Below, in pieces: positions 1-64,000 of a stretch of DNA of 64,000 bases. Source of the stretch: Betaproteobacteria bacterium (GTDB lineage: Bacteria > Pseudomonadota > Gammaproteobacteria > Burkholderiales > Burkholderiaceae_D); assembly GCA_025362735.1 (NCBI GenBank), contig JANYFL010000005.1:1-64000 (forward strand), read 5' to 3'. The first letter of the stretch is position 1; the number at the start of each line of letters is the position of its first letter. Both the position numbers and the translations under genes were made by a program. The notes beneath the pieces are model-generated. The model saw only the letters and a program-made list of their open reading frames with translations. It did no database searches and was not told the DNA's origin.

Positions 1-1
1 C

Positions 2-73
2 GGTTACTGGGGCTGGTTAACGGGTTCGCTGATAGGGCTCGTTACAGGGGTTACGGGGATTCGGGCGCGCTGA
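2..73 (+). CDS. Possible C-terminal end of an upstream membrane protein (partial)
   Basis: Frame 2 is open from the window edge to a TGA at 71-73 and reads GYWGWLTGSLIGLVTG followed by VTGIRAR. The hydrophobic, glycine-rich character fits the last membrane segment of a transporter. Only 23 residues are visible, so this may be chance; no family can be named. The rest of 74-291 shows no gene and would hold the promoter of the cupin gene. Confidence 0.3.
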   Translation, partial: GYWGWLTGSLIGLVTGVTGIRAR

Positions 74-291
74 CGATCATAAGGCCTTCTCCCCGTTCTT
101 CCTCTGCTCGCCTCTTATCATACTCGCAGGGCGATCAGGCCCCATCAAGTCAATTGCTCCTTTCTGTGAGCTTATGAAACAGTTACGTTTTGTGAATCCG
201 CACAGCAAACAGTTAGACTTGCGAATGAATGGCAAAATGTTGGCCGCACGTCAACAAAACTCTTACTAACTATATTTTCATGAGGCACTAA

Positions 292-1119
292 ATGAGCGTC
301 GACAACACAGGTGAACCCGTCGTTACCGACAAACTGATTGTTCATCGTCGCGATCTTCCGCAGCAAACTGTCTACTCTTGGGCACGTGATGGAAAAATGC
401 TGAGTGCGTGGTCCGCGGATCGTAACGTCGTACCGGTTGACGGTACCGAGATTCATTTAAGAATTATCGCTTTCCCCGGCGGCTCCATTCGCGAGATCCA
501 TCTCAACACGAGCGCCCGCACGCATCCACATGACAGTTATGAGGATGTGTTGTTCTATCAGATTGACGGACGTCGCGTGCAGATGTGCAAGGAACATTCA
601 CACGAAGTGAACCCCGGTGACGTGACCTTGGAACCTGCGGGCATTGAGCATTCGACCTACCAGTTGATTGGTGGTCTTTTTCTCGAATTTGCCTTTCCAG
701 CGCCATTGCAACCAGAGGCTGAGGCGACCTGGATTAATCGGGATCAGGTGCAAGCGATTGAGGTTGCAGAATGGATGCAAGATGGCAGGACGGTACGCGG
801 TTTCGGCGACTTTACAGTCACCGCGCCAGCCGGCGCAGCGTTTTACTCGGTGCGTAAATTCGACCTTCCGCGCTACCCGTTATTTGAGACGACTGTAGCA
901 AGGGGAACAAAGCTTTTGCCGCGCAAGGACCTTATTGATCAACTGTACTACGTGGTCAGTGGCAAATTGAATGCAATGGTCTCTGATGCCAGAGGTGAGA
1001 TACGCGACGAGGTCATGTCGGGTGATTCCATACGCACCGTGGGGGAGCACAGTTACCAGTTCACCGCTTTGGAAGACAGCGTGCTCGTCCACACTGCCAT
1101 TCCCTCAAGCGCGCTCTGA
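292..1119 (+). CDS. Double-domain cupin protein, copy 1
   Basis: A 275-residue bicupin. The N-terminal cupin keeps a full 3-His/1-Glu metal site: H78, H80, E84 in the stretch THPHDSYE and H120 in EPAGIEHS, matching cupin motifs 1 and 2. The C-terminal half (about 190-270) has cupin spacing but no histidine set, so it is probably structural. Metal cupins of this type are dioxygenases, isomerases or decarboxylases of small substrates; which one cannot be said. It is convergent with the MFS gene that follows, with only two bases between the two stop codons. The pair recurs at 3079-5463, where the cupin has the same length and the same metal residues. A transporter beside an enzyme suggests uptake and first-step processing of one compound. 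Confidence 0.85.
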   Translation: MSVDNTGEPVVTDKLIVHRRDLPQQTVYSWARDGKMLSAWSADRNVVPVDGTEIHLRIIAFPGGSIREIHLNTSARTHPHDSYEDVLFYQIDGRRVQMCKEHSHEVNPGDVTLEPAGIEHSTYQLIGGLFLEFAFPAPLQPEAEATWINRDQVQAIEVAEWMQDGRTVRGFGDFTVTAPAGAAFYSVRKFDLPRYPLFETTVARGTKLLPRKDLIDQLYYVVSGKLNAMVSDARGEIRDEVMSGDSIRTVGEHSYQFTALEDSVLVHTAIPSSAL

Positions 1120-1121
1120 AA

Positions 1122-2708
1122 TCAATGCAGAATCACCTCGGACTTGGTTGCCACAGCTTTACTTGACAACCATTTGTCCCGCGATGAATTAAGCCCTCGG
1201 CATACACACCAAAGTAAAACTACGATGATGGGGCAAATGACGAGCAGACTCAGAATGCCCATTTGCAGCGAGTCAGTAATCGTTGCGATCTTGCCTGAAA
1301 AATAAGGTCCAAGCGCAGACCCGATCATCGTTGCACCAAGGCCATGCGTGGCCATGATGGTTCCACGAAGTTTGGGCGGTACGAAATCCTGCATTGCGCT
1401 GACTGCTGAGGCACCCCAAAGCTGGAGCGTGAAAACCATACAGCCATTCAATACCGCAAATACAGTGAAACTCTGGGTGAACATCATCGCAATGATGAAT
1501 GGAATCGGCAGGACCGCTGAGAGCATCGATACAAATACGCGACCACGAGGATCTCGCTGATACCACAGATCGGAAAGGCGCCCGCCCGCAATCAATCCCA
1601 AAGCTGCGACAACCGCAGTCGGCAACCCAATCGCCAAGCCGACCTCTTCTTTACCAACTGCAAAGGTACGTAACGCGTAGGGCGAGACCCAGAACAGCAA
1701 TGAAACGGTCAATGCAGCCAGTGCGCCGAATCCACCAATCGCAAATAAAACGGTGCGGGAACCCCAGATAAAGGAATACGTTTCCGGATCGCGCGCGCGC
1801 AAGCGCTGCACCCATGACGAGACAGCATAGATCCCCAACCCGTAGGCACACCATTGTGCAACGTCCCCCGTGCCATAGATCAGCAAGGCGGCAGCCAAAG
1901 TCACTCCAATAAACACCATCAGATTGACCTTAAGGCCACCTGGGATACGTGAAGCACTCCAGAAAGTTAGTGGCGGAACGATTGCAGCCAGTTCCAGGCC
2001 GAAGGTACGCCAGGCACCCGGCTGGACGGCTGGCTCATAAGTACCATCGCTCGCGCCGCGCATTGGTTCGCGCATCATGAAAACAAGAATGGCGAGCAGA
2101 ATGCCGGGCAAGCCTACGGTCAGGTAAGCGGCCTGCCAGCCAACCAGTCCGAAAGGGCCACTTCCTGCCGGATAGACACGATTCCAGTTCGCGGCGACCC
2201 AGCCACCGATTGGCAGACTGAGTGAGCCACCAACGATGGAGGCGGCAGCATAGAGTGCATTGACCAGGGCACGCCGATTCTTGGGAAAAAGGTCACCAAG
2301 CATTGACCATCCGGCAGGTGTGGCGCTCGACTCGCCAATCGCCACGCCCATCCGCCCGATCACTAACATCGCGTAGGTGGTTGCGAAACCTGAAAGCGCG
2401 GTCATCGACGACCAGATGAAAAGTCCGATGGCAATCAGCCTGCCGCGATACCAAAGATCAGCCAGTCGTCCAAACGGAATGCCGAAGAGTGAAAAAAAGA
2501 TCGCGAAGGCAGTTCCATAAAGAAATCCCAGATCCGCATCGGTGATATGCAGGTCAGCCTTAATGTCTTGCGCAAGGATCGAGATGATCTGCCGGTCGAT
2601 CACATTGATGATGTAGACCGCGATCAAGAGACCAAGCGAATACCAGGCGTAGGGGCCGCCGAGCTTCGGGGCCGCCTGCGGGTTTGTTGAATTGTTGGAA
2701 GCTTGCAT
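1122..2708 (-). CDS. MFS transporter (spinster-like), copy 1
   Basis: A 528-residue major facilitator protein with about 12 hydrophobic segments. The motif between TM2 and TM3 is visible as GIPFGRLADLWYRGR, with the repeat-related GGRLSDLW in the second half, as in spinster-type MFS carriers. The N-terminus is nearly identical to that of the second copy at 3925-5463. Copy 1 runs about 16 residues further at its C-terminus (WLSSKAVATKSEVILH) because the position where copy 2 stops after SRDK is open here, so its stop falls two bases from the cupin stop. The substrate is unknown; co-duplication with a cupin enzyme suggests a shared small organic acid or ketone. Confidence 0.88.
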   Translation of the reverse strand: MQASNNSTNPQAAPKLGGPYAWYSLGLLIAVYIINVIDRQIISILAQDIKADLHITDADLGFLYGTAFAIFFSLFGIPFGRLADLWYRGRLIAIGLFIWSSMTALSGFATTYAMLVIGRMGVAIGESSATPAGWSMLGDLFPKNRRALVNALYAAASIVGGSLSLPIGGWVAANWNRVYPAGSGPFGLVGWQAAYLTVGLPGILLAILVFMMREPMRGASDGTYEPAVQPGAWRTFGLELAAIVPPLTFWSASRIPGGLKVNLMVFIGVTLAAALLIYGTGDVAQWCAYGLGIYAVSSWVQRLRARDPETYSFIWGSRTVLFAIGGFGALAALTVSLLFWVSPYALRTFAVGKEEVGLAIGLPTAVVAALGLIAGGRLSDLWYQRDPRGRVFVSMLSAVLPIPFIIAMMFTQSFTVFAVLNGCMVFTLQLWGASAVSAMQDFVPPKLRGTIMATHGLGATMIGSALGPYFSGKIATITDSLQMGILSLLVICPIIVVLLWCVCRGLNSSRDKWLSSKAVATKSEVILH

Positions 2709-3078
2709 AGGTTTGTGTGCCTATCTGACTGGATGCCGTTAGAGGTTAATTAATTATTGCGGCTGATTGATAAGACTTTTGTTTAAATTATGAATACAAC
2801 TCAAGCAAGCTCGCACCTTATCGCGGCGCGTTGAATGGCGCTTAACTTATCCGTGTAGTGACAAATGATGATACTGCGATCAACCGGAAAATCAGCGGCA
2901 CGCTCGAATTGTGCTCGCTTGGCGATCAGACTGCCGCAACGAGATCGCAGTCCCCTTTGACCGGCAAAACATGTTGTATATTGATTCGCCATTTCAATAC
3001 ACGGAACTCTTGCTGATTCGTGGCAACAAATGAGCGATGTACGCCAAGATCATTTTTAACTATTTTATGAGGCCTTAA

Positions 3079-3906
3079 ATGGGTGTGGATAGTCCCATCA
3101 AGCAAGCCGTTACGGACAAACTGATCGTCCATCGCCGCGACAATCCGCAGCAGACCGTCTATTCTTGGGCGCGTGACGGGAAAATGCTGAGCGCGCAGGC
3201 TCAGGATCGCAATGTCGTGCCGATTGACGGCACCGAAATCCACATCAGAAGAATTCACTTCCCCGGCGGTTGGATCCGCGAGATTCATCTCAATACCAGT
3301 GCACGCACCCATCCACATGACAGTTATGAGGATGTGTTGTTCTATCAGATTGATGGCCGTCGCGTGCAGATGTGCAAAGAACATTCGCATGAGGTGAACC
3401 CCGGTAGCGTGACGTTGGAGCCTGCGGGCATTGAGCATTCAACCTACCAGTTGATTGGCGGCCTTTTCCTCGAATTTGCTTTTCCGGCGCCTCCGCAACC
3501 GGAGGCCGAGGCGACCTGGATTGACCGGGATCAGGTGCAGCCGATTCAGATTGCCGAATGGATGGACGGCGCCAAGCTTGTCCGCGGTTTCGGCGACTTT
3601 ACGATTACTGCGCCAGCCGGTGCTGCATTTTATTCGGTGCGCAAATTCGACCTGCCGCGCTACCCATTATTTGAGACCAGTGTGCCACGAGGAACAGAGC
3701 TCTTGCCACGCAAGGATCTGGTTGATCAACTGTATTACGTGGTCAGCGGCAAACTCAACGCGACCATCACGGCGCCTGAAGGGGAAACGCGTGATGAGGT
3801 GGTAACGGGGGACTCCATCCGAACTGTGGGCGGTCATAGCTACCAGTTCGTTGCCCTGGAAGACAGTGTGCTGGTCCATACCGCAGTCCCCTCAAACATT
3901 TTTTAA
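3079..3906 (+). CDS. Double-domain cupin protein, copy 2
   Basis: Paralogue of 292-1119, also 275 residues and aligning without gaps. Metal ligands H78, H80, E84 and H120 are conserved. Differences cluster near the N-terminus and in surface positions, for example SIREIH against WIREIH. The 370-base gap before it (2709-3078) is the divergent control region between MFS copy 1 and this gene and contains no convincing gene. Conservation of the metal site and of an open frame in both copies argues that both are functional. Confidence 0.85.
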   Translation: MGVDSPIKQAVTDKLIVHRRDNPQQTVYSWARDGKMLSAQAQDRNVVPIDGTEIHIRRIHFPGGWIREIHLNTSARTHPHDSYEDVLFYQIDGRRVQMCKEHSHEVNPGSVTLEPAGIEHSTYQLIGGLFLEFAFPAPPQPEAEATWIDRDQVQPIQIAEWMDGAKLVRGFGDFTITAPAGAAFYSVRKFDLPRYPLFETSVPRGTELLPRKDLVDQLYYVVSGKLNATITAPEGETRDEVVTGDSIRTVGGHSYQFVALEDSVLVHTAVPSNIF

Positions 3907-3924
3907 GATCGCCTTGTTACTGAT

Positions 3925-5463
3925 CTATTTGTCACGTGAGGCTTTGAGTCCTCGACAGACACACCAGAGAAGAAATAGCACAATCGGGCAGATGACCAGC
4001 AGACTCAATATCCCGAGCTGAAGCGAGCCGGTAATGGTGGCGACCTTGCCTGAAAAATAAGGTCCCAGTGCCGAGCCGATCATCGTTGCTCCAAGCCCAT
4101 GCGTTGCCATGATCGTTCCGCGCAGTCTTGGCGGGACGAATTCCTGCATTGCGCTGACGGCAGAAGCGCCCCAGAAATGCAGCGTCACCACACCGCAGGC
4201 ATTCAGGACTGCAAACATGATGAAACTCTCGGTGAACATCATTGCCAGCAAAAATGGAACCGGCAATATGACCGAGAGCATCGATACAAATACGCGACCG
4301 CGCGGATCTCGCTGCACCCAGAAATCAGAAAGCCGTCCGCCTACGATCAATCCTATTGCCGCGGCTGTCGCGGTGGGTAAGCCAATCGCCCAGCCGACCT
4401 CCTCTTTACCTACTGCAAAAGTACGCAGCGCATAGGGGGAAACCCAGAAATGGATTGAAACGGAGAATGCCGCCAACGCGCCGAAGCCAGCGATCGCAAA
4501 TAAAACAGTGTGCGAACCCCAGATGAATGAATAGGTTTCCGGATCACGCGCGCGCAAGCGCTGCACCCACGACGAGACCGAATAAATCCCGAACCCGTAG
4601 GCACACCATTGTGCGACGTCCCCAGTCCCATAGATCATCAAAGCGGCCACTACAGCCACCCCGACAAACACCATCAGATTGACTTTAAGGCCACCTGGAA
4701 TTCGCGATGCACTCCAGAAAGTCAGAGGCGGAAGGATTGCGGCGATTTCAAGGCCGAACGTACGCCATGCGCGCGGCTGAACCGGTGCCTCTGCGGTGCC
4801 ATCGCTCGCGCCACGCATCGGTTCACGCATAAAAAAAACAAGAATGGCCAGCATGAGGCCGGGCAGACCTACGGTGAGGAACGCAGCCTGCCAGCCCACC
4901 AAACCCAGCGGGCCGGTTCCGTCAGGATAGACACGATTCCAGTTTGCGGCGACCCATCCGCCAATCGGCAAACTGAGCGAACCGCCAATAATGGCAGCGG
5001 AAGCGTAAAGTGCGTTGACCAGCGCACGCCGATTCTTGGTGAAGAGATCACCGAGCATGGACCAGGCGGCAGGTGTTGCACTGGATTCACCGATGGCCAC
5101 ACCGGTTCGAGCAACGACCAGCATCGCGTACGAAGTCGCAAAGCCCGATAGCGCTGTCATCGACGACCAGAAAAAGAGTCCGATCGCAATCAGCCGACCG
5201 CGATACCAAAGATCAGCCAGGCGCCCAAAAGGAATACCGAAAAGTGAATAAAAAATCGCGAACGCCGTGCCGTAAAGAAATCCCAAATCGGCGTCGGTAA
5301 TGCCCAAGTCGACTTTAATGTCCTGAGCAAGAATCGAAATGATCTGCCGGTCGATCACATTGACGATATAGACCGCCATCAAGAGGCCGAGCGAATACCA
5401 AGCGTATGGTCCGCCAAGCTTCGGTGCAGTCGGCGAATTAGTTGAAGCGTTGGAAGCTTGCAT
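3925..5463 (-). CDS. MFS transporter (spinster-like), copy 2
   Basis: A 512-residue paralogue of 1122-2708 with the same membrane topology and the same GRLADLWYRGR loop. It ends after SRDK, 16 residues before copy 1. It is convergent with cupin copy 2, 18 bases apart. The 310 bases downstream of its start (5464-5773) hold no clear gene but end in tandem hairpins that belong to the monooxygenase transcript. Confidence 0.88.
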   Translation of the reverse strand: MQASNASTNSPTAPKLGGPYAWYSLGLLMAVYIVNVIDRQIISILAQDIKVDLGITDADLGFLYGTAFAIFYSLFGIPFGRLADLWYRGRLIAIGLFFWSSMTALSGFATSYAMLVVARTGVAIGESSATPAAWSMLGDLFTKNRRALVNALYASAAIIGGSLSLPIGGWVAANWNRVYPDGTGPLGLVGWQAAFLTVGLPGLMLAILVFFMREPMRGASDGTAEAPVQPRAWRTFGLEIAAILPPLTFWSASRIPGGLKVNLMVFVGVAVVAALMIYGTGDVAQWCAYGFGIYSVSSWVQRLRARDPETYSFIWGSHTVLFAIAGFGALAAFSVSIHFWVSPYALRTFAVGKEEVGWAIGLPTATAAAIGLIVGGRLSDFWVQRDPRGRVFVSMLSVILPVPFLLAMMFTESFIMFAVLNACGVVTLHFWGASAVSAMQEFVPPRLRGTIMATHGLGATMIGSALGPYFSGKVATITGSLQLGILSLLVICPIVLFLLWCVCRGLKASRDK

Positions 5464-5706
5464 AGGCTTGTATGAAGGTTAGGTCAACGGAGCCCACCAT
5501 TAAGGCAGGCGCGGCTCTAATGCCACCCAAACCTTTGTGGGTTGAAGTGGCATGTTGCTTCCACTAGAAACAGGCAGCGTTTGACGCATCAGCGCGAATG
5601 TGGACTCAGAACAGGAGCAGCCACTCATGCTGCCCTTGCATCTCCAGCACGACAAGCGCTCACAGACCTCGCATCTGAAAAAAGCCAACTATGCTGATGC
5701 GGGGTG

Positions 5707-5764
5707 GGCAGGCCCAAGCCTGCCGAAAGAAACTGGGGCGAGCGGTCATCGATACCGCTCGCCC
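5707..5764 (-). terminator. Tandem hairpins, terminator of the monooxygenase gene
   Basis: Stem 5736-5746/5754-5764 (GGGCGAGCGGT and its complement, 7-nt loop) is an 11-bp perfect hairpin lying ten bases past the stop of the minus-strand gene at 5774. On the minus strand it is followed by the T-rich CAGTTTCTTTC. A second perfect 7-bp hairpin (GGCAGGC, loop CCAA) lies at 5707-5724. Confidence 0.75.
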
Positions 5765-5773
5765 GCTGTTGGA

Positions 5774-7078
5774 TCAGAACTCGAGCAAATTCTCGCGCAG
5801 GGTTTGATGTTTGTACTCGGTTCGTACCAGTCCGCGCTTTTGCAGGATTGGCACCAGACCATCCAAAATTTCTGCGAGATAACGACGTGTTAAAGGCCGG
5901 GCATGCATCAAGAAGCCATCGCCACCGATTTCTTCGATCGCGGCTTGCATCTTGTCTGCGACTTGATCGGGAGTGCCAATCAGTTTGAGCGAAGTCGTTT
6001 CTTGTTCAGACAGCGCTTCGCGCAAGGTGCGGCCACCTTTGGAAAGATTGACAATCGCTTGGGTGATGCCGCGGAAACCTTCGGTGTAAGTTTCGGGATC
6101 GATCTCGGGCAAGGGTTTATCCAGATCATATTTCGACCAGTCATGGCCGGTATGCAAGGTCAAACGTCCAAGCCGTTGCTTCAGGATTTGTGGCGTCATC
6201 CCGACGATTTCAAGATAGCGCTGTTGTGCGGCTTCCTCAGTGTCTGCAACCACCGGGCTAATCAGGAACATGACCCGAATATCTTTCGGATCGCGGCCAT
6301 GCGCAATAGCGCGCTTATGGATATCGTCGCGGAAATCTTTCAAGACCTTCACACTGTTTTGTCCGAACGAGGAACACAGGATGATGTCCGAATGTTTGGC
6401 TGCGAAATCGCGGCCTGTCGGCGAAGAACCCGCCTGACAGATGACCGGACGTCCTTGTGGCGAGCGTGAAACGTTCAGGGGGCCGCGCGATTTGTGCCAC
6501 TTGCCATTGAACTCAAATTCACGGAATTTTGAAGGATCGACGTAGCGTCCAGTTTCCCCATTCATCTCATAAGCATCGGGCTGCCATGCATCCCAGAGTT
6601 GCTTGACCAGATCAAGCATTTCATCGGCACGTGCATAGCGCTCGTCATGCGGTGGCTGCTTTTCGTTACCGAAGGCCTGTGCCGCCCAATCTTCGCTCGA
6701 GGTAACAACGTTCCATCCAGCGCGTCCACGCGAGATATGGTCAACCGACGCGATCTGTCGCGCCAGCAGGAATGGCGGATAAAACGAACTCGAAAACGTG
6801 CCGATAACGCCCAGCTTTTGCGTATTGGCCGCCAACAACGTAATCACGGGCAAGGGGTCAAGCCGGGGTTCCAGATTTTGCTTGTCGTTACTCAGAACAA
6901 CGTGGTCTTCGATCATGATGAAATCGAAACACATTCTTTCCAACGACTTGACCATGTCAACCAGAAAGGAACCCGTCTCCCAAATAGTCGGATTAATGTC
7001 GTTTCCCGCCCACCGGTCTGGCCCGTTCGCTGTCCAGCCGTGAGCTCTTGGATTAGTAAACCATGCGAGATGAAACAT
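5774..7078 (-). CDS. LLM-class flavin-dependent monooxygenase (NtaA/SnaA/DszA type)
   Basis: A 434-residue bacterial-luciferase-like monooxygenase. The start MFHLAWFTNPRAHGW, the segment RLDPLPVITLLAANTQ, the conserved SVDHISRGRAGWNVVTS and the QAGSSPTGRDFAAKHSD segment are signatures of the nitrilotriacetate/pristinamycin/DszA subgroup, which uses FMNH2 supplied by a separate reductase. Length is typical. Family members hydroxylate or perform Baeyer-Villiger or C-N/C-S cleavage on diverse compounds. No flavin reductase gene is seen in the window. The neighbouring aldo/keto reductase (same strand, 149 bases upstream) and the crotonase-fold hydrolase further on suggest a role in oxidising a cyclic or heteroatom substrate. 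Confidence 0.9.
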   Translation of the reverse strand: MFHLAWFTNPRAHGWTANGPDRWAGNDINPTIWETGSFLVDMVKSLERMCFDFIMIEDHVVLSNDKQNLEPRLDPLPVITLLAANTQKLGVIGTFSSSFYPPFLLARQIASVDHISRGRAGWNVVTSSEDWAAQAFGNEKQPPHDERYARADEMLDLVKQLWDAWQPDAYEMNGETGRYVDPSKFREFEFNGKWHKSRGPLNVSRSPQGRPVICQAGSSPTGRDFAAKHSDIILCSSFGQNSVKVLKDFRDDIHKRAIAHGRDPKDIRVMFLISPVVADTEEAAQQRYLEIVGMTPQILKQRLGRLTLHTGHDWSKYDLDKPLPEIDPETYTEGFRGITQAIVNLSKGGRTLREALSEQETTSLKLIGTPDQVADKMQAAIEEIGGDGFLMHARPLTRRYLAEILDGLVPILQKRGLVRTEYKHQTLRENLLEF

Positions 7079-7226
7079 TTGTCCTCCTGAATAATTAAAA
7101 ATGAGCCGCGTCTAAACCTAAGTGCTAAGTCTAAGCGGCCAGAACGTAAATGGTATCGATTAAAACTAGAACATCCATGATATCGATCAAAAACCAGCCG
7201 ATTTCGTATGCTGCAACAATGCTTTT

Positions 7227-8201
7227 TTAGTGCGCCGGGGCACTCGTTGTTTTAAGAATCGCATCCAGTTCAACCATATCTTCAGCGCTCGGTTCCCACG
7301 TTGCTGCAGCAGCGTTCGAGGCAATCTGGGTAGCCTTGGTTGCACCAGTGATGACTGATGATACGGCTTTTTGCGCCAACAGCCCGCCTACCGCGATATC
7401 CACCAGACTACGACCGCGAGCCTGAGCATAGGTCAACAAGTTTTCGATCAGATCGTAAACCTTGTCGTCAATCGTACGGCCTGCCAAACGTGTATCGGGC
7501 GGAACCGGACTATTGCGGCGATATTTTCCCGTCAGCAAACCATTCGCCAGAGGAAAATAAGGGAGCAAGCCGACACCGAATTTTTCACAAGCAGGCAAAA
7601 GTTCCACTTCTGCAGAACGTTCAATCAGACTGTAATGATTCTGGGCCGAGATGAAACGCTCGCAACCCTGGGTCTTCGCGATCCAATTGGTATCGGCGAC
7701 TTGCCAACCCGTGAAATGCGACGAGCCGATATAACGAACCTTGCCCTCCAATACGAGCTCATTCAACGCGTAAAGCGTTTCTTCGATCGGTGTACGTGGA
7801 TCAGGCCAGTGCATCTGATAGAGATCGATATAGTCGGTCTTCAGGCGGCGCAGGCTACCTTCACAAGCTTGACGAATATAGCGACGCGAGCCCCAGGCAA
7901 TATCATGCCGCGTGTCCATACCCGAGCCCCATTTGGTCGCCAGGACCACTTGATGGCGCCGGTTTCCCAAGATTTCACCAAGGAATGACTCCGAACCGCC
8001 TTGACCGTACACATCGGCGGTATCGAACAAATTAACGCCAGCATCGAATGCCGCATCGACGACCGCACGAGTTTGCTCGAGGTCCATGAGACCGTAAACC
8101 GTGCCGCTGGCTGCATTGATCGCATTGCCACCAAAATTATTGCACCCCAAACCGACCACCGATACGGTCAGGCCAGACTGGCCAAGTTGCCGATATTTCA
8201 T
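7227..8201 (-). CDS. Aldo/keto reductase
   Basis: A 324-residue (alpha/beta)8-barrel NADP(H) oxidoreductase. The catalytic tetrad is visible: Asp and Tyr in FDTADVYG, Lys in ATKWGSG and His in MHWPDPRTP. The N-terminus MKYRQLGQSGLTVSVVGLGC is standard. It lies upstream of the flavin monooxygenase on the same strand. The 148-base spacer contains two copies of ATCGAT followed by YAAAA (about 7154 and 7181), a possible operator. It would reduce a carbonyl or oxidise an alcohol formed in the pathway. Confidence 0.9.
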   Translation of the reverse strand: MKYRQLGQSGLTVSVVGLGCNNFGGNAINAASGTVYGLMDLEQTRAVVDAAFDAGVNLFDTADVYGQGGSESFLGEILGNRRHQVVLATKWGSGMDTRHDIAWGSRRYIRQACEGSLRRLKTDYIDLYQMHWPDPRTPIEETLYALNELVLEGKVRYIGSSHFTGWQVADTNWIAKTQGCERFISAQNHYSLIERSAEVELLPACEKFGVGLLPYFPLANGLLTGKYRRNSPVPPDTRLAGRTIDDKVYDLIENLLTYAQARGRSLVDIAVGGLLAQKAVSSVITGATKATQIASNAAAATWEPSAEDMVELDAILKTTSAPAH

Positions 8202-8411
8202 AGTTTTAGTTTTCCCTTCGGTTTACAAACGACTGTACCTTGATCGCTTGCAAGCATCATATGCCCACGTTTTGCAATCCAAAACAGCAGAGGCTGTCTA
8301 GTACAGTAACGTATCACGCGAAAAATGTACGCACATACTGTCCTGAAAAAAACGTTCACCACGCGGACAATCAGCTTCCATAATTGGTTGCGCCTCGCGC
8401 CTCCTTTTCTG

Positions 8412-9410
8412 TCAGCGTCCCTTTCTATCCACCAGCCGGGCTACCCGAAAACCCATTTCAGCTCCATGAAAATCGGCTTTGATGCCAAAACGGACAGCCG
8501 CCCGCGCGCTCCAGGGAACGTCATTCCAGGCACCTCCACGGACAATGTGCTGACTACAATCGCCATCCACTGATTTGTTGCTATTGGACGACGCGCTTGT
8601 GTAGTCGGGCTTCCAGCAATCGTCTACCAACTCCCAAGCGTTACCGATCATGTCAAACAGCCCAAAGTCATTTGGACGATATGAACCGACCGGAGCGGTA
8701 TAAACACGACCATCATCACAAGTCAGGTACTGAAACGGAACTATGGCGGGATACTTTGCCTTGAGTGTTGCATCGGCCAGATTGCCAAAAGCACATCCTT
8801 CGGCAACGGAATCACCCCAGTAGTGGGCAGTTGTCGTGCCTGCGCGCGCGGCGTATTCCCATTCGGCCTCCGTCGGTAAACGATAAGCCTTGCCTGTGAT
8901 CTTGCTCAGCCACTGGGTATAGGCAGTGGCGTCCTCCCAGGACACGCAGACCACCGGATCACGCGAGGTCTGGGCAAAACCAGGGTTTTTCCAGCTGTGT
9001 CCGTCAACTTGACGCCAGCTCTCACTCGGCACGATCTCAGCGTCTGAAAGTTCGGGCTTCAGCCAGAGACAGGAAGTCGGGTCAGGACGCCCAGTGGCAG
9101 CAACGAAGCGCGCGTACTCATCCCGTGTCACCTCGTAACGCGCGATGGCGACTGCGGCGACCGTAACCTCATGCTGAGGCAGAGATCGACCACGCAAGCT
9201 GGGGCGCACGCCTTCGCGTTCCTCTTCTTCGGCTGAAGCACCCATCAAGAAATGGCCTGCAGGAAGAACCACCATCTCAGGACAGTGCGCGCAATCGCGG
9301 ATGACTGCTTTGGACGCCGCTGCAGTCGAAACAGTTTTACCAGCCGCCATAACGGCTGAGCAAAAGAGAACTGCGGTAAAACCCAGGTAGAACACGAGCA
9401 ATTTTTTCAT
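8412..9410 (-). CDS. Exported SUMF1-fold protein 1 (FGE-like, no catalytic cysteines)
   Basis: A 332-residue protein with a signal peptide (about residues 1-22) and a SUMF1/formylglycine-generating-enzyme fold: start CPEMVVLPAGHFLMG, core VVCVSWEDATAY, YRLPTEAEWEYAARAG, and end IVRGGAWNDVPWSARAA ... MGFRVAR. In true FGE the segment after RGG carries the two copper-binding cysteines; here it reads WNDVPWS, so sulfatase activation is unlikely. Two relatives lie at 14586-15575 and 15617-16594. No sulfatase gene is visible. It may have another catalytic or binding role in the periplasm. Confidence 0.85.
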   Translation of the reverse strand: MKKLLVFYLGFTAVLFCSAVMAAGKTVSTAAASKAVIRDCAHCPEMVVLPAGHFLMGASAEEEEREGVRPSLRGRSLPQHEVTVAAVAIARYEVTRDEYARFVAATGRPDPTSCLWLKPELSDAEIVPSESWRQVDGHSWKNPGFAQTSRDPVVCVSWEDATAYTQWLSKITGKAYRLPTEAEWEYAARAGTTTAHYWGDSVAEGCAFGNLADATLKAKYPAIVPFQYLTCDDGRVYTAPVGSYRPNDFGLFDMIGNAWELVDDCWKPDYTSASSNSNKSVDGDCSQHIVRGGAWNDVPWSARAAVRFGIKADFHGAEMGFRVARLVDRKGR

Positions 9411-9528
9411 GACCCACGCCTCAATCTATTAAGAGCCTCGTTGAAATGCTTTTTGGTTTTAAATTATTAGCTAGATAATAACTGGCTAATAACTAGTACT
9501 TACTTCGATCCTTCATCAAGGTTTTAAA

Positions 9529-11556
9529 ATGAATAGTAGTCCAATCGTGAGGGCATCAAAGCCACGCTTTAGATTCTTGCTTATCGTGTTGATGTTGCTC
9601 GTTGCGGTTGCAGTTGCAGTTGCTGTCGGAGGCTTCTGGTGTGTATGGAGCTTACAACCGAAACCTCTACTCGCGCCAAAAGCAGCTTTATTGCCGCCGC
9701 CAACCATACCGCCTGGATCAGAGTGGAAAAGTTTTGCCGCCGACGACGGTGCAACTCAATATTCGCCGCTCTCACAAATCAATCCGGATAACGTAACCAG
9801 CCTTAAAGTGGCCTGGACTTATCGTACGGGCGAAGCCACGCGTCACGCTGCCGATCTCGGCCACAGCTCGTTTCAGAATACGCCCATCCTCGCAGGTGGC
9901 TCATTGATTGTCTGTACACCCTGGTCACGGATCATCGCGCTTGATCCGGCGACAGGCAAAGAAAAATGGACCTTCGATCCGCAGATGACAATGAAGCAAC
10001 CCGGCTGGCAGAAATACATGTGTCGCGGTGTAGCCGCATGGACCGACCCTGAAGCACCTGCAGATGCGCCCTGTGCTGAACGCTTGCTATTCGGCACTAA
10101 TGATTTACGCATCTTTGCAATTGACGCCAAGACCGGACAACGCTGTACCGGCTTTACAGCCAACGGTGAGATTCAGGCAACGGTACCGGAAGGCGAACTT
10201 TTTCCGGGGGAAGTTCAGTTCAACGCCCCACCCGCCGTTGTGAACGGCGTCATGATCATCGGGTCGATGGTGGCCGACGGTGCCCGCCGCCAATCACCGC
10301 ATGGCATCGTGCGCGCCTACGATGCCCGCACCGGTGCGCAAAAATGGATTTTTGATCCGATTCCCAATGATCCCAATGATCCGGCATGGGCCACATGGAA
10401 AAACGATGGCGCACTTAAGTTCGGCAGTGCGAATGTTTGGGCCGACATGTCGGTCGACGCCAAGCGCAACCTGGTCTTTCTGCCAACGACGAGCCCTTCA
10501 TCCGATGGCAACGGCAGCGAGCGTCATGGCGACAATCGTCACGCCAATTCCACCATCGCACTCGACGCAAGCACAGGAAAAATTGTTTGGGAATATCAGA
10601 TCGTCCATCATGACTTATGGGACTACGATCTTCCCACCGCGCCGCTACTGACCGACCTGACAATCGAAGGGCAAACCAGACCCGCTGCAATCCAGTTGAC
10701 CAAAATGGGTTTGGTGTTCGTGTTTGACCGTGACACGGGCAAACCACTTTTTCCAGTGGAAGAAAAACCGGTCGCACAAAGCGATGTGCCGGGCGAACAG
10801 ACTTCGCCGACTCAACCGTTTCCGACAACGATGCCATCGCTGATGGAAACGCGATTCACTTCCGAACCGGGTTGGGGCTTCACCTTTTGGGACCAGAATG
10901 CCTGTCGCCATGAATTGGTGCAGTCGCGATCACTCGGTCTCTACGGGCCGAAAAGCAAACAGGGAACGATCCTGTATCCATGGTCCAGCGGCGGCTCGAA
11001 TACGGGCTCGCGCGCTTACGACCCCCAGCGCAAGCTCTTGATCGCGAGCGTGATTCGTAGCGTCGGCGTCATCGTGCAGAAGGAAGCGGGCAGTTCTGAA
11101 TTGGCTGTCACCCACAAGGCCGGTGATGGGAAGCCGCCTGTGTCGGGGGTCTTGCTGTCGCCCTTCGGCGCGCCATGCGGAACACCGCCTTGGGGAATGT
11201 TGATGGCACTCGACATCGAGAAGCAGAAAATCGTATGGCAAGTCCCTCTTGGCAGTATCGAGAAATTGTTGCCGCTACCGATTCCGTTGCGCTTCGGGAC
11301 GCCGATGCGCGGCGGTCCCATTGTCACCGGTGGGGGACTGGTCTTTGTGGCGGGGACGATGGACGATGCCATCCGTGCCTTCGATACCGCTACTGGCGAA
11401 GAACGATGGAAGGCGCATCTGCCTGCCGGTGGTCAGGCCACGCCAATGACCTATATGGCGAATGGAAAACAATACGTAGTGATTGCAGCAGGTGGCCATG
11501 CATGGATGAAAACCAGGCTGGGCGACTATGTAGTGGCCTATGCCCTCGATAAATGA
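9529..11556 (+). CDS. Membrane-anchored PQQ-type quinoprotein dehydrogenase
   Basis: A 675-residue protein with one N-terminal membrane anchor (about 15-39) and a PQQ beta-propeller. Recognisable pieces are WTYRTGEATRHA, LDPATGKEKWTFDP, the VHHDLWDYDLP element typical of membrane glucose/quinate-type dehydrogenases, and RGGPIVTGGGLVFVAGTMDD near the C-terminus. It lacks the five-helix anchor of Gcd. Members oxidise sugars, alcohols or cyclic alcohols in the periplasm and pass electrons to ubiquinone. The anchor is coded by a GTTGCN hexamer run (about 9598-9627). It diverges from the SUMF1 gene; the shared 118-base promoter region carries direct repeats TAATAACT (about 9475-9495). A decayed second tail follows it. 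Confidence 0.88.
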   Translation: MNSSPIVRASKPRFRFLLIVLMLLVAVAVAVAVGGFWCVWSLQPKPLLAPKAALLPPPTIPPGSEWKSFAADDGATQYSPLSQINPDNVTSLKVAWTYRTGEATRHAADLGHSSFQNTPILAGGSLIVCTPWSRIIALDPATGKEKWTFDPQMTMKQPGWQKYMCRGVAAWTDPEAPADAPCAERLLFGTNDLRIFAIDAKTGQRCTGFTANGEIQATVPEGELFPGEVQFNAPPAVVNGVMIIGSMVADGARRQSPHGIVRAYDARTGAQKWIFDPIPNDPNDPAWATWKNDGALKFGSANVWADMSVDAKRNLVFLPTTSPSSDGNGSERHGDNRHANSTIALDASTGKIVWEYQIVHHDLWDYDLPTAPLLTDLTIEGQTRPAAIQLTKMGLVFVFDRDTGKPLFPVEEKPVAQSDVPGEQTSPTQPFPTTMPSLMETRFTSEPGWGFTFWDQNACRHELVQSRSLGLYGPKSKQGTILYPWSSGGSNTGSRAYDPQRKLLIASVIRSVGVIVQKEAGSSELAVTHKAGDGKPPVSGVLLSPFGAPCGTPPWGMLMALDIEKQKIVWQVPLGSIEKLLPLPIPLRFGTPMRGGPIVTGGGLVFVAGTMDDAIRAFDTATGEERWKAHLPAGGQATPMTYMANGKQYVVIAAGGHAWMKTRLGDYVVAYALDK

Positions 11557-11589
11557 AGCGAGGCAATTTTTCTTACTCACCTAAACGAA

Positions 11590-11862
11590 GCACCCCGGTT
11601 CATTCGTCTCTAAAGGGAATTGCCATCGGCGCGACGATGAATGATGCCTTTCGCGTCTTTGGCACCGATACCAGTCACGAAGTTTTCAAGACTCACTTTT
11701 TCGCTGAAGGACAAGCGACGTCTATGATCTATCGATGACCCATCCATGACCCATAGGGCAGATGAACGACAATATGTGGTGATTGCCGCAGGCGGGCACG
11801 ATACGATGAAGACCAAAATGGGCGATTATCTGATCGCATACGCCTTGCCACGCAAAAAATAG
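11590..11862 (+). pseudogene. Decayed 3' end of a second quinoprotein gene
   Basis: Just after the live quinoprotein stop, the DNA again codes quinoprotein tail in pieces. One frame reads IAIGATMNDAFRVFGTDTS ... EGQATSMIY, matching FVAGTMDDAIRAFDTATG ... GQATPMTY; a frame change and stops follow near 11737. From 11759 another frame reads ERQYVVIAAGGHDTMKTKMG and then DYLIAYALPRKK to a TAG at 11860-11862, matching the live KQYVVIAAGGHAWMKTRLGDYVVAYALDK. It is the remnant of a tandem copy removed by deletion. An aldo/keto reductase gene begins 27 bases later. Confidence 0.85.
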
Positions 11863-11889
11863 ATGGACTAAGAGATTAAGGAGAACAAG

Positions 11890-12849
11890 ATGAAACAACG
11901 CCGTTTGGGCAAGAACGGGCCACTCGTTTCTGCCATTGGTCTGGGTTGCATGGGCATGAGCATCGCGTATTCGAATCGTGATGATGAGGAATCGATTGCG
12001 ACGATTCATCGGGCGCTCGATCTCGGCATCAACCTGCTCGACACCGCTGAAATCTACGGACCCTTCGTCAATGAAGAATTGGTCGGACGCGCCATCAAAG
12101 GCCGACGCGATCAGGTGTTCATCGCGACCAAATTCGGCATTGTTCCGAACCCCGGTCCTGCACCTGCAAGAAGCAAAGATGGCAGACCCGACTGCGTTCG
12201 CAGCTCTTTGGAAGGCAGTCTCAAGCGACTGGGGGTGGAGACGATTGACCTCTACTATCAGCACCGCCCCGATCCGGATACGCCGATTGAGGAGACCGTT
12301 GGCGCTTTGGCCGATCTGGTCAAGGCGGGCAAGCTGCGTTACATCGGCTTGTCCGAAATGACGGTCGAAATGCTTGAGCGGGCACACAAGATCCATCCGA
12401 TTACCGCCGTGGAAAGCGAATATTCGCTCTGGTCACGCGATCCGGAGGAAGACGGTGTGCTCGCCGCATGCCGACGCCTCGGCATTGGCTTTGTGCCTTA
12501 CAGTCCGCTGGGTCGAGGTTTTTTGACCGGTGCTATCACGAAGCCGGAGGATTTCGCCGAGGATGATTTCCGGCGCACCCAACCGCGCTACCAGGGTGAG
12601 AATTTCTTCAAGAATCTGGCCTTGGTCACCAAAGCACAGGAGCTTGCGCACCGCGTCGGCTGCACGCCAGGCCAACTTGCACTGGCCTGGGTGCTTGCGC
12701 AAGGCGAAGACCTCGTTCCGATTCCCGGCACCAAGCGCCGCAAATATTTGGAAGAAAACATTGGTGCTCTCGACGTCCATTTAAGTGCGGAACTGGTTGC
12801 AGAACTTGACGCCGTTTTTCCGGCCGGAGCTGCAGCCGGCAGGCGTTGA
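11890..12849 (+). CDS. Aldo/keto reductase (AKR13/YakC-like)
   Basis: A 319-residue aldo/keto reductase. Tetrad residues are seen in [10 protein letters not shown] (Asp, Tyr), IATKFG (Lys) and [11 protein letters not shown] (His). The N-terminus [20 protein letters not shown] and the [15 protein letters not shown] cofactor loop near the C-terminus fit the AKR11/AKR13 type. The start is preceded by the ribosome site AAGGAG. It heads a co-oriented run with the crotonase-fold gene and the racemase-like gene. Only distantly like the reductase at 7227-8201, so the two are unlikely to be a recent duplicate. Confidence 0.9.
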
Positions 12850-12972
12850 ATTCATAGCTGATGATTCATGGAATGCATTCCGAACGCATCAAGCAAATGA
12901 TTTTGGCAAAATGCTAATGTGTGTTCTGTTTCTGATTTCGTCCCTCCTTGCAGCCATAAGAAAGAGCATTCA

Positions 12973-13734
12973 ATGACTCCCAATTACTTTGATCGATTTC
13001 CCAATATTGCGTTGAAGCGCGATGAACGCGGCATTCTTGAAATGCGCCTGCACAGTGATGGTGGCGTTTTCCGGTTCAGCGCAAGCGCGCGCACTCAAAT
13101 CGTTGAAGCCTTCAATGAAATCGGCCGTGACCGCGACAATCGCATCGTTATTTTTACCGGCACCGGCGATATCTGGTGCGGCGAATTTGATCGCCGTCCA
13201 CACGTCAGTCCTGACCCTTCATTGAATCTTGCAGAACGCTGGAATATCCAATACTGGGAAGGACGCAAGCTGCTGCAGAACATGCTTGATATCGATGTCC
13301 CGATGATTGCCGCCGTCAACGGCCCGGCCTTGATTCATAGCGAGTATCTGCTGACCTGCGATATTGTTCTGGCTGCCGAGAATGCGGCGTTTCAGGATTT
13401 GCCGCATCTCAACAATGGCGTTTCGCCCACTGATGGCGTTCATGTCCTGTGGCCGCATGTTCTGGGGCCGGTGCGAGGCAATTATTTTCTGCTCACGCAA
13501 CAGCGCATCGAGGCTGCAGAAGCCCTCACCCTTGGCGTATGCAATGAGGTGCTGCCGGCTGACGCGCTGCTTAACCGTGCCTATCAGATTGCCGGCAAGC
13601 TGGCTGAACAGCCCACTTCAACCCTGCGCTTTGCACGCATCGGTCTCACGCAACGATTGAAGAAGTTATTGACCGAAGAGCTTTCTCTGGGTCTTGCGGT
13701 CGAAGGACTCTCGGCACTCTCTAAAGTGGTGTGA
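12973..13734 (+). CDS. Crotonase-superfamily hydrolase resembling 6-oxocamphor hydrolase
   Basis: 253 residues from ATG 12973 (AAAGAG upstream); an in-frame start at 12919 would add 18 atypical residues. The crotonase core is present: IVIFTGTGDIWCGEFD, VPMIAAVNGPA, LTCDIVLAAENAAFQDLPHL, GVHVLWPHVLG, YFLLTQQ, LGVCNEVLP. The layout, especially FQDLPH and the DGVHVLWPHVLG segment, matches my memory of Rhodococcus 6-oxocamphor hydrolase, which cleaves a cyclic 1,3-diketone using His and Asp in those positions, better than it matches CoA-dependent hydratases. If right, it performs retro-Claisen ring opening to a keto acid, which the ligase at 18503-20119 could then activate. A CoA hydratase remains possible. 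Confidence 0.75.
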   Translation: MTPNYFDRFPNIALKRDERGILEMRLHSDGGVFRFSASARTQIVEAFNEIGRDRDNRIVIFTGTGDIWCGEFDRRPHVSPDPSLNLAERWNIQYWEGRKLLQNMLDIDVPMIAAVNGPALIHSEYLLTCDIVLAAENAAFQDLPHLNNGVSPTDGVHVLWPHVLGPVRGNYFLLTQQRIEAAEALTLGVCNEVLPADALLNRAYQIAGKLAEQPTSTLRFARIGLTQRLKKLLTEELSLGLAVEGLSALSKVV

Positions 13735-13768
13735 TTGGTCAGCACCTGCCCATTTGTCAAGGACAGTC

Positions 13769-14497
13769 ATGAACCAGAAATCTGAAATCAAAATCGGCGT
13801 TGTCGTTCCTGCGGGCAGCATTGTCCATGAGCGGGAATTCAAGCGCCTGCATAATGAGGGCGTGCAGTTTCGTTTTCTGGGCTTTGCCTACCCGATGAAT
13901 AGCAGCGACTTCTGCACGGATTTTGCCAAGGCGATGCTTCCACCGATTGAGGAATTCAAGGCCTGGGGCGCAGAACTCGTGTTGATCGGCTGCACGACCG
14001 CGACCATGGTCTGCAACGCCGAATCATGGCGCACTGACCTTGAAAAAATTGCCGGGGTCCCGATTGTCACGGCGGCCAGTGCTTCACGCGATGCGATCGC
14101 CGCATTCGGTGCGAAATCCTTGGCCATCGCATCACCTTATGGCGACCGGGCCAATGCGACTGTTGCGACCTTCATCAAATCGCTGGGCGTGGAGATTGCG
14201 GTACTCAAGGGACAGAATATTGATCGCACCCTCGACAACTGGTTTGCACAGGCTCCCAGGATGACCGGCCAGGATGCCCTTGAATTCAGCCTGACCGTCG
14301 ACGTTCCCGAGGCTCAGGCAATGTATTTGCCTTGCACGGGTGTGGATACTCTGGAAGCCATTGAACCGTTCGAGCAAAGGACCGGCAAGCCGGCATTCAG
14401 TTCTGTGCAGGCGGGTTACTGGGCCAGCTTGCGTCGGCTCGGTTTTGACGGTCGTCAACAAGGTTACGGCCGTCTATTGGAAGTGTGGGATTTTTGA
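13769..14497 (+). CDS. Asp/Glu racemase-superfamily protein (maleate isomerase/arylmalonate decarboxylase-like)
   Basis: 242 residues from ATG 13769, with AAGGA upstream. Two active-site-type cysteines sit in the expected mirror positions: LIGCTTATMVC near residue 75 and MYLPCTGVDTLEAI near residue 187. That two-Cys arrangement is characteristic of maleate cis-trans isomerase and the wider Asp/Glu/hydantoin racemase group; arylmalonate decarboxylase keeps only one. The N-terminus IKIGVVVPAGSIVHEREF is also like maleate isomerase. It closes the run begun at 11890, ahead of a strong hairpin. Its role would be isomerising or decarboxylating a dicarboxylate intermediate. Confidence 0.8.
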   Translation: MNQKSEIKIGVVVPAGSIVHEREFKRLHNEGVQFRFLGFAYPMNSSDFCTDFAKAMLPPIEEFKAWGAELVLIGCTTATMVCNAESWRTDLEKIAGVPIVTAASASRDAIAAFGAKSLAIASPYGDRANATVATFIKSLGVEIAVLKGQNIDRTLDNWFAQAPRMTGQDALEFSLTVDVPEAQAMYLPCTGVDTLEAIEPFEQRTGKPAFSSVQAGYWASLRRLGFDGRQQGYGRLLEVWDF

Positions 14498-14503
14498 GCG
14501 TCT

Positions 14504-14535
14504 GTGATACTGAATCACCCTCGATTCAGTATCAC
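14504..14535. terminator. Bidirectional hairpin between converging genes
   Basis: A perfect 13-bp stem, GTGATACTGAATC (14504-14516) with its complement (14523-14535), and a 6-nt loop. It lies seven bases past the stop at 14497 and 50 bases from the stop of the minus-strand gene ending at 14586, as expected of a shared terminator. Flanking T-runs are weak. Confidence 0.7.
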
Positions 14536-14585
14536 GATGTTTCAAGCACAGTTGCTGAAATCAAAGCAACTGTCTTCAATCTCAC

Positions 14586-15575
14586 TTACGGCAGATCACG
14601 CGCCAAACGCAAACTCTCCGAGTTGGCATGCTGATCGGGTGAAACGGGACCCGCACGGTGCGCGGCACGCACCAGCGATGGCGCGCTGTAATAGGCACCA
14701 CCTCTCAACATATGTTCCTTGCAGCCGGGTTCTGCCCAGGCGGATCCGTCGGTCGGCGCGCCGTTGTAGTCGGGATGAAAGCAATCCGCAACCAGTTCGT
14801 AAACGTTCCCGAACATGTCATACAGCCCCCAGGGATTGGGCGGATAACTGCCGACTTCCTGTGTGAACGAACGCGGTGAATTGCAAACCAGTTCATCCTG
14901 CAAACTCTTGGGCCTGCCGAGACGATCAAATGTTTCTGCCGACATGAAGTTGGCCAGCTTGCATCCGGCGACGGCCGAGTCACCCCAGTAGCGCGCGGTC
15001 TTGGTTCCTGCTCGTGCGGCATATTCCCATTCTGCCTCGCTCGCGAGACGGTAGGGTTTTCCAGTCTTTTGCGCGAACCACTTCACGAAATCGTTTGCAT
15101 CATTCCAGCTCAGACAAGCGACAGGATGATTGTCGTTTTGATAAAAGCTGGTGTTGCGCCAGGAAAATGGGGGGCGATCATGCCAATTGTCTTCTTCACG
15201 ATTGAAAGCACCACAGCCGCCTACGGGATCGGGCCGCTTCGTATCGGCAACAAATTGTGCGTACTGGCCGCGCGTCACTTCGGTCCGGGCCAACGCGAAA
15301 GCCTTTTTAAAAGTAACCCGATGAATCGGTCCTTCGCGGTCGAAGAATTTGGGAATCACACCTTCGCGTGTTCGCTCTTCGACGGTTGAACCCATGTCAA
15401 AAGATCCCGGCGGAATCACCACCATTTCAGGACAATCGGCGCAGTCCTTGAATGTCTTGATTGCAGACGCTGTGGTTTCTTTAACCTGTTGGGCACCCGC
15501 GGCAAAAGAAATGACTGCGCTCGAAACCATGAAAACCGCAGTAAACAGTGTGGAAAAAAGTCGGCGATGAGACAT
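14586..15575 (-). CDS. Exported SUMF1-fold protein 2
   Basis: 329 residues with a signal peptide (about 1-28) and the SUMF1 core: DCPEMVVIPPGSFDMG, HPVACLSWNDANDF, YRLASEAEWEYAARAG, WGLYDMFGNVYELVADC, HMLRGGAYYSAPSLVRAAH. The FGE catalytic cysteines are absent (YYSAPSL in their place). Closest visible relative is the protein at 8412-9410, sharing ... SKAVIRDCAHCPEMVV/KTFKDCADCPEMVV. It is 41 bases downstream of the lipoprotein version at 15617-16594 on the same strand, so the two are probably co-transcribed. Confidence 0.85.
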   Translation of the reverse strand: MSHRRLFSTLFTAVFMVSSAVISFAAGAQQVKETTASAIKTFKDCADCPEMVVIPPGSFDMGSTVEERTREGVIPKFFDREGPIHRVTFKKAFALARTEVTRGQYAQFVADTKRPDPVGGCGAFNREEDNWHDRPPFSWRNTSFYQNDNHPVACLSWNDANDFVKWFAQKTGKPYRLASEAEWEYAARAGTKTARYWGDSAVAGCKLANFMSAETFDRLGRPKSLQDELVCNSPRSFTQEVGSYPPNPWGLYDMFGNVYELVADCFHPDYNGAPTDGSAWAEPGCKEHMLRGGAYYSAPSLVRAAHRAGPVSPDQHANSESLRLARDLP

Positions 15576-15616
15576 GTTGACTCCTGTGTTTTATTTATTC
15601 GCTTCGGGCAAAAGCT

Positions 15617-16594
15617 TTATTTTGAAGATGGGGTATTCGATGCATCTGGATCGCGCGCAACTCGAAATCCGATGCTGCTGCTGCGATTGGTCGGAGCAAG
15701 CCAGAATCGATTGGCCGAACGCAAAACATTTGGATAGTTGTGCCACGAACCGCCGCGAATCACGCGACGCTTGCACTGTGCTTCGTCCGGCAACGGGGCG
15801 TCATAACGCTCGCGGAAACATTCTCCGGTCCATTGCCAGGCATTGCCCAGCATGTCATGCAAGCCGAAAGGGTTGGCCGGAAAATGCTTGCCCGGATTGG
15901 TCCCGCCATAACCGTCATCACACGTCAGATTGGCCTGCGCATCACCAGGATTGTCTCGATCAAAACTCCGGTCAGCACCGTTCGCGTAACGACAAAGGTC
16001 AGTAGTGCTGTCGCCCCACCAGCGCGCCGTAGTTGTTCCCGCACGTGCGGCGTACTCCCACTCTTCTTCGCGCACCAGGCGATAACGATGCCCCGTTTCT
16101 TTAGTCAGCCACGCTGCATAGGCAGCCGCATCATTCCAGGTGACGCAAACCGCCGGGTGCTGATCGGTCTGCGCAAAAAGTGGATCGCGATAGGAGCGAT
16201 TCGTCTGCATGCCCCACTTGCCATGATCGTCAACGGTACAACCTTCAAGCACCGACTGCCTGTCGGTGGCTTTGACGAATCGATCAAACTCGGCAACGGT
16301 CACATCATACTTGCCGATTGCAAACGGCTTGCTGAAGACCACCTCGTGTAGGGGGCGTTCAAAGCCCGCTGGTTCGGGCGCGCGTTTCTCGCGGGTTGTC
16401 TCTTCCTCGGTCGAACCCATCATGAATCGCCCGGCTGGAATCATCACCAATTCGGGCGCCCATGACTGATCTCGAAAACTGCGGCCGGATTCGGCCGGGT
16501 AACCGGACGTGGGGGTTGTCGGTGTGGGGGTTGTTGGTTTCACGCCCGCACAACCAAAGAGCATCACCAGACCGATCAGAAAAAATCCACGCAT
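15617..16594 (-). CDS. SUMF1-fold lipoprotein 3
   Basis: 325 residues beginning MRGFFLIGLVMLFGC, a lipobox with Cys15, followed by a TPTTPT linker, so it is anchored to a membrane facing the periplasm. SUMF1 core: PELVMIPAGRFMMGS, HPAVCVTWNDAAAYAAWL, YRLVREEEWEYAARAG, FGLHDMLGNAWQWTGECF, RRVIRGGSWHNYPNVLRSA. WHNYPNV replaces the cysteine segment of FGE. Third member of the set in this region; fused carriers or sulfatases are not seen nearby. Confidence 0.85.
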   Translation of the reverse strand: MRGFFLIGLVMLFGCAGVKPTTPTPTTPTSGYPAESGRSFRDQSWAPELVMIPAGRFMMGSTEEETTREKRAPEPAGFERPLHEVVFSKPFAIGKYDVTVAEFDRFVKATDRQSVLEGCTVDDHGKWGMQTNRSYRDPLFAQTDQHPAVCVTWNDAAAYAAWLTKETGHRYRLVREEEWEYAARAGTTTARWWGDSTTDLCRYANGADRSFDRDNPGDAQANLTCDDGYGGTNPGKHFPANPFGLHDMLGNAWQWTGECFRERYDAPLPDEAQCKRRVIRGGSWHNYPNVLRSANRFWLAPTNRSSSIGFRVARDPDASNTPSSK

Positions 16595-16702
16595 CCATCA
16601 CTCCCACTTATCTGCTTCTCTCAGCACAGGCATGGAGATCAACTCGCGCTGCCCATCCACTGCCAGTCCTGAAACCGGCAGTGGGTTGCACTCAACCAAG
16701 TA

Positions 16703-17350
16703 TTATTTGGGCTTGCGCTCAACCGGCCAGCCACCACCAGCACCCTTGCCCGTCTCAACGTGGGCAATGATTTCGATCTCGGTGATATAGCCTTTGACGA
16801 TCTTGAAGCGCTCGGCTTCATGCACGGTATAAGTTCCCTTGGGAACCGTCACAGCGACCTTGTACTCGGAGTCGCCCGCTTTGGTGACACCATCATCATT
16901 GGTTTCCTTCAGGTCCACGTCGATTCTAAAAAAGGCGACAACTTCACCCTTGGCTGCGTCCGTGACAAACCTTATTTCGCTCGCCTTTTCAACCATGTGA
17001 GTACGGGCGAAGCTTTCACGCACTTCGTGATCGCCCTTGGCATTGGTCAACGCGTTTTCAGTCCGGCGAATGGTGGGAGCAAGGGGAAGCTTTGAACCAT
17101 CGTGACTGATCAAAGCGCTGACATAGAGTTTTGCAATCTGCTCGATGCATGCTGCGGTCTGTTCAGTACAAGGGGGCTTGGGAGATACTGCAGGAACCGG
17201 TGCAATGGTCCCAACCGCATTAGCCGCAGTAGTTATATTGATATTATTAATGACATTCTGCGTAACTGCTGGAGCCGGAGCGGCTGCAGCACCCGCGGTA
17301 ATCATTGCGATGCCAAGTCCGATTGCAGAATGTGAAAGTGACGGGAACAT
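16703..17350 (-). CDS. Exported protein, DUF8021-like
   Basis: 215 residues with a signal peptide (GLGIAMITAGAAAAPAPA). The mature part contains YVSALISHDGSKLPLAPTIRRTEN, which resembles the start of DUF8021/NTF2-like domains that occur with sulfatase- and DUF1838-type genes in catabolic clusters. The middle (RFVTDAAKGEVVAFFRIDVD) fits an alpha+beta NTF2 barrel. Function is unknown. It lies between the SUMF1 lipoprotein and the DUF1838 gene, all on the minus strand. Confidence 0.7.
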   Translation of the reverse strand: MFPSLSHSAIGLGIAMITAGAAAAPAPAVTQNVINNINITTAANAVGTIAPVPAVSPKPPCTEQTAACIEQIAKLYVSALISHDGSKLPLAPTIRRTENALTNAKGDHEVRESFARTHMVEKASEIRFVTDAAKGEVVAFFRIDVDLKETNDDGVTKAGDSEYKVAVTVPKGTYTVHEAERFKIVKGYITEIEIIAHVETGKGAGGGWPVERKPK

Positions 17351-17589
17351 ATTAAATTTTTCCTCCAGGTAGACTTAAAAACATAGAACGCGTCGAACGA
17401 ACAATCATGGCGATGGCTTTGGTACCTATCATCGATGACAGAACGTTGATTGATTGTTATTCGTCGATATCGACTCGTCCAGCGGTATAAAAATCGTTCC
17501 CACCTAGCGAGAATTCGATCTCTGCGCCTACAACGAAGCTCCGCGATTGAAGCCAGCAGGCGTCGTCACGCCTTATTTCAATTCCTGCT

Positions 17590-18462
17590 TTATCGATCCC
17601 AAGCCATCACTTCAGCAAGTGATCCTGGGGAAAAACGTTCGATCGCTGCAATGCTATCGACTGGTATTTCTTCCGCGTTGGAAAGCGGTGCGCCATTGCC
17701 CTTGAAAAGGATATGGCCGGGCATACCGTGCATGCCTGTCCAGGTCTGCCATTCGGCAACGAGGTTATGCGCAACCGTATTGGGAATATGGGTGCGAGCC
17801 GGATTGTCAAGGTCGGCCGTCAAGCATGCGTAGTCTTCAAAATTGCCTTCCAGCTTGAACCATGAAATGCCCGGCGTCTGAAAGCGCGCGAAGCTTGAAG
17901 TCGTGATCCAGGCGTGTGACCCAAGCCGGCGAATTCGCATGTCATACGGCATCTTGGCTTCCGCTTTGTCAGCGGGAGAAACGACACTTGTCGCTGTGGT
18001 GTTGAGTTGACGTTCGCTTGCCTTCCCTAACATCGGCGCAGCCGTATCGGTCTTGCCGGTATACGGGTTGGGAATCTTGTCGGTAATTTCGTCGCTGATC
18101 GGGTCGCGATAGAACGCCCAGGATTTTTGCCGCATCGTGATGCTGCCATCGGCTTGCTTGATCATTTTTCTTGCCGCAACACCCGAATATCCATAAATGA
18201 GCCGGGCAAAATCTTCCAGCTTCACATCATCACCTTGCGGCAAGAAACCCCAGACCGAACCTTGCGTGAAATAGTAAACGGTTCGGCCGGACAGATCGCC
18301 GTGCAGCTTGGCCCAGAGCAAGTGGGCTTCAGCCGCGTTGGAAGGGGACAAAGGCTTGGTGAAGGCATGCGATGAAGCTGGTGCAGCTTCAGTCGCACGA
18401 GAGAGCGTACCGGTTACGGCAAGTGCCGCTGTCAATTGGAATAGTTCGCGTCGATTCAACAT
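17590..18462 (-). CDS. DUF1838 family protein, exported (Tat-like signal)
   Basis: 290 residues from ATG 18462, MLNRRELFQLTAALAVTGTL, with a twin-arginine-type signal. An open frame continues upstream to 18786 but that part overlaps the acyl-CoA ligase and has no family likeness. DUF1838 features: HLLWAKLHGDLSGRTVYYF, GYSGVAARKM, SWAFYRDPISDEITDKIPNPYTG, VAEWQTWTGMHGMPG. The biochemical role of the family is not established. The 240 bases upstream of 17590 (17351-17589) show no gene. Confidence 0.82.
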   Translation of the reverse strand: MLNRRELFQLTAALAVTGTLSRATEAAPASSHAFTKPLSPSNAAEAHLLWAKLHGDLSGRTVYYFTQGSVWGFLPQGDDVKLEDFARLIYGYSGVAARKMIKQADGSITMRQKSWAFYRDPISDEITDKIPNPYTGKTDTAAPMLGKASERQLNTTATSVVSPADKAEAKMPYDMRIRRLGSHAWITTSSFARFQTPGISWFKLEGNFEDYACLTADLDNPARTHIPNTVAHNLVAEWQTWTGMHGMPGHILFKGNGAPLSNAEEIPVDSIAAIERFSPGSLAEVMAWDR

Positions 18463-18502
18463 GGCTTGGTCTTTTAAGAATAGAGGATCAGGAAGATTGA
18501 AG

Positions 18503-20119
18503 TTAGGCCACACGCTTGCGCAATTCGAACTTTTGAATTTTGCCGGTTGAGGTTTTAGGCAAGACACCGAAGACAACGGTGCGCGGCACCTTGAATCCTG
18601 CCAAATGCTTTTTGCAATGCGCGATGATTTCGGCGTCAGTAACCGTGGCCTCCGATTTGATTTCAACGAAAGCACAAGGCGTCTCGCCCCATTTGACATC
18701 CGGCTTGGCAACGACCGCAGCCGCAAGAACAGCGGGATGACGATAGAGCACATCCTCAACTTCGATGCTCGAAATATTTTCGCCACCGGAGATGATGATG
18801 TCCTTGCTGCGGTCCTTGATCTTCACATAGCCATCAGGATAGATAACCGCTAGATCGCCGGTATGGAACCAGCCTCCGGAAAAAGCTTCCTGCGTCGCCT
18901 TATCGTTTTTCAAGTAACCCTTCATCGTGATGTTGCCGCGAAACATGATTTCACCCATCGTCTCGCCATCGCACGGGACCGGCTGCATGGTTTCAGGATT
19001 CAACACGGTAACGGCCTGCTGCAAGTGATAACGCACGCCTTGACGCGCATTCAACCGTGCCCGCTCACCAATATCAAGCTCGTTCCATTCATCGTGCTTC
19101 GCGCAGACTGCTGCGGGCCCATAGACCTCAGTCAGCCCGTAGACGTGGGTCAAATCAAAACCCAGTCCTTCCATTCCTTCGATCATCGCGGCGGGCGGAG
19201 CGGCTCCGGCCACCATGGCCTTGACGCTGTGATTGATTCCTTTTTTGAGTTCTGCCGGAGCATTCACCAGCATGCTTTGCACAATCGGTGCGCCGCAGTA
19301 ATGCGTCACTTTTTCTTTCCGGATCAGATCGAAAATCGTTTGCGCTTCGACTTTGCGAAGACAGATATTGACTCCGGCCCGGGCGGCTAGCGTCCATGGA
19401 AAACACCAGCCGTTGCAGTGGAACATCGGCAACGTCCACAAGTAGATCGGGTGCCTGGGCATATCCCATTCGAGGATATTGCTGATCGCGTTGGTATAGG
19501 CGCCGCGATGGTGATACACAACGCCTTTCGGATTGCCGGTCGTACCCGATGTGTAATTCAGGCAGATGGCCTGCCATTCATCATCGGGCATTTTCCAGGC
19601 GAAGTCCGGATCGGCCTGGGCCAGCATCGTTTCATAGTCGATTTCGCCGATGGATTCGCCGCCGCCCGTGTATTCAGGATCATCGACATCAATGACGATG
19701 AATTTTCGACCCGACTTGGCGATGGCATTACGCATCACCACAGAAAATTCCCGATCCACGATCACTACCTTGCTTTCACTATGGTCGAGCATGAACGCCA
19801 GTGCATCCGCATCAAGCCGGGTATTCAAGGCATTGAGTACGGCACCGGACATCGGCACACCAAAATGCGCCTCCACCATCGGTGGGGTATTGGGCAACAT
19901 CACAGCAACGGTATCGCCCAGACCAATGCCCCGTTTTTCCAACGCAGACGCAAGCCGACGAGCACGCTGATAAGTTTGGGCCCATGTCCGCCGTACCGAG
20001 CCGTGTACTACGGCGAGCTTGTCGGGATAGACCGCAGCGGTGCGCTCGATAAACGAGAGTGGTGTTTGCGGAGTGAAATTGGCAGCCTGTTTGCCAAGGC
20101 CTTGTTCGTATATCGTCAC
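18503..20119 (-). CDS. Acyl-CoA synthetase (AMP-dependent ligase)
   Basis: 538 residues from a GTG at 20119, preceded by GGTGGAG six bases upstream; the ATG at 20182 would add 21 residues with no ribosome site. ANL-superfamily signatures: LNYTSGTTGNPKGVVYHH (P-loop), GLTEVYGP, GWFHTGDLAVIYPDGYVKIKDRSKDIIISGGENIS, and the catalytic lysine region PKTSTGKIQKFELRK at the C-terminus. Overall it looks like the medium-chain/methylmercaptopropionate (DmdB-like) subgroup. It would activate the acid released by ring opening in this cluster; that link is inference from position. Confidence 0.9.
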   Translation of the reverse strand: MTIYEQGLGKQAANFTPQTPLSFIERTAAVYPDKLAVVHGSVRRTWAQTYQRARRLASALEKRGIGLGDTVAVMLPNTPPMVEAHFGVPMSGAVLNALNTRLDADALAFMLDHSESKVVIVDREFSVVMRNAIAKSGRKFIVIDVDDPEYTGGGESIGEIDYETMLAQADPDFAWKMPDDEWQAICLNYTSGTTGNPKGVVYHHRGAYTNAISNILEWDMPRHPIYLWTLPMFHCNGWCFPWTLAARAGVNICLRKVEAQTIFDLIRKEKVTHYCGAPIVQSMLVNAPAELKKGINHSVKAMVAGAAPPAAMIEGMEGLGFDLTHVYGLTEVYGPAAVCAKHDEWNELDIGERARLNARQGVRYHLQQAVTVLNPETMQPVPCDGETMGEIMFRGNITMKGYLKNDKATQEAFSGGWFHTGDLAVIYPDGYVKIKDRSKDIIISGGENISSIEVEDVLYRHPAVLAAAVVAKPDVKWGETPCAFVEIKSEATVTDAEIIAHCKKHLAGFKVPRTVVFGVLPKTSTGKIQKFELRKRVA

Positions 20120-20189
20120 GCTACGTCTCCACCCTTTTATCTCAGTTCTTGTATCTGCATCGACCGTGCATCCAAAGGGCAATGCCCCG

Positions 20190-20747
20190 TCACTCCTGTT
20201 TTGGAAGCCTGTGATATTCGACGAGTTCGATCATATTGCCGTCCGGATCTTCAATGATGGCGAAGCTATTGGACATTTTGGGCGTATCACTGCGCATTAG
20301 CGGCAACACGATTTTTCCACCCATCGGAACGACACGCGCGACGATTGCAGCCAGGTCTTTCACCACCAGATTGATGGCACTGGAACCGTTGCCCCGAGGA
20401 TTAGGTGGGCCGTTACGGTATTTGATACTGATTCCCGGCATCGTCGGATTGTCGTCAAATCCGACAATGATCTCAAAGTGTTTTTTATCGGGGATTGCGC
20501 GTCCGCGTTCGCGCATTCCCAATACATCGGTATAAAACGCAAACGCCCGATCCACATCCGAGACAACAACCACAACAAAATTGAAATGAGTCGCCGCAGT
20601 TCGAGGCAGCGTATCCACCGGCACTGCTGTTTTGTTCAGAACGTTAGCATTACTGGCTTCAGAGTGGGCCACACTACTCATACCGGATAGTGCGAGCGCC
20701 AATGTAAATGCAAACGTCAATGCGACCCTGTTTTTTGTCTTTGTCAT
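20190..20747 (-). CDS. Exported VOC (glyoxalase/dioxygenase-fold) protein
   Basis: 185 residues from ATG 20747, with AGAGG upstream and a signal peptide MTKTKNRVALTFAFTLALAL. The VOC domain begins HFNFVVVVVSDVDRAFAFYTDVLGM and ends IIEDPDGNMIELVEYHR, with His and Glu at the usual metal-ligand positions. A periplasmic location is unusual for glyoxalase-type enzymes. Last gene of the accessory cluster before the integrated element. 20748-20973 shows no gene. Confidence 0.82.
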   Translation of the reverse strand: MTKTKNRVALTFAFTLALALSGMSSVAHSEASNANVLNKTAVPVDTLPRTAATHFNFVVVVVSDVDRAFAFYTDVLGMRERGRAIPDKKHFEIIVGFDDNPTMPGISIKYRNGPPNPRGNGSSAINLVVKDLAAIVARVVPMGGKIVLPLMRSDTPKMSNSFAIIEDPDGNMIELVEYHRLPKQE

Positions 20748-20973
20748 GCTTTGCCTCTTGATTGTATGAATGAACCGCGGGTGTCGGCTCATGGTCGCAT
20801 GCGTTCAATTTTGACGCAATAGTGGGTCGCGACCGGGCTGGCTATCAACATCCGGATGCCAGCCGTTCACTCGTTGAATCAAGAAACAATAAAAGTCGGG
20901 AAACAGTATTGGGCAGCTTCGAATATTGCCTGCACAACAAATCCTGCCAGTTTCAACTGGATGTGTTGTGAGA

Positions 20974-20986
20974 GGGGACGGGAATC
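20974..20986. repeat. Putative left attachment site
   Basis: GGGGACGGGAATC, identical to 32692-32704 inside tRNA-Cys. Identity stops at 13 bases; the preceding bases (TGTGAGA against TGGAGGC) agree only in part, so the original tRNA 3' end has drifted or the crossover core is short. Confidence 0.55.
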
Positions 20987-21038
20987 ACATATCAGCCTGT
21001 AACCCGCATGAATGCTACTTCTAAGTCAATTCGATTTG

Positions 21039-21062
21039 AAAAGTACCGTCAAAAGTACCGTC
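21039..21062. repeat. Two direct repeats, possible integrase arm sites
   Basis: AAAAGTACCGTC occurs twice head to tail, 50 bases inside the left attachment site. The core AAAGTACC reappears at 32561-32568 close to the right end, fitting arm-type integrase binding sites. Confidence 0.5.
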
Positions 21063-21130
21063 ATTTTTCAAAGCGTCTCTGCTGTTGCAGCTTTGATACG
21101 TCTTGAATAACTATGACATGGCATGCCTCG

Positions 21131-21168
21131 CGCACGCACGCGGAACGTTCGCACGCACGCGGAACGTT
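21131..21168. repeat. Perfect tandem repeat, 2 x 19 bases
   Basis: CGCACGCACGCGGAACGTT is repeated exactly at 21131-21149 and 21150-21168. It lies in the gene-free left end of the island (20987-21501). Open frames crossing it have no protein-like composition. Its function is unknown; a recombination or replication-protein binding site is possible. Confidence 0.7.
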
Positions 21169-21501
21169 TTGTAATCCATGAAATGATCGAGACGAACCGA
21201 AATAGAAGTGTCAGCTTTGATCGCGGCTTTCGCGCTAACTTCCGCACTAACCTCAACCCCGCTAAAGGGTGCGTACCTCAATGCGTACCAAGTCTTTATG
21301 TACCGACCCTCTGGATTCGTGGTTCTGCATTAGACATGTCGGCTAGCCTATACTTTGGTCTCTGCTTTGGCCCTGAGCGATGGGGGCAACCTGACCGGAT
21401 TCACCATCAGGATTGCCAGCGTATAGGGCCTGTTGTCCGGCGACAGGAGATGCGGGTTCGCTCCCATCCCAAAGCAGTTTCATCCTCTCTCCACCGTTTC
21501 T

Positions 21502-21810
21502 TCAATTCTCCCAGTCCAGCAATGATTTGGGGTTGTATTCAATCGATACACTCCCGAAAAATCTATCTGGGTCTAGGTTGCCTTCGACTCGACCCTCGAT
21601 ACTGACGCACTGCCCATACTTAACAGCGCGCTGGTAGCCGTCCAGATCGACAATTTCATGGACGTTCTGCTTGCATGAATCGCAATATCTACTGTTTTCA
21701 TCGTCAGTGACTTGCAGTTCGCTCCATTGTTTGCGGCATTGATAGACCGGCACCACCCTCGCGCTGGCTCCGGTTCCGATAATGATATTGATTGGATTTT
21801 TATCGGTCAT
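21502..21810 (-). CDS. Small CxxC protein, function unknown
   Basis: 102 residues from ATG 21810 (MTDKNPINIIIGTG). A TTG at 21843 with GGAG five bases before it is an alternative start. It has one CxxC pair in RYCDSCKQNVHEIVDLD and further cysteines in VYQCRKQW and KYGQCVSI, suggesting a small zinc-binding or redox domain. The pattern W-x-L ... RYCDSCKQNVHEI recurs in uncharacterised small bacterial proteins. First gene at the left end of the island. Confidence 0.6.
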   Translation of the reverse strand: MTDKNPINIIIGTGASARVVPVYQCRKQWSELQVTDDENSRYCDSCKQNVHEIVDLDGYQRAVKYGQCVSIEGRVEGNLDPDRFFGSVSIEYNPKSLLDWEN

Positions 21811-21870
21811 GTCGTTGCTATAGGTTGCCAAAATATTCTTCAATCAGACTCCACAATATCTTGCTTTATT

Positions 21871-22098
21871 TTAGTCGGTTGGCCTTAATGCCACGAGCAA
21901 TTTCTGACCTAAGCTGCCCCAGTCCGTTATCTGCTGATTGTCTTCTATCGCCTGACGAATCGCGTCCTCCAGCAACGAGTTCTGTCCGGTATCCGCCGCC
22001 AGCTTGCCGAGTGACAACGGTACGTGCTCCCCGAACTTTTTGAAATACAAACTCGGTGGGGTTGATTCCAGATGCTTGAGATAATCCAAATAGGTCAT
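21871..22098 (-). CDS. Small hypothetical protein
   Basis: 75 residues, mostly helical by eye, MTYLDYLKHLESTPPSLYFK at the start, no recognised motif. Same strand as its neighbours, 60 bases before the CxxC gene. Composition is protein-like (balanced charge, few rare residues). No function can be given. Confidence 0.55.
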   Translation of the reverse strand: MTYLDYLKHLESTPPSLYFKKFGEHVPLSLGKLAADTGQNSLLEDAIRQAIEDNQQITDWGSLGQKLLVALRPTD

Positions 22099-22264
22099 AA
22101 AGTGCTCTGCTGTACCTCGCTTAATGATGCCCCGATGTTTTACATCCAGTCAGTTGAGTTCTTTACCACCTTCTGATCGAACGGGCTAGGCTTGATCTTC
22201 AGTCCTGAACATCTACGGTTTAGTGCGCACTTCACTGCGCACCACCTTTCTGCGCAAAATTCCC

Positions 22265-23914
22265 TCAGCCCCATGCCGGAAATCCTTCTTTCAAGATCGT
22301 TGCCCGAATTGCTTCAGTCAATCGCACCCCATGCACGTCATAAAGCTGTTCGTGCGCAGCGTCAGGCATCAACTGCCGCGCATCTTCGAGCGTTACCTCA
22401 ATTCCCAAGAGATTTCCTTGGCGGTCAAAAACTTCATAGCCCCTTTCTGAACGCTTGATACTAAAGTTGGTTGGTACAAATACCTCCACCATTTCGCATT
22501 GAATTCCTAATGGTTGGACGATCCGATTCACGTCACGCGGCAAGGTGCGGTCATAGAGAGCCATCAACCCTTCCTTTCCCAAGCCTTTATATCGCGCTAC
22601 TTGATGCCTTCCCTGTGTCCAGGCGAGCGCATCCAGGCCACGATGCGCTGCATGAAGCAACATCAGCTTCATAACTAAGCTTGACCATTCTCTGAAAAAA
22701 GGCGGGCGTTCCCCGGTGGTCGAATCAGATCCTCTAGCCCAGTCACTTTGCACTTCATGCAGGAACAATACCCGTTCGCCGTCGCGACCTTCCCTAACGT
22801 CACAGCGAATATGCGCCAGAATATTCCGCAACGGATAGTGACTTGAAAAAAAACTTTGTGAAAAATGAGGCAATGTCACCAGCCATTCTCGATAATCCTC
22901 GCCACCCGTCCAGGCATAGCCAGACCATTGGCCCGAATCATTGCGTTTTGGGAAGTGCCGCTCTGCATGGCGCATCGCTAATTCTGCCGCCGACTGCGGC
23001 GCATCGACTGATTGGGGACGATGGGCATCGGCAATGACCTGGCCGTCATGCGTCACCGCTTGCCAGTGCACCTCTCTGCCCCACAAGCTTTCATGTTCGA
23101 CCTGCTCGACACGATAGCCCAGCACGCGGTCACACATTTTGACGGTTCGAATCTGACCAATTTGAGGTCTGCCGTACTTTTTAGTCTTGAGTCCCGTCTT
23201 GGCCGGTGGGCGACCAAACTGTAGTTGTGCAGATGCGAGATTAATAACCGGAATAATACTGAGCCGTAACGCATCAAAGGACAAACTATCAGCCAGCATG
23301 CCACCCGATAACTGCAAGCCCTCATCCACTTGAAGCACTAATGCTTCGCACAAGCCTGAACGCTCGATTTCATCTGCACGTATTCCTTTTTTCGGAAAGT
23401 TATTGATGGTTGCAAGCCATTGTGCTGCTGTCGCTTTGGCTTTCGTCATCTGGTTCAAGTGAGACTTGAGGGTGCTGTGAAGATACGGCACACCCAACAA
23501 TTCTTCTGAATTCGACAAATGCAAAAAAGGCAACGACCCGTTGCGGATGATCTTGCGGCGTGAGCAAATATAGAGATGTAATGCCAATTCTTTTACCAGC
23601 GATCCGGTCGCTTCCTCTTCAGCCAAGCGGAGCAACTTTGTCCGGTCTTCCTGGCTGAGGTTTTCTGAAAAATAATGTCCGGTTTTAAGCTGTGCCAGTG
23701 TGAAGCCTAACAACCGAAATGAATCCCACCCAAATCGAATGACATCGATGAAAGTTTCCGCATCTTTATTATCGAGGCATGCGCTCAAACTTTCTTTGAA
23801 AACCTTGACCTGACCTAATTCGGTGTGTTCCCACACCCGGCGTGCAGAAAGTCCAAATGGACTTTGTGGAAAGCCCATTTCGAGCCAATCCGGGGTATCG
23901 GATGCGACAGGCAT
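22265..23914 (-). CDS. Stand-alone protein with a phage polyvalent-protein (LPD-like) domain
   Basis: 549 residues. The C-terminal third contains GGEDYREWLVTLPHF, LRNILAHIRCDVREGRDGER, VLFLHEVQSDWARG, then WSSLVMKLMLLHAAHRGLD and ALAWTQGRHQVARY. This ordered set (REWLLTLP, NxLAHxR, VLFxxExQSDW, AWTTGxxQxxRY) is what I know from the large polyvalent proteins of phages and conjugative elements, where it is one domain in a very long polypeptide. Here it is at the end of a 549-residue protein whose first 300 residues I do not recognise. The biochemical role of the domain is unknown; delivery into a recipient with DNA has been proposed for polyvalent proteins. Confidence 0.65.
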   Translation of the reverse strand: MPVASDTPDWLEMGFPQSPFGLSARRVWEHTELGQVKVFKESLSACLDNKDAETFIDVIRFGWDSFRLLGFTLAQLKTGHYFSENLSQEDRTKLLRLAEEEATGSLVKELALHLYICSRRKIIRNGSLPFLHLSNSEELLGVPYLHSTLKSHLNQMTKAKATAAQWLATINNFPKKGIRADEIERSGLCEALVLQVDEGLQLSGGMLADSLSFDALRLSIIPVINLASAQLQFGRPPAKTGLKTKKYGRPQIGQIRTVKMCDRVLGYRVEQVEHESLWGREVHWQAVTHDGQVIADAHRPQSVDAPQSAAELAMRHAERHFPKRNDSGQWSGYAWTGGEDYREWLVTLPHFSQSFFSSHYPLRNILAHIRCDVREGRDGERVLFLHEVQSDWARGSDSTTGERPPFFREWSSLVMKLMLLHAAHRGLDALAWTQGRHQVARYKGLGKEGLMALYDRTLPRDVNRIVQPLGIQCEMVEVFVPTNFSIKRSERGYEVFDRQGNLLGIEVTLEDARQLMPDAAHEQLYDVHGVRLTEAIRATILKEGFPAWG

Positions 23915-23989
23915 GAATCGTCAAAATTTAAGAGAAAAAGACCCTGCAGGGCAATCTGGGAAGCCGGAAACCCGGACTCTACCCAGCCG

Positions 23990-24665
23990 TTTACAGGGGC
24001 TTTTTCGAACAGTCACGAGGGGACAAACAAAGAGCCCGGAGAGGTACGACCCAGGGGCTTCAATTGCCCAAGCGTGGTTCACCTCAACAAGGCTCATGGA
24101 GAATATATCCCAAGCTGCTGGGCTGTTCAATCCTAAAATGCAGGAGCAGTTCCAATAGCGAGGGTCTTGCATCGAACCAAAAGCAAAAGCCCCAGTTCGC
24201 CCTTGTCCAGAGGGCTCCAATTGCCCAAGGAGAGTGTACGAAGCCGAGGCTTTGGTGAAATGATACTCCTTGACCTTTCCTACTTACAAAAACAAAACGC
24301 TACTTTGGGAATGGGCGCAGTCCAGTCAAATATCGGAATCTCCGACTTCCCCTAGCGCGGTCACGGGCCAAAGCAGCGAAAAAATAGTATAGATGACATT
24401 CGGGATAGAGGGGCAGCAACTTGCAACCAGTTTGGACTATATGGGATGAGAACCCAGTTGTATACTTCAATTTGACCCCGCGCTCGGTGTCGGGCCACCT
24501 TCTTTGGGAAGGTCAGGTTTTGCCTCGATGTCTGCGGGGTTTATTCGTCTTGACGAAGGCAAAAAATTTCCACATAGTCCAATTGGCCCCGCCGTTCGGT
24601 CGCCGCCCCTTCTTTGGGAAGGTGTGCATCAGCGCCGTGCGTTACGGGGCCAAACTTCCGCTGAG
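23990..24665. repeat. Tract of diverged hairpin-forming repeats, gene-free
   Basis: The 755 bases between two minus-strand genes hold two pairs of related units. Units at about 24050 and 24206 share GGGCTYCAATTGCCCAAG, each flanked by an AGCCC/GGGCT-type stem. Units at about 24470-24540 and 24583-24652 share the hairpin CCTTCTTTGGGAAGG (24498-24512, 24608-24622), each inside an outer stem whose sequence differs but still pairs: ACCCCGC/GCGGGGT in one, TTGGCCCCG/CGGGGCCAA in the other. Paired change points to selection on structure. Possible roles are a non-coding RNA, a packaging (cos-like) signal or an origin. Small open frames here lack support. Confidence 0.55.
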
Positions 24666-24669
24666 CCGC

Positions 24670-24897
24670 TTACAGTCGTTCCAGCCTTTTCCGTTGCTCC
24701 CGCAAGAAATTGTTCACGGCTCTAAGTGTCATCTGGAACTTCAACCATTGATCCCCTTTCCCTTTGTCAGAATTGCGTGAAGCAGTGGCCCTACCTTGCG
24801 CGCTTTTTGGCCCGGTGGACTGGTTCCACGGCTTCCATTTCTGGATCGCTTCGCTTTGCCGCTGTCGTTGTTCCGGTGTCCAGTTGCGTGCTGCCAT
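24670..24897 (-). CDS. Phage-type small basic protein
   Basis: 75 residues: MAARNWTPEQRQRQSEAIQK followed by WKPWNQSTGPKSAQGRATAS. The W-TPEQR ... WKPW-STGPK-xxGxA-S-N pattern is common in small proteins of prophages and islands. Highly basic with a C-terminal helix, so it could bind nucleic acid. It overlaps the preceding gene by about 100 bases in another frame and is the last gene of the coupled replication operon. Confidence 0.65.
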   Translation of the reverse strand: MAARNWTPEQRQRQSEAIQKWKPWNQSTGPKSAQGRATASRNSDKGKGDQWLKFQMTLRAVNNFLREQRKRLERL

Positions 24898-25450
24898 GGC
24901 TTTGATCCTCTAATAGTTCGTTTTGCTGCGTTTTGATTTCTCTCGCGTGCGCGGATAGTTCCCCCGGAGTACCGTTGTTCACCTGTTGCGGCCCGTGGGC
25001 GATATTGGCCTGCTTCACATAGGCCACTTGCCGGGGAAATTTCAGATCAACCAGTGCCGATATGGTGGCTCTGCTTTGGGCCTGTGCTTTCAAGGCCAGC
25101 CCCAGATAGGTTTCATAATGCTTAAGGTATTCCTGTGTAACCGCCCTACGCGCCAGACTGGTGAAAATGGTTTGCAGTGCTGTGGCCTGACAGATCAGCA
25201 TGGCCTCCAGGCCAGACAAGTCACCCACTTTCGCTTTGTCGGTGGAATCTTGTAACGATTCCATCAGCGCCATGAAATTCAGTTCATCGCCCAAGATGTT
25301 GCGTTGAAAAGCATCCACCACAAGCGCCGCATTGAACGCAGGCAAAACTGCTGCATCTGCCCGCACTTTTAGCTCGGTCTGACCAGGCGAAACATTCAGT
25401 TTTAGTGCCTTGGAATCCGATACGGTCGCTTTATCTTTTGCCTTACTCAC
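24791..25450 (-). CDS. Phage/island protein of unknown function
   Basis: 219 residues from a GTG at 25450 that shares its bases with the TGA of the preceding gene (GTGA overlap) and has GGGAG eight bases upstream. The segment QTIFTSLARRAVTQEYLKHY ... LALKAQAQSRATISAL ... KQANIAHGPQQVNNG is a recurrent prophage-island signature I have seen near replication or terminase-like genes. A small-terminase-like role is conceivable but not shown. No DNA-binding motif is evident. Confidence 0.65.
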   Translation of the reverse strand: MSKAKDKATVSDSKALKLNVSPGQTELKVRADAAVLPAFNAALVVDAFQRNILGDELNFMALMESLQDSTDKAKVGDLSGLEAMLICQATALQTIFTSLARRAVTQEYLKHYETYLGLALKAQAQSRATISALVDLKFPRQVAYVKQANIAHGPQQVNNGTPGELSAHAREIKTQQNELLEDQSHGSTQLDTGTTTAAKRSDPEMEAVEPVHRAKKRAR

Positions 25451-25830
25451 GCTTGATTCTCCCAATACGTTCCGGCTTCGGTCTTGGCTACCTGTTTGCG
25501 GAAATACTCCAGTTCGGTTTTGAGACGGGCTGGTGCTATGCGCTTGCGCGTGTCCAGCATGCGGTTTCTGGCGGTATCCGAGAACTTGGCCAGGGTACAG
25601 AGGCGGCAGATCAGGCCATCAAGCTCTGCTGCATCGGTTAGCCATTGGATACTTTCCTGGACATCTGGATCGGCCAGAGCGGCCAGCAATTCGACCTTGT
25701 GAAACTTCAGACGTGCCGTCAGTTCCGGCGTCATCTTATCCGCCGGGGCGCGGTATTTCAGTTGCCCACCATCCGCTTCCAGCTTCACGCCGATGCCTCG
25801 TAGCTCAATCAATAAAGCCGTTGCACTCAT
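25447..25830 (-). CDS. TubC_N-like docking-domain protein
   Basis: 127 residues. The first 50 (LLIELRGIGVKLEADGGQLK ... LTARLKFHKVELLAAL) look like the TubC N-terminal docking fold, which on mobile elements often accompanies replication proteins. It starts by an ATGA overlap with the RepA-like gene, so translation is coupled. The remainder (LDGLICRLCTLAKFSD) has a Cys pair but no known motif. Confidence 0.65.
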   Translation of the reverse strand: MSATALLIELRGIGVKLEADGGQLKYRAPADKMTPELTARLKFHKVELLAALADPDVQESIQWLTDAAELDGLICRLCTLAKFSDTARNRMLDTRKRIAPARLKTELEYFRKQVAKTEAGTYWENQA

Positions 25831-27047
25831 ATCGTCCCCTCGATTTCTTCAACGCCTGCAAGGGCGTCTGGGGCGTTTTCAGCATCAACTTGTTCATGTT
25901 GCTCAACTTGCTCAACGTTTGAATGTTGAGCATCTTGAGCAAGTTGATTGAACCCCTTGGGTAAATTCCAGTACCAGACCCCTCCGATCCCCTTGGACTT
26001 GATAACTTTCATGGCGTCCGCAGCACGCCTTACCGATGCCCACGAAACGCCTGCATTGGCCGCTTCCTCCTTCACGGCCTTTGAGGGCGTCAGTCCATCG
26101 GCCAGCACTTGTCGAACAAAGTCAGTCGCTGCATCGACCGCACTTTTTTCCTTAGATTCACCGTCCTGACCATCAGGCTCAGCCAGCAACTCCCGCGCCG
26201 TTCCTGCCACGGCTTGACCCCACATAATCCGGCTGGCTTGAATGCCAGGTAGTGCTTCCAACTGTTCAATGTGATATTCAAAACCGCCATCATCCGGCCC
26301 GATGTTGGACTTGCCACGCGCCAGAATTCGCCGGTCTTGTCCATCTTCACTGTGTACTTTGGCAGCCACCAGAACGACCCGCGCTACCGCCGTGAAAGCA
26401 ATCGAACCAACCACCCGCGAAGCCGGATCATTGCCCGCACCGCCCTTGCTGAAATGACTGATCCCCAATACCGCTGCATCTAAACGACTGGCCAGATCAA
26501 CCAGCGGTTGCATGGCGCGTCTGACTTCAGTGTTTTTGTGACTATCCCCTGCAACAGCAGAAACGACCGGGTCAACAACCAGCAGACTTGCACCGCCGAC
26601 CTTGATTGCTTGTACCTCCAACGCGGCCATGTCTCTCGCCGGATCAAACGATTGCACTTCACCGTCGATACGTGTGCCGTTCACGAAATAGCAACGTGTC
26701 CGGTCTGCACCAGCGGCCAGCAAACGGGGGAGCAGCGTATCGGCTGGATCGTCTTCACCGCTCCAGATCAGCACGTTCCCCGGTGCGCAGCGTGAGCCAT
26801 CCGGCCAGCGTCCACCGATGGTCACGGTTGCCGCCATGGCAATGGCAATCGTGGTTTTGCCCTGCCCCGGCGCGCCCGCAAGAATGTGCAGCTTGCCTAG
26901 TGCCAGCCAGTCCGGCCACAACCAACGAACAGGCTCTGGCGTCAATTCAGAGCCGTTAATCAGAACCACGCCATCGCTCCTGGCAATCGCACCATCCAGC
27001 GCCGCAGCGCCGCGTTCCACTCCTGACCAATCCGGTTCATGCGCCAT
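25827..27047 (-). CDS. RepA/DnaB-like replicative ATPase (AAA_25 type)
   Basis: 406 residues from ATG 27047 with AAAGGA upstream; a frame start at 27104 is less likely. RecA-fold ATPase: Walker A GAPGQGKTTIA, Walker B-type SLLVVDPVVSA, and the ISHFSKG motif after it, followed by a C-terminal wing (DFVRQVLADGLTPSKAVKEE) like a helix-turn-helix. This is the helicase of RepA-type plasmids and P4-like elements. It overlaps the primase gene by 11 bases. Together with that gene it gives the element autonomous replication potential. Confidence 0.85.
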   Translation of the reverse strand: MAHEPDWSGVERGAAALDGAIARSDGVVLINGSELTPEPVRWLWPDWLALGKLHILAGAPGQGKTTIAIAMAATVTIGGRWPDGSRCAPGNVLIWSGEDDPADTLLPRLLAAGADRTRCYFVNGTRIDGEVQSFDPARDMAALEVQAIKVGGASLLVVDPVVSAVAGDSHKNTEVRRAMQPLVDLASRLDAAVLGISHFSKGGAGNDPASRVVGSIAFTAVARVVLVAAKVHSEDGQDRRILARGKSNIGPDDGGFEYHIEQLEALPGIQASRIMWGQAVAGTARELLAEPDGQDGESKEKSAVDAATDFVRQVLADGLTPSKAVKEEAANAGVSWASVRRAADAMKVIKSKGIGGVWYWNLPKGFNQLAQDAQHSNVEQVEQHEQVDAENAPDALAGVEEIEGTI

Positions 27048-27462
27048 GATTAGCCATCCTTTCTGCGGCCTGAATCCGGTTTGCGGCGATGACCAGGCGG
27101 GCATGGTCTATCGAATTCAGCGCGGCGTTGCGCAGCAGAATCGTGGAACACTGATGCACGATCAACACCTCAAAACCGATGCACTTCAAAATATCGTGAG
27201 CATTGAAGGAGCGTCGTTCTTTCGGCAAATGTTGGTCGGTCAATCGTTCAGGAAACAAGTCCTGAAATTCGAGACCGATTGCAGCCAGCACTTCCGCTGC
27301 TTCACAACTTGCGAAGCAATGCAAGAGAACCCGGCCCTCATCTAGTTCGCGAACAGCCAGCGACGGGCTTTTATCATCGTGCGCCGGACATCGCGCAATC
27401 CAGCGGCCAGCGCCGGTCTTGCGTACTTTGTCGAGACGGGAAAGCAAGGTATCGACACTCAT
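27037..27462 (-). CDS. CHC2 zinc-finger primase N-terminal domain, stand-alone
   Basis: 141 residues from ATG 27462. The zinc ribbon is clear: CPAHDDKSPSLAV and LLHCFASCEAAEVLAAIGL supply Cys, His, Cys, Cys. The protein ends before any Toprim catalytic domain; the last 70 residues (HDILKCIGFEVLIVHQCSTI) do not show it. So it is either a template-recognition subunit acting with the RepA-like ATPase or a shortened primase. It starts by an ATGA overlap with the preceding gene. Confidence 0.8.
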   Translation of the reverse strand: MSVDTLLSRLDKVRKTGAGRWIARCPAHDDKSPSLAVRELDEGRVLLHCFASCEAAEVLAAIGLEFQDLFPERLTDQHLPKERRSFNAHDILKCIGFEVLIVHQCSTILLRNAALNSIDHARLVIAANRIQAAERMANHGA

Positions 27463-27671
27463 GCAATCACCGCCAATCGTTCGAACTTCTTTTGGATGGC
27501 CCGACAAAAGCCGTGCAGGCGCCGTGTGGGGGGATCGTCACTTGAGGCCAGCTTGATAAGCTCCTGGGCCAGCGCATCAGGTGCCGTGCAAGGGTTGAGG
27601 TCCCAAAGGAATTTTTCGGCTTCAGATTGACCAGCGATGGCATCGGCGATGAAGCTGTGAGAGGCGGTCAT
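27459..27671 (-). CDS. Small hypothetical protein of the replication operon
   Basis: 70 residues, MTASHSFIADAIAGQSEAEK at the start, no known motif. Both ends overlap neighbours by ATGA (27668-27671 and 27459-27462), strong evidence for a real, coupled gene. It could be an accessory regulator; nothing in the sequence tells. Confidence 0.65.
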   Translation of the reverse strand: MTASHSFIADAIAGQSEAEKFLWDLNPCTAPDALAQELIKLASSDDPPTRRLHGFCRAIQKKFERLAVIA

Positions 27672-27967
27672 TCCGAACCTCGCTTTCCTTGAAGGGCAGC
27701 GCGAAGTTCACCGACGTTGAATCCGGTTATTTTTTCCGAGAGTTTCCGAGGCTTGAGTTCGCCGCGCTTTGCCATTCGCCAAATGGTCGGCGCTGAACAT
27801 CCGAACAGAGCCATGACAATCGGCAAACGAACATACGCAGAGTCCGGGAGCGCATCAAAGTGTTTGAGCGGCCCGGGGATTGATGCCGATGATTGAGGGA
27901 ACGTAACAGCTTCGGCAAGGTGAAATCTGCGCGGTGGGCGCTGTGCTGCTGCGGTCTGTTGAGACAA
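27668..27967 (-). CDS. AlpA-like helix-turn-helix regulator
   Basis: 99 residues from a TTG at 27967 (GGAGAAGCCCC before it). The C-terminal half is an AlpA/MerR-type domain: YVRLPIVMALFGCSAPTIWR then MAKRGELKPRKLSEKITGFNVGELRA. AlpA proteins control excision and integrase expression in P4-like elements. It heads the coupled operon 27967-24670, so it may also set replication gene expression. The N-terminal 45 residues are an unrelated basic extension. Confidence 0.75.
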   Translation of the reverse strand: MSQQTAAAQRPPRRFHLAEAVTFPQSSASIPGPLKHFDALPDSAYVRLPIVMALFGCSAPTIWRMAKRGELKPRKLSEKITGFNVGELRAALQGKRGSE

Positions 27968-28117
27968 GGGGCTTCTCCGTGATAGAAATTGAATCTAAAT
28001 GGCATGAGGGCATGCTAAAAGCACAGACAAACCTGATCAATTTGAATAACGAAGAATCCATTGGGTTAGCGGCGCTAACCCAATGCCAAAACAGAAGAAA
28101 TTGATTTGAGAAACTAA

Positions 28118-28137
28118 AAACCCGCCGAAGCGGGTTT
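28118..28137 (-). terminator. Rho-independent terminator
   Basis: AAACCCGC (28118-28125), loop CGAA, GCGGGTTT (28130-28137). On the minus strand the loop is TTCG and the stem runs into TTTTTAGTTT. It lies 24 bases past the stop of the gene ending at 28162 and separates it from the replication operon. The rest of 27968-28161 holds the operon promoter region and no gene. Confidence 0.8.
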
Positions 28138-28161
28138 ATTGAATAGGGGTGGGTGCTGGAG

Positions 28162-29274
28162 CTACTTTGGCAGCTGCTGCGTGACGGCCGGAGTAGCTAC
28201 CGAAGAAGGGGAAGCGGATTCTTTAGGTTGTTCTAGAGAATGGGTGTACGAAACATTTTGGACTTGTGTCTTGTAATAATGAATCATTTGGCTGATTTTC
28301 GGACTAGCTAAAGCGGCCCGTTCCCCATTTTCGTCTTTATAGTAAATGGCTTTACTTGCTTCATCATAGAAATTGAGCTTTGGATTGAGCTTGATACTTA
28401 TCGCTTTCTCATGATCAATTCCAGGGCGAAAGCATAGAACATTTTCTACATCATGCAGACCAAGCTCAGCCCTTACCATTTCTGAGGTAGCCTCCAACCC
28501 TCTTGCTATTAATGCATGAACAGCTCGAGAAAATAACGCTCCAATTTTGGTGCGTGCGCCAATACGAGGTCTGCTGGCATTCTCCTGGTTGATTCTCCTG
28601 ACATCCTCTTTCGTGATTGATGCAATAGTCCTATCAAGTTCATTTTCCGTCATTCCAGAAGGCCATGGAAAATTGGCAAGCAATGCAATCCCCGAAGGAG
28701 TCAGTTCAGAACCCAAGGCTGGAATCAATCCATGATGTATGTCGGGATCAGTGATCAATTCGTCCGATTCGCGCTTTGGTTCATAGTCATCGGAATAATC
28801 TTTCTCTGGATCGTACGCGCCTAAAGGCCGCGTGTATGTGAACCATGTTTGAAAATCATCAAGCCAAACAAACGCATTTATTGGAAGCTGCACAAGTGAG
28901 CGAATCCGCCAGCCAACGTAGTAGCCATCTGGCCCGCTGTATTCCACAGAGTCACCCTTGGACTCACATTCCTGGATTGTTAGCGTATCAAGCTTTATAC
29001 GCTTCACAATCACTCGCCAATCCGTATGGTCTATCGTCTGAACCACACCGCTCTCATCCACTACTCTGAACGCTGTCAGCGCCCTTCTGTGAGGGATCTC
29101 GGTTTCTTGTTCGACCACTTTCCCGTCGATCTCGCTGTAAAACCAAACAAACCGCCGAGCAGCTAAAGCCGCCGCGATTGCGTCGCTCGATGCTTCAAAT
29201 TTCCATCTTGCAACATAAGGCAATGCACGGACTGGAATGGCGTCCCGTCCATCGATTTTGATAACAACGTTCAT
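28162..29274 (-). CDS. Island cargo protein, function unknown
   Basis: 370 residues, acidic, soluble by composition. Recognisable only as a protein with several aromatic-rich segments (YYVGWRIRSLVQLPINAFVW, FQTWFTYTRPLG) and a conserved-looking end FYDEASKAIYYKDENGERAA. No catalytic motif seen. It has its own terminator and no overlap with neighbours, suggesting an independently transcribed cargo gene. A defence or effector role is possible given the location, but nothing in the sequence shows it. Confidence 0.6.
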   Translation of the reverse strand: MNVVIKIDGRDAIPVRALPYVARWKFEASSDAIAAALAARRFVWFYSEIDGKVVEQETEIPHRRALTAFRVVDESGVVQTIDHTDWRVIVKRIKLDTLTIQECESKGDSVEYSGPDGYYVGWRIRSLVQLPINAFVWLDDFQTWFTYTRPLGAYDPEKDYSDDYEPKRESDELITDPDIHHGLIPALGSELTPSGIALLANFPWPSGMTENELDRTIASITKEDVRRINQENASRPRIGARTKIGALFSRAVHALIARGLEATSEMVRAELGLHDVENVLCFRPGIDHEKAISIKLNPKLNFYDEASKAIYYKDENGERAALASPKISQMIHYYKTQVQNVSYTHSLEQPKESASPSSVATPAVTQQLPK

Positions 29275-29379
29275 TGGTTATTCTGATTTGCTGAATTGAA
29301 AAAACACACCCGATTTACTAGGCGTGTCGATGCGCATGCGTGTTGCGTTCGATCAATGCTTTGCCGCCCGGATATGCTT

Positions 29380-29838
29380 TCACTTGTTGCAGACGATATT
29401 GCTGTTGTAATTGTTTCCGGCGCGGTAGCCAAAAGTCACGCATCGAGTAGGTCGGGATTCCGCCTTAATTCGTTTGGTTTCTAAGTCAGCCGCTTGTTTC
29501 CGACTTTTGGCGGCGGCGATCATGGCAAAGTGTTCTTCAGTGACGGCCAACGCTTGAGCATGGGCAAAGTCATCATCGGCTAGGGCTCCCGCAATCTTGG
29601 CCCGCAGCATTCGGTCATAAGGATTGCTTTCCTTTTGGCTGCTTGCTTGGTCGATTTGCACAGGACGGTTCATATTTTGAGAGCGCGCGGCGGGAACTGG
29701 CGGCGACTCAGCCACAGTATTTGAGTCCTCGCAAGGGATTGGGCTATACGTGACTCCATTGGCTCGTGTACAAGTGTAGGTACGCGCCTCGGCGGCTGAT
29801 ATGAGCAGGAGCGGCGCGCAGAGAAAGAGGGCTTTCAT
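29380..29838 (-). CDS. Exported small protein (DUF4124-like start)
   Basis: 152 residues with a signal peptide MKALFLCAPLLLISAAEA and a mature start RTYTCTRANGVTYSPIPCED, like the Cys-bounded beta-hairpin of DUF4124 domains. The remainder is charged and helical. AGGATAAATAA precedes the ATG. Periplasmic, role unknown. The C-terminus CVTFGYRAGNNYNSNIVCNK adds two more cysteines, probably a disulfide. Confidence 0.65.
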   Translation of the reverse strand: MKALFLCAPLLLISAAEARTYTCTRANGVTYSPIPCEDSNTVAESPPVPAARSQNMNRPVQIDQASSQKESNPYDRMLRAKIAGALADDDFAHAQALAVTEEHFAMIAAAKSRKQAADLETKRIKAESRPTRCVTFGYRAGNNYNSNIVCNK

Positions 29839-29853
29839 TTATTTATCCTTTGT

Positions 29854-30195
29854 TCACTTGGTAAATTGATCAAATGGATTAACGGGTTCATAAAACGCAT
29901 AACAGGCGGACATGACGGCTCTGGCGCCAAGTGTACTTCGCGTGTCCTTACTTTTCTTCGCCGTGCATTCCGCTCCAGACTCGAAATCAAACCAGCCTGT
30001 TCTTTTGGTTGCCGGGATGTTGGGGTTGTAATTGTTTTTCTGTGAGCAAAGCCTTCTGATTGAATAAGCAGTCACATCATTTTCCACGCCCGGCATCTTG
30101 TCTAATATGCAATCCCAATAACCGTCAGTGTCGGCAAAGGCAATATGGGGCGCCACTAGCAAAGCCAGCGCGATTACCGTTACCGTTCGTTTCAT
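29854..30195 (-). CDS. Exported small Cys-containing protein
   Basis: 113 residues from ATG 30195, MKRTVTVIALALLVAPHIAF signal peptide. The mature protein has four cysteines (WDCILDKMPG, RRLCSQKN, AECTAKKS, SACYAFYEP), suggesting two disulfides in the periplasm. Only 15 bases separate it from the DUF4124-like gene, so they are likely co-transcribed. No family recognised. Confidence 0.6.
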   Translation of the reverse strand: MKRTVTVIALALLVAPHIAFADTDGYWDCILDKMPGVENDVTAYSIRRLCSQKNNYNPNIPATKRTGWFDFESGAECTAKKSKDTRSTLGARAVMSACYAFYEPVNPFDQFTK

Positions 30196-30240
30196 TGGTT
30201 CATCCAATTCGCAGCACTCAGGCGCGGCTGCATACGCTTT

Positions 30241-30504
30241 TCATTTTCTGGACATATCGCTCAACTTGTCATCCAGGGCCGCAATCATCCCGCGTGTGAA
30301 GGTGGGATTGCGAAAGGCTTCCCCGGCTGTATTGACAATATAAGTGCGATTCTTACACATTGCCGCAAAAGCCAATCCTATGATTTTTCCGACCCGTGCT
30401 TCTAATAACGAAGCTTCAAGTACTTGTACGGTGTCGCGCGAAATCGCATCCGGCACCAGGCGAATTGGAGATTTTCCAACGCATATAGAATCTGAACCAG
30501 CCAT
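30241..30504 (-). CDS. Small conserved island protein
   Basis: 87 residues from ATG 30504, preceded by AAGGAG; the frame extends upstream to 30651 but that part is arginine/serine-rich shadow of the antitoxin region. RLVPDAISRDTVQVLEASLL then GKIIGLAFAAMCKNRTYIVN and RNPTFTRGMIAALDD resembles small proteins found on betaproteobacterial islands. Function unknown. Confidence 0.6.
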   Translation of the reverse strand: MAGSDSICVGKSPIRLVPDAISRDTVQVLEASLLEARVGKIIGLAFAAMCKNRTYIVNTAGEAFRNPTFTRGMIAALDDKLSDMSRK

Positions 30505-30607
30505 TGCTGCTACTCCTTCTAAGTCGTGGTTGTGGTCAGGGCCGTTTGGGTGTGCCAGCACCTTTGCAGCCCGCTTGCCTGAAGCCGTCAGGGACGGTAT
30601 TGATCGT

Positions 30608-30919
30608 TTACGCCGCCTTGCGCTTCGGCGACTTGATCGACAGCTTGGCATTCAGCCCAGCCAGCGCCGCCATGTTGACCAGTGCGTCCAGGGAAAATTC
30701 ACCGATTGCCCCTTTCAGCAAAGCATTCAGGCGCGGTTGCCGCACGCCGATTTGCTTGGCTGCTGCTGCCTGGGTTAGGCCACTTTGGTGATACCACGCA
30801 GTCAGGGCCATCATGCAATCGGCGCGCATGGACAGGTTGGCCGCTTCGCCCGCGTCAAAGCCAAGATCGGCAAAGACGTTGCCGCTCCCTTTTTCGATCA
30901 GTAGTTTTTCGGCTTTCAT
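30608..30919 (-). CDS. higA: XRE-family antitoxin (HigA-like)
   Basis: 103 residues with a helix-turn-helix: LTQAAAAKQIGVRQPRLNAL then LKGAIGEFSLDALVNMAALA, the XRE/HigA-type layout. It follows the toxin gene with a 4-base ATGA overlap, the HigB-then-HigA order. It would bind the toxin and repress the shared promoter upstream of 31239. Confidence 0.82.
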   Translation of the reverse strand: MKAEKLLIEKGSGNVFADLGFDAGEAANLSMRADCMMALTAWYHQSGLTQAAAAKQIGVRQPRLNALLKGAIGEFSLDALVNMAALAGLNAKLSIKSPKRKAA

Positions 30920-31239
30920 TGTTTGGCTTCCATAAGTTGACGGTAACGGGTTGTTGCAATGTCCAGATCAGGTTTCGTAGTCTTGCGAGTTTTCTTCGCA
31001 AAGGCGTGCAGCACATAGACTGCACTACCCAGCGTAGCGAGGTAAATCACGCGATGCTCACCATCCACATGCAGGCGAATTTCACGCACTCCCGAACCAA
31101 CGGTCGGCATGGGTTTCCAGTCTGCCGGATCATCGCCTTGCTGCACCCTGTCCAACTGATAACCCGCCTCTCGCTTTGCTGTCACTGGAAATCCGGCAAT
31201 GGCCTTGCGACTTGCACCCAGAAAAAACAAGGGCTTCAT
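30916..31239 (-). CDS. higB: HigB/Gp49-like toxin (RelE superfamily)
   Basis: 107 residues. The Gp49 pattern is plain: MKPLFFLGASRKAIAGFP, GSGVREIRLHVDGEHRVIYL, AVYVLHAFAKKTRKT. RelE-fold toxins of this group cleave ribosome-bound mRNA. The pair would stabilise the island in its host. Adjacent to the integrase gene (49 bases). Confidence 0.85.
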   Translation of the reverse strand: MKPLFFLGASRKAIAGFPVTAKREAGYQLDRVQQGDDPADWKPMPTVGSGVREIRLHVDGEHRVIYLATLGSAVYVLHAFAKKTRKTTKPDLDIATTRYRQLMEAKQ

Positions 31240-31287
31240 ATTTATCTCGATTCTAGGATAATATTATGGTAAATACCAGCCATTTCA

Positions 31288-32508
31288 TTATCCGGCCCGA
31301 TGGATTGGAATCACGTCCGCACCCAGACGCAACTTGTCCAGATAGTCGGCCCAGCGCTGCATCATCTCGCGCCGTGCCGGTAAGTGCGCAGTGCGGTTAT
31401 AGGCCCGTCCATTGGTGTCCTTCACCGCATGCGCCAGTTGATGTTCAATCAAGTCCACGCGTTCCCCTAGCACTTCATCCATGATGGTGCGTGCCATGGC
31501 ACGGAAGCCGTGGGCACAATGAACCTCTGCGCTGTAACCCATACCACGCAACGCAGCATTGATGGTGTTCTCGCTCATGGGACGTTCACCCGTTCGGATG
31601 CTGGGGAATACATATCCGCCATGCCCAGTAATCGGATGCACGCTGCGCAGAAGCTCAACGGCTTGGATGGGCAGTGGCACGAGATGATCCGCCTTCATTT
31701 TCATTTTGCTGCCAGGGATTCGCCACTCTGCCTTGTTTAGGTCGATCTCGGCCCATTCCATTGTGCGCAATTCACCGGGTCGGACAAACACCAAAGGGGA
31801 CAGCTTGAGTGCCGCTACGGTGCAGGGGTGCCCCTGATAATCGTAGATCGAGCGCATCAATTCACCGGCCTGCTTTGGTTCGGTGATCGCTGGGAAATTC
31901 TTTGACGTCCTAACCGCAAGCGCCTCGCTCAGATCAGCGGTTACGTCACGCTGTGCCAAGCCTGAAACGACAGCGTACCGGCACACTTGCCCGCAGAGTT
32001 GCTTGACTCGATGCGCGGTATCAATCGCCCCGCGTGCTTCCAGCTTGCGCAAGACGGCCAACACATCACGCGGCCCGATCTTGGACATTGACATTTTGCC
32101 GATGAAGGGGAAAACGTCCTTTTCAAGCCAGGTCTTTACTTTCTCTTGTGTGCTGTCCATTCGACTTGCTGCCGTTCTAGCCAACCAGTCCCGCCCCACC
32201 GCTTCAAAGGTATTAGCCGCCGCATCAGCCATGGCTTGCTTTTCCTCGCGCTTGGCTAGACTCGGATCAATGCCGTCAGCGAGAAGCTCTCTTGCCTTAT
32301 CGCGCCGCTGCCTGGCTTTAGCTAGCGATACCGCCGGATACACGCCTAGGGCCAAGGTCTTTTGTTTGCTTAGAAAGCGGTAGCTCATGCGCCAATACTT
32401 ACCGGCCGCTTTGACGTGCAGGTATAGCCCCTGTCCGTCGGTGTGCTTTTCACCCGCTACCGATGCCTTAGGTTTGACGTTCTTAACGAATGTATCGGTC
32501 AGTGCCAT
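31288..32508 (-). CDS. int: P4-type tyrosine integrase (DUF4102 arm domain)
   Basis: 406 residues from ATG 32508 (AAAAGGGG upstream); the frame is open to 32643 but the extra part runs into the tRNA-Cys terminator. N-terminal DUF4102: MALTDTFVKNVKPKASVAGE, TDGQGLYLHVKAAGKYWR. Catalytic domain: Arg in RPGELRTMEW, HxxR in HGFRAMART, with Tyr in GRAYNRTAH. Such enzymes recombine at tRNA 3' ends. The gene lies 177 bases from tRNA-Cys, pointing away from it. Confidence 0.92.
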   Translation of the reverse strand: MALTDTFVKNVKPKASVAGEKHTDGQGLYLHVKAAGKYWRMSYRFLSKQKTLALGVYPAVSLAKARQRRDKARELLADGIDPSLAKREEKQAMADAAANTFEAVGRDWLARTAASRMDSTQEKVKTWLEKDVFPFIGKMSMSKIGPRDVLAVLRKLEARGAIDTAHRVKQLCGQVCRYAVVSGLAQRDVTADLSEALAVRTSKNFPAITEPKQAGELMRSIYDYQGHPCTVAALKLSPLVFVRPGELRTMEWAEIDLNKAEWRIPGSKMKMKADHLVPLPIQAVELLRSVHPITGHGGYVFPSIRTGERPMSENTINAALRGMGYSAEVHCAHGFRAMARTIMDEVLGERVDLIEHQLAHAVKDTNGRAYNRTAHLPARREMMQRWADYLDKLRLGADVIPIHRAG

Positions 32509-32520
32509 GGCATACCCCTT

Positions 32521-32585
32521 TTGTTGGTATCTCTGACATTGATTTTTGAGATACCCATTCAAAGTACCAACAAATTGTTGGTATG
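32521..32585. promoter_or_regulatory. Inverted and direct repeats ahead of the integrase gene
   Basis: TACCAACAA (32565-32573) and TTGTTGGTA (32575-32583) form a palindrome with one central base, and TTGTTGGTAT also occurs at 32521-32530. AAAGTACC at 32561 matches the left-end repeats. Likely integrase arm or AlpA/Xis sites; they also overlap the integrase control region. Confidence 0.55.
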
Positions 32586-32620
32586 TCATGGTAGCCCCTG
32601 AAACGACTTGAGGCAATAAA

Positions 32621-32652
32621 AAACCCGCAATGCTAGGAAACATGCGGGTTTT
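32621..32652 (-). terminator. tRNA-Cys terminator
   Basis: AAAACCCGCA (32621-32630) pairs perfectly with TGCGGGTTTT (32643-32652), 12-nt loop; on the minus strand the stem is followed by TTTTATTG. It sits 32 bases past the 3' end of tRNA-Cys and is carried by the element side of the junction. Confidence 0.8.
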
Positions 32653-32684
32653 GAGGCGTATTGATACTTCCTGATTCGATCAAC

Positions 32685-32758
32685 TGGAGGCGGGGACGGG
32701 AATCGAACCCATATAGACGGCTTTGCAGGCCGCTGCATAACCACTCTGCCACCCCGCC
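32685..32758 (-). tRNA. tRNA-Cys (GCA)
   Basis: 74 nt including encoded CCA. Acceptor arm GGCGGGG/CCCCGCC, discriminator T, anticodon loop CCTGCAAAG with anticodon GCA, T-loop GGTTCGATTCC. The 3' 20 bases contain the island's attachment core, so this 3' part may be supplied by the element. Confidence 0.95.
32692..32704. repeat. Putative right attachment site in tRNA-Cys
   Basis: GGGGACGGGAATC, the T-arm/acceptor stretch of tRNA-Cys, identical to 20974-20986. Integrases of this family commonly cross over here. Confidence 0.6.
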
Positions 32759-32822
32759 ATGAGGTTTGCACGACAAAATTTTTGCTCGGGCAACCATAAT
32801 TTCGAGTCGACCATCAAGCAAA

Positions 32823-32849
32823 AAGGGAAGCCGCAGACTGGCTTCCCTT
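32823..32849 (-). terminator. Rho-independent terminator after tRNA-Gly
   Basis: AAGGGAAGCC (32823-32832) and GGCTTCCCTT (32840-32849) form a 10-bp perfect stem with a 7-nt loop; the minus strand continues TTTTTGC. It is seven bases past tRNA-Gly. Since it separates the two tRNA genes, tRNA-Cys depends on read-through or its own promoter. Confidence 0.85.
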
Positions 32850-32855
32850 GAAAAT

Positions 32856-32931
32856 TGGAGCGGGAGACGAGGCTCGAACTCGCGACCTCAACCTTGGCAA
32901 GGTTGCGCTCTACCAGCTGAGCTACTCCCGC
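32856..32931 (-). tRNA. tRNA-Gly (GCC)
   Basis: 76 nt including CCA. Acceptor GCGGGAG/CTCCCGC, D-loop AGCTCAGCTGGTAGAGC, anticodon loop TTGCCAA with anticodon GCC, T-loop GAGTTCGAGCCTC. The Gly-Cys order matches the conserved glyW-cysT pair of Proteobacteria. Confidence 0.96.
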
Positions 32932-32972
32932 ATTGCCGCACTGCATGCAAACTGCTGTGATGCAGACCGCGC

Positions 32973-33000
32973 ATTATAGCGGTCGGCGTCAAACTGTCAA
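32973..33000 (-). promoter_or_regulatory. Consensus sigma-70 promoter of tRNA-Gly
   Basis: On the minus strand TTGACA (33000-32995) and TATAAT (32978-32973) are separated by 16 bases, both hexamers being exact consensus. The predicted start lies about 35 bases ahead of tRNA-Gly. The remaining 33001-33273 holds no gene. Confidence 0.88.
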
Positions 33001-33273
33001 GTTCACCCACTGTTTCGCAGCGTCACCATTTGCCTGTGGCGCAATCAATTTTCGTTCGTTGCTTCGGCAGATTCAGGAATGACTTTAGAGGCGCACAAAG
33101 TTAGGTCTATCAAGGGAAAACAAAATCATCACGAACGGCAAACTGGCATGTCCACTGCTGAAGCGACCAAGACCCCTTTCACGATAGGCCCGACAAGCGC
33201 TTAAAGCACAGACGTTAAAATGGCGCATTGGACATTCCGGCGTGCGGCCTGTTTACATCACTTCCATCTTCCC

Positions 33274-36200
33274 ATGTCCATTTCGCTTCCCAAACCGGGA
33301 CAACGTTTGCAAATCCCTAAACCATGCGGTTCCGGGGATGCCTGGTTGCTGGCGCAAATGGCTGATCAAACGCATCTGCGCAAACAAATGTTGGCCGTGG
33401 TTTGCGCGCAGGCCGTTGATGCGCAACGCCTGCGCGAAGAGCTGCCGTTTTTCGCGCCCGATCTGCGGGTCCATTTGCTGCCCGACTGGGAGACTCTGCC
33501 TTACGACCAGTTTTCACCGCATCAGGATCTGGTGTCCGAGCGGTTGGCGACCTTGCATCAGATTCGTAGCGGTGCCTGTGATGTGCTGCTGGTGCCGGCA
33601 ACCACAGCGCTGTATCGCATGGCTCCGCCGGGACATCTGGCGGCTTATACTTTTTTCTTCAAGCAGGGCGAACAACTCGACGAAGCCAGGCTCAAGTCAC
33701 AGTTCTCGCTAGCGGGTTATCAGCACGTCAGTCAGGTGATGTCGCCGGGTGAATACAGTGTGCGCGGTGGACTGATCGATCTGTTTCCGATGGGCTCAGT
33801 CGTGCCTTACCGTCTCGATCTTCTGGGCAACGAGATCGACAGCATCCGCACCTTCGACGTCGATACCCAACGCAGCCTCTATCCGGTCAAAGAGGTCCGA
33901 TTGTTACCGGGGCGCGAATTTCCGATGGACGAGGCGGCACGCACCGCGTTCCGCGGACGCTGGCGCGAAACTTTTGAAGGTGATCCGAGCAAGACCGGTA
34001 TTTACCGCGATATCGGTAATGGCGTCCCGAGTGCGGGTATCGAGTATTACCTACCGCTGTTCTTCGAGCAGACAGCAACGCTGTTTGATTATCTTGCAGC
34101 CGATACAAGTATCGCTTACGTCGGTGAACCACAAGCCGCGATTGAGGCCTTCTGGCAGGACGCGCAACAGCGTTATCAATTCTTGTCAGGAGATCGTGAC
34201 CGTCCTTTATTGCCGCCGCAGAAATTGTTTTGCAGTGCCGAGGAGTTTTTTAGCAGAGCCAAAGGCTTTGCAAGAGTTTCACTGACCGGTACACCTGAGT
34301 TGCCTCCATCCCAACCTCACGGCTTCGCGCCGGAGTCGCTTGCGCTCAGCGGCGAATGGGAGTCCCATTCGAAACCCCGCTTCGCCCCCAGCGGGAGAGG
34401 GAGCTTAACCTTGGTCGCGCCTAACGTCGCCGTTGATCGCCGTGCCGAAGACCCGCTCACAAAACTCAAACTACATCTGAAGCAGAGCGCGGGACGCACG
34501 CTGGTGTTGGCCGAGTCGCTGGGACGGCGCGAGACGATGTTGCAGTTCTTTGCCGAGTATGGACTGAAGCCGGATTTACTGGACACCTACGCGGCCTTCC
34601 TCGAAAGCAATACTGGCTTTGGATTGTGCGTAGCGCCTCTGTACGCGGGCTTCACGCTGACCGAACCCGAATCTGGTTCTCCCGTCGTCTTTATCACCGA
34701 GACTGAGCTCTACGCCGGAGCGGTCACGCGAAAGGTCGGCAAGCGCCAACAGGAACGCACCACCAGCGTCGAGATGATGGTCCGCGATTTGTCCGAGTTG
34801 CGCATCGGCGATCCGGTCGTTCATGCCCAACATGGCATTGGACGCTACCTCGGTCTGGAGAACATGGATCTCGGTGAAGGGACGATGGAGTTCCTGCATC
34901 TTGAATATGCCAACGCGACCAAGTTGTTTGTGCCGGTGGCGCAGCTGCATGTCATCTCGCGTTATTCCGGCGCCAATCCTGATGAAGCACCACTGCATGC
35001 ATTGGGTTCGGGTCAGTGGGAAAAAGCCAAACGCAAAGCCGCGCTGCAGGTACGCGATACGGCTGCCGAGTTGCTCAATATCTATGCCCGTCGTGCGGCA
35101 CGCCAGGGACACGCTTTCGAGTATTCGGCACACGACTATGAAGCCTTCGCCGAAAGCTTTGGCTTCGAGGAAACCGCCGATCAGGCCGCCGCGATCAAAG
35201 CCGTGATGGCCGATATGACCAGCGGCAAACCGATGGATCGGCTGGTCTGTGGCGACGTCGGTTTCGGTAAAACTGAAGTGGCCTTGCGCGCCACCTTCAT
35301 CGCAGTGATGGGCGGCAAGCAAGTGGCCATCCTCGCGCCGACGACACTACTCGCCGAACAACACTTTCAAACTTTCTCCGACCGCTTTGCCGACTGGCCC
35401 GTCAAGATTGCAGAGTTGTCCCGCTTCAAGTCCACGAAAGAAATCAACACTTCAATCAAGGCTATCAACGACGGCCAGATTGATATCGTTATTGGCACGC
35501 ACAAGCTGCTTTCACCCGACGTGCAGTTCACGCGGCTTGGTCTGGTCATCATCGATGAAGAGCACCGTTTCGGCGTGCGCCAGAAAGAACGCATGAAAGA
35601 ACTGCGTGCCGAGGTGGATGTACTGACGCTGACCGCAACCCCGATCCCGCGCACGCTTGGCATGAGCCTGGAAGGTATTCGCGATTTTTCAGTCATCGCT
35701 ACCGCGCCACAGAAAAGGCTCGCGATCAAAACTTTTGTACGGCGCGAGAGCGATGGCACCATTCGTGAAGCGGTGCTGCGCGAACTCAAGCGTGGCGGTC
35801 AGGTGTACTACCTGCATAACGAAGTCGAGACGATTCAGAATCGCAAAATCGCGCTCGAAGCGCTATTGCCGGAAGCACGCATCGCCGTCGCGCACGGACA
35901 AATGGCTGAGCGCGAGCTCGAACATGTGATGCGCGACTTTACGCAACAGCGTAGCAACCTGCTGCTGTGTACGACCATCATCGAAACCGGTATCGACAAT
36001 CCTCATGCGAACACCATCGTCATTCATCGCGCCGACAAGTTTGGTCTTGCACAACTGCATCAATTGCGCGGGCGTGTCGGGCGCTCGCATCACCAAGCCT
36101 ATGCCTATCTGCTCATTCACGACGAAGGCGCACTGACCAAGCAGGCACGACTCAGGCTCGATGCCATTCAGCAAATGGAAGAACTCGGCAGCGGCTTTTA

Positions 36201-36801
36201 TCTGGCGATGCACGATCTGGAAATTCGCGGTGCGGGTGAGGTACTCGGTGATAACCAGTCGGGCAACATGCACGAGATTGGTTTTCAGCTGTACAGCGAA
36301 ATGCTCAATGAGGCCGTGCGCGCGCTCAAACAAGGACGCGAGCCCGATCTCTCTCATCCGATGTCGGCCACAACGGAAATCAACCTGCACGTCCCCGCTC
36401 TGCTTCCCGCCGATTATTGTGGTGACGTACACGAACGCCTCTCGGTCTATAAGCGCCTGGCAAGCACGCTCGAAGTCGATGAACTGGTCGAGATTCAAGA
36501 GGAGCTGATTGATCGTTTCGGCAAACTGCCCGAGCCTGCTCAGGCCCTGATCGAAACTCATCGGCTGCGCATTGCGGCCCGCCCACTCGGCATCATCAAG
36601 ATCGATGCGCATGCGGAAGCCGCGACCTTGTATTTCATGCCCAAGCCGCCCATTGATGCCATGAAAATAATTACCCTCATCCAGAAAAACAAACACATCA
36701 AACTTTCCGGACAGGACAAGCTGCGCATTACACTTGGCAACTCTGATCTGGCGCAAAGGGTGGCTGCCATTAAGTCCAGCTTGCATGCCCTCAGTCACTG
36801 A
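33274..36801 (+). CDS. mfd: Transcription-repair coupling factor Mfd
   Basis: 1175 residues from ATG 33274; an in-frame ATG at 33220 would add 18 residues, and neither has a clear ribosome site. Domains in order: UvrB-like N-terminus (GSGDAWLLAQ, DWETLPYDQFSPHQD, GEYSVRGGLIDLFP), RNA-polymerase-interacting domain (IGDPVVHAQHGIGRYLGLE), translocase motor with Walker A CGDVGFGKTEVALRA, DEEH in IDEEHRFGVRQKE and TATPIPRTLGMSL, motif VI QLRGRVGRS, and the TRCF C-terminus. It removes RNA polymerase stalled at lesions and recruits UvrA. Residues about 345-377 are an in-frame insertion derived from a repeat element (34306-34403), placed between the UvrB-like part and the next domain. Confidence 0.96.
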   Translation: MSISLPKPGQRLQIPKPCGSGDAWLLAQMADQTHLRKQMLAVVCAQAVDAQRLREELPFFAPDLRVHLLPDWETLPYDQFSPHQDLVSERLATLHQIRSGACDVLLVPATTALYRMAPPGHLAAYTFFFKQGEQLDEARLKSQFSLAGYQHVSQVMSPGEYSVRGGLIDLFPMGSVVPYRLDLLGNEIDSIRTFDVDTQRSLYPVKEVRLLPGREFPMDEAARTAFRGRWRETFEGDPSKTGIYRDIGNGVPSAGIEYYLPLFFEQTATLFDYLAADTSIAYVGEPQAAIEAFWQDAQQRYQFLSGDRDRPLLPPQKLFCSAEEFFSRAKGFARVSLTGTPELPPSQPHGFAPESLALSGEWESHSKPRFAPSGRGSLTLVAPNVAVDRRAEDPLTKLKLHLKQSAGRTLVLAESLGRRETMLQFFAEYGLKPDLLDTYAAFLESNTGFGLCVAPLYAGFTLTEPESGSPVVFITETELYAGAVTRKVGKRQQERTTSVEMMVRDLSELRIGDPVVHAQHGIGRYLGLENMDLGEGTMEFLHLEYANATKLFVPVAQLHVISRYSGANPDEAPLHALGSGQWEKAKRKAALQVRDTAAELLNIYARRAARQGHAFEYSAHDYEAFAESFGFEETADQAAAIKAVMADMTSGKPMDRLVCGDVGFGKTEVALRATFIAVMGGKQVAILAPTTLLAEQHFQTFSDRFADWPVKIAELSRFKSTKEINTSIKAINDGQIDIVIGTHKLLSPDVQFTRLGLVIIDEEHRFGVRQKERMKELRAEVDVLTLTATPIPRTLGMSLEGIRDFSVIATAPQKRLAIKTFVRRESDGTIREAVLRELKRGGQVYYLHNEVETIQNRKIALEALLPEARIAVAHGQMAERELEHVMRDFTQQRSNLLLCTTIIETGIDNPHANTIVIHRADKFGLAQLHQLRGRVGRSHHQAYAYLLIHDEGALTKQARLRLDAIQQMEELGSGFYLAMHDLEIRGAGEVLGDNQSGNMHEIGFQLYSEMLNEAVRALKQGREPDLSHPMSATTEINLHVPALLPADYCGDVHERLSVYKRLASTLEVDELVEIQEELIDRFGKLPEPAQALIETHRLRIAARPLGIIKIDAHAEAATLYFMPKPPIDAMKIITLIQKNKHIKLSGQDKLRITLGNSDLAQRVAAIKSSLHALSH
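34306..34403 (-). repeat. 98-base palindromic repeat element inside mfd
   Basis: These 98 bases match the complement of 50152-50249 at about 83 of 98 positions with no gaps in a hand alignment. The central hairpin is CGAATGGGA/TCCCATTCG here and CGAAGGG/CCCTTCG in the other copy, so both arms changed together. It is translated in frame as PSQPHGFAPESLALSGEWES and then HSKPRFAPSGRGS. Confidence 0.85.
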
Positions 36802-36819
36802 ATTGCTTATTCTCTTCCC

Positions 36820-37683
36820 ATGACAAATCTTGTATTGACTGTCTCCAAAAGCGGCCCAAGTGTCGACCCGACGTGGCTCGATGCCATTTCGATCCTCACC
36901 CAGGCACAGGGACAAAAACTTCTATCCACTGGTGCGACTCGGTTGCAAGAGGTCAGTGATACGCCTTCCATCCGCCAAGAAGTCGACCGACAATGTGACG
37001 AGCGCCATATCGATTACGCTTTCGTTGCCGACGATTTCAAACTAAGCGATTTCAAGCTGGTCGCCATGGACATGGACTCGACCTTCATTACCATCGAATG
37101 CATCGACGAGATCGCCGACATGTTTGGACTCAAGGCGGAAGTCTCGGCGATCACCGAAGCGACGATGCGCGGCGAGATCAAGGACTTCAGCGAAAGCCTG
37201 CAGCGACGGGTTGCCTTGCTCAAAGGCCTGGACGCTTCGGCCTTGCAGCGCGTCTATGACGAGCGGCTCCAGCTCTCCCCCGGCGCGACACCCATGCTTG
37301 CTGCGGCTCGACAAGCTGGCTTGAAGACCCTGCTGGTCTCGGGCGGCTTCACTTTTTTCACGGACCGCCTGCGCGAACGCTGCAATCTCGACTTCACCCA
37401 TGCCAACACCCTGGAAATCGTCGACGGCAAACTCACCGGACGCGTTGTGGGCGACATCGTCGATGCCCAAGGCAAGGCCGATACCCTGCAACGGGTCTGC
37501 GACTGGATGGGCATCACGACCTCTCAAACCATCGTGCTCGGTGACGGCGCCAATGACCTGAAAATGATGGCGCTGACCGGAATGAGCGTGGCCTACCATG
37601 CCAAACCGGTCGTGCGCGCCCAGACCACTCACGTCATCAATTTCGGCGGCCTGGACGTTCTGTTGGACTGGTTTGAGGTATAA
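36820..37683 (+). CDS. serB: Phosphoserine phosphatase
   Basis: 287 residues. HAD phosphatase motifs: DMDSTFITIECIDEIADM (nucleophile Asp), LVSGGFTFFTDRLRE, and VLGDGANDLKMM. An N-terminal ACT-like region (about 1-65) is typical of the long SerB. It makes serine from phosphoserine, the last step of serine synthesis. It begins 18 bases after mfd. Confidence 0.94.
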   Translation: MTNLVLTVSKSGPSVDPTWLDAISILTQAQGQKLLSTGATRLQEVSDTPSIRQEVDRQCDERHIDYAFVADDFKLSDFKLVAMDMDSTFITIECIDEIADMFGLKAEVSAITEATMRGEIKDFSESLQRRVALLKGLDASALQRVYDERLQLSPGATPMLAAARQAGLKTLLVSGGFTFFTDRLRERCNLDFTHANTLEIVDGKLTGRVVGDIVDAQGKADTLQRVCDWMGITTSQTIVLGDGANDLKMMALTGMSVAYHAKPVVRAQTTHVINFGGLDVLLDWFEV

Positions 37684-37746
37684 ATGCCACCCTAAAGGCC
37701 ATTCCCTTTTAGAATTCGCTTCAACCTGCTTCTTCAGACTCAATAT

Positions 37747-37893
37747 ATGTCAGATAAAACCGTAAAGAAGAAAAAGCTGCAGTTGCAGTCTTACAGCCGC
37801 GCCGACAAGAAACCAGAATTCTTGCAAGCGTTTTCCATCGATCCGAGGTTGCTGTGTCCGCACAAGCCGTTGCCAGTTTGCCAAAAATCATGA
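37747..37893 (+). CDS. Possible small basic protein ahead of the HDOD gene
   Basis: 48 codons: MSDKTVKKKKLQLQSYSRAD then KKPEFLQAFSIDP to a TGA at 37891-37893. The last bases overlap an internal ATG (37890) of the next gene as ATGA. The frame could be a coupled leader or a chance ORF; no ribosome site is obvious. Confidence 0.25.
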   Translation: MSDKTVKKKKLQLQSYSRADKKPEFLQAFSIDPRLLCPHKPLPVCQKS

Positions 37894-39098
37894 GCTCTCC
37901 CGGAGCAGGCTCCCACTTATTCTTCACCCGCAAGCCGATTTACGACGCCCAGTTTGGCGCGATCGGCTTCGAACTCAAACTGAACGGTTCCGAAGGCCGT
38001 TCGCATCACACGTCCTTTTTCTTCGATACCTTTACTGACATTCCGCCGCAGCAGTTGCTTGGCGGCGCCCTCGCCTTTCTGCATTGCGAAGCCGACGAGA
38101 TCGTGCCGGACTTCGAAGAAATTCTGGATCCCAAGTGCCTGGTCATTGATCTGGCCGAACCCAAGGGTGGTCAATCCCCCGCGATACTGATCGAGAATGT
38201 CGACAGCCTGTGTGCTCGTGGCTTCCGGGTCTGTGTTGGTGAATATGCCTTGCAGCCCGAACTTCGCGCCGTATTGGGTAAGGCGCACTTCCTGAAAATC
38301 GATACCCGCAGGCTCGATCCTAATTTGCTCCAAGTCCTGCCCCGTCGGCTGGCCAAACTTGAAAAGCTCAAGCTGATTGCGGCCAATCTCGCCACACCCG
38401 AAATGATGGACACCATGGTCGCTGCAGGCTACCACGGGTTCCACGGTACCTTGCATTCGCAAAAGATCAGCAGCAAGGTCAAAACCATTGACTCGTCGCG
38501 TCAGAACATTCTGCTACTGATGAAGTTGGTGCAGCAGGAAGCCGACATTGCCGAAATTGAAGCGGGACTCAAGCGTGACCCCGGCCTTTCGTTCAATTTA
38601 CTGCGCTATGTCAATTCGGCAGCGTTCATCCAGTATTCGGAAACCACCTCGTTGAATCGTGCGACCCAGTTGCTCGGTCACAAGAAGCTGTATCGCTGGC
38701 TAAGCATGCGATTGATGGCTTCGAGCAAACATCCAGCCCAGGGCTTGATGCTGCGCGCCGCCCTGACGCGTGGACGCATGATGGAATTGCTGGCGCCTGA
38801 TTGCACTCCTCGTCTGTCACCCGACGACGCATTTATTATCGGTGTGTTCTCATTGCTCGATAAATTGCTGGGCATGCCGCTGGAAGAAGCCTTGGCCGGT
38901 ATTGATCTATCGGAAACCGTCAAGGAAGGGATTGCGCACGGAGGCGAGATGGGCAAACTGCTGGTCAGCGTTGAGGCCTGCGAATTGCCCGACCAGGACA
39001 TCATGCTGACCTACGAGCACGAACTCGGCATCGAAGGCATGTTGCCAATGGCCCACCTCAATGCGATTCAGTGGGCCGAATCCATCATCAGCATTTAG
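37854..39098 (+). CDS. EAL/HDOD-domain signalling protein (YuxH-like)
   Basis: 414 residues from a GTG at 37854 with GAGG upstream. Layout is a degenerate EAL-type domain (FTRKPIYDAQFGAIGFELKL ... ILDPKCLVIDLAEP ... GFRVCVGEY) followed by an HDOD domain (LVQQEADIAEIEAGLKRDPG, LSFNLLRYVNSAAF, SETTSLNRATQLLGHKKLYR). The E-x-L signature is not intact, so it probably does not hydrolyse cyclic di-GMP. Such proteins regulate motility or stress responses in betaproteobacteria. Cytosolic. Confidence 0.85.
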   Translation: MSAQAVASLPKIMSSPGAGSHLFFTRKPIYDAQFGAIGFELKLNGSEGRSHHTSFFFDTFTDIPPQQLLGGALAFLHCEADEIVPDFEEILDPKCLVIDLAEPKGGQSPAILIENVDSLCARGFRVCVGEYALQPELRAVLGKAHFLKIDTRRLDPNLLQVLPRRLAKLEKLKLIAANLATPEMMDTMVAAGYHGFHGTLHSQKISSKVKTIDSSRQNILLLMKLVQQEADIAEIEAGLKRDPGLSFNLLRYVNSAAFIQYSETTSLNRATQLLGHKKLYRWLSMRLMASSKHPAQGLMLRAALTRGRMMELLAPDCTPRLSPDDAFIIGVFSLLDKLLGMPLEEALAGIDLSETVKEGIAHGGEMGKLLVSVEACELPDQDIMLTYEHELGIEGMLPMAHLNAIQWAESIISI

Positions 39099-39144
39099 CA
39101 ACACCAGCGATTCCATGAAACCGGCTGCTACTCACTGTTCAGCC

Positions 39145-39549
39145 CTACCGGTTGCGCATCCAGTCGGCCGTCGAGAAAAAAGATTCCTGCAGACGTTGTT
39201 GCAACGCATTGGGAATCTCAACCTGCTCCATCGCACTGAACATGCAGGCCAGCCACAAATCGCGCTCCTGCGAACCGATGGGAAATGGCAAGTGACGCGC
39301 CCGTAACATCGGGTGACCAAAGCGTTCGATATAGTGGTTCGGTCCCCCGAGCCAGCCGCACAAAAACCAGAACAGCTTGTGGCGCGAACCGTCCAAGGTC
39401 GGCGGATGGAGTTTTCGTATCGGTTCGAAGATTGGTTCCAGATCCATCAGATCGTAAAAACGATCCACCAATTCACGTACGCGCTGCTCAGCGTTATTGC
39501 CGAGTGCGTCATAAGGGACGCTCTGCCCTGGTTCTGCGATTTCTGTCAT
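39145..39549 (-). CDS. Group II truncated haemoglobin
   Basis: 134 residues. RVRELVDRFYDLMDLEP, KLFWFLCGWLGGPNHYIERF, GHPMLRARHLPFPIGSQERD and LWLACMFSAM are the trHbO signatures: proximal His in GHPMLR, Trp G8 in LWLACM, the CD1 Tyr/Phe region in KLFWFL. Such globins bind oxygen or nitric oxide and help respiration or detoxification. Convergent with the HDOD gene. Confidence 0.93.
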   Translation of the reverse strand: MTEIAEPGQSVPYDALGNNAEQRVRELVDRFYDLMDLEPIFEPIRKLHPPTLDGSRHKLFWFLCGWLGGPNHYIERFGHPMLRARHLPFPIGSQERDLWLACMFSAMEQVEIPNALQQRLQESFFSTADWMRNR

Positions 39550-39570
39550 GAGTCAAACTTTTCTTATTCC

Positions 39571-39669
39571 CGTCGTTCCTGCGCGTGCAGGAACCCAGTG
39601 ACTTTCATTCACACAAGCAATTTCGCAAGCACAGGAAGTCGCTGGGCCCCTGCCTTCGCAGGGGCGACG
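39571..39669. repeat. MITE-like element with 34-base terminal inverted repeats
   Basis: Ends 39571-39604 and 39636-39669 are inverted repeats of 34 bases with few mismatches (CGTCGTTCCTGCGCGTGCAG against the complement CGTCGCCCCTGCGAAGGCAG). Each end folds into its own hairpin, and paired changes keep both stems. The layout matches the short non-autonomous repeats (GTCATTCCTGCGAAGGCAGG type) common in Proteobacteria. It lies between two minus-strand genes and could terminate transcripts. Confidence 0.8.
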
Positions 39670-39703
39670 ATTTTTTCTCATTCCTCAAAAAATTGCAGCT
39701 CAC

Positions 39704-42268
39704 TTAAACATCCCTAAGACTCGCCAGCGGCGGCTGATTCAAAACGGGACGCAGCCCTAACCAGCCTCCAATCACTGCAATCAGTGCGCCACCTGCAGCG
39801 CCCAGAACCCAGGGCTTGAGATCAATACCAAACGGGAAATCAAATGCCTGTGTTGCGAGGACATAACCCACGGCCACCGCGCCCGCCGCTGCGAGTACTC
39901 CGGCCAGCACGCCAATACTAACGAACTCGGCAAATTGCGCGCGCAACAACTGTCGACGTGAAGCGCCGATGGCACGCAACAATGCCGCCTCACGCGTTCG
40001 CTCGTCGCGCGACGAAAGCAGCGCGGCATACAACACCAGCAAACCTGCAGCGAGCGTGAAGACAAACAGAAACTCGATGGCCGTCACCACTTGCTCGAGA
40101 ATATTCTGGACTTGCGCGATGACGGCACCTGTGTCCACCACCGTGATATTGGGAAATTGACTCACCAGACGATTACCGAAATCAGCCTGCGCTGGAGGCA
40201 GATGAAAAGCGGCAATCGAAGTCTGCGGCATGCTGTTCAGCACAGCTGGAGAAAAGAGAAAGAAAAAGTTGACGTGCATCGAATCCCAGTCGAGCTTGCG
40301 CACGCTGCTGACTTTGGCCTGCACCGGCTGCCCGGCGACATCGAAGGTCAACAGATCACCGAGCTTCAGGCGCAAGGTTTTGGCCATGCCCTCTTCAACC
40401 GATACTTCACGCGTCTCACCCCGACCTGACCAACTGCCGGAAACGACGCGGTTGTATTCCGGCAGTGCCGAAGAATAGGAAAGGTTGTATTCCCGCCCGC
40501 CGCGACTGCGCGGATTTTCTTCGTCATTGACACTGTTGGGATCAGGATTCTGGCGCCCTACGGCCTCATCATTGATGGCGATCAGACGCCCACGCACCAT
40601 CGGATAAAAATCGTATTGCTTCAAACCGGTCTCCTGCAATTGCCGAAGAAAATCGGCGCGTTGATCCGGCTGAATGTTGATAATGAAGCGGTTGGGCGCA
40701 TCGGGCGGCGCCGCTTTCTCCCATGCGGATACGAGATCACTGCGCGTGACGGACAGCAGCAGCAAGGCCATCAACCCCACTGCCAGCGCAACCGTCTGCA
40801 CGATCACCGCGACCGGACGCCGCTCAATCGAAGCCAATGCAAAGCGCCACGACGCCTGCAACTTGACCCGATGCCGCAGCATGCCGATGAGCTTGAGCAA
40901 TAACCAGGTGATCAAGGCAAACAACGCGAAGGCAATCGCAAAACCGCCAGCGGTCAACAGCCCGATTTTCAGATTGCCTGCAGCCCAGATCATCAGAGCG
41001 GCAAAAAGGCCTATGCCAATGATGTAGCCCAGCGCTGCGGAAGATCGTGGCAAACCGACTTCACGACGCAACACGCGAATCGGCGGGACATGCCTTAACT
41101 GCACAATCGGCGGCAAGGCAAAGCCGATCAATAAAACAAACCCCAGCAAAAAACCCTGTAAAGCGGGCAATAATCCCGGTTGCGGCAAACCCTTGTCCTG
41201 CAAACCCGCGAGTGATCCCAGCAACTCGATAAACACAAAATGCGCGGCATAGCCACACAGCACGCCCAGCACCGCGCCGATCAAGCCAATCAGGATGAAC
41301 TCCACCACGTACAGACCGAGCAGATCGGCCTGACTGATACCCAAGCAACGCATCACCGCACAAGCATCCAGATGGCGTTGCGTATAACGTCGCGATGCCA
41401 GCGCCACGGCAACGGCAGCCAGCAATGCCGTCAGCATCGCCACCAATGACAGGAACTGTCCCGCTCGATCCAGCGTACTGCGGACGCGCGGTTGACCGCT
41501 TTCCAGCGATTCAAAACGCTGACCGCGTGCCAGATTGGGCTGCATCGTTTTCTGGAAATCGCGAATCGCTTCCGCTGACCCGGCAAACATCATGCGCCAG
41601 TTGACGCGACTGCCGTTCTGGATCAGGCCGGTGGCATTCAGATCACTCAGCGGCAACATCACACGTGGCGCAAGATTGATGAAGGAAAGACTACGATCCG
41701 GTTCGAGCGTGATAACGCGATCTACCTTGAACTGTTTGTCGCCCAGTTGAATGGAGTCGCCCATCTTGATGCCGAGGGCGGGCAACAGCGCACTATCAAC
41801 CCATACCGTTCCCACCGCAGGTTCATCCTGGGCAATGGCATCGGGGGCCGCCGGTGCTGCCGCCACCCGCAATTTGCCGCGCAAGGGATAGCCGGAAGAC
41901 ACAGCCTTGACCGAAGCCAGTTGAGACTTGAATGCCGCTTGCGCATCTGTATTGGTTTGATCGGCGGCGTCCGCGTTCGCCAATGCCATGCTGGTAAAGC
42001 TGACCGTCTCGGCAATCGTCAACCCGCGTTTGATTGCTTCCTCACGCACACCAGCTGCAATAGGCTGGTCTGCATTCAGAACCAGATCAGCACCCAGCAA
42101 TTGAGCCGCATCGCGCTCCAGGCCCGAACGCAGACGGTCGATAAAAAATCCCACGCTGGTCATCGCAGTCACCGCCACCACCAATGACAGCAACAACAGA
42201 CGCAACTCTCCGGCGCGCCTGTCACGACCCAACATGGCCCAACCGAGCTTGATGCTTTTTTTAATCAT
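39704..42268 (-). CDS. Large FtsX-type ABC transporter permease (YbbP-like)
   Basis: 854 residues with two MacB/FtsX units: an N-terminal anchor (LRLLLLSLVVAVTAMTSVGF), a periplasmic part, three membrane segments (about 270-400), two more, a second periplasmic part (about 510-720) and a C-terminal three-helix FtsX block ending LRPVLNQPPLASLRD. YbbP-type permeases work with a YbbA ATPase, usually next door; none is visible in this window. Probably exports or extracts a hydrophobic compound. Confidence 0.85.
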   Translation of the reverse strand: MIKKSIKLGWAMLGRDRRAGELRLLLLSLVVAVTAMTSVGFFIDRLRSGLERDAAQLLGADLVLNADQPIAAGVREEAIKRGLTIAETVSFTSMALANADAADQTNTDAQAAFKSQLASVKAVSSGYPLRGKLRVAAAPAAPDAIAQDEPAVGTVWVDSALLPALGIKMGDSIQLGDKQFKVDRVITLEPDRSLSFINLAPRVMLPLSDLNATGLIQNGSRVNWRMMFAGSAEAIRDFQKTMQPNLARGQRFESLESGQPRVRSTLDRAGQFLSLVAMLTALLAAVAVALASRRYTQRHLDACAVMRCLGISQADLLGLYVVEFILIGLIGAVLGVLCGYAAHFVFIELLGSLAGLQDKGLPQPGLLPALQGFLLGFVLLIGFALPPIVQLRHVPPIRVLRREVGLPRSSAALGYIIGIGLFAALMIWAAGNLKIGLLTAGGFAIAFALFALITWLLLKLIGMLRHRVKLQASWRFALASIERRPVAVIVQTVALAVGLMALLLLSVTRSDLVSAWEKAAPPDAPNRFIINIQPDQRADFLRQLQETGLKQYDFYPMVRGRLIAINDEAVGRQNPDPNSVNDEENPRSRGGREYNLSYSSALPEYNRVVSGSWSGRGETREVSVEEGMAKTLRLKLGDLLTFDVAGQPVQAKVSSVRKLDWDSMHVNFFFLFSPAVLNSMPQTSIAAFHLPPAQADFGNRLVSQFPNITVVDTGAVIAQVQNILEQVVTAIEFLFVFTLAAGLLVLYAALLSSRDERTREAALLRAIGASRRQLLRAQFAEFVSIGVLAGVLAAAGAVAVGYVLATQAFDFPFGIDLKPWVLGAAGGALIAVIGGWLGLRPVLNQPPLASLRDV

Positions 42269-42332
42269 CAGAAAAATGATCGACCCATTTCCTGGTCACT
42301 GACACGGCATCAGTAAGTTCATAGTTGCGGCA

Positions 42333-42647
42333 TTACCAAAGCGTATAAACCATGACAAACCCTGATGCGACCATTCCGGTAATTGCGAATAAAAATAATC
42401 CATCTGCAATTTTTTCCAGAAGTACCGCTCGCATCTGATGTTGGGTTCTCAGGCACAAAAATATGGTGTACGTACACAAAAGAAAAAGCAGTGCCGAAAC
42501 CGCCAGAACATCATCCGCAATGGTGTTGACGCCTGCGTTTTTTGCAAACGTATGAAACAGGGTAATCGCTGTAATGCTAAAACCCGCAAGTGTTCCAGAG
42601 ATGGAGAGAAGACTGATCAACTCATCACGATGCCAGGTACTTTTCAT
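42333..42647 (-). CDS. Small membrane protein
   Basis: 104 residues with three membrane segments (LLSISGTLAGFSITAITLFH, VLAVSALLFLLCTYTIFLCL, GLFLFAITGMVASGFVMVYT). No family motif is recognised. Lies between the permease and lolA on the same strand. Confidence 0.6.
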   Translation of the reverse strand: MKSTWHRDELISLLSISGTLAGFSITAITLFHTFAKNAGVNTIADDVLAVSALLFLLCTYTIFLCLRTQHQMRAVLLEKIADGLFLFAITGMVASGFVMVYTLW

Positions 42648-42707
42648 TTCCAGCGGTCTTAATCTGAGTAACGAAAAAACTTCTGTTGACGTTACACACT
42701 TGCGATA

Positions 42708-43421
42708 CTAATTCGTCAAGATGTCCGCGCCACGCGGCGGTGTGAACTTGAAGGCATCGGCCGCAATGACGGGATTGCGTTCGAGCTTGCTGAAATTCAG
42801 CAGCGTGATTTGTCCCAGTACGTCGTGCAATTCCATCGCGGCCAGCTCACCATTGCCACCTTTGCGAAAGCCGATGCGAATGCGTTCAAAATTGCTGTCC
42901 TTGGACTTGGGCCGTGCTTCCAGCCATTCCAGATCGTCCTGACTACCGTCTTCTTTCAGCGTGAATTGCTTGTCGAGATCAGCATTGCCGAACAGTACGG
43001 CAGCGGGCGTTGAACCCAACGCATCGGTCAGCTTCTTGGTCGTTACCTGGTTCAGGTCTTTGTCATACATCACCAGATTTTCACCGTCGGCCACCAACAC
43101 TTGCTCATAAGGCTTGAGGTAGGTCCAGCGAAATTTACCGGGACGCGCAAAAACAAAGGTACCCGTATTCGGCGTTGAGGCTTTTTTGGTGCGCGAAATC
43201 ACGCGCTGTGTGAACTCACCGCTGGCGACTTTGGTGGTTGCAGAAAAGGCACGCAATTGATCAATCGCGCCAGCCTCGGCCACCTCGCTGATCATGCAGG
43301 CGGAAGAAAGGACGATCAGTGAGGAGATAAGGGAGAAATTCATGAGGGAAACCAGCGAGATGAATGAATGGGTCAGCAAGCGAACTAGCAGGTTTGAGAA
43401 CCACATACGAAAAAGATTCAT
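42708..43421 (-). CDS. lolA: Outer-membrane lipoprotein carrier LolA
   Basis: 237 residues from 43421; ATG 43343 would give a more usual signal peptide (MNFSLISSLIVLSSACMISE) and 211 residues, close to normal LolA length, so it may be the real start. Mature part: ASGEFTQRVISRTKK, GTFVFARPGKFRWTYLKPYE, QVLVADGENLVMYDKDLNQV, a typical LolA barrel start. It carries lipoproteins through the periplasm from LolCDE to LolB. In many Burkholderiales it sits next to ftsK; here 3.3 kb of other DNA intervenes. Confidence 0.92.
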   Translation of the reverse strand: MNLFRMWFSNLLVRLLTHSFISLVSLMNFSLISSLIVLSSACMISEVAEAGAIDQLRAFSATTKVASGEFTQRVISRTKKASTPNTGTFVFARPGKFRWTYLKPYEQVLVADGENLVMYDKDLNQVTTKKLTDALGSTPAAVLFGNADLDKQFTLKEDGSQDDLEWLEARPKSKDSNFERIRIGFRKGGNGELAAMELHDVLGQITLLNFSKLERNPVIAADAFKFTPPRGADILTN

Positions 43422-43470
43422 CTTAAAAAAGTTTTGTTACCAAATTACTCATGAACTAGATTTCTCGTGA

Positions 43471-43626
43471 TCAATCCGGCGCCTTGGCATCCTCAATCAG
43501 CGATGGCTCCGCCTCTTCGGGTTTCACATCACCCGCTTCTGCCTTGCGCAATTTCTTTTCTTCGTTTTTCTGTTTTTTTGCAAGATCACGCTGACGCTTC
43601 GCAAACGCATAGTTGGTTTTTGCCAT
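43471..43626 (-). CDS. Small conserved lysine-rich protein
   Basis: 51 residues from ATG 43626, with AAGGAG upstream: MAKTNYAFAKRQRDLAKKQK then NEEKKLRKAEAG. Charged helical, no membrane segment. Small proteins beginning MAKTNYxFxKRQRDLAKK are widespread in betaproteobacteria; role unknown. The strong ribosome site and conserved start support it. Confidence 0.75.
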   Translation of the reverse strand: MAKTNYAFAKRQRDLAKKQKNEEKKLRKAEAGDVKPEEAEPSLIEDAKAPD

Positions 43627-43825
43627 TCGACATCTCCTTGATTCGGTGAGGACAGGCGAACAGGGTAAAGCATTTCGGGGGAGGCCGCTTTGGGGAGGAT
43701 GCCGGATGCAATAAACAGAGGGCATTGCATCGCTACTCCGTAATACTTATCCGGTGCAATGCCCTAAATTATTGTGAAATAGAAAAAACGCCTAAGATTT
43801 CAAACGCCTGAAACTTTGGCACGCT

Positions 43826-44497
43826 CTATTGTGAAGGTGGCGGCTGTCCATACAGAGGGGAACGTGGGCCAGACAGCACGCCGTTGTAATGGGGAGCCCC
43901 AAGCATACGTTGATCCGCGATTGCGGCATAGTTCAAGCTTGCATCGAAGGCTGTGCCAATCACCTGCTGCACGACTGCCGTTACAAGCAAGCCAACAAGT
44001 CCCCCTTGTGATTGCTGACTTTGTTCGGCAGAGGTAGCGAATGCCTTGCCTTGCCAAAGTAAAGTTCCATCGCGCAAATCAATAATGCGCCCTTCGACAT
44101 CGACGCGGGTTTCACTTGCCAAGACTTGGTAGCTCGTACCGTACTTCGTAACTTTTAAGTAAACAGCGGCGTCCGCGCCGAAAAACTCGCGTAGTTTTGG
44201 GTAGGGAATGTCTTGAGCTTCATTGGCCGTATTCACCCCATTTTGCTTGAAGGTCTCATCGACCAATGTAACGGGCAAAACGTAGTAGCCGGCCTCCGAC
44301 AGTGGCAGCGTGGCATGTGCCCATACACCCGGAGTCGCTTTAATGTCGGGCGACTCATTTATCGGAGGCATCACCAACAAAGTCGTCGGTTTGGCTTTCA
44401 TGAATGCGGAATAGTCGTAGGCCGGGGCCTTGGTAGCACATCCACCCAAAAACACGAGGGCCAGCACCGCTGCACAAAATACAAGTTGTCGGTTCAT
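43826..44497 (-). CDS. DUF799 (GNA1162-like) lipoprotein
   Basis: 223 residues, lipobox FLGGC at Cys20. DUF799 features: TTLLVMPPINESPDIKATPG, PLSEAGYYVLPVTLVDETFK, FFGADAAVYLKVTKYGTSYQ. GNA1162 of Neisseria is the known relative and is outer-membrane associated. It overlaps the preceding gene by 4 bases (ATGA), so it is the last gene of the CsgG-DUF4810-DUF799 operon, thought to form an envelope or secretion-related complex. Confidence 0.9.
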   Translation of the reverse strand: MNRQLVFCAAVLALVFLGGCATKAPAYDYSAFMKAKPTTLLVMPPINESPDIKATPGVWAHATLPLSEAGYYVLPVTLVDETFKQNGVNTANEAQDIPYPKLREFFGADAAVYLKVTKYGTSYQVLASETRVDVEGRIIDLRDGTLLWQGKAFATSAEQSQQSQGGLVGLLVTAVVQQVIGTAFDASLNYAAIADQRMLGAPHYNGVLSGPRSPLYGQPPPSQ

Positions 44498-44883
44498 ATC
44501 GGGTTCCCCTCACTCGCGATGGTTTTTGGCTTTTCCAATCGCTTGAGAAGTTGTCCCATGTAAGGGGCCGACTCAGGGAACGCTTCTTTCTCTGCCTCCC
44601 ATAATTGCCGTGCCTGGTCAGCATCTCCAACGGACAGCTTTAGCATTCCAAGATGGGCCCGAAAACCGGGTGGAAGTGCCGCACCTTTACCCCTAACCTT
44701 CTCGGCATGCGCCTCGAGTGCCTGTATTTGTTCTGCCGTATTAACGCCATCATGCTGAAGGACATCGTACTGCTGCCGCGGGAATGCACCCCACATATAG
44801 ATTGGCTTAGGTTGGTGTGCGCACCCCGCAAGTACCGAAAGGACGCCAGCCAGCAATATTCCATGCAGACATCGAGTGCTCAT
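44494..44883 (-). CDS. DUF4810 lipoprotein
   Basis: 129 residues from ATG 44883; lipobox VLAGC. Mature start AHQPKPIYMWGAFPRQQYDV then LPPGFRAHLGMLKLSVGDAD is the DUF4810 signature. The ATG overlaps the stop of the CsgG gene (44883), and its own stop overlaps the DUF799 start, so all three are translationally coupled. Confidence 0.88.
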   Translation of the reverse strand: MSTRCLHGILLAGVLSVLAGCAHQPKPIYMWGAFPRQQYDVLQHDGVNTAEQIQALEAHAEKVRGKGAALPPGFRAHLGMLKLSVGDADQARQLWEAEKEAFPESAPYMGQLLKRLEKPKTIASEGNPI

Positions 44884-45560
44884 CAGCGACGTCCTTCCTG
44901 GCCCCATTGACCGGCGTCCTTAGCCGCGGCCAGATTGTCAACTGCCTCGCGCATGGCCAAATCGAGAACCTTGCCATTGAGTGTCGCGTCGTAACTCGCG
45001 GTGCCGCCAAAGCCGAGTACCTCACGGTTGGATAATTCATATTCGCCAGCACCCCGCGCCGAAAACACAACCTCGGAAGTCAGGTTATTAACGATATTCA
45101 AAGTAATTTTTGCATACGCAATTTGCGTTTTACCCCGACCAAGGATGCCGTAGAGTTCATGGTCACCGACCTCTTTCCTTCCGAACTCCGAGATATCACC
45201 GGTGACCACATAGGAAGCTCCACGCAATGTCTGAGTAACACCTTGGAGCTTAGCTTCCTGCGCTGACTCTGCCATGTTGTCTCGGTCAAGCACTGAAAAG
45301 CGCTGAGACTGTTGCAGATGAGCGATAAGTGTTGTCTTGGCCTGACTGCCCAAGCGGTCAACCCCATCCGAAAAAACACCCCGCATAAAACCAGAGCGAT
45401 TGTCGAATTTTCCGACGGAGATTGGAATACGGATACCAGTGTAAGGTGCGGCGGCGGCTTGTACCTTAGCTACTTGTAATGTGCGCGAACTCTCAGTTGC
45501 ACAGCCAACCAGCCCGAACACAGTCACCAACGCTGCGCAGGCAGCGAAACGTAGTTGCAT
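44883..45560 (-). CDS. CsgG/HfaB-family lipoprotein
   Basis: 225 residues, lipobox GLVGC at about Cys20. CsgG core: IPISVGKFDNRSGFMRGVFS, QAKTTLIAHLQQSQRFSVLD, YVVTGDISEFGR, AYAKITLNIVNNLTSEVVFS. CsgG proteins form nonameric outer-membrane pores for curli subunits, but no csgA/B/E/F is present; with DUF4810 and DUF799 it forms the separate, widespread three-lipoprotein operon whose cargo is unknown. Confidence 0.9.
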   Translation of the reverse strand: MQLRFAACAALVTVFGLVGCATESSRTLQVAKVQAAAAPYTGIRIPISVGKFDNRSGFMRGVFSDGVDRLGSQAKTTLIAHLQQSQRFSVLDRDNMAESAQEAKLQGVTQTLRGASYVVTGDISEFGRKEVGDHELYGILGRGKTQIAYAKITLNIVNNLTSEVVFSARGAGEYELSNREVLGFGGTASYDATLNGKVLDLAMREAVDNLAAAKDAGQWGQEGRR

Positions 45561-45811
45561 GAGATCTCCCTGAAGAAAACGTATCTGTCAAATTGGCTTG
45601 GACGAAGACCAAGCCATAACGCAGACTTGAATTAAGTTTACACCATGTAGTTTATGACACGCCTTAGCGCATATGGTCCTGCACTACCGCCCACGCATCA
45701 ATGTGGAATGAGCGTTTGCGACGCACCGGTCTTATCACTTCACGCAATCCGTCGATTCGGGTCAGCAGCAAACAGCTGTTGCGTTCGAGCAGTAGGCGGC
45801 TTTTTTGCAGG

Positions 45812-46148
45812 CGTATCGAAGGGGGCTCGCGAGCCAGTGTACATAGTGCTGCGATGACTCATCCTTCGATACGGTCGATAAAGCTGACCTACTCAGGACG
45901 AACGGTATTTTTGGCACGGCGGAAAGAAAGAGGAAACGGGATACTGCTGTATGCGTACCAGCGCCTTACCTGCCCTCTACTGCGCCATGCAGTCGGCGCA
46001 ACAGACGGGGATGTCGGGCATCGGTGTTTGAGCGTAGCGAGTTTCCGATGTCCGCCGTCTGTTGTGTCGAATGCGTGGGAACCCGAAGGGCGCTGTAGCG
46101 GGCGCGACTTTCTTGGCTTACTTTCTTTGGCAAGACAAAGAAAGTAAG
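45812..46148. repeat. Interspersed repeat tract with hairpins
   Basis: 45561-46178 has no gene. It contains an 11-bp inverted repeat CGTATCGAAGG (45812-45822)/CCTTCGATACG (45863-45873) around the palindrome GGCTCGCGAGCC, a CTTCGATACG ... CTCAGGACGAACGG unit (45863-45906) and, at 46117-46148, the 13-bp perfect hairpin CTTACTTTCTTTG/CAAAGAAAGTAAG followed by GCCGCCGGGCAACCCCCGGC. The last two resemble dispersed repeats common in betaproteobacterial genomes. Confidence 0.75.
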
Positions 46149-46178
46149 TTGCCGCCGGGCAACCCCCGGCTCGGCGTT

Positions 46179-46643
46179 TTAATCAGCGTGAGAACCTTCC
46201 TTCAACTTTATGAGAGCGCCTTCCGGAATTGCTGCAAGGTCGTATATAAAACCTTGCCAACCGGCTCGTTTAGCTGCAACAGAAAGTGGCATTCTTGGGA
46301 CAAAGAGAGCTTCGTTTTGGAAATCAGTAGGGAGATAAAAGATGGAAAAACCACCTGGCGCTTTCAATACGAGAAAGAGCGGAAAATAAATTACTGAATC
46401 CATACGCTCTTTTTGTGGCCCCCAAGCGGCACCAAGAACTTTCTTTGGGAGTGGGGAAAGTTTCTTAACACTGGCCGCTTTTACTTGCGCCAAGTAGCCA
46501 CAGAAATCGCAGATGAGATCGGCACATTTAAAATTGGTTGGAAGACGTTTGAGTGTTGCGGCTCTCTTGCACTTTGGGCAAACGCAGAACTTAGCAACCA
46601 GTTGCTCTCCCCAAGCTCCAAGTTCTTGCTTCGACGTGGCCAT
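46179..46643 (-). CDS. Orphan DpnI-like nuclease domain protein
   Basis: 154 residues. Zinc knuckle C22/C25 (VCPKCKR) and C45/C48 (CDFCG), with D42 three residues before C45 and a QVK (Q53, K55) 11 residues after D42. DpnI has the same order and spacing, with D53 before its second CxxC and E64-x-K66, and the same end pattern: ALFVPRMPLSVAAKRAGWQG then FIYDLAAIPEG against its TARRAGWIGCNIDLSQVP. The DpnI C-terminal winged helix that reads methylated GATC is missing. The Glu to Gln change also occurs in active PD-(D/E)xK enzymes. No methylase lies nearby. It may be a nuclease for modified DNA or another substrate. Confidence 0.75.
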   Translation of the reverse strand: MATSKQELGAWGEQLVAKFCVCPKCKRAATLKRLPTNFKCADLICDFCGYLAQVKAASVKKLSPLPKKVLGAAWGPQKERMDSVIYFPLFLVLKAPGGFSIFYLPTDFQNEALFVPRMPLSVAAKRAGWQGFIYDLAAIPEGALIKLKEGSHAD

Positions 46644-46679
46644 TTAGCGCCTTAAATAGTGCGACAGGCAGGTATCCGA

Positions 46680-49025
46680 TTACTCATCTCGCCTCGGCAC
46701 CAAAATCTCCCGATTCCCACTCCCACTCATCGCCGACACCAATCCCGACTGCTCCATCTGTTCCAGCAACCGCGCTGCCCGGTTGTAGCCAATTCGCAAA
46801 TGCCGCTGCACCAGCGAGATTGAAGCGCGTTTGTTCTTGAGCACAATCTCGACGGCCTGGTCATACATGGGGTCGGCCTCGCCGCTCGGTGATCCGCTGG
46901 CGCCTTCGCCATCGCCCTCTTCATCGACCCCGCCTTCGAGTATGCCTTCGATATAGTTGGGGCCGCCTTGGGCTTCGGTTTGTTTTTTCAGATGTTCGAC
47001 CACGGCGTGCACTTCTTCATCGGCGACGAAAGCGCCATGGACGCGCACTGGCAGGCCGGACCCCGGTGGCAGATAGAGCATGTCGCCCATGCCCAACAGG
47101 GCTTCGGCGCCCTGCTGGTCGAGGATGGTGCGACTGTCAATTTTGCTGGAGACCTGGAAAGCGATACGCGTCGGAATGTTGGCCTTGATCAGGCCGGTGA
47201 TGACATCGACGCTGGGCCGTTGCGTCGCCAGTATCAGATGGATGCCCGCGGCGCGCGCCTTCTGCGCAATGCGCGCGATCAATTCTTCGACCTTCTTGCC
47301 GACGACCATCATCAAGTCGGCCAGTTCATCAATCACGATGACGATAGTGGGCAGCTTGTCGAGTGGCTCGGGCGCATCGGGTGTGAGGCTGAAGGGATTT
47401 GGAATTTTTTCTTCGCGCTTGGCCGCTTCGGCAATCTTGTTGTTGTAGCCACCGAGGTTGCGCACGCCGAGCTTGCTCATCAACTTGTAGCGCCGCTCCA
47501 TTTCGGCCACGGCCCAGTTCAGCGCGTGACCGGCTTGACGCATGTCGGTAACGACCGGCGCCAGCAGATGCGGGATGCCTTCATAGATGCTGAGTTCGAG
47601 CATCTTGGGGTCGATCATGATCAGCCGCACATGGCTGGGCTCGGACTTGTAGAGCAGCGACAGAATCATCGCGTTGATACCGACCGATTTGCCCGAACCG
47701 GTGGTGCCCGCAACCAGCAGATGCGGCATGCGCGCGAGGTCGGCCACCACAGGGCGGCCTGCGATGTCCTTGCCGAGCGCCATTGTGAGCGGCGATGCGC
47801 TTTCGCCATACACCTGCGAGCCGAGAATCTCGGACAGGCGCACGGCCTGACGTTTGGGGTTGGGCAACTCCAGACCCATTGTGGTTTTGCCGGGTATGGT
47901 TTCAACCACGCGGATGCTGGTGAGCGACAATGCGCGCGCCAGGTCTTTGGCCAGATTGACGATCTGGCTGCCCTTCACACCAACCGCCGGTTCAATTTCG
48001 TAGCGCGTGATGACCGGACCGGGATAAGCGGCCATGACCTGCACCTCGACACCGAAGTCCTTGAGTTTCTTTTCAATCAGGCGCGAAGTGAATTCCAGGG
48101 TTTCGGGGCTGACGGTTTCCTGCATCACCGGCGGCGGGGCCAGCAGGGAAATGGGCGGCAGATCGGACTCTGGCATGTCGGCAAACAGTGGCACCTGCTT
48201 TTCTTTCACGGCGCGTGCGGACTGCGGCACCATCACCATCTGTTCTTCGATGTGGATTGGCGGGGCTTCTTCGGCACGGGTGCGTTCCTGACCTACCGCT
48301 TCTTCGCGCTGTATTGCGGCAGCGGCTCCAGCCTGTCGGTCCTCTTGAGCTTCACGGCGGCGCTTGAAATAACCCAGACACCATTCGATACCGGTGCCGA
48401 CACGTTCGGCAATCGTCAGCCAGGACATGCCGGTGAATAGACTCAGGCCTGCGGCAAATACACTGAACAAGGCGAGACGTGCGCCGGTTCCACCGAAGGC
48501 CTCGACCAGCGCCTTGCCAATGGTTTCGCCCAGCACACCGCCGGGTTTGTAGGGCAGATTAACGCCGACGCTACGCAAATGTTCAAGCCCCATGCTGGCG
48601 ATGAGGATCAACAGGAAACCGATGAAATGAACCCAAACCGGCTCGGGGTCGGCTTCGGGCTGATAGGGCGCGGTCTGCTGCTGCAAGTGATGACGAATCA
48701 GCTCCTTGTAACCCAGCGCAACCCGGCTTAACAGCAGAACAATCCACCACCAGGCCGAGAGGCCGAAGACATAGAGCAGTAAATCGGCCAGCCATGCACC
48801 AAAACGGCCGCCGCGATTACCGAGTACATCGACCACAGCGTTATGCGACCAACCCGGATCGGTCTTGTGATATGTCGCCAGAATCAGGAAGAGATACACC
48901 GCCAATGCCGCGAACAAGAGCCAGCGCGCTTCACGCAGCAAACGCTGGGAACGGGGCGTGCTGCGGGGTGCACTACGGGGTGTTTTGCCTGCCAGGGATG
49001 AAGCGGAAGAAATCGTTTTTGCCAT
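46680..49025 (-). CDS. ftsK: DNA translocase FtsK
   Basis: 781 residues from ATG 49025; the frame opens further to 49088. N-terminal four-helix membrane domain (about 25-190), an acidic linker, then the motor: Walker [13 protein letters not shown], Walker [32 protein letters not shown], and a C-terminal gamma domain ([33 protein letters not shown]) that reads KOPS. It pumps DNA at the septum and activates XerCD. Divergent from trxB. Confidence 0.96.
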
Positions 49026-49046
49026 GGGGGCATTATATCGGCCTGA

Positions 49047-50144
<1,098 letters not shown>

Positions 50145-50151
50145 GCCTGAA

Positions 50152-50249
50152 CCCCTTCCCCCTCTGGGGGCGAAGCGGGGTTGCGAAGGGTAATGCCCTT
50201 CGCCGCTGAGCGCAAGCGTCTCCGACGCGCAGCAGTGAGGTTGGAATGG
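50152..50249 (+). repeat. 98-base palindromic repeat element between trxB and smr
   Basis: Second copy of the element inside mfd, opposite orientation relative to the window. Its arms CGAAGGG/CCCTTCG and the flanking CGCTGAGCGCAAGCG block match the mfd copy with paired changes. Starts eight bases past the trxB stop, ends 24 bases before the smr start. Confidence 0.85.
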
Positions 50250-50273
50250 GGGCCACCACGAATCATTACTCTC

Positions 50274-50927
50274 ATGTCCAAGCCCCCACAAAAACTCACC
50301 AGCCTGTCCGACCTCAAAGCCGTCAGCGCCGAACTCAAGCGCAACGCTGAAGAACGCGCGCTTCGTGATCGCGAAGCGGCTTTGGCTGCAGCACAAGCCG
50401 AACGGGAAGCCAACCTGTTTCGCCTGAGTATTGGCGAAGTACAGCCCCTCAAAACCAAAGTCCGTGTGCAGCACCCAGTCGTGCCGCCCGAACCCATTGC
50501 GCATCAGCATCTGCGTGATGAACAGGCCGCCCTGGCCGAATCTCTATCCGATGAATTCGATGCGATGTCTTTACTCGATACTGACGACACGCTTTCCTGG
50601 CGGCGCGACGGCATCGGCCCGGATATTGTTCGCAAACTGCGGCGTGGTCATTGGGTGATTCAGGCGCAGCTTGATCTGCATGGTGCGCGACGTGAAGAAG
50701 CGCGCGAACAACTCGCCGAGTTTCTGCGCACTAGCGTCAAACGCGGCCTGCGTTGTGTGCGCGTGATTCACGGCAAAGGACTGGGCTCGATCGACAAACA
50801 ACCTGTGCTTAAAGGCAAGGTGCGCAATTGGTTGGTGCAAAAAGACGAGGTACTCGCCTTTTGCCAGGCCCGTGCCCAGGATGGGGGAAGCGGTGCGCTG
50901 TTGGTGCTACTACGTCCCCAAACTTAG
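50274..50927 (+). CDS. Smr-domain protein
   Basis: 217 residues from ATG 50274; the longer frame from 50181 would read through the repeat element. The C-terminal Smr domain shows QLDLHGARREEAREQLAEFL and CVRVIHGKGLGS, the LDLHG and GxGxxS motifs of MutS2-type Smr nuclease domains. The N-terminal 90 residues are a charged helix. Possibly a structure-specific nuclease. Confidence 0.88.
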   Translation: MSKPPQKLTSLSDLKAVSAELKRNAEERALRDREAALAAAQAEREANLFRLSIGEVQPLKTKVRVQHPVVPPEPIAHQHLRDEQAALAESLSDEFDAMSLLDTDDTLSWRRDGIGPDIVRKLRRGHWVIQAQLDLHGARREEAREQLAEFLRTSVKRGLRCVRVIHGKGLGSIDKQPVLKGKVRNWLVQKDEVLAFCQARAQDGGSGALLVLLRPQT

Positions 50928-51181
50928 AATCGATGATGCAACAGACGCATCGCCTGATAAGCGCAGCAAGGAATTCCTTCAGTGTCTCCTACAATATATT
51001 GAGGAATATAAGCTGAGTCATCATTTGTCAATCTCTTTTGTTAACAGCAATTTGGCTTGATTTATTGAGGTTTTTTGTTTCCCTATTTGCCATTCTTTGC
51101 TATATTGCCTCCTACAATAAAAATAAAAATGAAAACTTCAGTACATTTCAGTACGTAATTGCATGCAGGCTTGGAGGGGCA

Positions 51182-51613
51182 ATGCTGGCGAAAATTGGAC
51201 GCTTGTTGTCGGGTAACAAGCCCGAGTTTCAAAAATTTCAGGACGATACACCTGAATACAAACCCGCTCGCCCATTGCATGCGGGACAGGACACGGACCC
51301 TTTCCGCTCCAGTTTCTGGCAAGACTCTATCCACGAATGGCTGTACAAGCTGGATGAGAATCTGCGCCCGCTGGAACTGACCGAACGTTATCCCAGGATC
51401 ACGGCCAAGATCATGACGCACTGGTCGGAACAGGAATCACTGGAAAGCTATATGGATTCACTGGTGCATGACCGGCGCGGCGGGCGCCAGGGTTTTCCCG
51501 GTACCATTCCCTTGGAACTGGCTCGGCTCTATGATTTTGTGACGCATCGGGCCGGTCGGCCAAAAGCCGTTAAATCATCATCGCTCCATCTGGCCGCAAC
51601 CAATTGGAATTAG
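51182..51613 (+). CDS. Conserved hypothetical protein
   Basis: 143 residues from ATG 51182 with GGAGGGG upstream; the open frame extends back to 51038 through AT-rich, non-protein-like sequence. Hydrophilic, with FRSSFWQDSIHEWLYKLDEN and ERYPRITAKIMTHWSEQES. No known motif; compositional quality and the ribosome site support it. 50928-51181 is AT-rich and gene-free. Confidence 0.65.
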   Translation: MLAKIGRLLSGNKPEFQKFQDDTPEYKPARPLHAGQDTDPFRSSFWQDSIHEWLYKLDENLRPLELTERYPRITAKIMTHWSEQESLESYMDSLVHDRRGGRQGFPGTIPLELARLYDFVTHRAGRPKAVKSSSLHLAATNWN

Positions 51614-51851
51614 CTCCTTGACGGAGTAGCCCCTTCAAAAGACGGACATCCCTGTTCGCACAAGCTGGCACATTTTGTGCTGCTTCAAAACTAACTGAAG
51701 CAAGTCGATTGCAACCAGGTTCCAATAAAGTTCTGCACGATCCTGTGCAGAATCTTTTGTGGGGATGTCTGTGTCCAATTGACCTTCGCGCACGTTTTCC
51801 CCCTTTGATTTCGGACGACGCGCCGATATCGAAGCTCTTGAGGAAACCCGG

Positions 51852-52757
51852 ATGAATAAAATTGCCGTCATCGGTTTTGGTGAGGCCGGAAGTATTCTGG
51901 CAGAGGGTCTTGCTGCAAAGAATTTTCAGGTCAAGACCTGGGACATTCTGTTTACCCAACTTGTAGCGCAGACTGCTGGCAAACCATCTGGCGAAGCATT
52001 GAAATCTCTCGCCCTGCAAGTAAATGTTGAGCCAGCCAGCTCACTCGAAGCGGCTCTAGATCAAGTGAACGTGGTGTTCTCAGCCGTCACTGCAAGCGAA
52101 TCGGAGAATGTGGCACGAGACTGCGCCCGCTTTCTGAAAGCTCAGCAAATTTTCGTCGACATCAATTCGGTTTCACCAAGCACCAAGCAACGCAATCAAA
52201 AAGTGGTTGGGGTCAATGGTGCGCGTTATGTCGATGCGGCCGTGATGGCGCCTGTGCCACCGTATGGGATCGCGGTACCTATCTTGCTCGGCGGCAGCGC
52301 CGCGAAAGAAGTCAAACATCTATTCACTCCCGCAGGCATGCGCATGGATGTCGTGGCGAAGACCATCGGTCATGCGTCCGCCATCAAGATGTGCCGGAGC
52401 GTCATGATCAAGGGACTGGAAGCACTGACGATCGAATCAATGTATGCGGCGCGACATTATGGTGTGGAAGAAGCCGTGCTGGCATCGCTACACGAAAGCT
52501 TTCCCTCATTGGGCTGGGACAAGGAACTGCCCGAGTACCTGATCAGCCGGGTCGTCGTCCACGGCCATCGGCGTGCGGCCGAGATGCGTGAAGTCGCCAC
52601 AACAGTGCGTGAAGCGGGCATCGAACCCTTGATGTCGTCCGCGATTGCTGAACGGCAAGATCAACTCGCCGACATTGCGGCCAGCGGCAAGATTGGCTTT
52701 ACGACGATGAAGGAATTTTCCTGGCGCGAAGCCTTCGACACGATTGCAAAAGAATAA
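51852..52757 (+). CDS. NAD-binding beta-hydroxyacid-dehydrogenase-type protein (DUF1932)
   Basis: 301 residues. Rossmann start MNKIAVIGFGEAGSILAEGL, FVDINSVSPSTKQ, VDAAVMAPVPPYGIAVPILL, then the helix with the catalytic-type lysine IKMCRSVMIKGLEALTIESM, and a C-terminal DUF1932 helical domain. Similar to 6-phosphogluconate/3-hydroxyisobutyrate dehydrogenases. Substrate unknown. 51614-51851 shows no gene. Confidence 0.82.
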   Translation: MNKIAVIGFGEAGSILAEGLAAKNFQVKTWDILFTQLVAQTAGKPSGEALKSLALQVNVEPASSLEAALDQVNVVFSAVTASESENVARDCARFLKAQQIFVDINSVSPSTKQRNQKVVGVNGARYVDAAVMAPVPPYGIAVPILLGGSAAKEVKHLFTPAGMRMDVVAKTIGHASAIKMCRSVMIKGLEALTIESMYAARHYGVEEAVLASLHESFPSLGWDKELPEYLISRVVVHGHRRAAEMREVATTVREAGIEPLMSSAIAERQDQLADIAASGKIGFTTMKEFSWREAFDTIAKE

Positions 52758-52760
52758 CAA

Positions 52761-52798
52761 GACAAGTCGAGGCGCTTATCTTGTCGCCTCGACTTGTC
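52761..52798. terminator. Bidirectional hairpin between the dehydrogenase and leuA
   Basis: A 14-bp perfect stem GACAAGTCGAGGCG (52761-52774) and its complement (52785-52798) with a 10-nt loop, lying between two converging stops at 52757 and 52814. Confidence 0.75.
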
Positions 52799-52813
52799 CT
52801 GAGTTCTTAAACA

Positions 52814-54391
52814 TCAAACAGTCATGCCGTTACTCGGACCGTTGGCGCCGGTCGAATATTGCGGGTTAACCTTCTCGCTCTTCGAATGCAACTTGTTGAG
52901 CGCAGCGAGATAAGCTTTGGCCGAGGCCACAATGATGTCGGGATCCGATCCAACACCATTGACAATGCGGCCACCTAGTGCGAGTCGTGCGGTGACCTCA
53001 CCCTGGGCCTGCGTACCATTGGTGATGGCATTGACCGAGTAAAGCACCAGTTCTGCGCCGCTGTTCACCGTCGACTCGATTGCATTCAGCGTTGCATCGA
53101 CCGGGCCGTTGCCTTCGCCTTGCGAGGTGCGTTCCTGCCCTGCTTCGGAAAACACGATGCGCGCAGAAGGACGTTCGCCGGTTTCCGATTTTTGCGACAA
53201 CGATACAAACCGGTAGTACTCGTTCTCGTGCGTATTTTCTTCTTCCGACACAATCGCGAGAATGTCTTCATCGTAGATTTCGGACTTGCGATCAGCCAGT
53301 TCCTTGAAGCGCGCGAACGCTTCATTGATTTCCGCTTCGGACTCCATCTTGACGCCCAGTTCCTGCAAGCGTTGCTTGAAGGCGTTCCGACCAGAAAGCT
53401 TGCCCAGCACGATTTTGTTGGTGGTCCAACCCACATCTTCAGCGCGCATGATTTCGTAAGTGGAGCGCGCCTTCAACACACCGTCTTGATGAATACCGGA
53501 GGCATGCGCAAAAGCATTTGCACCCACCACAGCCTTGTTCGGCTGTACGACAAAGCCGGTAATCTGAGAGACCAGTTTGGAGGCGGGAACAATCTGAGTC
53601 GTATCGATGCCAACCTCAAGGTTAAAGTAGTCCTTGCGTGTACGCACCGCCATGACCACTTCCTCGAGCGAGGTATTGCCCGCGCGTTCGCCCAAGCCAT
53701 TGATCGTGCATTCAATCTGACGCGCGCCACCGATCATTACCCCGGCCAATGAATTGGCCACGGCGAGGCCAAGGTCGTTATGGCAATGCACGCTCCAGAT
53801 GGCCTTGTCCGAATTGGGAATGCGCTCGCGCAAACTCTTGATCATCTGACCGAAATCTGCGGGAACGCCATAACCGACTGTGTCTGGAATGTTGATCGTG
53901 TTAGCCCCTTCTGCAATTGCAGCTTCGAGCACGCGGCAGAGAAAATCGGGGTCCGAACGGCTGCCATCTTCAGGCGAGAACTCGATGTCATTCGTGAACT
54001 GGCGCGCAAAACGAACTGCCAATTTGGTCTGTTCAAAAACTTGATCCGGCGTCATGCGCAACTTCTTTTCCATATGCAAGGCCGAGGTCGCAATGAACAT
54101 ATGGATACGTCCGGAATTGGCGCCTTTAAGTGCCTCGGCCGCCCGCGAAATATCCTTGTCGTTGGCGCGCGCAAGAGAACAGACGGTGGAATCCTTGATC
54201 GATTGCGCAATAAGACGAATGGCTTCGAAATCACCATTGGAGGCCGCAGCAAAGCCAGCCTCGATGACATCCACCCGCAGACGTTCAAGCTGACGCGCGA
54301 TGCGGATTTTTTCTTCTTTGGTCATCGAAGCACCGGGTGACTGCTCACCATCGCGCAAGGTCGTATCAAAAATGATTAATTTGTCAGCCAT
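52814..54391 (-). CDS. leuA: 2-isopropylmalate synthase
   Basis: 525 residues from ATG 54391 with CAGGAG upstream. DRE-TIM motifs: [44 protein letters not shown]. The C-terminal LeuA regulatory domain (about 395-510) senses leucine. It condenses 2-oxoisovalerate with acetyl-CoA. Last in the ilv-psd-pssA-leuA run; a leucine-rich leader precedes it. Confidence 0.96.
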
Positions 54392-54504
54392 GTTGTTCTC
54401 CTGAGGGTAAATCTTTGCGATTAAGTAGCACGCCGCAAACACGCAAAAACGGCTTTACGTTGCAAGCACGTTGCGGACACTACACGAATTGTGGGATGGG
54501 GGAT

Positions 54505-54591
54505 TTAGCGCGCGGGGCGCAGTAGCAGCTTGCTGGAAATCAGCAAGGCCACGAGGGACAGCAAGGAGGGAATCGAAAAAATTGAATGCAT
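54505..54591 (-). CDS. Probable leuA leader peptide
   Basis: 28 codons: MHSIFSIPSLLSLVALLISS then KLLLRPAR. Nine leucines, with codons CTG CTA CTG consecutive near the end, including the rare CTA as in the enterobacterial leu leader. It ends 113 bases before leuA, leaving room for alternative hairpins, and starts 54 bases past pssA. Attenuation by leucyl-tRNA is the likely role. Confidence 0.6.
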   Translation of the reverse strand: MHSIFSIPSLLSLVALLISSKLLLRPAR

Positions 54592-54644
54592 GGCAAGAAT
54601 ATAAGTGCCTGGTTGCGTTTGCGCAACCCCCAAGCTTAAAAATT

Positions 54645-55505
54645 TCAATCGCGCCGATGTTCTGATGAGGAAACTGTTGCGCCGCGCACGAACGAGCGTT
54701 TGGTCACTCGTTGCCAGAGCCAGAGCACATGGCCGGACAAGCCGTAAAGGATAAAGAAACCAAACAACCATTTGGGCGGATCACTGGAAATCGCGACCAG
54801 CCCGAGCATGATCAGAACGATGACAATGAAAGGCACACTCTTTTTGAGATTGATGTCCTTGAAACTATAGAACGGTGAATTGCTCACCATCGACAGGCCA
54901 GCATACAAGGTCGCCCCCCAGGAAATCCAGTCGAGATCACGACCCGCAATCTTCAGGTCATCCATCACCCAGACAAATCCGGCCACGAGCGCCGCCGCTG
55001 CGGGACTGGGCAAGCCTTGAAAGAAACGCTTGTCGACGACATCGATATTGGTATTGAAGCGCGCCAGCCTCAAAGCCGCACCCGCTACGTAGACAAAGGC
55101 AGCAAGCCAGCCCCATTTGCCCAAGCCGCGCAAGGACCATTCATAAATCACCAGCGCAGGAGCCGCGCCGAAAGACACCATATCGGAAAGGCTGTCGTAT
55201 TCGGCGCCAAAGTCGCTCTGGGTATTGGTTAGTCGTGCGACCCGACCATCGAGACTGTCGAGCACCATTGCCACAAAAATGGCGATGGCAGCAATATCGA
55301 AGCGCTGATTCATGCCCTGCACAATGGCAAAAAATCCGCAGAACAGGGCTGCTGTCGTAAACGCATTGGGCAACAAATAGATGCCCCGGCGGCGCAAGGT
55401 CAACTTGGCATCGGGATCGCGCAGCGCCTTAGCACTGAGGCGCGGCAAACGCTGAAATGGCGGCGTTGCCCTGTTTTGCGATTTGCGTCGTTGAAAGCCG
55501 GCCAT
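54645..55505 (-). CDS. pssA: CDP-diacylglycerol-serine O-phosphatidyltransferase
   Basis: 286 residues. CDP-alcohol phosphotransferase signature DSLDGRVARL ... DFGAEYDSLSDMVSFG and about eight membrane segments. It makes phosphatidylserine for Psd, its neighbour 16 bases upstream. Confidence 0.94.
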   Translation of the reverse strand: MAGFQRRKSQNRATPPFQRLPRLSAKALRDPDAKLTLRRRGIYLLPNAFTTAALFCGFFAIVQGMNQRFDIAAIAIFVAMVLDSLDGRVARLTNTQSDFGAEYDSLSDMVSFGAAPALVIYEWSLRGLGKWGWLAAFVYVAGAALRLARFNTNIDVVDKRFFQGLPSPAAAALVAGFVWVMDDLKIAGRDLDWISWGATLYAGLSMVSNSPFYSFKDINLKKSVPFIVIVLIMLGLVAISSDPPKWLFGFFILYGLSGHVLWLWQRVTKRSFVRGATVSSSEHRRD

Positions 55506-55521
55506 AATCAGTTGGGGCTGT

Positions 55522-56166
55522 TCATACCAGTTCGGCCAATACCGTTGTTGTGGCAGATACTTTCTGCCCGATGATGACTCTGGGTTGTGCCGTTAGCGGC
55601 AGATACACATCCACGCGAGATCCGAAACGAATGAAACCGTAGCGTTGACCACGCTCAAGCTGATCACCCACCTTGACGTAACAAAGAATACGCCGCGCAA
55701 TCAGTCCGGCCACCTGAACAAAAGTAATCTGTTCGCCTGTGCGCGCCTTGACAACAACGGCATTGCGTTCGTTTTCCAGCGAAGCCTTGTCCAGATCGGC
55801 GTTGACGAAACTGCCCGCAAAATATTCGATCTTCTCGATCTTGCCATCAACCGGGCTGCGATTGGAATGCACATTGAACACATTCATGAAGACGCTGATC
55901 TTGATCGCTTCGCGTCCTGCATAAGGGTCTGTAGTTTTTTCAACGGTAACAATGCGCCCATCAGCAGGCGAAAGCACAGCGTTCGGTTGATAAGGAATGG
56001 GACGCGGCGGATCACGGAAGAACTGCAGCACGAATAGAAGGATGATCCAGAATGGAATCGACCACCAACCAGCAAAGGCTGCGACGATCATCGTAACGAC
56101 GAAAGCGAGAGCAATATAGAACCAGCCTTCGCGCGCAATAATGGGATGTGGGTAATGATTGTTCAA
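55522..56166 (-). CDS. psd: Phosphatidylserine decarboxylase
   Basis: 214 residues, the short bacterial form. N-terminal membrane helix, [20 protein letters not shown], and the C-terminal [14 protein letters not shown] where the pyruvoyl-forming Ser follows Gly. It makes phosphatidylethanolamine. Confidence 0.93.
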
Positions 56167-56220
56167 TTGATTTCTTAACGTTGATGAGGGTCGGTCGATG
56201 CGTCTATCGATATCTCGACC

Positions 56221-56430
56221 CTATTTGCTTTCTTCATCGATCTTGCGGTCGGCGTTGTTCACACCATTTTGCATGACGTCGCCGACAGCCCTGGCCTTTT
56301 CCATCGCCTGACGCTGAGGCTTAATGATGTCCGGAGGCGGCTCACTGGGTTTACAGGCGGCCAGCATCAGGCAGGCCACGGCGGCAAGTGGCAACAAAGG
56401 CAGTCTTACTGAAAAAATGGATTTCTGCAT
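56221..56430 (-). CDS. Small lipoprotein
   Basis: 69 residues from ATG 56430, lipobox CLMLAAC. Mature part KPSEPPPDIIKPQRQAMEKA is charged, helical. No family recognised; located between ilvC and psd. Confidence 0.7.
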   Translation of the reverse strand: MQKSIFSVRLPLLPLAAVACLMLAACKPSEPPPDIIKPQRQAMEKARAVGDVMQNGVNNADRKIDEESK

Positions 56431-56502
56431 AAATTCAGAATAGCACAAGAAAAATGGGTGCATGGCTTACACCAAGCACCCATTGGAGTCTTAAATTCTT
56501 GA

Positions 56503-56547
56503 TCAGTTTCTGGATTGATCGACCAGCTTGTTCTTTTTGATCCAAGG
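56503..56547 (-). pseudogene. Duplicated last 15 codons of ilvC
   Basis: Read on the minus strand, 45 bases code [14 protein letters not shown] and stop, identical in protein to the end of ilvC (56653-57669), with a few synonymous changes. Upstream of it (toward 56592) the likeness ends. It is a relic of a partial duplication, about 150 bases downstream of the intact end. Confidence 0.88.
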
Positions 56548-56591
56548 TAGCTCATTCGGGAATGCGCAAATCATGCTTTGCGCCGGATGAG

Positions 56592-56619
56592 CCCTGATGC
56601 ACTTGCAAGTGCATCAGGG
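56592..56619. terminator. 28-base perfect palindrome between ilvC and its relic tail
   Basis: CCCTGATGCACTTG followed by its exact complement. It lies 34 bases past the ilvC stop and may act as terminator or mRNA stabiliser. No T-run follows on the minus strand. Confidence 0.6.
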
Positions 56620-56652
56620 TCGCGGACGACATGATGCGCAGGCCGTTTAATT

Positions 56653-57693
<1,041 letters not shown>

Positions 57694-57703
57694 TCAATAC
57701 AGT

Positions 57704-58195
57704 TCAAACCTTGAGAATGCGTTCGCCTCGGCCAATGCCCGAGCTACCGGTGCGCACTGTTTCCAGAATCGAAGTACGGTCGATAGCCTCGATAAACGCA
57801 TCGAGCTTTTCAGCCGTTCCGGTCAATTCAATGGTGTAACTTTTGTCGGTCACGTCGATGATGCGACCGCGGAAGATATCAGTCGTGCGCGTGATCTCTT
57901 CGCGTTCTTTACCCACCGCGCGGACCTTGATCAACATCAACTCACGTTCGATATGCTGGCCTTCGGTCAGATCAATCACCTTCACGACTTCGATCAACCG
58001 GTTCAAGTGCTTGGTAATTTGCTCAAGGATTTCGACTGAACCCGTGGTCACCATGGTCATGCGTGACAGCGTTTTGTCTTCGGTTGGCGCGACAGTGAGT
58101 GTTTCAATGTTGTAGCCACGTGCGGAAAAAAGACCCACGACGCGGGACAGGGCACCAGCTTCGTTTTCGAGAAGAATGGAAATGATATGTCTCAT
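57704..58195 (-). CDS. ilvH: Acetolactate synthase small subunit
   Basis: 163 residues from ATG 58195 (GAGGAG six bases upstream; an ATG two codons earlier lies too close to it). ACT domain HIISILLENEAGALSRVVGL and C-terminal half with TGTAEKLDAFIEAI. Binds valine for feedback control. 10 bases after ilvB. Confidence 0.95.
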   Translation of the reverse strand: MRHIISILLENEAGALSRVVGLFSARGYNIETLTVAPTEDKTLSRMTMVTTGSVEILEQITKHLNRLIEVVKVIDLTEGQHIERELMLIKVRAVGKEREEITRTTDIFRGRIIDVTDKSYTIELTGTAEKLDAFIEAIDRTSILETVRTGSSGIGRGERILKV

Positions 58196-58205
58196 GTTCA
58201 TCTCC

Positions 58206-59927
58206 TCACAGATCTTCCGAACCGAGCAACATATCGGTCAAACCCTTGCCCGCCTTCACCATCGGCCAGACGTTTTCGGTCTGATCGGTAACGAAGTCCA
58301 TGAATACCAGACGGTCTTTCAGCTTGAAGGCTTCTTTCAATGCGCCTTCAACATCGGACGGCTTTTCAATGCGCATGCCGACGTGACCATAGGCTTCGGC
58401 CAATTTGACGAAGTCAGGCAATGCATCCATGTACGACTCGGAATAGCGCGAGCTGTAATCAATCTGCTGCCATTGGCGCACCATGCCCAGATAGCGATTA
58501 TTCAGGCTGACCACCTTGACCGGCATGTGGTATTGCTTGCAGGTGGATAGTTCCTGAATACACATCTGGATGCTGCCTTCACCGGTAATACAGGCCACTT
58601 CTGCGCCGGGGTTGGCCTTGAGCACGCCCATTGCTGCAGGCAGGCCAAAGCCCATCGTGCCCAAGCCACCGGAATTGATCCAGCGACGCGGTTCATCGAA
58701 GCGGTAATACTGCGCCGCCCACATCTGATGCTGACCCACGTCTGACGTGATAAACGCTTCGCCCTTGGTGATCTCCCAGAGTTTCTGCACCACGTATTGC
58801 GGCTTGATCACCACATCCGAGTTGGCGTAACCGAGCGAATCTTTCTTGCGCCATTCATTGACCCGATCCCACCAGGACGCGATGGCTTTGGTATTGAATT
58901 TGGCGTTGTTGACCGTGGTGGCATGGTCGATTTGAGCCAGCAAATCAATCAGCACATCTTTGACGTTGCCGACAATCGGCACGTCAACCTTGACGCGCTT
59001 GGAGATCGACGAAGGATCAATGTCGATATGAATGATCTTGCGCGGATGTGTCGCAAAGTCTTTCGGATTGCCGATCACACGGTCATCGAAACGTGCACCC
59101 ACGGCAATCAGGACGTCGCAGTGCTGCATCGCCATGTTGGCTTCGTAGGTGCCGTGCATGCCGGGCATGCCCACAAACTTCGGATTGCTTGCCTTGAACG
59201 CGCCCAAGCCCATGAGGGTATTGGTGCAAGGCGCCCCGAGACGTTCGACCAGCTGGGTCAGCTCATACGAGGCATTGGCCAGTATCGCCCCACCGCCGGA
59301 ATAAACCATGGGACGCTCAGCCGTCAGAAGCAGTTGAACCGCCTTCTTGATCTGGCCCAGATGACCCTTGTCAACTGGCTTGTATGAACGGAGTTCGACC
59401 GGCTGTGAATAATCGAACACTGCCTTTTGGATGGTGATGTCCTTGGGAATATCGACCAACACCGGGCCAGGTCGGCCGCTCTTGGCGATATAAAACGCCT
59501 TCTTGATCGTCATCGCCAGATCTTTCACGTCCTTGACGAGAAAGTTGTGCTTGACGCAAGGGCGCGTAATGCCGACGGTATCGCATTCCTGAAAAGCATC
59601 CTGACCGATGGCATGCGAGGGCACCTGGCCACTAATGACCACCATCGGAATCGAGTCCATATACGCAGTTGCCAAACCGGTGACCGCATTGGTCACACCT
59701 GGTCCGCTGGTGACCAGCGCGACGCCGATTTTCTTGCTGGAACGGGAATATGCGTCCGCTGCGTGAACAGCTGCCTGTTCATGTCGGACGAGAATATGCT
59801 GAAATTTGTCTTGTTTGAAGACTTCGTCGTAGATATAAAGAACCGCACCGCCTGGGTAACCGAAGACATGTTCGACCCCTTCTTCGGCAAGACTGCGGAC
59901 GACGATTTCTGCGCCTGTAATTTCCAT
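58206..59927 (-). CDS. ilvB: Acetolactate synthase large subunit
   Basis: 573 residues from ATG 59927 with AAAGGAAG upstream. TPP enzyme: GVEHVFGYPGGAVLYIYDEV, catalytic Glu in LVRHEQAAVHAADAY, VTSGPGVTN, and the TPP motif EVACITGEGSIQMCIQELST. FAD-binding middle domain. The minus-strand promoter region lies in 59928-60188, with TACAAT at 60081-60076. Confidence 0.96.
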   Translation of the reverse strand: MEITGAEIVVRSLAEEGVEHVFGYPGGAVLYIYDEVFKQDKFQHILVRHEQAAVHAADAYSRSSKKIGVALVTSGPGVTNAVTGLATAYMDSIPMVVISGQVPSHAIGQDAFQECDTVGITRPCVKHNFLVKDVKDLAMTIKKAFYIAKSGRPGPVLVDIPKDITIQKAVFDYSQPVELRSYKPVDKGHLGQIKKAVQLLLTAERPMVYSGGGAILANASYELTQLVERLGAPCTNTLMGLGAFKASNPKFVGMPGMHGTYEANMAMQHCDVLIAVGARFDDRVIGNPKDFATHPRKIIHIDIDPSSISKRVKVDVPIVGNVKDVLIDLLAQIDHATTVNNAKFNTKAIASWWDRVNEWRKKDSLGYANSDVVIKPQYVVQKLWEITKGEAFITSDVGQHQMWAAQYYRFDEPRRWINSGGLGTMGFGLPAAMGVLKANPGAEVACITGEGSIQMCIQELSTCKQYHMPVKVVSLNNRYLGMVRQWQQIDYSSRYSESYMDALPDFVKLAEAYGHVGMRIEKPSDVEGALKEAFKLKDRLVFMDFVTDQTENVWPMVKAGKGLTDMLLGSEDL

Positions 59928-60188
59928 TGTGCTTCCTTTCAAGGTCCACGGGAGATTGATTGGATGTTCTCCCCACAGGCTCATGACCCGGGCTCGAACA
60001 GCGCTAAAGCGCGTATGTTGCGTGTTGATCTTTCGCTACCCCGCAACGGCATGATCAACCGATTGCGGGACGCGCATTGTACCCTATTCGGAGCATTCAG
60101 CCTGAAACACCATAGATAAAGCCACCGATTTGTTACAGTTTTGCTAGGATGCACGCCTTCTCATCACTGATTTCTGCAACTTTCGCAC

Positions 60189-60755
60189 GTGGCCAGCTCT
60201 GCCGAACTCTCCGAATTTCTTGAAAGCGTGGAACGCCGCGCCTTCAAGCAGGCCGTCTATGCGGTGCGGGATGAGGCCTCGGCTCTGGACGTCGTCCAGG
60301 ATGCGATGATGAAACTGGCAGAGAAATATGGCGACAAACCCACTGCAGAATTGCCGATGCTATTCCAGCGCATCCTGCAGAACGTGATCCATGACTGGTT
60401 CCGACGCCAGAAAGTCCGTTCCACCTGGACCACCCTGTTTTCCAGCCTGTCCACCAATAGTGATCACGAGGAATATGATTTTCTGGAAGCTTTGGAAGCC
60501 GAAGATCATTCTCGTCAGGCCGAAAGCGCCAGTGATCAGGTCGAACGCGAACAGACCTTGGCCATCATTGACGAAGAAATCAGCAAACTCCCTACCCGTC
60601 AACGCGAGGCCTTTGTCATGCGTTATTGGGAAGAGATGGATGTCGCCGAAACCGCCGCCGCAATGGGTTGTTCGGAAGGCAGCGTCAAGACTCACTGTTC
60701 TCGGGCGGCCTACGCCCTTGCAGTTGCCCTTAAAGCCAAGGGAATCAAACTATGA
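60189..60755 (+). CDS. ECF-type RNA polymerase sigma factor
   Basis: 188 residues from a GTG at 60189. Region 2 AVRDEASALDVVQDAMMKLA and ILQNVIHDWFRRQK; region 4 LPTRQREAFVMRYWEEMDVA with the recognition helix GCSEGSVKTHCSRA. Its stop overlaps the next start by 4 bases (ATGA). The downstream membrane protein of the DUF3619 type may act in signalling, but no zinc anti-sigma motif is seen. Confidence 0.9.
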   Translation: MASSAELSEFLESVERRAFKQAVYAVRDEASALDVVQDAMMKLAEKYGDKPTAELPMLFQRILQNVIHDWFRRQKVRSTWTTLFSSLSTNSDHEEYDFLEALEAEDHSRQAESASDQVEREQTLAIIDEEISKLPTRQREAFVMRYWEEMDVAETAAAMGCSEGSVKTHCSRAAYALAVALKAKGIKL

Positions 60756-61183
60756 ACCACCTTACCGAAAGTACGCGCACTGCCACCGAACAACGTTTTG
60801 CGTACAAGGTTCGCCAGGCCTTGAACGAGGCCGCTGATGCCTTGCCTGCGAACCAGTTGGAGCGGCTCGCTGCTGCCCGCAAAGCTGCATTGCAAGTACA
60901 AAAACGTGAGCCCAAGCGCGCCGAACAATGGGCCATGTCTCCAGCACTACTTGGACACGGAAACACCGCAATGGCTGGCGGTCCATTATCCAAAGGCAAA
61001 TTGGCTCTGGTGTTCGCTGCGCTTCTCCTGACAGTGGCAGGAGTGGTTAGCCTGTTTCATGTCGAACAACAGCGTCTGATCGAAGAAACGGCCGAGGTCG
61101 AAACCGGTGTATTGGTCGACGAATTGCCCATCAGTACCTATGCGGATCACGGCTTTAATGCCTTCCTAAAACAAAATCCGTAA
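60752..61183 (+). CDS. DUF3619 membrane protein
   Basis: 143 residues: a helical N-terminal part (RQALNEAADALPANQLERLA), one membrane helix LALVFAALLLTVAGVVSLFH and a short periplasmic tail LVDELPISTYADHGF typical of DUF3619. Coupled to the sigma gene; possibly its membrane regulator. Confidence 0.85.
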   Translation: MNHLTESTRTATEQRFAYKVRQALNEAADALPANQLERLAAARKAALQVQKREPKRAEQWAMSPALLGHGNTAMAGGPLSKGKLALVFAALLLTVAGVVSLFHVEQQRLIEETAEVETGVLVDELPISTYADHGFNAFLKQNP

Positions 61184-61199
61184 TCCGCAGAGACAACCG

Positions 61200-61772
61200 A
61201 TGTTCTTTCTCAATACAGCTTGCAAGCTTGCCAATACAGACGGAATCATTGCTTACGCAAGTGGCTTGTTTCTGCTCATGATGATGGCCTGTAGCAGCCC
61301 ACTACTAGCAACTGAAATCAATACTCCTGCTGCCGTCAACAAAGCAGCCAAACCAAACTGGAACGAACTCAACGCCAACCAGAAAACAATCCTGGCGCCT
61401 CTTTCAAAAAGCTGGGAATCCATCGACGGGATCAACAAGAGAAAATGGCTAATCATTGCCAAGCGTTATCCCACCATGCCGACAAAGGATCAGCAACGCG
61501 CGCAGGAGCGCATGCGCGAATGGGCGCAATTAAGCCCTGAGCAACACCGGGTGGCTCGCGATAGTTACGCTCGATTCCAGGCGATGTCTCCCGAAAAGCG
61601 GGCGGCCCTAATCAAAAGCTATCAGGCCTTACCTGAGGAACAGAAAAAAAAGCTGGCGGAAGAAAACCGCAAGAAAACACGTTTGTTGGCGCACAAATCC
61701 GTCACAAAATCTGTGAGTCCCCAATCCAATACAGCGCCCGCAATCGAAGCCGGTACGACGGCCCAGCAGTAA
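61200..61772 (+). CDS. DUF3106 exported protein
   Basis: 190 residues, signal peptide or anchor at 15-38. Repeated units LNANQKTILAPLSKSWESID, LSPEQHRVARDSYARFQAMS, PEKRAALIKSYQALPEEQKK resemble the helical repeats of DUF3106. Periplasmic, role unknown, third gene of the sigma operon. Confidence 0.85.
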   Translation: MFFLNTACKLANTDGIIAYASGLFLLMMMACSSPLLATEINTPAAVNKAAKPNWNELNANQKTILAPLSKSWESIDGINKRKWLIIAKRYPTMPTKDQQRAQERMREWAQLSPEQHRVARDSYARFQAMSPEKRAALIKSYQALPEEQKKKLAEENRKKTRLLAHKSVTKSVSPQSNTAPAIEAGTTAQQ

Positions 61773-61860
61773 GCCCCTTCCTGCTGCACTCCCTGCAGCA
61801 CGTAAAATAGCAGGCAGATGTATCGACCTCACCATCTGTTCGCAAACATTCCTGCTCACC

Positions 61861-62388
61861 ATGTCTGCATTGCAAACCGCCGCCATATCCAAAGCCGATT
61901 CCGCTCCGGCCATCGCTTACCCCACTCTGAAGCGCCGCCTGCTTTGCATGATCTATGAAGGCATGTTGTTGTTCGGCGTTTTGTTCCTCTCGGGTTATCT
62001 GTTCGATACCCTCACACAAAGCCGCAGCGCATTGACCTTGCGGCATGTGCGCGAGGCCTGGTTGTTTCTGGCTATGGGCATTTATTTTGTCTGGTTTTGG
62101 ACCCATGGCGGCCAAACGCTGGCCATGAAGACCTGGCATATCCGTGTGGTTGCGGCGGATGGTCGACCGATCACTAAACAACAGGCTGGATTGCGCTATC
62201 TGCTGTGCTGGATGTTCCTGCTACCCACGCTGGCTCTGATCGGCTGGATCGGCTTTCGCGGCAATGAAGTTACAGGTTCCCTCATTCTCGCCTTTGCCTT
62301 CCTTTTGCCACCGTTCTGGATGAAATTGGATCGCGACCAGCAGTTCCTGCATGACCGCATACTTGGTACGCGTTTGATTGTGGCTTGA
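61861..62388 (+). CDS. RDD-family membrane protein
   Basis: 175 residues: APAIAYPTLKRRLLCMIYEG, four hydrophobic segments, and TLAMKTWHIRVVAADGRPIT, DRDQQFLHDRILGTRLI. RDD proteins are small membrane proteins of uncertain transport role. Confidence 0.88.
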   Translation: MSALQTAAISKADSAPAIAYPTLKRRLLCMIYEGMLLFGVLFLSGYLFDTLTQSRSALTLRHVREAWLFLAMGIYFVWFWTHGGQTLAMKTWHIRVVAADGRPITKQQAGLRYLLCWMFLLPTLALIGWIGFRGNEVTGSLILAFAFLLPPFWMKLDRDQQFLHDRILGTRLIVA

Positions 62389-62389
62389 T

Positions 62390-62403
62390 TTGATCTGAAT
62401 CAA
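62390..62403. promoter_or_regulatory. FNR box upstream of ccoI
   Basis: TTGATCTGAATCAA, an exact match to the FNR/ANR consensus TTGAT-N4-ATCAA, begins two bases past the RDD stop. Its centre is about 104 bases ahead of the ATG at 62501. Activation under low oxygen fits the function of the downstream gene. Confidence 0.85.
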
Positions 62404-62500
62404 GCCCACTCAGGAATCACCGGATAAGCTTTATCCGATGATGAATCCGTCCATTTCCCTTCCTGTTTTGACCCCTCCTTCGGCTTCGACTGGAGTTCAA

Positions 62501-64000
62501 ATGCATTGCTTTCATTGCAATGCTGTGATCCCTCCTTCGCGACGAGTCACAGGTGTCATCGAAGGAATTGAACATGATTTTTGCTGTCATGGTTGTTTGA
62601 CCGTAGCACGCCTGACGAGTCAGGATGACATCCCGAAAGCGGTGCCTGCTGAAACTATGGGAACTGCCCATCTCGATATCACCGGTATGACCTGCGCGAA
62701 TTGCGCGCGCGCCATTGAGCTGGGTTTGCAAAAACTGGACGGGATTCTCGAAAGCCGGATTGATGTGGTCGCGCGTCGGCTCCATGTGAGCTGGGAAGCT
62801 TCCCGGATGGATTTCGACACCATTTCCGTGGCGATCCAAAAACTGGGTTATGGCGTCAGCAAAGTCGATACGTCGGATACGATAACGACGAACAAGTACA
62901 ACTCAAAGCAGCAAGACCGACGCCGCCTGCAACGCCTGCTGCTGGCCTGGCTGGGCATGATGCAGATCATGATGCTGTCCGTTCCGGTTTATCTGGCTGG
63001 TGCTCACGATATCGAACCCGACATTGCGCAGTTACTGCGCATTGCCCAACTGGTGATTGCAATGCCGGTGATGCTATTCAGTGCCTGGCCAATTTATCAA
63101 GCTGCGTGGCGTGATCTGAAGGCGAGACAAATCGGCATGGAGGTTCCGGTCACCGCAGGACTGGCCGTCGCTGCGGGCGCAAGTCTGGTGGCAGTGCTAC
63201 GCGCTGATGGTGTCGTTTACTTTGACTCGATCACCATGTTCGTCGCACTGCTCCTGGGCTCACGCTGGCTGCAAGAACGTGGGCTGAAGCGCGCATCGGA
63301 ATACTTGAATCGATTGTCGCAAACCCATCGGCCCAAAGCCCGCCGAATTCTTGGTCTGGATCATGAGACGGAAATGGTCGATGCCGCCCATCTGTCAGCA
63401 GGCGACTTGATTCAGGTGCGTCCCGGCGAAACCTTTCCCGCAGACGGGGTCGTCGTTTCTGGAACGAGCCTTTGTTCAGAAGCCCTGCTCACCGGAGAGA
63501 GCAAGCCTGTATCGAAGCAGCCGGACGATCCGGTTCTGGCCAGCAGCAACAATCTGGAACAGGCACTCGTTGTGCGCGTCACGCATGCTGGCGAACAGAC
63601 CGCTCTGGCCGCGCTGACACGTCTGACCGAAGCCGCAAGCCGGGTCAAACCTGCACTCGTGCAATTTTCTGATCAGGCTGCACGATGGTTCATTGTTCTG
63701 ATCGGCCTGGTCGTAATCGGTGCCGCCTTGGCATGGAGCCAGATTGATCCTTCCCGCATCGTCCCGGTCACCATTGCCATTCTGATCGTGACTTGCCCTT
63801 GTGCTCTGTCGCTTGCCGTACCGATGGCGCTCGCTGCGGCGCAAGCCAGTCTGGCACGTCACGGAATCCTGGTGACTCGCTCGGCAGCGATTGAAACCAT
63901 GGGCAAGGTTGACCACATGGTTTTCGACAAGACCGGTACGCTGACGATGGGTCAGATGCAACTGGTTGATCTTGTCATTCTGCGGCCCTTGCCCAATACC
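62501..64000 (+). CDS. ccoI: Copper P-type ATPase CcoI/FixI (partial, runs off the window)
   Basis: First 500 codons seen from ATG 62501, which has GGAG seven bases upstream; ATGs at 62438/62441 would add about 20 residues. N-terminus MHCFHCNAVIPPSRRV ... CCHGCLTVA is the FixI/CcoI zinc-ribbon-like part, followed by the metal domain GMTCANCARAIE, membrane helices, ALLTGESKPVSKQ, the channel motif TCPCALSLAVPMA and phosphorylation site DKTGTLT. It moves copper out of the cytosol for cbb3 oxidase assembly. No stop before 64000. Confidence 0.93.
   Translation, partial: MHCFHCNAVIPPSRRVTGVIEGIEHDFCCHGCLTVARLTSQDDIPKAVPAETMGTAHLDITGMTCANCARAIELGLQKLDGILESRIDVVARRLHVSWEASRMDFDTISVAIQKLGYGVSKVDTSDTITTNKYNSKQQDRRRLQRLLLAWLGMMQIMMLSVPVYLAGAHDIEPDIAQLLRIAQLVIAMPVMLFSAWPIYQAAWRDLKARQIGMEVPVTAGLAVAAGASLVAVLRADGVVYFDSITMFVALLLGSRWLQERGLKRASEYLNRLSQTHRPKARRILGLDHETEMVDAAHLSAGDLIQVRPGETFPADGVVVSGTSLCSEALLTGESKPVSKQPDDPVLASSNNLEQALVVRVTHAGEQTALAALTRLTEAASRVKPALVQFSDQAARWFIVLIGLVVIGAALAWSQIDPSRIVPVTIAILIVTCPCALSLAVPMALAAAQASLARHGILVTRSAAIETMGKVDHMVFDKTGTLTMGQMQLVDLVILRPLPNT

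Follow-up and report, generated by a model that had tools for sequence, protein, structure and literature searches.

Two neighbouring units, each composed of a bicupin-type gene and a Spns-like MFS carrier gene in convergent orientation, were found at the beginning of the analysed window (the whole stretch of DNA under study, 64,000 nucleotides). We favour, with somewhat better than even confidence, an old tandem duplication of a carrier/metal-enzyme module within a catabolic cluster, after which both pairs were kept. The arrangement itself is an ordinary gene duplication.

Unit 1 extends over positions 292-2708 and unit 2 over positions 3079-5463, with coding spans of 2,417 and 2,385 bases, respectively. 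In unit 1, the cupin gene (292-1119, forward strand) encodes a bicupin-type protein of 275 amino acids with the metal set H78, H80, E84 and H120 in its N-terminal half, and the MFS gene (1122-2708, reverse strand) encodes a Spns-like protein of 528 amino acids which carries a C-terminal tail of 16 residues. In unit 2, the cupin gene (3079-3906, forward strand) again encodes a bicupin-type protein of 275 amino acids with the same N-terminal metal set, and the MFS gene (3925-5463, reverse strand) encodes a Spns-like protein of 512 amino acids. The original prediction of two convergent cupin/MFS units of about 2.4 kb in one order was thereby confirmed, as all four reading frames lie at the expected positions. 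The predicted tail of MFS 1 is also real; comparison of the two copies showed TGG in copy 1 at the place where copy 2 reads TAG. The prediction's reading of this tail as the product of a lost stop takes the TAG of copy 2 as the ancestral state, and a stop gained in copy 2 would give the same pattern. As was likewise predicted, MFS 1 ends two bases from the stop of cupin 1 (positions 1120-1121 lie between the stops), whereas the stops are separated by 18 bases in copy 2. Measured between the starts of the longest repeats, the spacing of the units is 2,787 bases for the cupins and 2,755 bases for the carriers. MFS 1 and cupin 2 are divergently oriented, and the intergenic DNA that separates them (2709-3078, no strand assigned) is mostly diverged from the DNA 5' of cupin 1, the two being alike near the start codon and in one short block farther upstream. 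The units display the features by which tandem duplicates are recognized: they are neighbours, share gene order and orientation, and are similarly alike in both of their genes.

The two cupins show 83% identity at the protein level and 78.4% at the DNA level, while the two MFS carriers show 85% and 79.9%, respectively. The identities of both gene pairs are far above chance. The differences are located mainly at third codon positions, with 36, 25 and 117 differences at the first, second and third positions in the cupin genes and 61, 27 and 221 in the MFS genes. The dN/dS values obtained with NG86, YN00 and LWL85 were 0.092-0.128 for the cupins (dS 0.92-1.19) and 0.085-0.110 for the carriers (dS 0.77-1.08). 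The dN/dS comparison proposed along with the original prediction therefore gave about 0.085-0.13 in both genes, which supports retention under purifying selection. The base composition of the copies is close, with GC of 0.537-0.558 and GC3 of 0.58-0.63. The duplication is old and both coding sequences are held under constraint. Judged from their sequences, both copies look functional.

Features of the cupins and carriers

The residues H78, H80, E84 and H120 form a complete HxH/E/H metal set in both cupins, situated in the N-terminal half only, and the C-terminal cupin half is without such a set in both copies. The earlier statement that the metal residues are intact in both cupins is correct for the N-terminal half but does not extend to the C-terminal half. 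The proteins resemble the cupin superfamily and its bicupins in having jelly-roll type matches in both halves along with the N-terminal HxH, E and H set. The Cupin_2 (PF07883) match, located at residues 70-121 or 72-121, scored 24.6 and 25.3 bits in the two copies, below the curated cut-off of 27.2, and the match in the C-terminal half, to the jelly-roll type cNMP_binding model at residues 201-266, was also under the Pfam curated cut-off. AraC_binding was the sole model to reach its cut-off in copy 1 (21.7 bits against 21.1), and scored 19.9 bits in copy 2. No NCBIfam family was matched at cut-off by the cupins. In the Cupin_2 score and the absence of a C-terminal metal set and of an NCBIfam family, they differ from Cupin_2 and other bicupins, and their sequences would place them as bicupin-type proteins, not as filed members of Cupin_2.

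Two AlphaFold models for the cupin, both built on three-row alignments, were poor (mean pLDDT 53.5 and 47.6), and the metal half was the worst part. In a Foldseek search with the poor first model, a small cupin ranked first (E 3.2e-4), followed by further folds of the superfamily; the matches, a mixture of small cupins (4e2g, KdgF), JmjC oxygenases and CRP-type regulators, are suggestive at most. As the fold models are poor, the cupin assignment leans on the sequence motif and the weak profile matches.

In total, 47 of the 275 residues differ between the cupins. Only one of these differences falls within the 73 residues of the region 66-138, and the other 46 are distributed over the remaining 202 residues (Fisher p 3e-6, for a region picked post hoc). 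Three non-conservative changes, I58R, A60H and S65W, are located just ahead of the metal motif. The pattern leans weakly towards the same chemistry in different surroundings, the region having been picked after seeing the data. Retention of both pairs may reflect either of the reasons offered with the original prediction, dosage or two related substrates. The low level of change in residues 66-138 could also indicate that both pairs are kept for dosage only and serve one substrate, a reading which we regard as possible, if on the doubtful side. The longest identical run between the copies, 44 bases spanning the cupin metal motif, agrees with it and is a possible conversion tract. However, dosage copies are usually recent or kept alike by conversion, whereas the present copies are old and a run test gave weak evidence of conversion (in two tests, p 0.039 with the cupins and 0.80 with the carriers); the three non-conservative changes beside the metal motif also speak against dosage as the only reason.

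An enzymatic role of the cupin has points against it, as no cupin relative with known function was found and the weak Pfam matches include ligand-binding domains. The protein could be a small-molecule-binding protein or a sensor and no enzyme, and the weak AraC_binding and cNMP_binding matches, the former just over cut-off in copy 1, together with the lack of any relative with a known reaction, are consistent with this. We consider it unlikely, since no DNA-binding domain was matched by Pfam across the 275 residues and both copies retain the full His/His/Glu/His set, which falls where the protein has changed least.

The two carriers matched MFS_1 (PF07690) at 112.2 and 116.8 bits, well above the cut-off of 33.4. 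Among proteins of solved structure, Spns transporters (HnSpns and SPNS2) match MFS 2 best in sequence, with HnSpns of Hyphomonas neptunium (PDB 6e8j, E 1e-36) in first place. The HnSpns study (PMC9440201) names Asp41, Arg42, Trp102, Thr106, Arg122 and Glu129 as residues of proton coupling and substrate binding. These residues correspond to D38, R39, W99, T103, R119 and E126 of MFS 2 and are identical in MFS 1; the alignment with HnSpns was made with MFS 2, and the residues of MFS 1 were read through the comparison of the two carriers. The description of the carriers as spinster-like is borne out by the HnSpns match and by identical proton-switch residues in both copies. The carrier thus appears to be Spns-type and is probably proton-coupled. 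Unlike HnSpns, MFS 2 has about 80 residues between its two halves (254-333) which remained unaligned and include an extra hydrophobic stretch at 259-277.

Distribution and origin of the two pairs

The cupin was searched in whole genomes at E 1e-3, in genome sets which overlap and are mostly samples. In the family, one of 294 genomes was matched, namely the window's own, with no match in the 293 other sampled genomes. In the class, 2 of 369 genomes were matched, the own genome and one with a match of 48 residues; in the phylum, the count was 2 of 398, the second being a match of 49 model positions. Two further sets lay apart from the own genome. In the class of genome G786, 1 of 48 genomes gave the same partial match as in the phylum search, and in the class of G664, 4 of 385 genomes gave matches, all partial. 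No full-length cupin relative was found outside the own genome in the sampled sets, and every foreign match was partial and covered at most 86 model positions. Within the own genome, cupin 2 matched only cupins 1 and 2 and a third bicupin on contig C48. Pattern scans yielded 20 and 594 matches in genome contigs and 98 and 1 in viral contigs, none of them a confirmed cupin relative; the scans with 594 and 98 matches used two short patterns and are weak. No plasmid matched the cupin 2 protein, the C48 bicupin had only two partial Thermus matches among plasmids, and the DNA of positions 292-5463 had no match in phages or plasmids. Among the papers listed on cupin/spinster/MFS clusters and on bicupin tandem duplication, the arrangement was not found. 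These results suggest that the cupin is rare, as far as genome sets that are mostly samples and scans with short patterns reach. For the MFS carrier, the top-ranked plasmid match was from Novosphingobium (33.5% identity over 96%). At E 1e-60 or better, a search of 300 genomes of the order matched MFS 2 in a single one, the window's own; this threshold purposely drops ordinary Spns relatives, several of which are present in that genome.

The lack of a cupin match in the 293 other family genomes, along with an integrase gene by tRNA-Cys, means that the region may be acquired, and the synonymous divergence between the copies is high (about 0.8-1.2). Two related pairs could accordingly have been gained separately from diverged donors and now be adjacent, which appears quite unlikely to us. 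Tandem duplication is the simplest way to account for the shared order, the shared orientation and the direct adjacency; the copies are also close in GC and GC3, and the tRNA end occurs once in the genome with no island boundary found.

The tyrosine integrase gene (31288-32643, reverse strand) is positioned beside the tRNA-Cys and tRNA-Gly genes (32685-32931, reverse strand). To its left are a gene for an AAA_25 protein (25827-27104) and, by eye, toxin-antitoxin-like small genes (30608-31239). The integrase region is probably an integrated element. The tRNA end, considered as a candidate attachment site, did not recur in the genome when up to 3 mismatches were allowed, nor by exact 16-mers in the window or in the examined stretches of contigs C48, C66 and C25. 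In the DNA upstream of mfd in eight relatives, the tRNA-Gly/tRNA-Cys order was present in one (G008), a tRNA-Arg in another, and no tRNA in the other six. Apart from the window's own genome, G008 gives the best single mfd match, and in its locus L049 the tRNA-Gly/tRNA-Cys pair (319-590) stands beside mfd with other genes beyond. With a tRNA end that occurs once, we place no boundary and do not assign the cupin/MFS region to this element.

Gene surroundings and the contig edge

The gene neighbourhood of the two units looks catabolic. To their right are genes for an NtaA/DmoA-type FMN monooxygenase (TIGR03860, above cut-off) and an aldo-keto reductase identified by Pfam. MFS 2 is set apart from the FMN monooxygenase gene by a terminator-like stem of 11 pairs (5736-5764, reverse strand), which is a consensus match only. 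Positions 1-5900 contain 9 terminator-like sites, compared with a mean of 7.2 sites in shuffles, and this stem is the one with the most pairs. Elsewhere in the window, two adjoining PvdO-like proteins, both under the NCBIfam cut-off, are encoded at 14586-16594 (reverse strand), and with a third protein of sulfatase-modifying-factor type at 8412-9410 they possibly represent another local duplication.

The window starts at base 1 of contig C25 (127,220 bases), and its positions 1-141 (forward strand) are exactly the last 141 bases of contig C48 and the first 141 of contig C66. We take this overlap to mark a fork in the assembly graph, at which the C48-C25 join is one of two alternatives. C66 is perhaps a strain variant, an alternative neighbour of C48; beyond the shared 141 bases it has, by eye, genes like AMP-ligase, lgt and ilvD. 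If C48 joins, a flavin reductase/nitroreductase gene would be situated to the left of the units, followed by the third bicupin gene (7324-8232 of locus L012 on C48, reverse strand). This would put its start about 1.5 kb away from that of cupin 1 (L012 coordinates minus 9,422), with three bicupins within about 6 kb. The third bicupin is 30% identical to cupin 2 and shares the two-half layout, but it has not kept the N-terminal HxH and possesses an N-terminal extension that is signal-peptide-like by eye. C48 continues to the left with genes for tannase-family esterases, a TonB receptor, GMC and FAD-binding oxidoreductases and an IclR regulator. One tannase-family gene (L012 5665-7234, forward strand) is apparently split over two overlapping frames, of which the second was scanned. 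An assembly artefact in which one pair was counted twice, the objection raised with the original prediction, is extremely improbable: the window does start at a contig edge with an assembly fork, but the copies stand in one 127 kb contig with reading frames kept and differences mostly at third codon positions, and DNA divergence of about 20% within one contig excludes an artefactual second copy.

Proposed function of the modules

Under the preferred reading of an old tandem duplication with both pairs kept, each module would combine a soluble bicupin-type protein, whose single predicted metal centre lies in the N-terminal half, with a carrier of Spns type that is probably proton-coupled. The carrier would move an organic compound, probably amphipathic or acidic. 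The cupin, with a bound divalent metal, would cleave or rearrange the carried compound or a product of it. A functional pairing of cupin and carrier is suggested because the two genes occur as a pair twice, although they are convergent and not one operon. After the duplication, which would have occurred in place, purifying selection would keep both pairs, leaving the metal core nearly unchanged as its surroundings diverge.

A broader proposal can be made which we rate as improbable. It holds that a new bicupin family has three members in about 6 kb, two of them duplicated with Spns carriers and one apparently exported, which form the entry steps of an uncharacterised plant-type/phenolic ester pathway, and that the duplicated pairs have split substrates.

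As a modest example, the region presents a carrier and a putative enzyme gene which occur twice as a unit and are both kept under selection. If the cupins are enzymes with different substrates, the two units would provide a compact natural pair for transporter/enzyme co-divergence, along with a function for a cupin-type protein which matches no NCBIfam family at cut-off.
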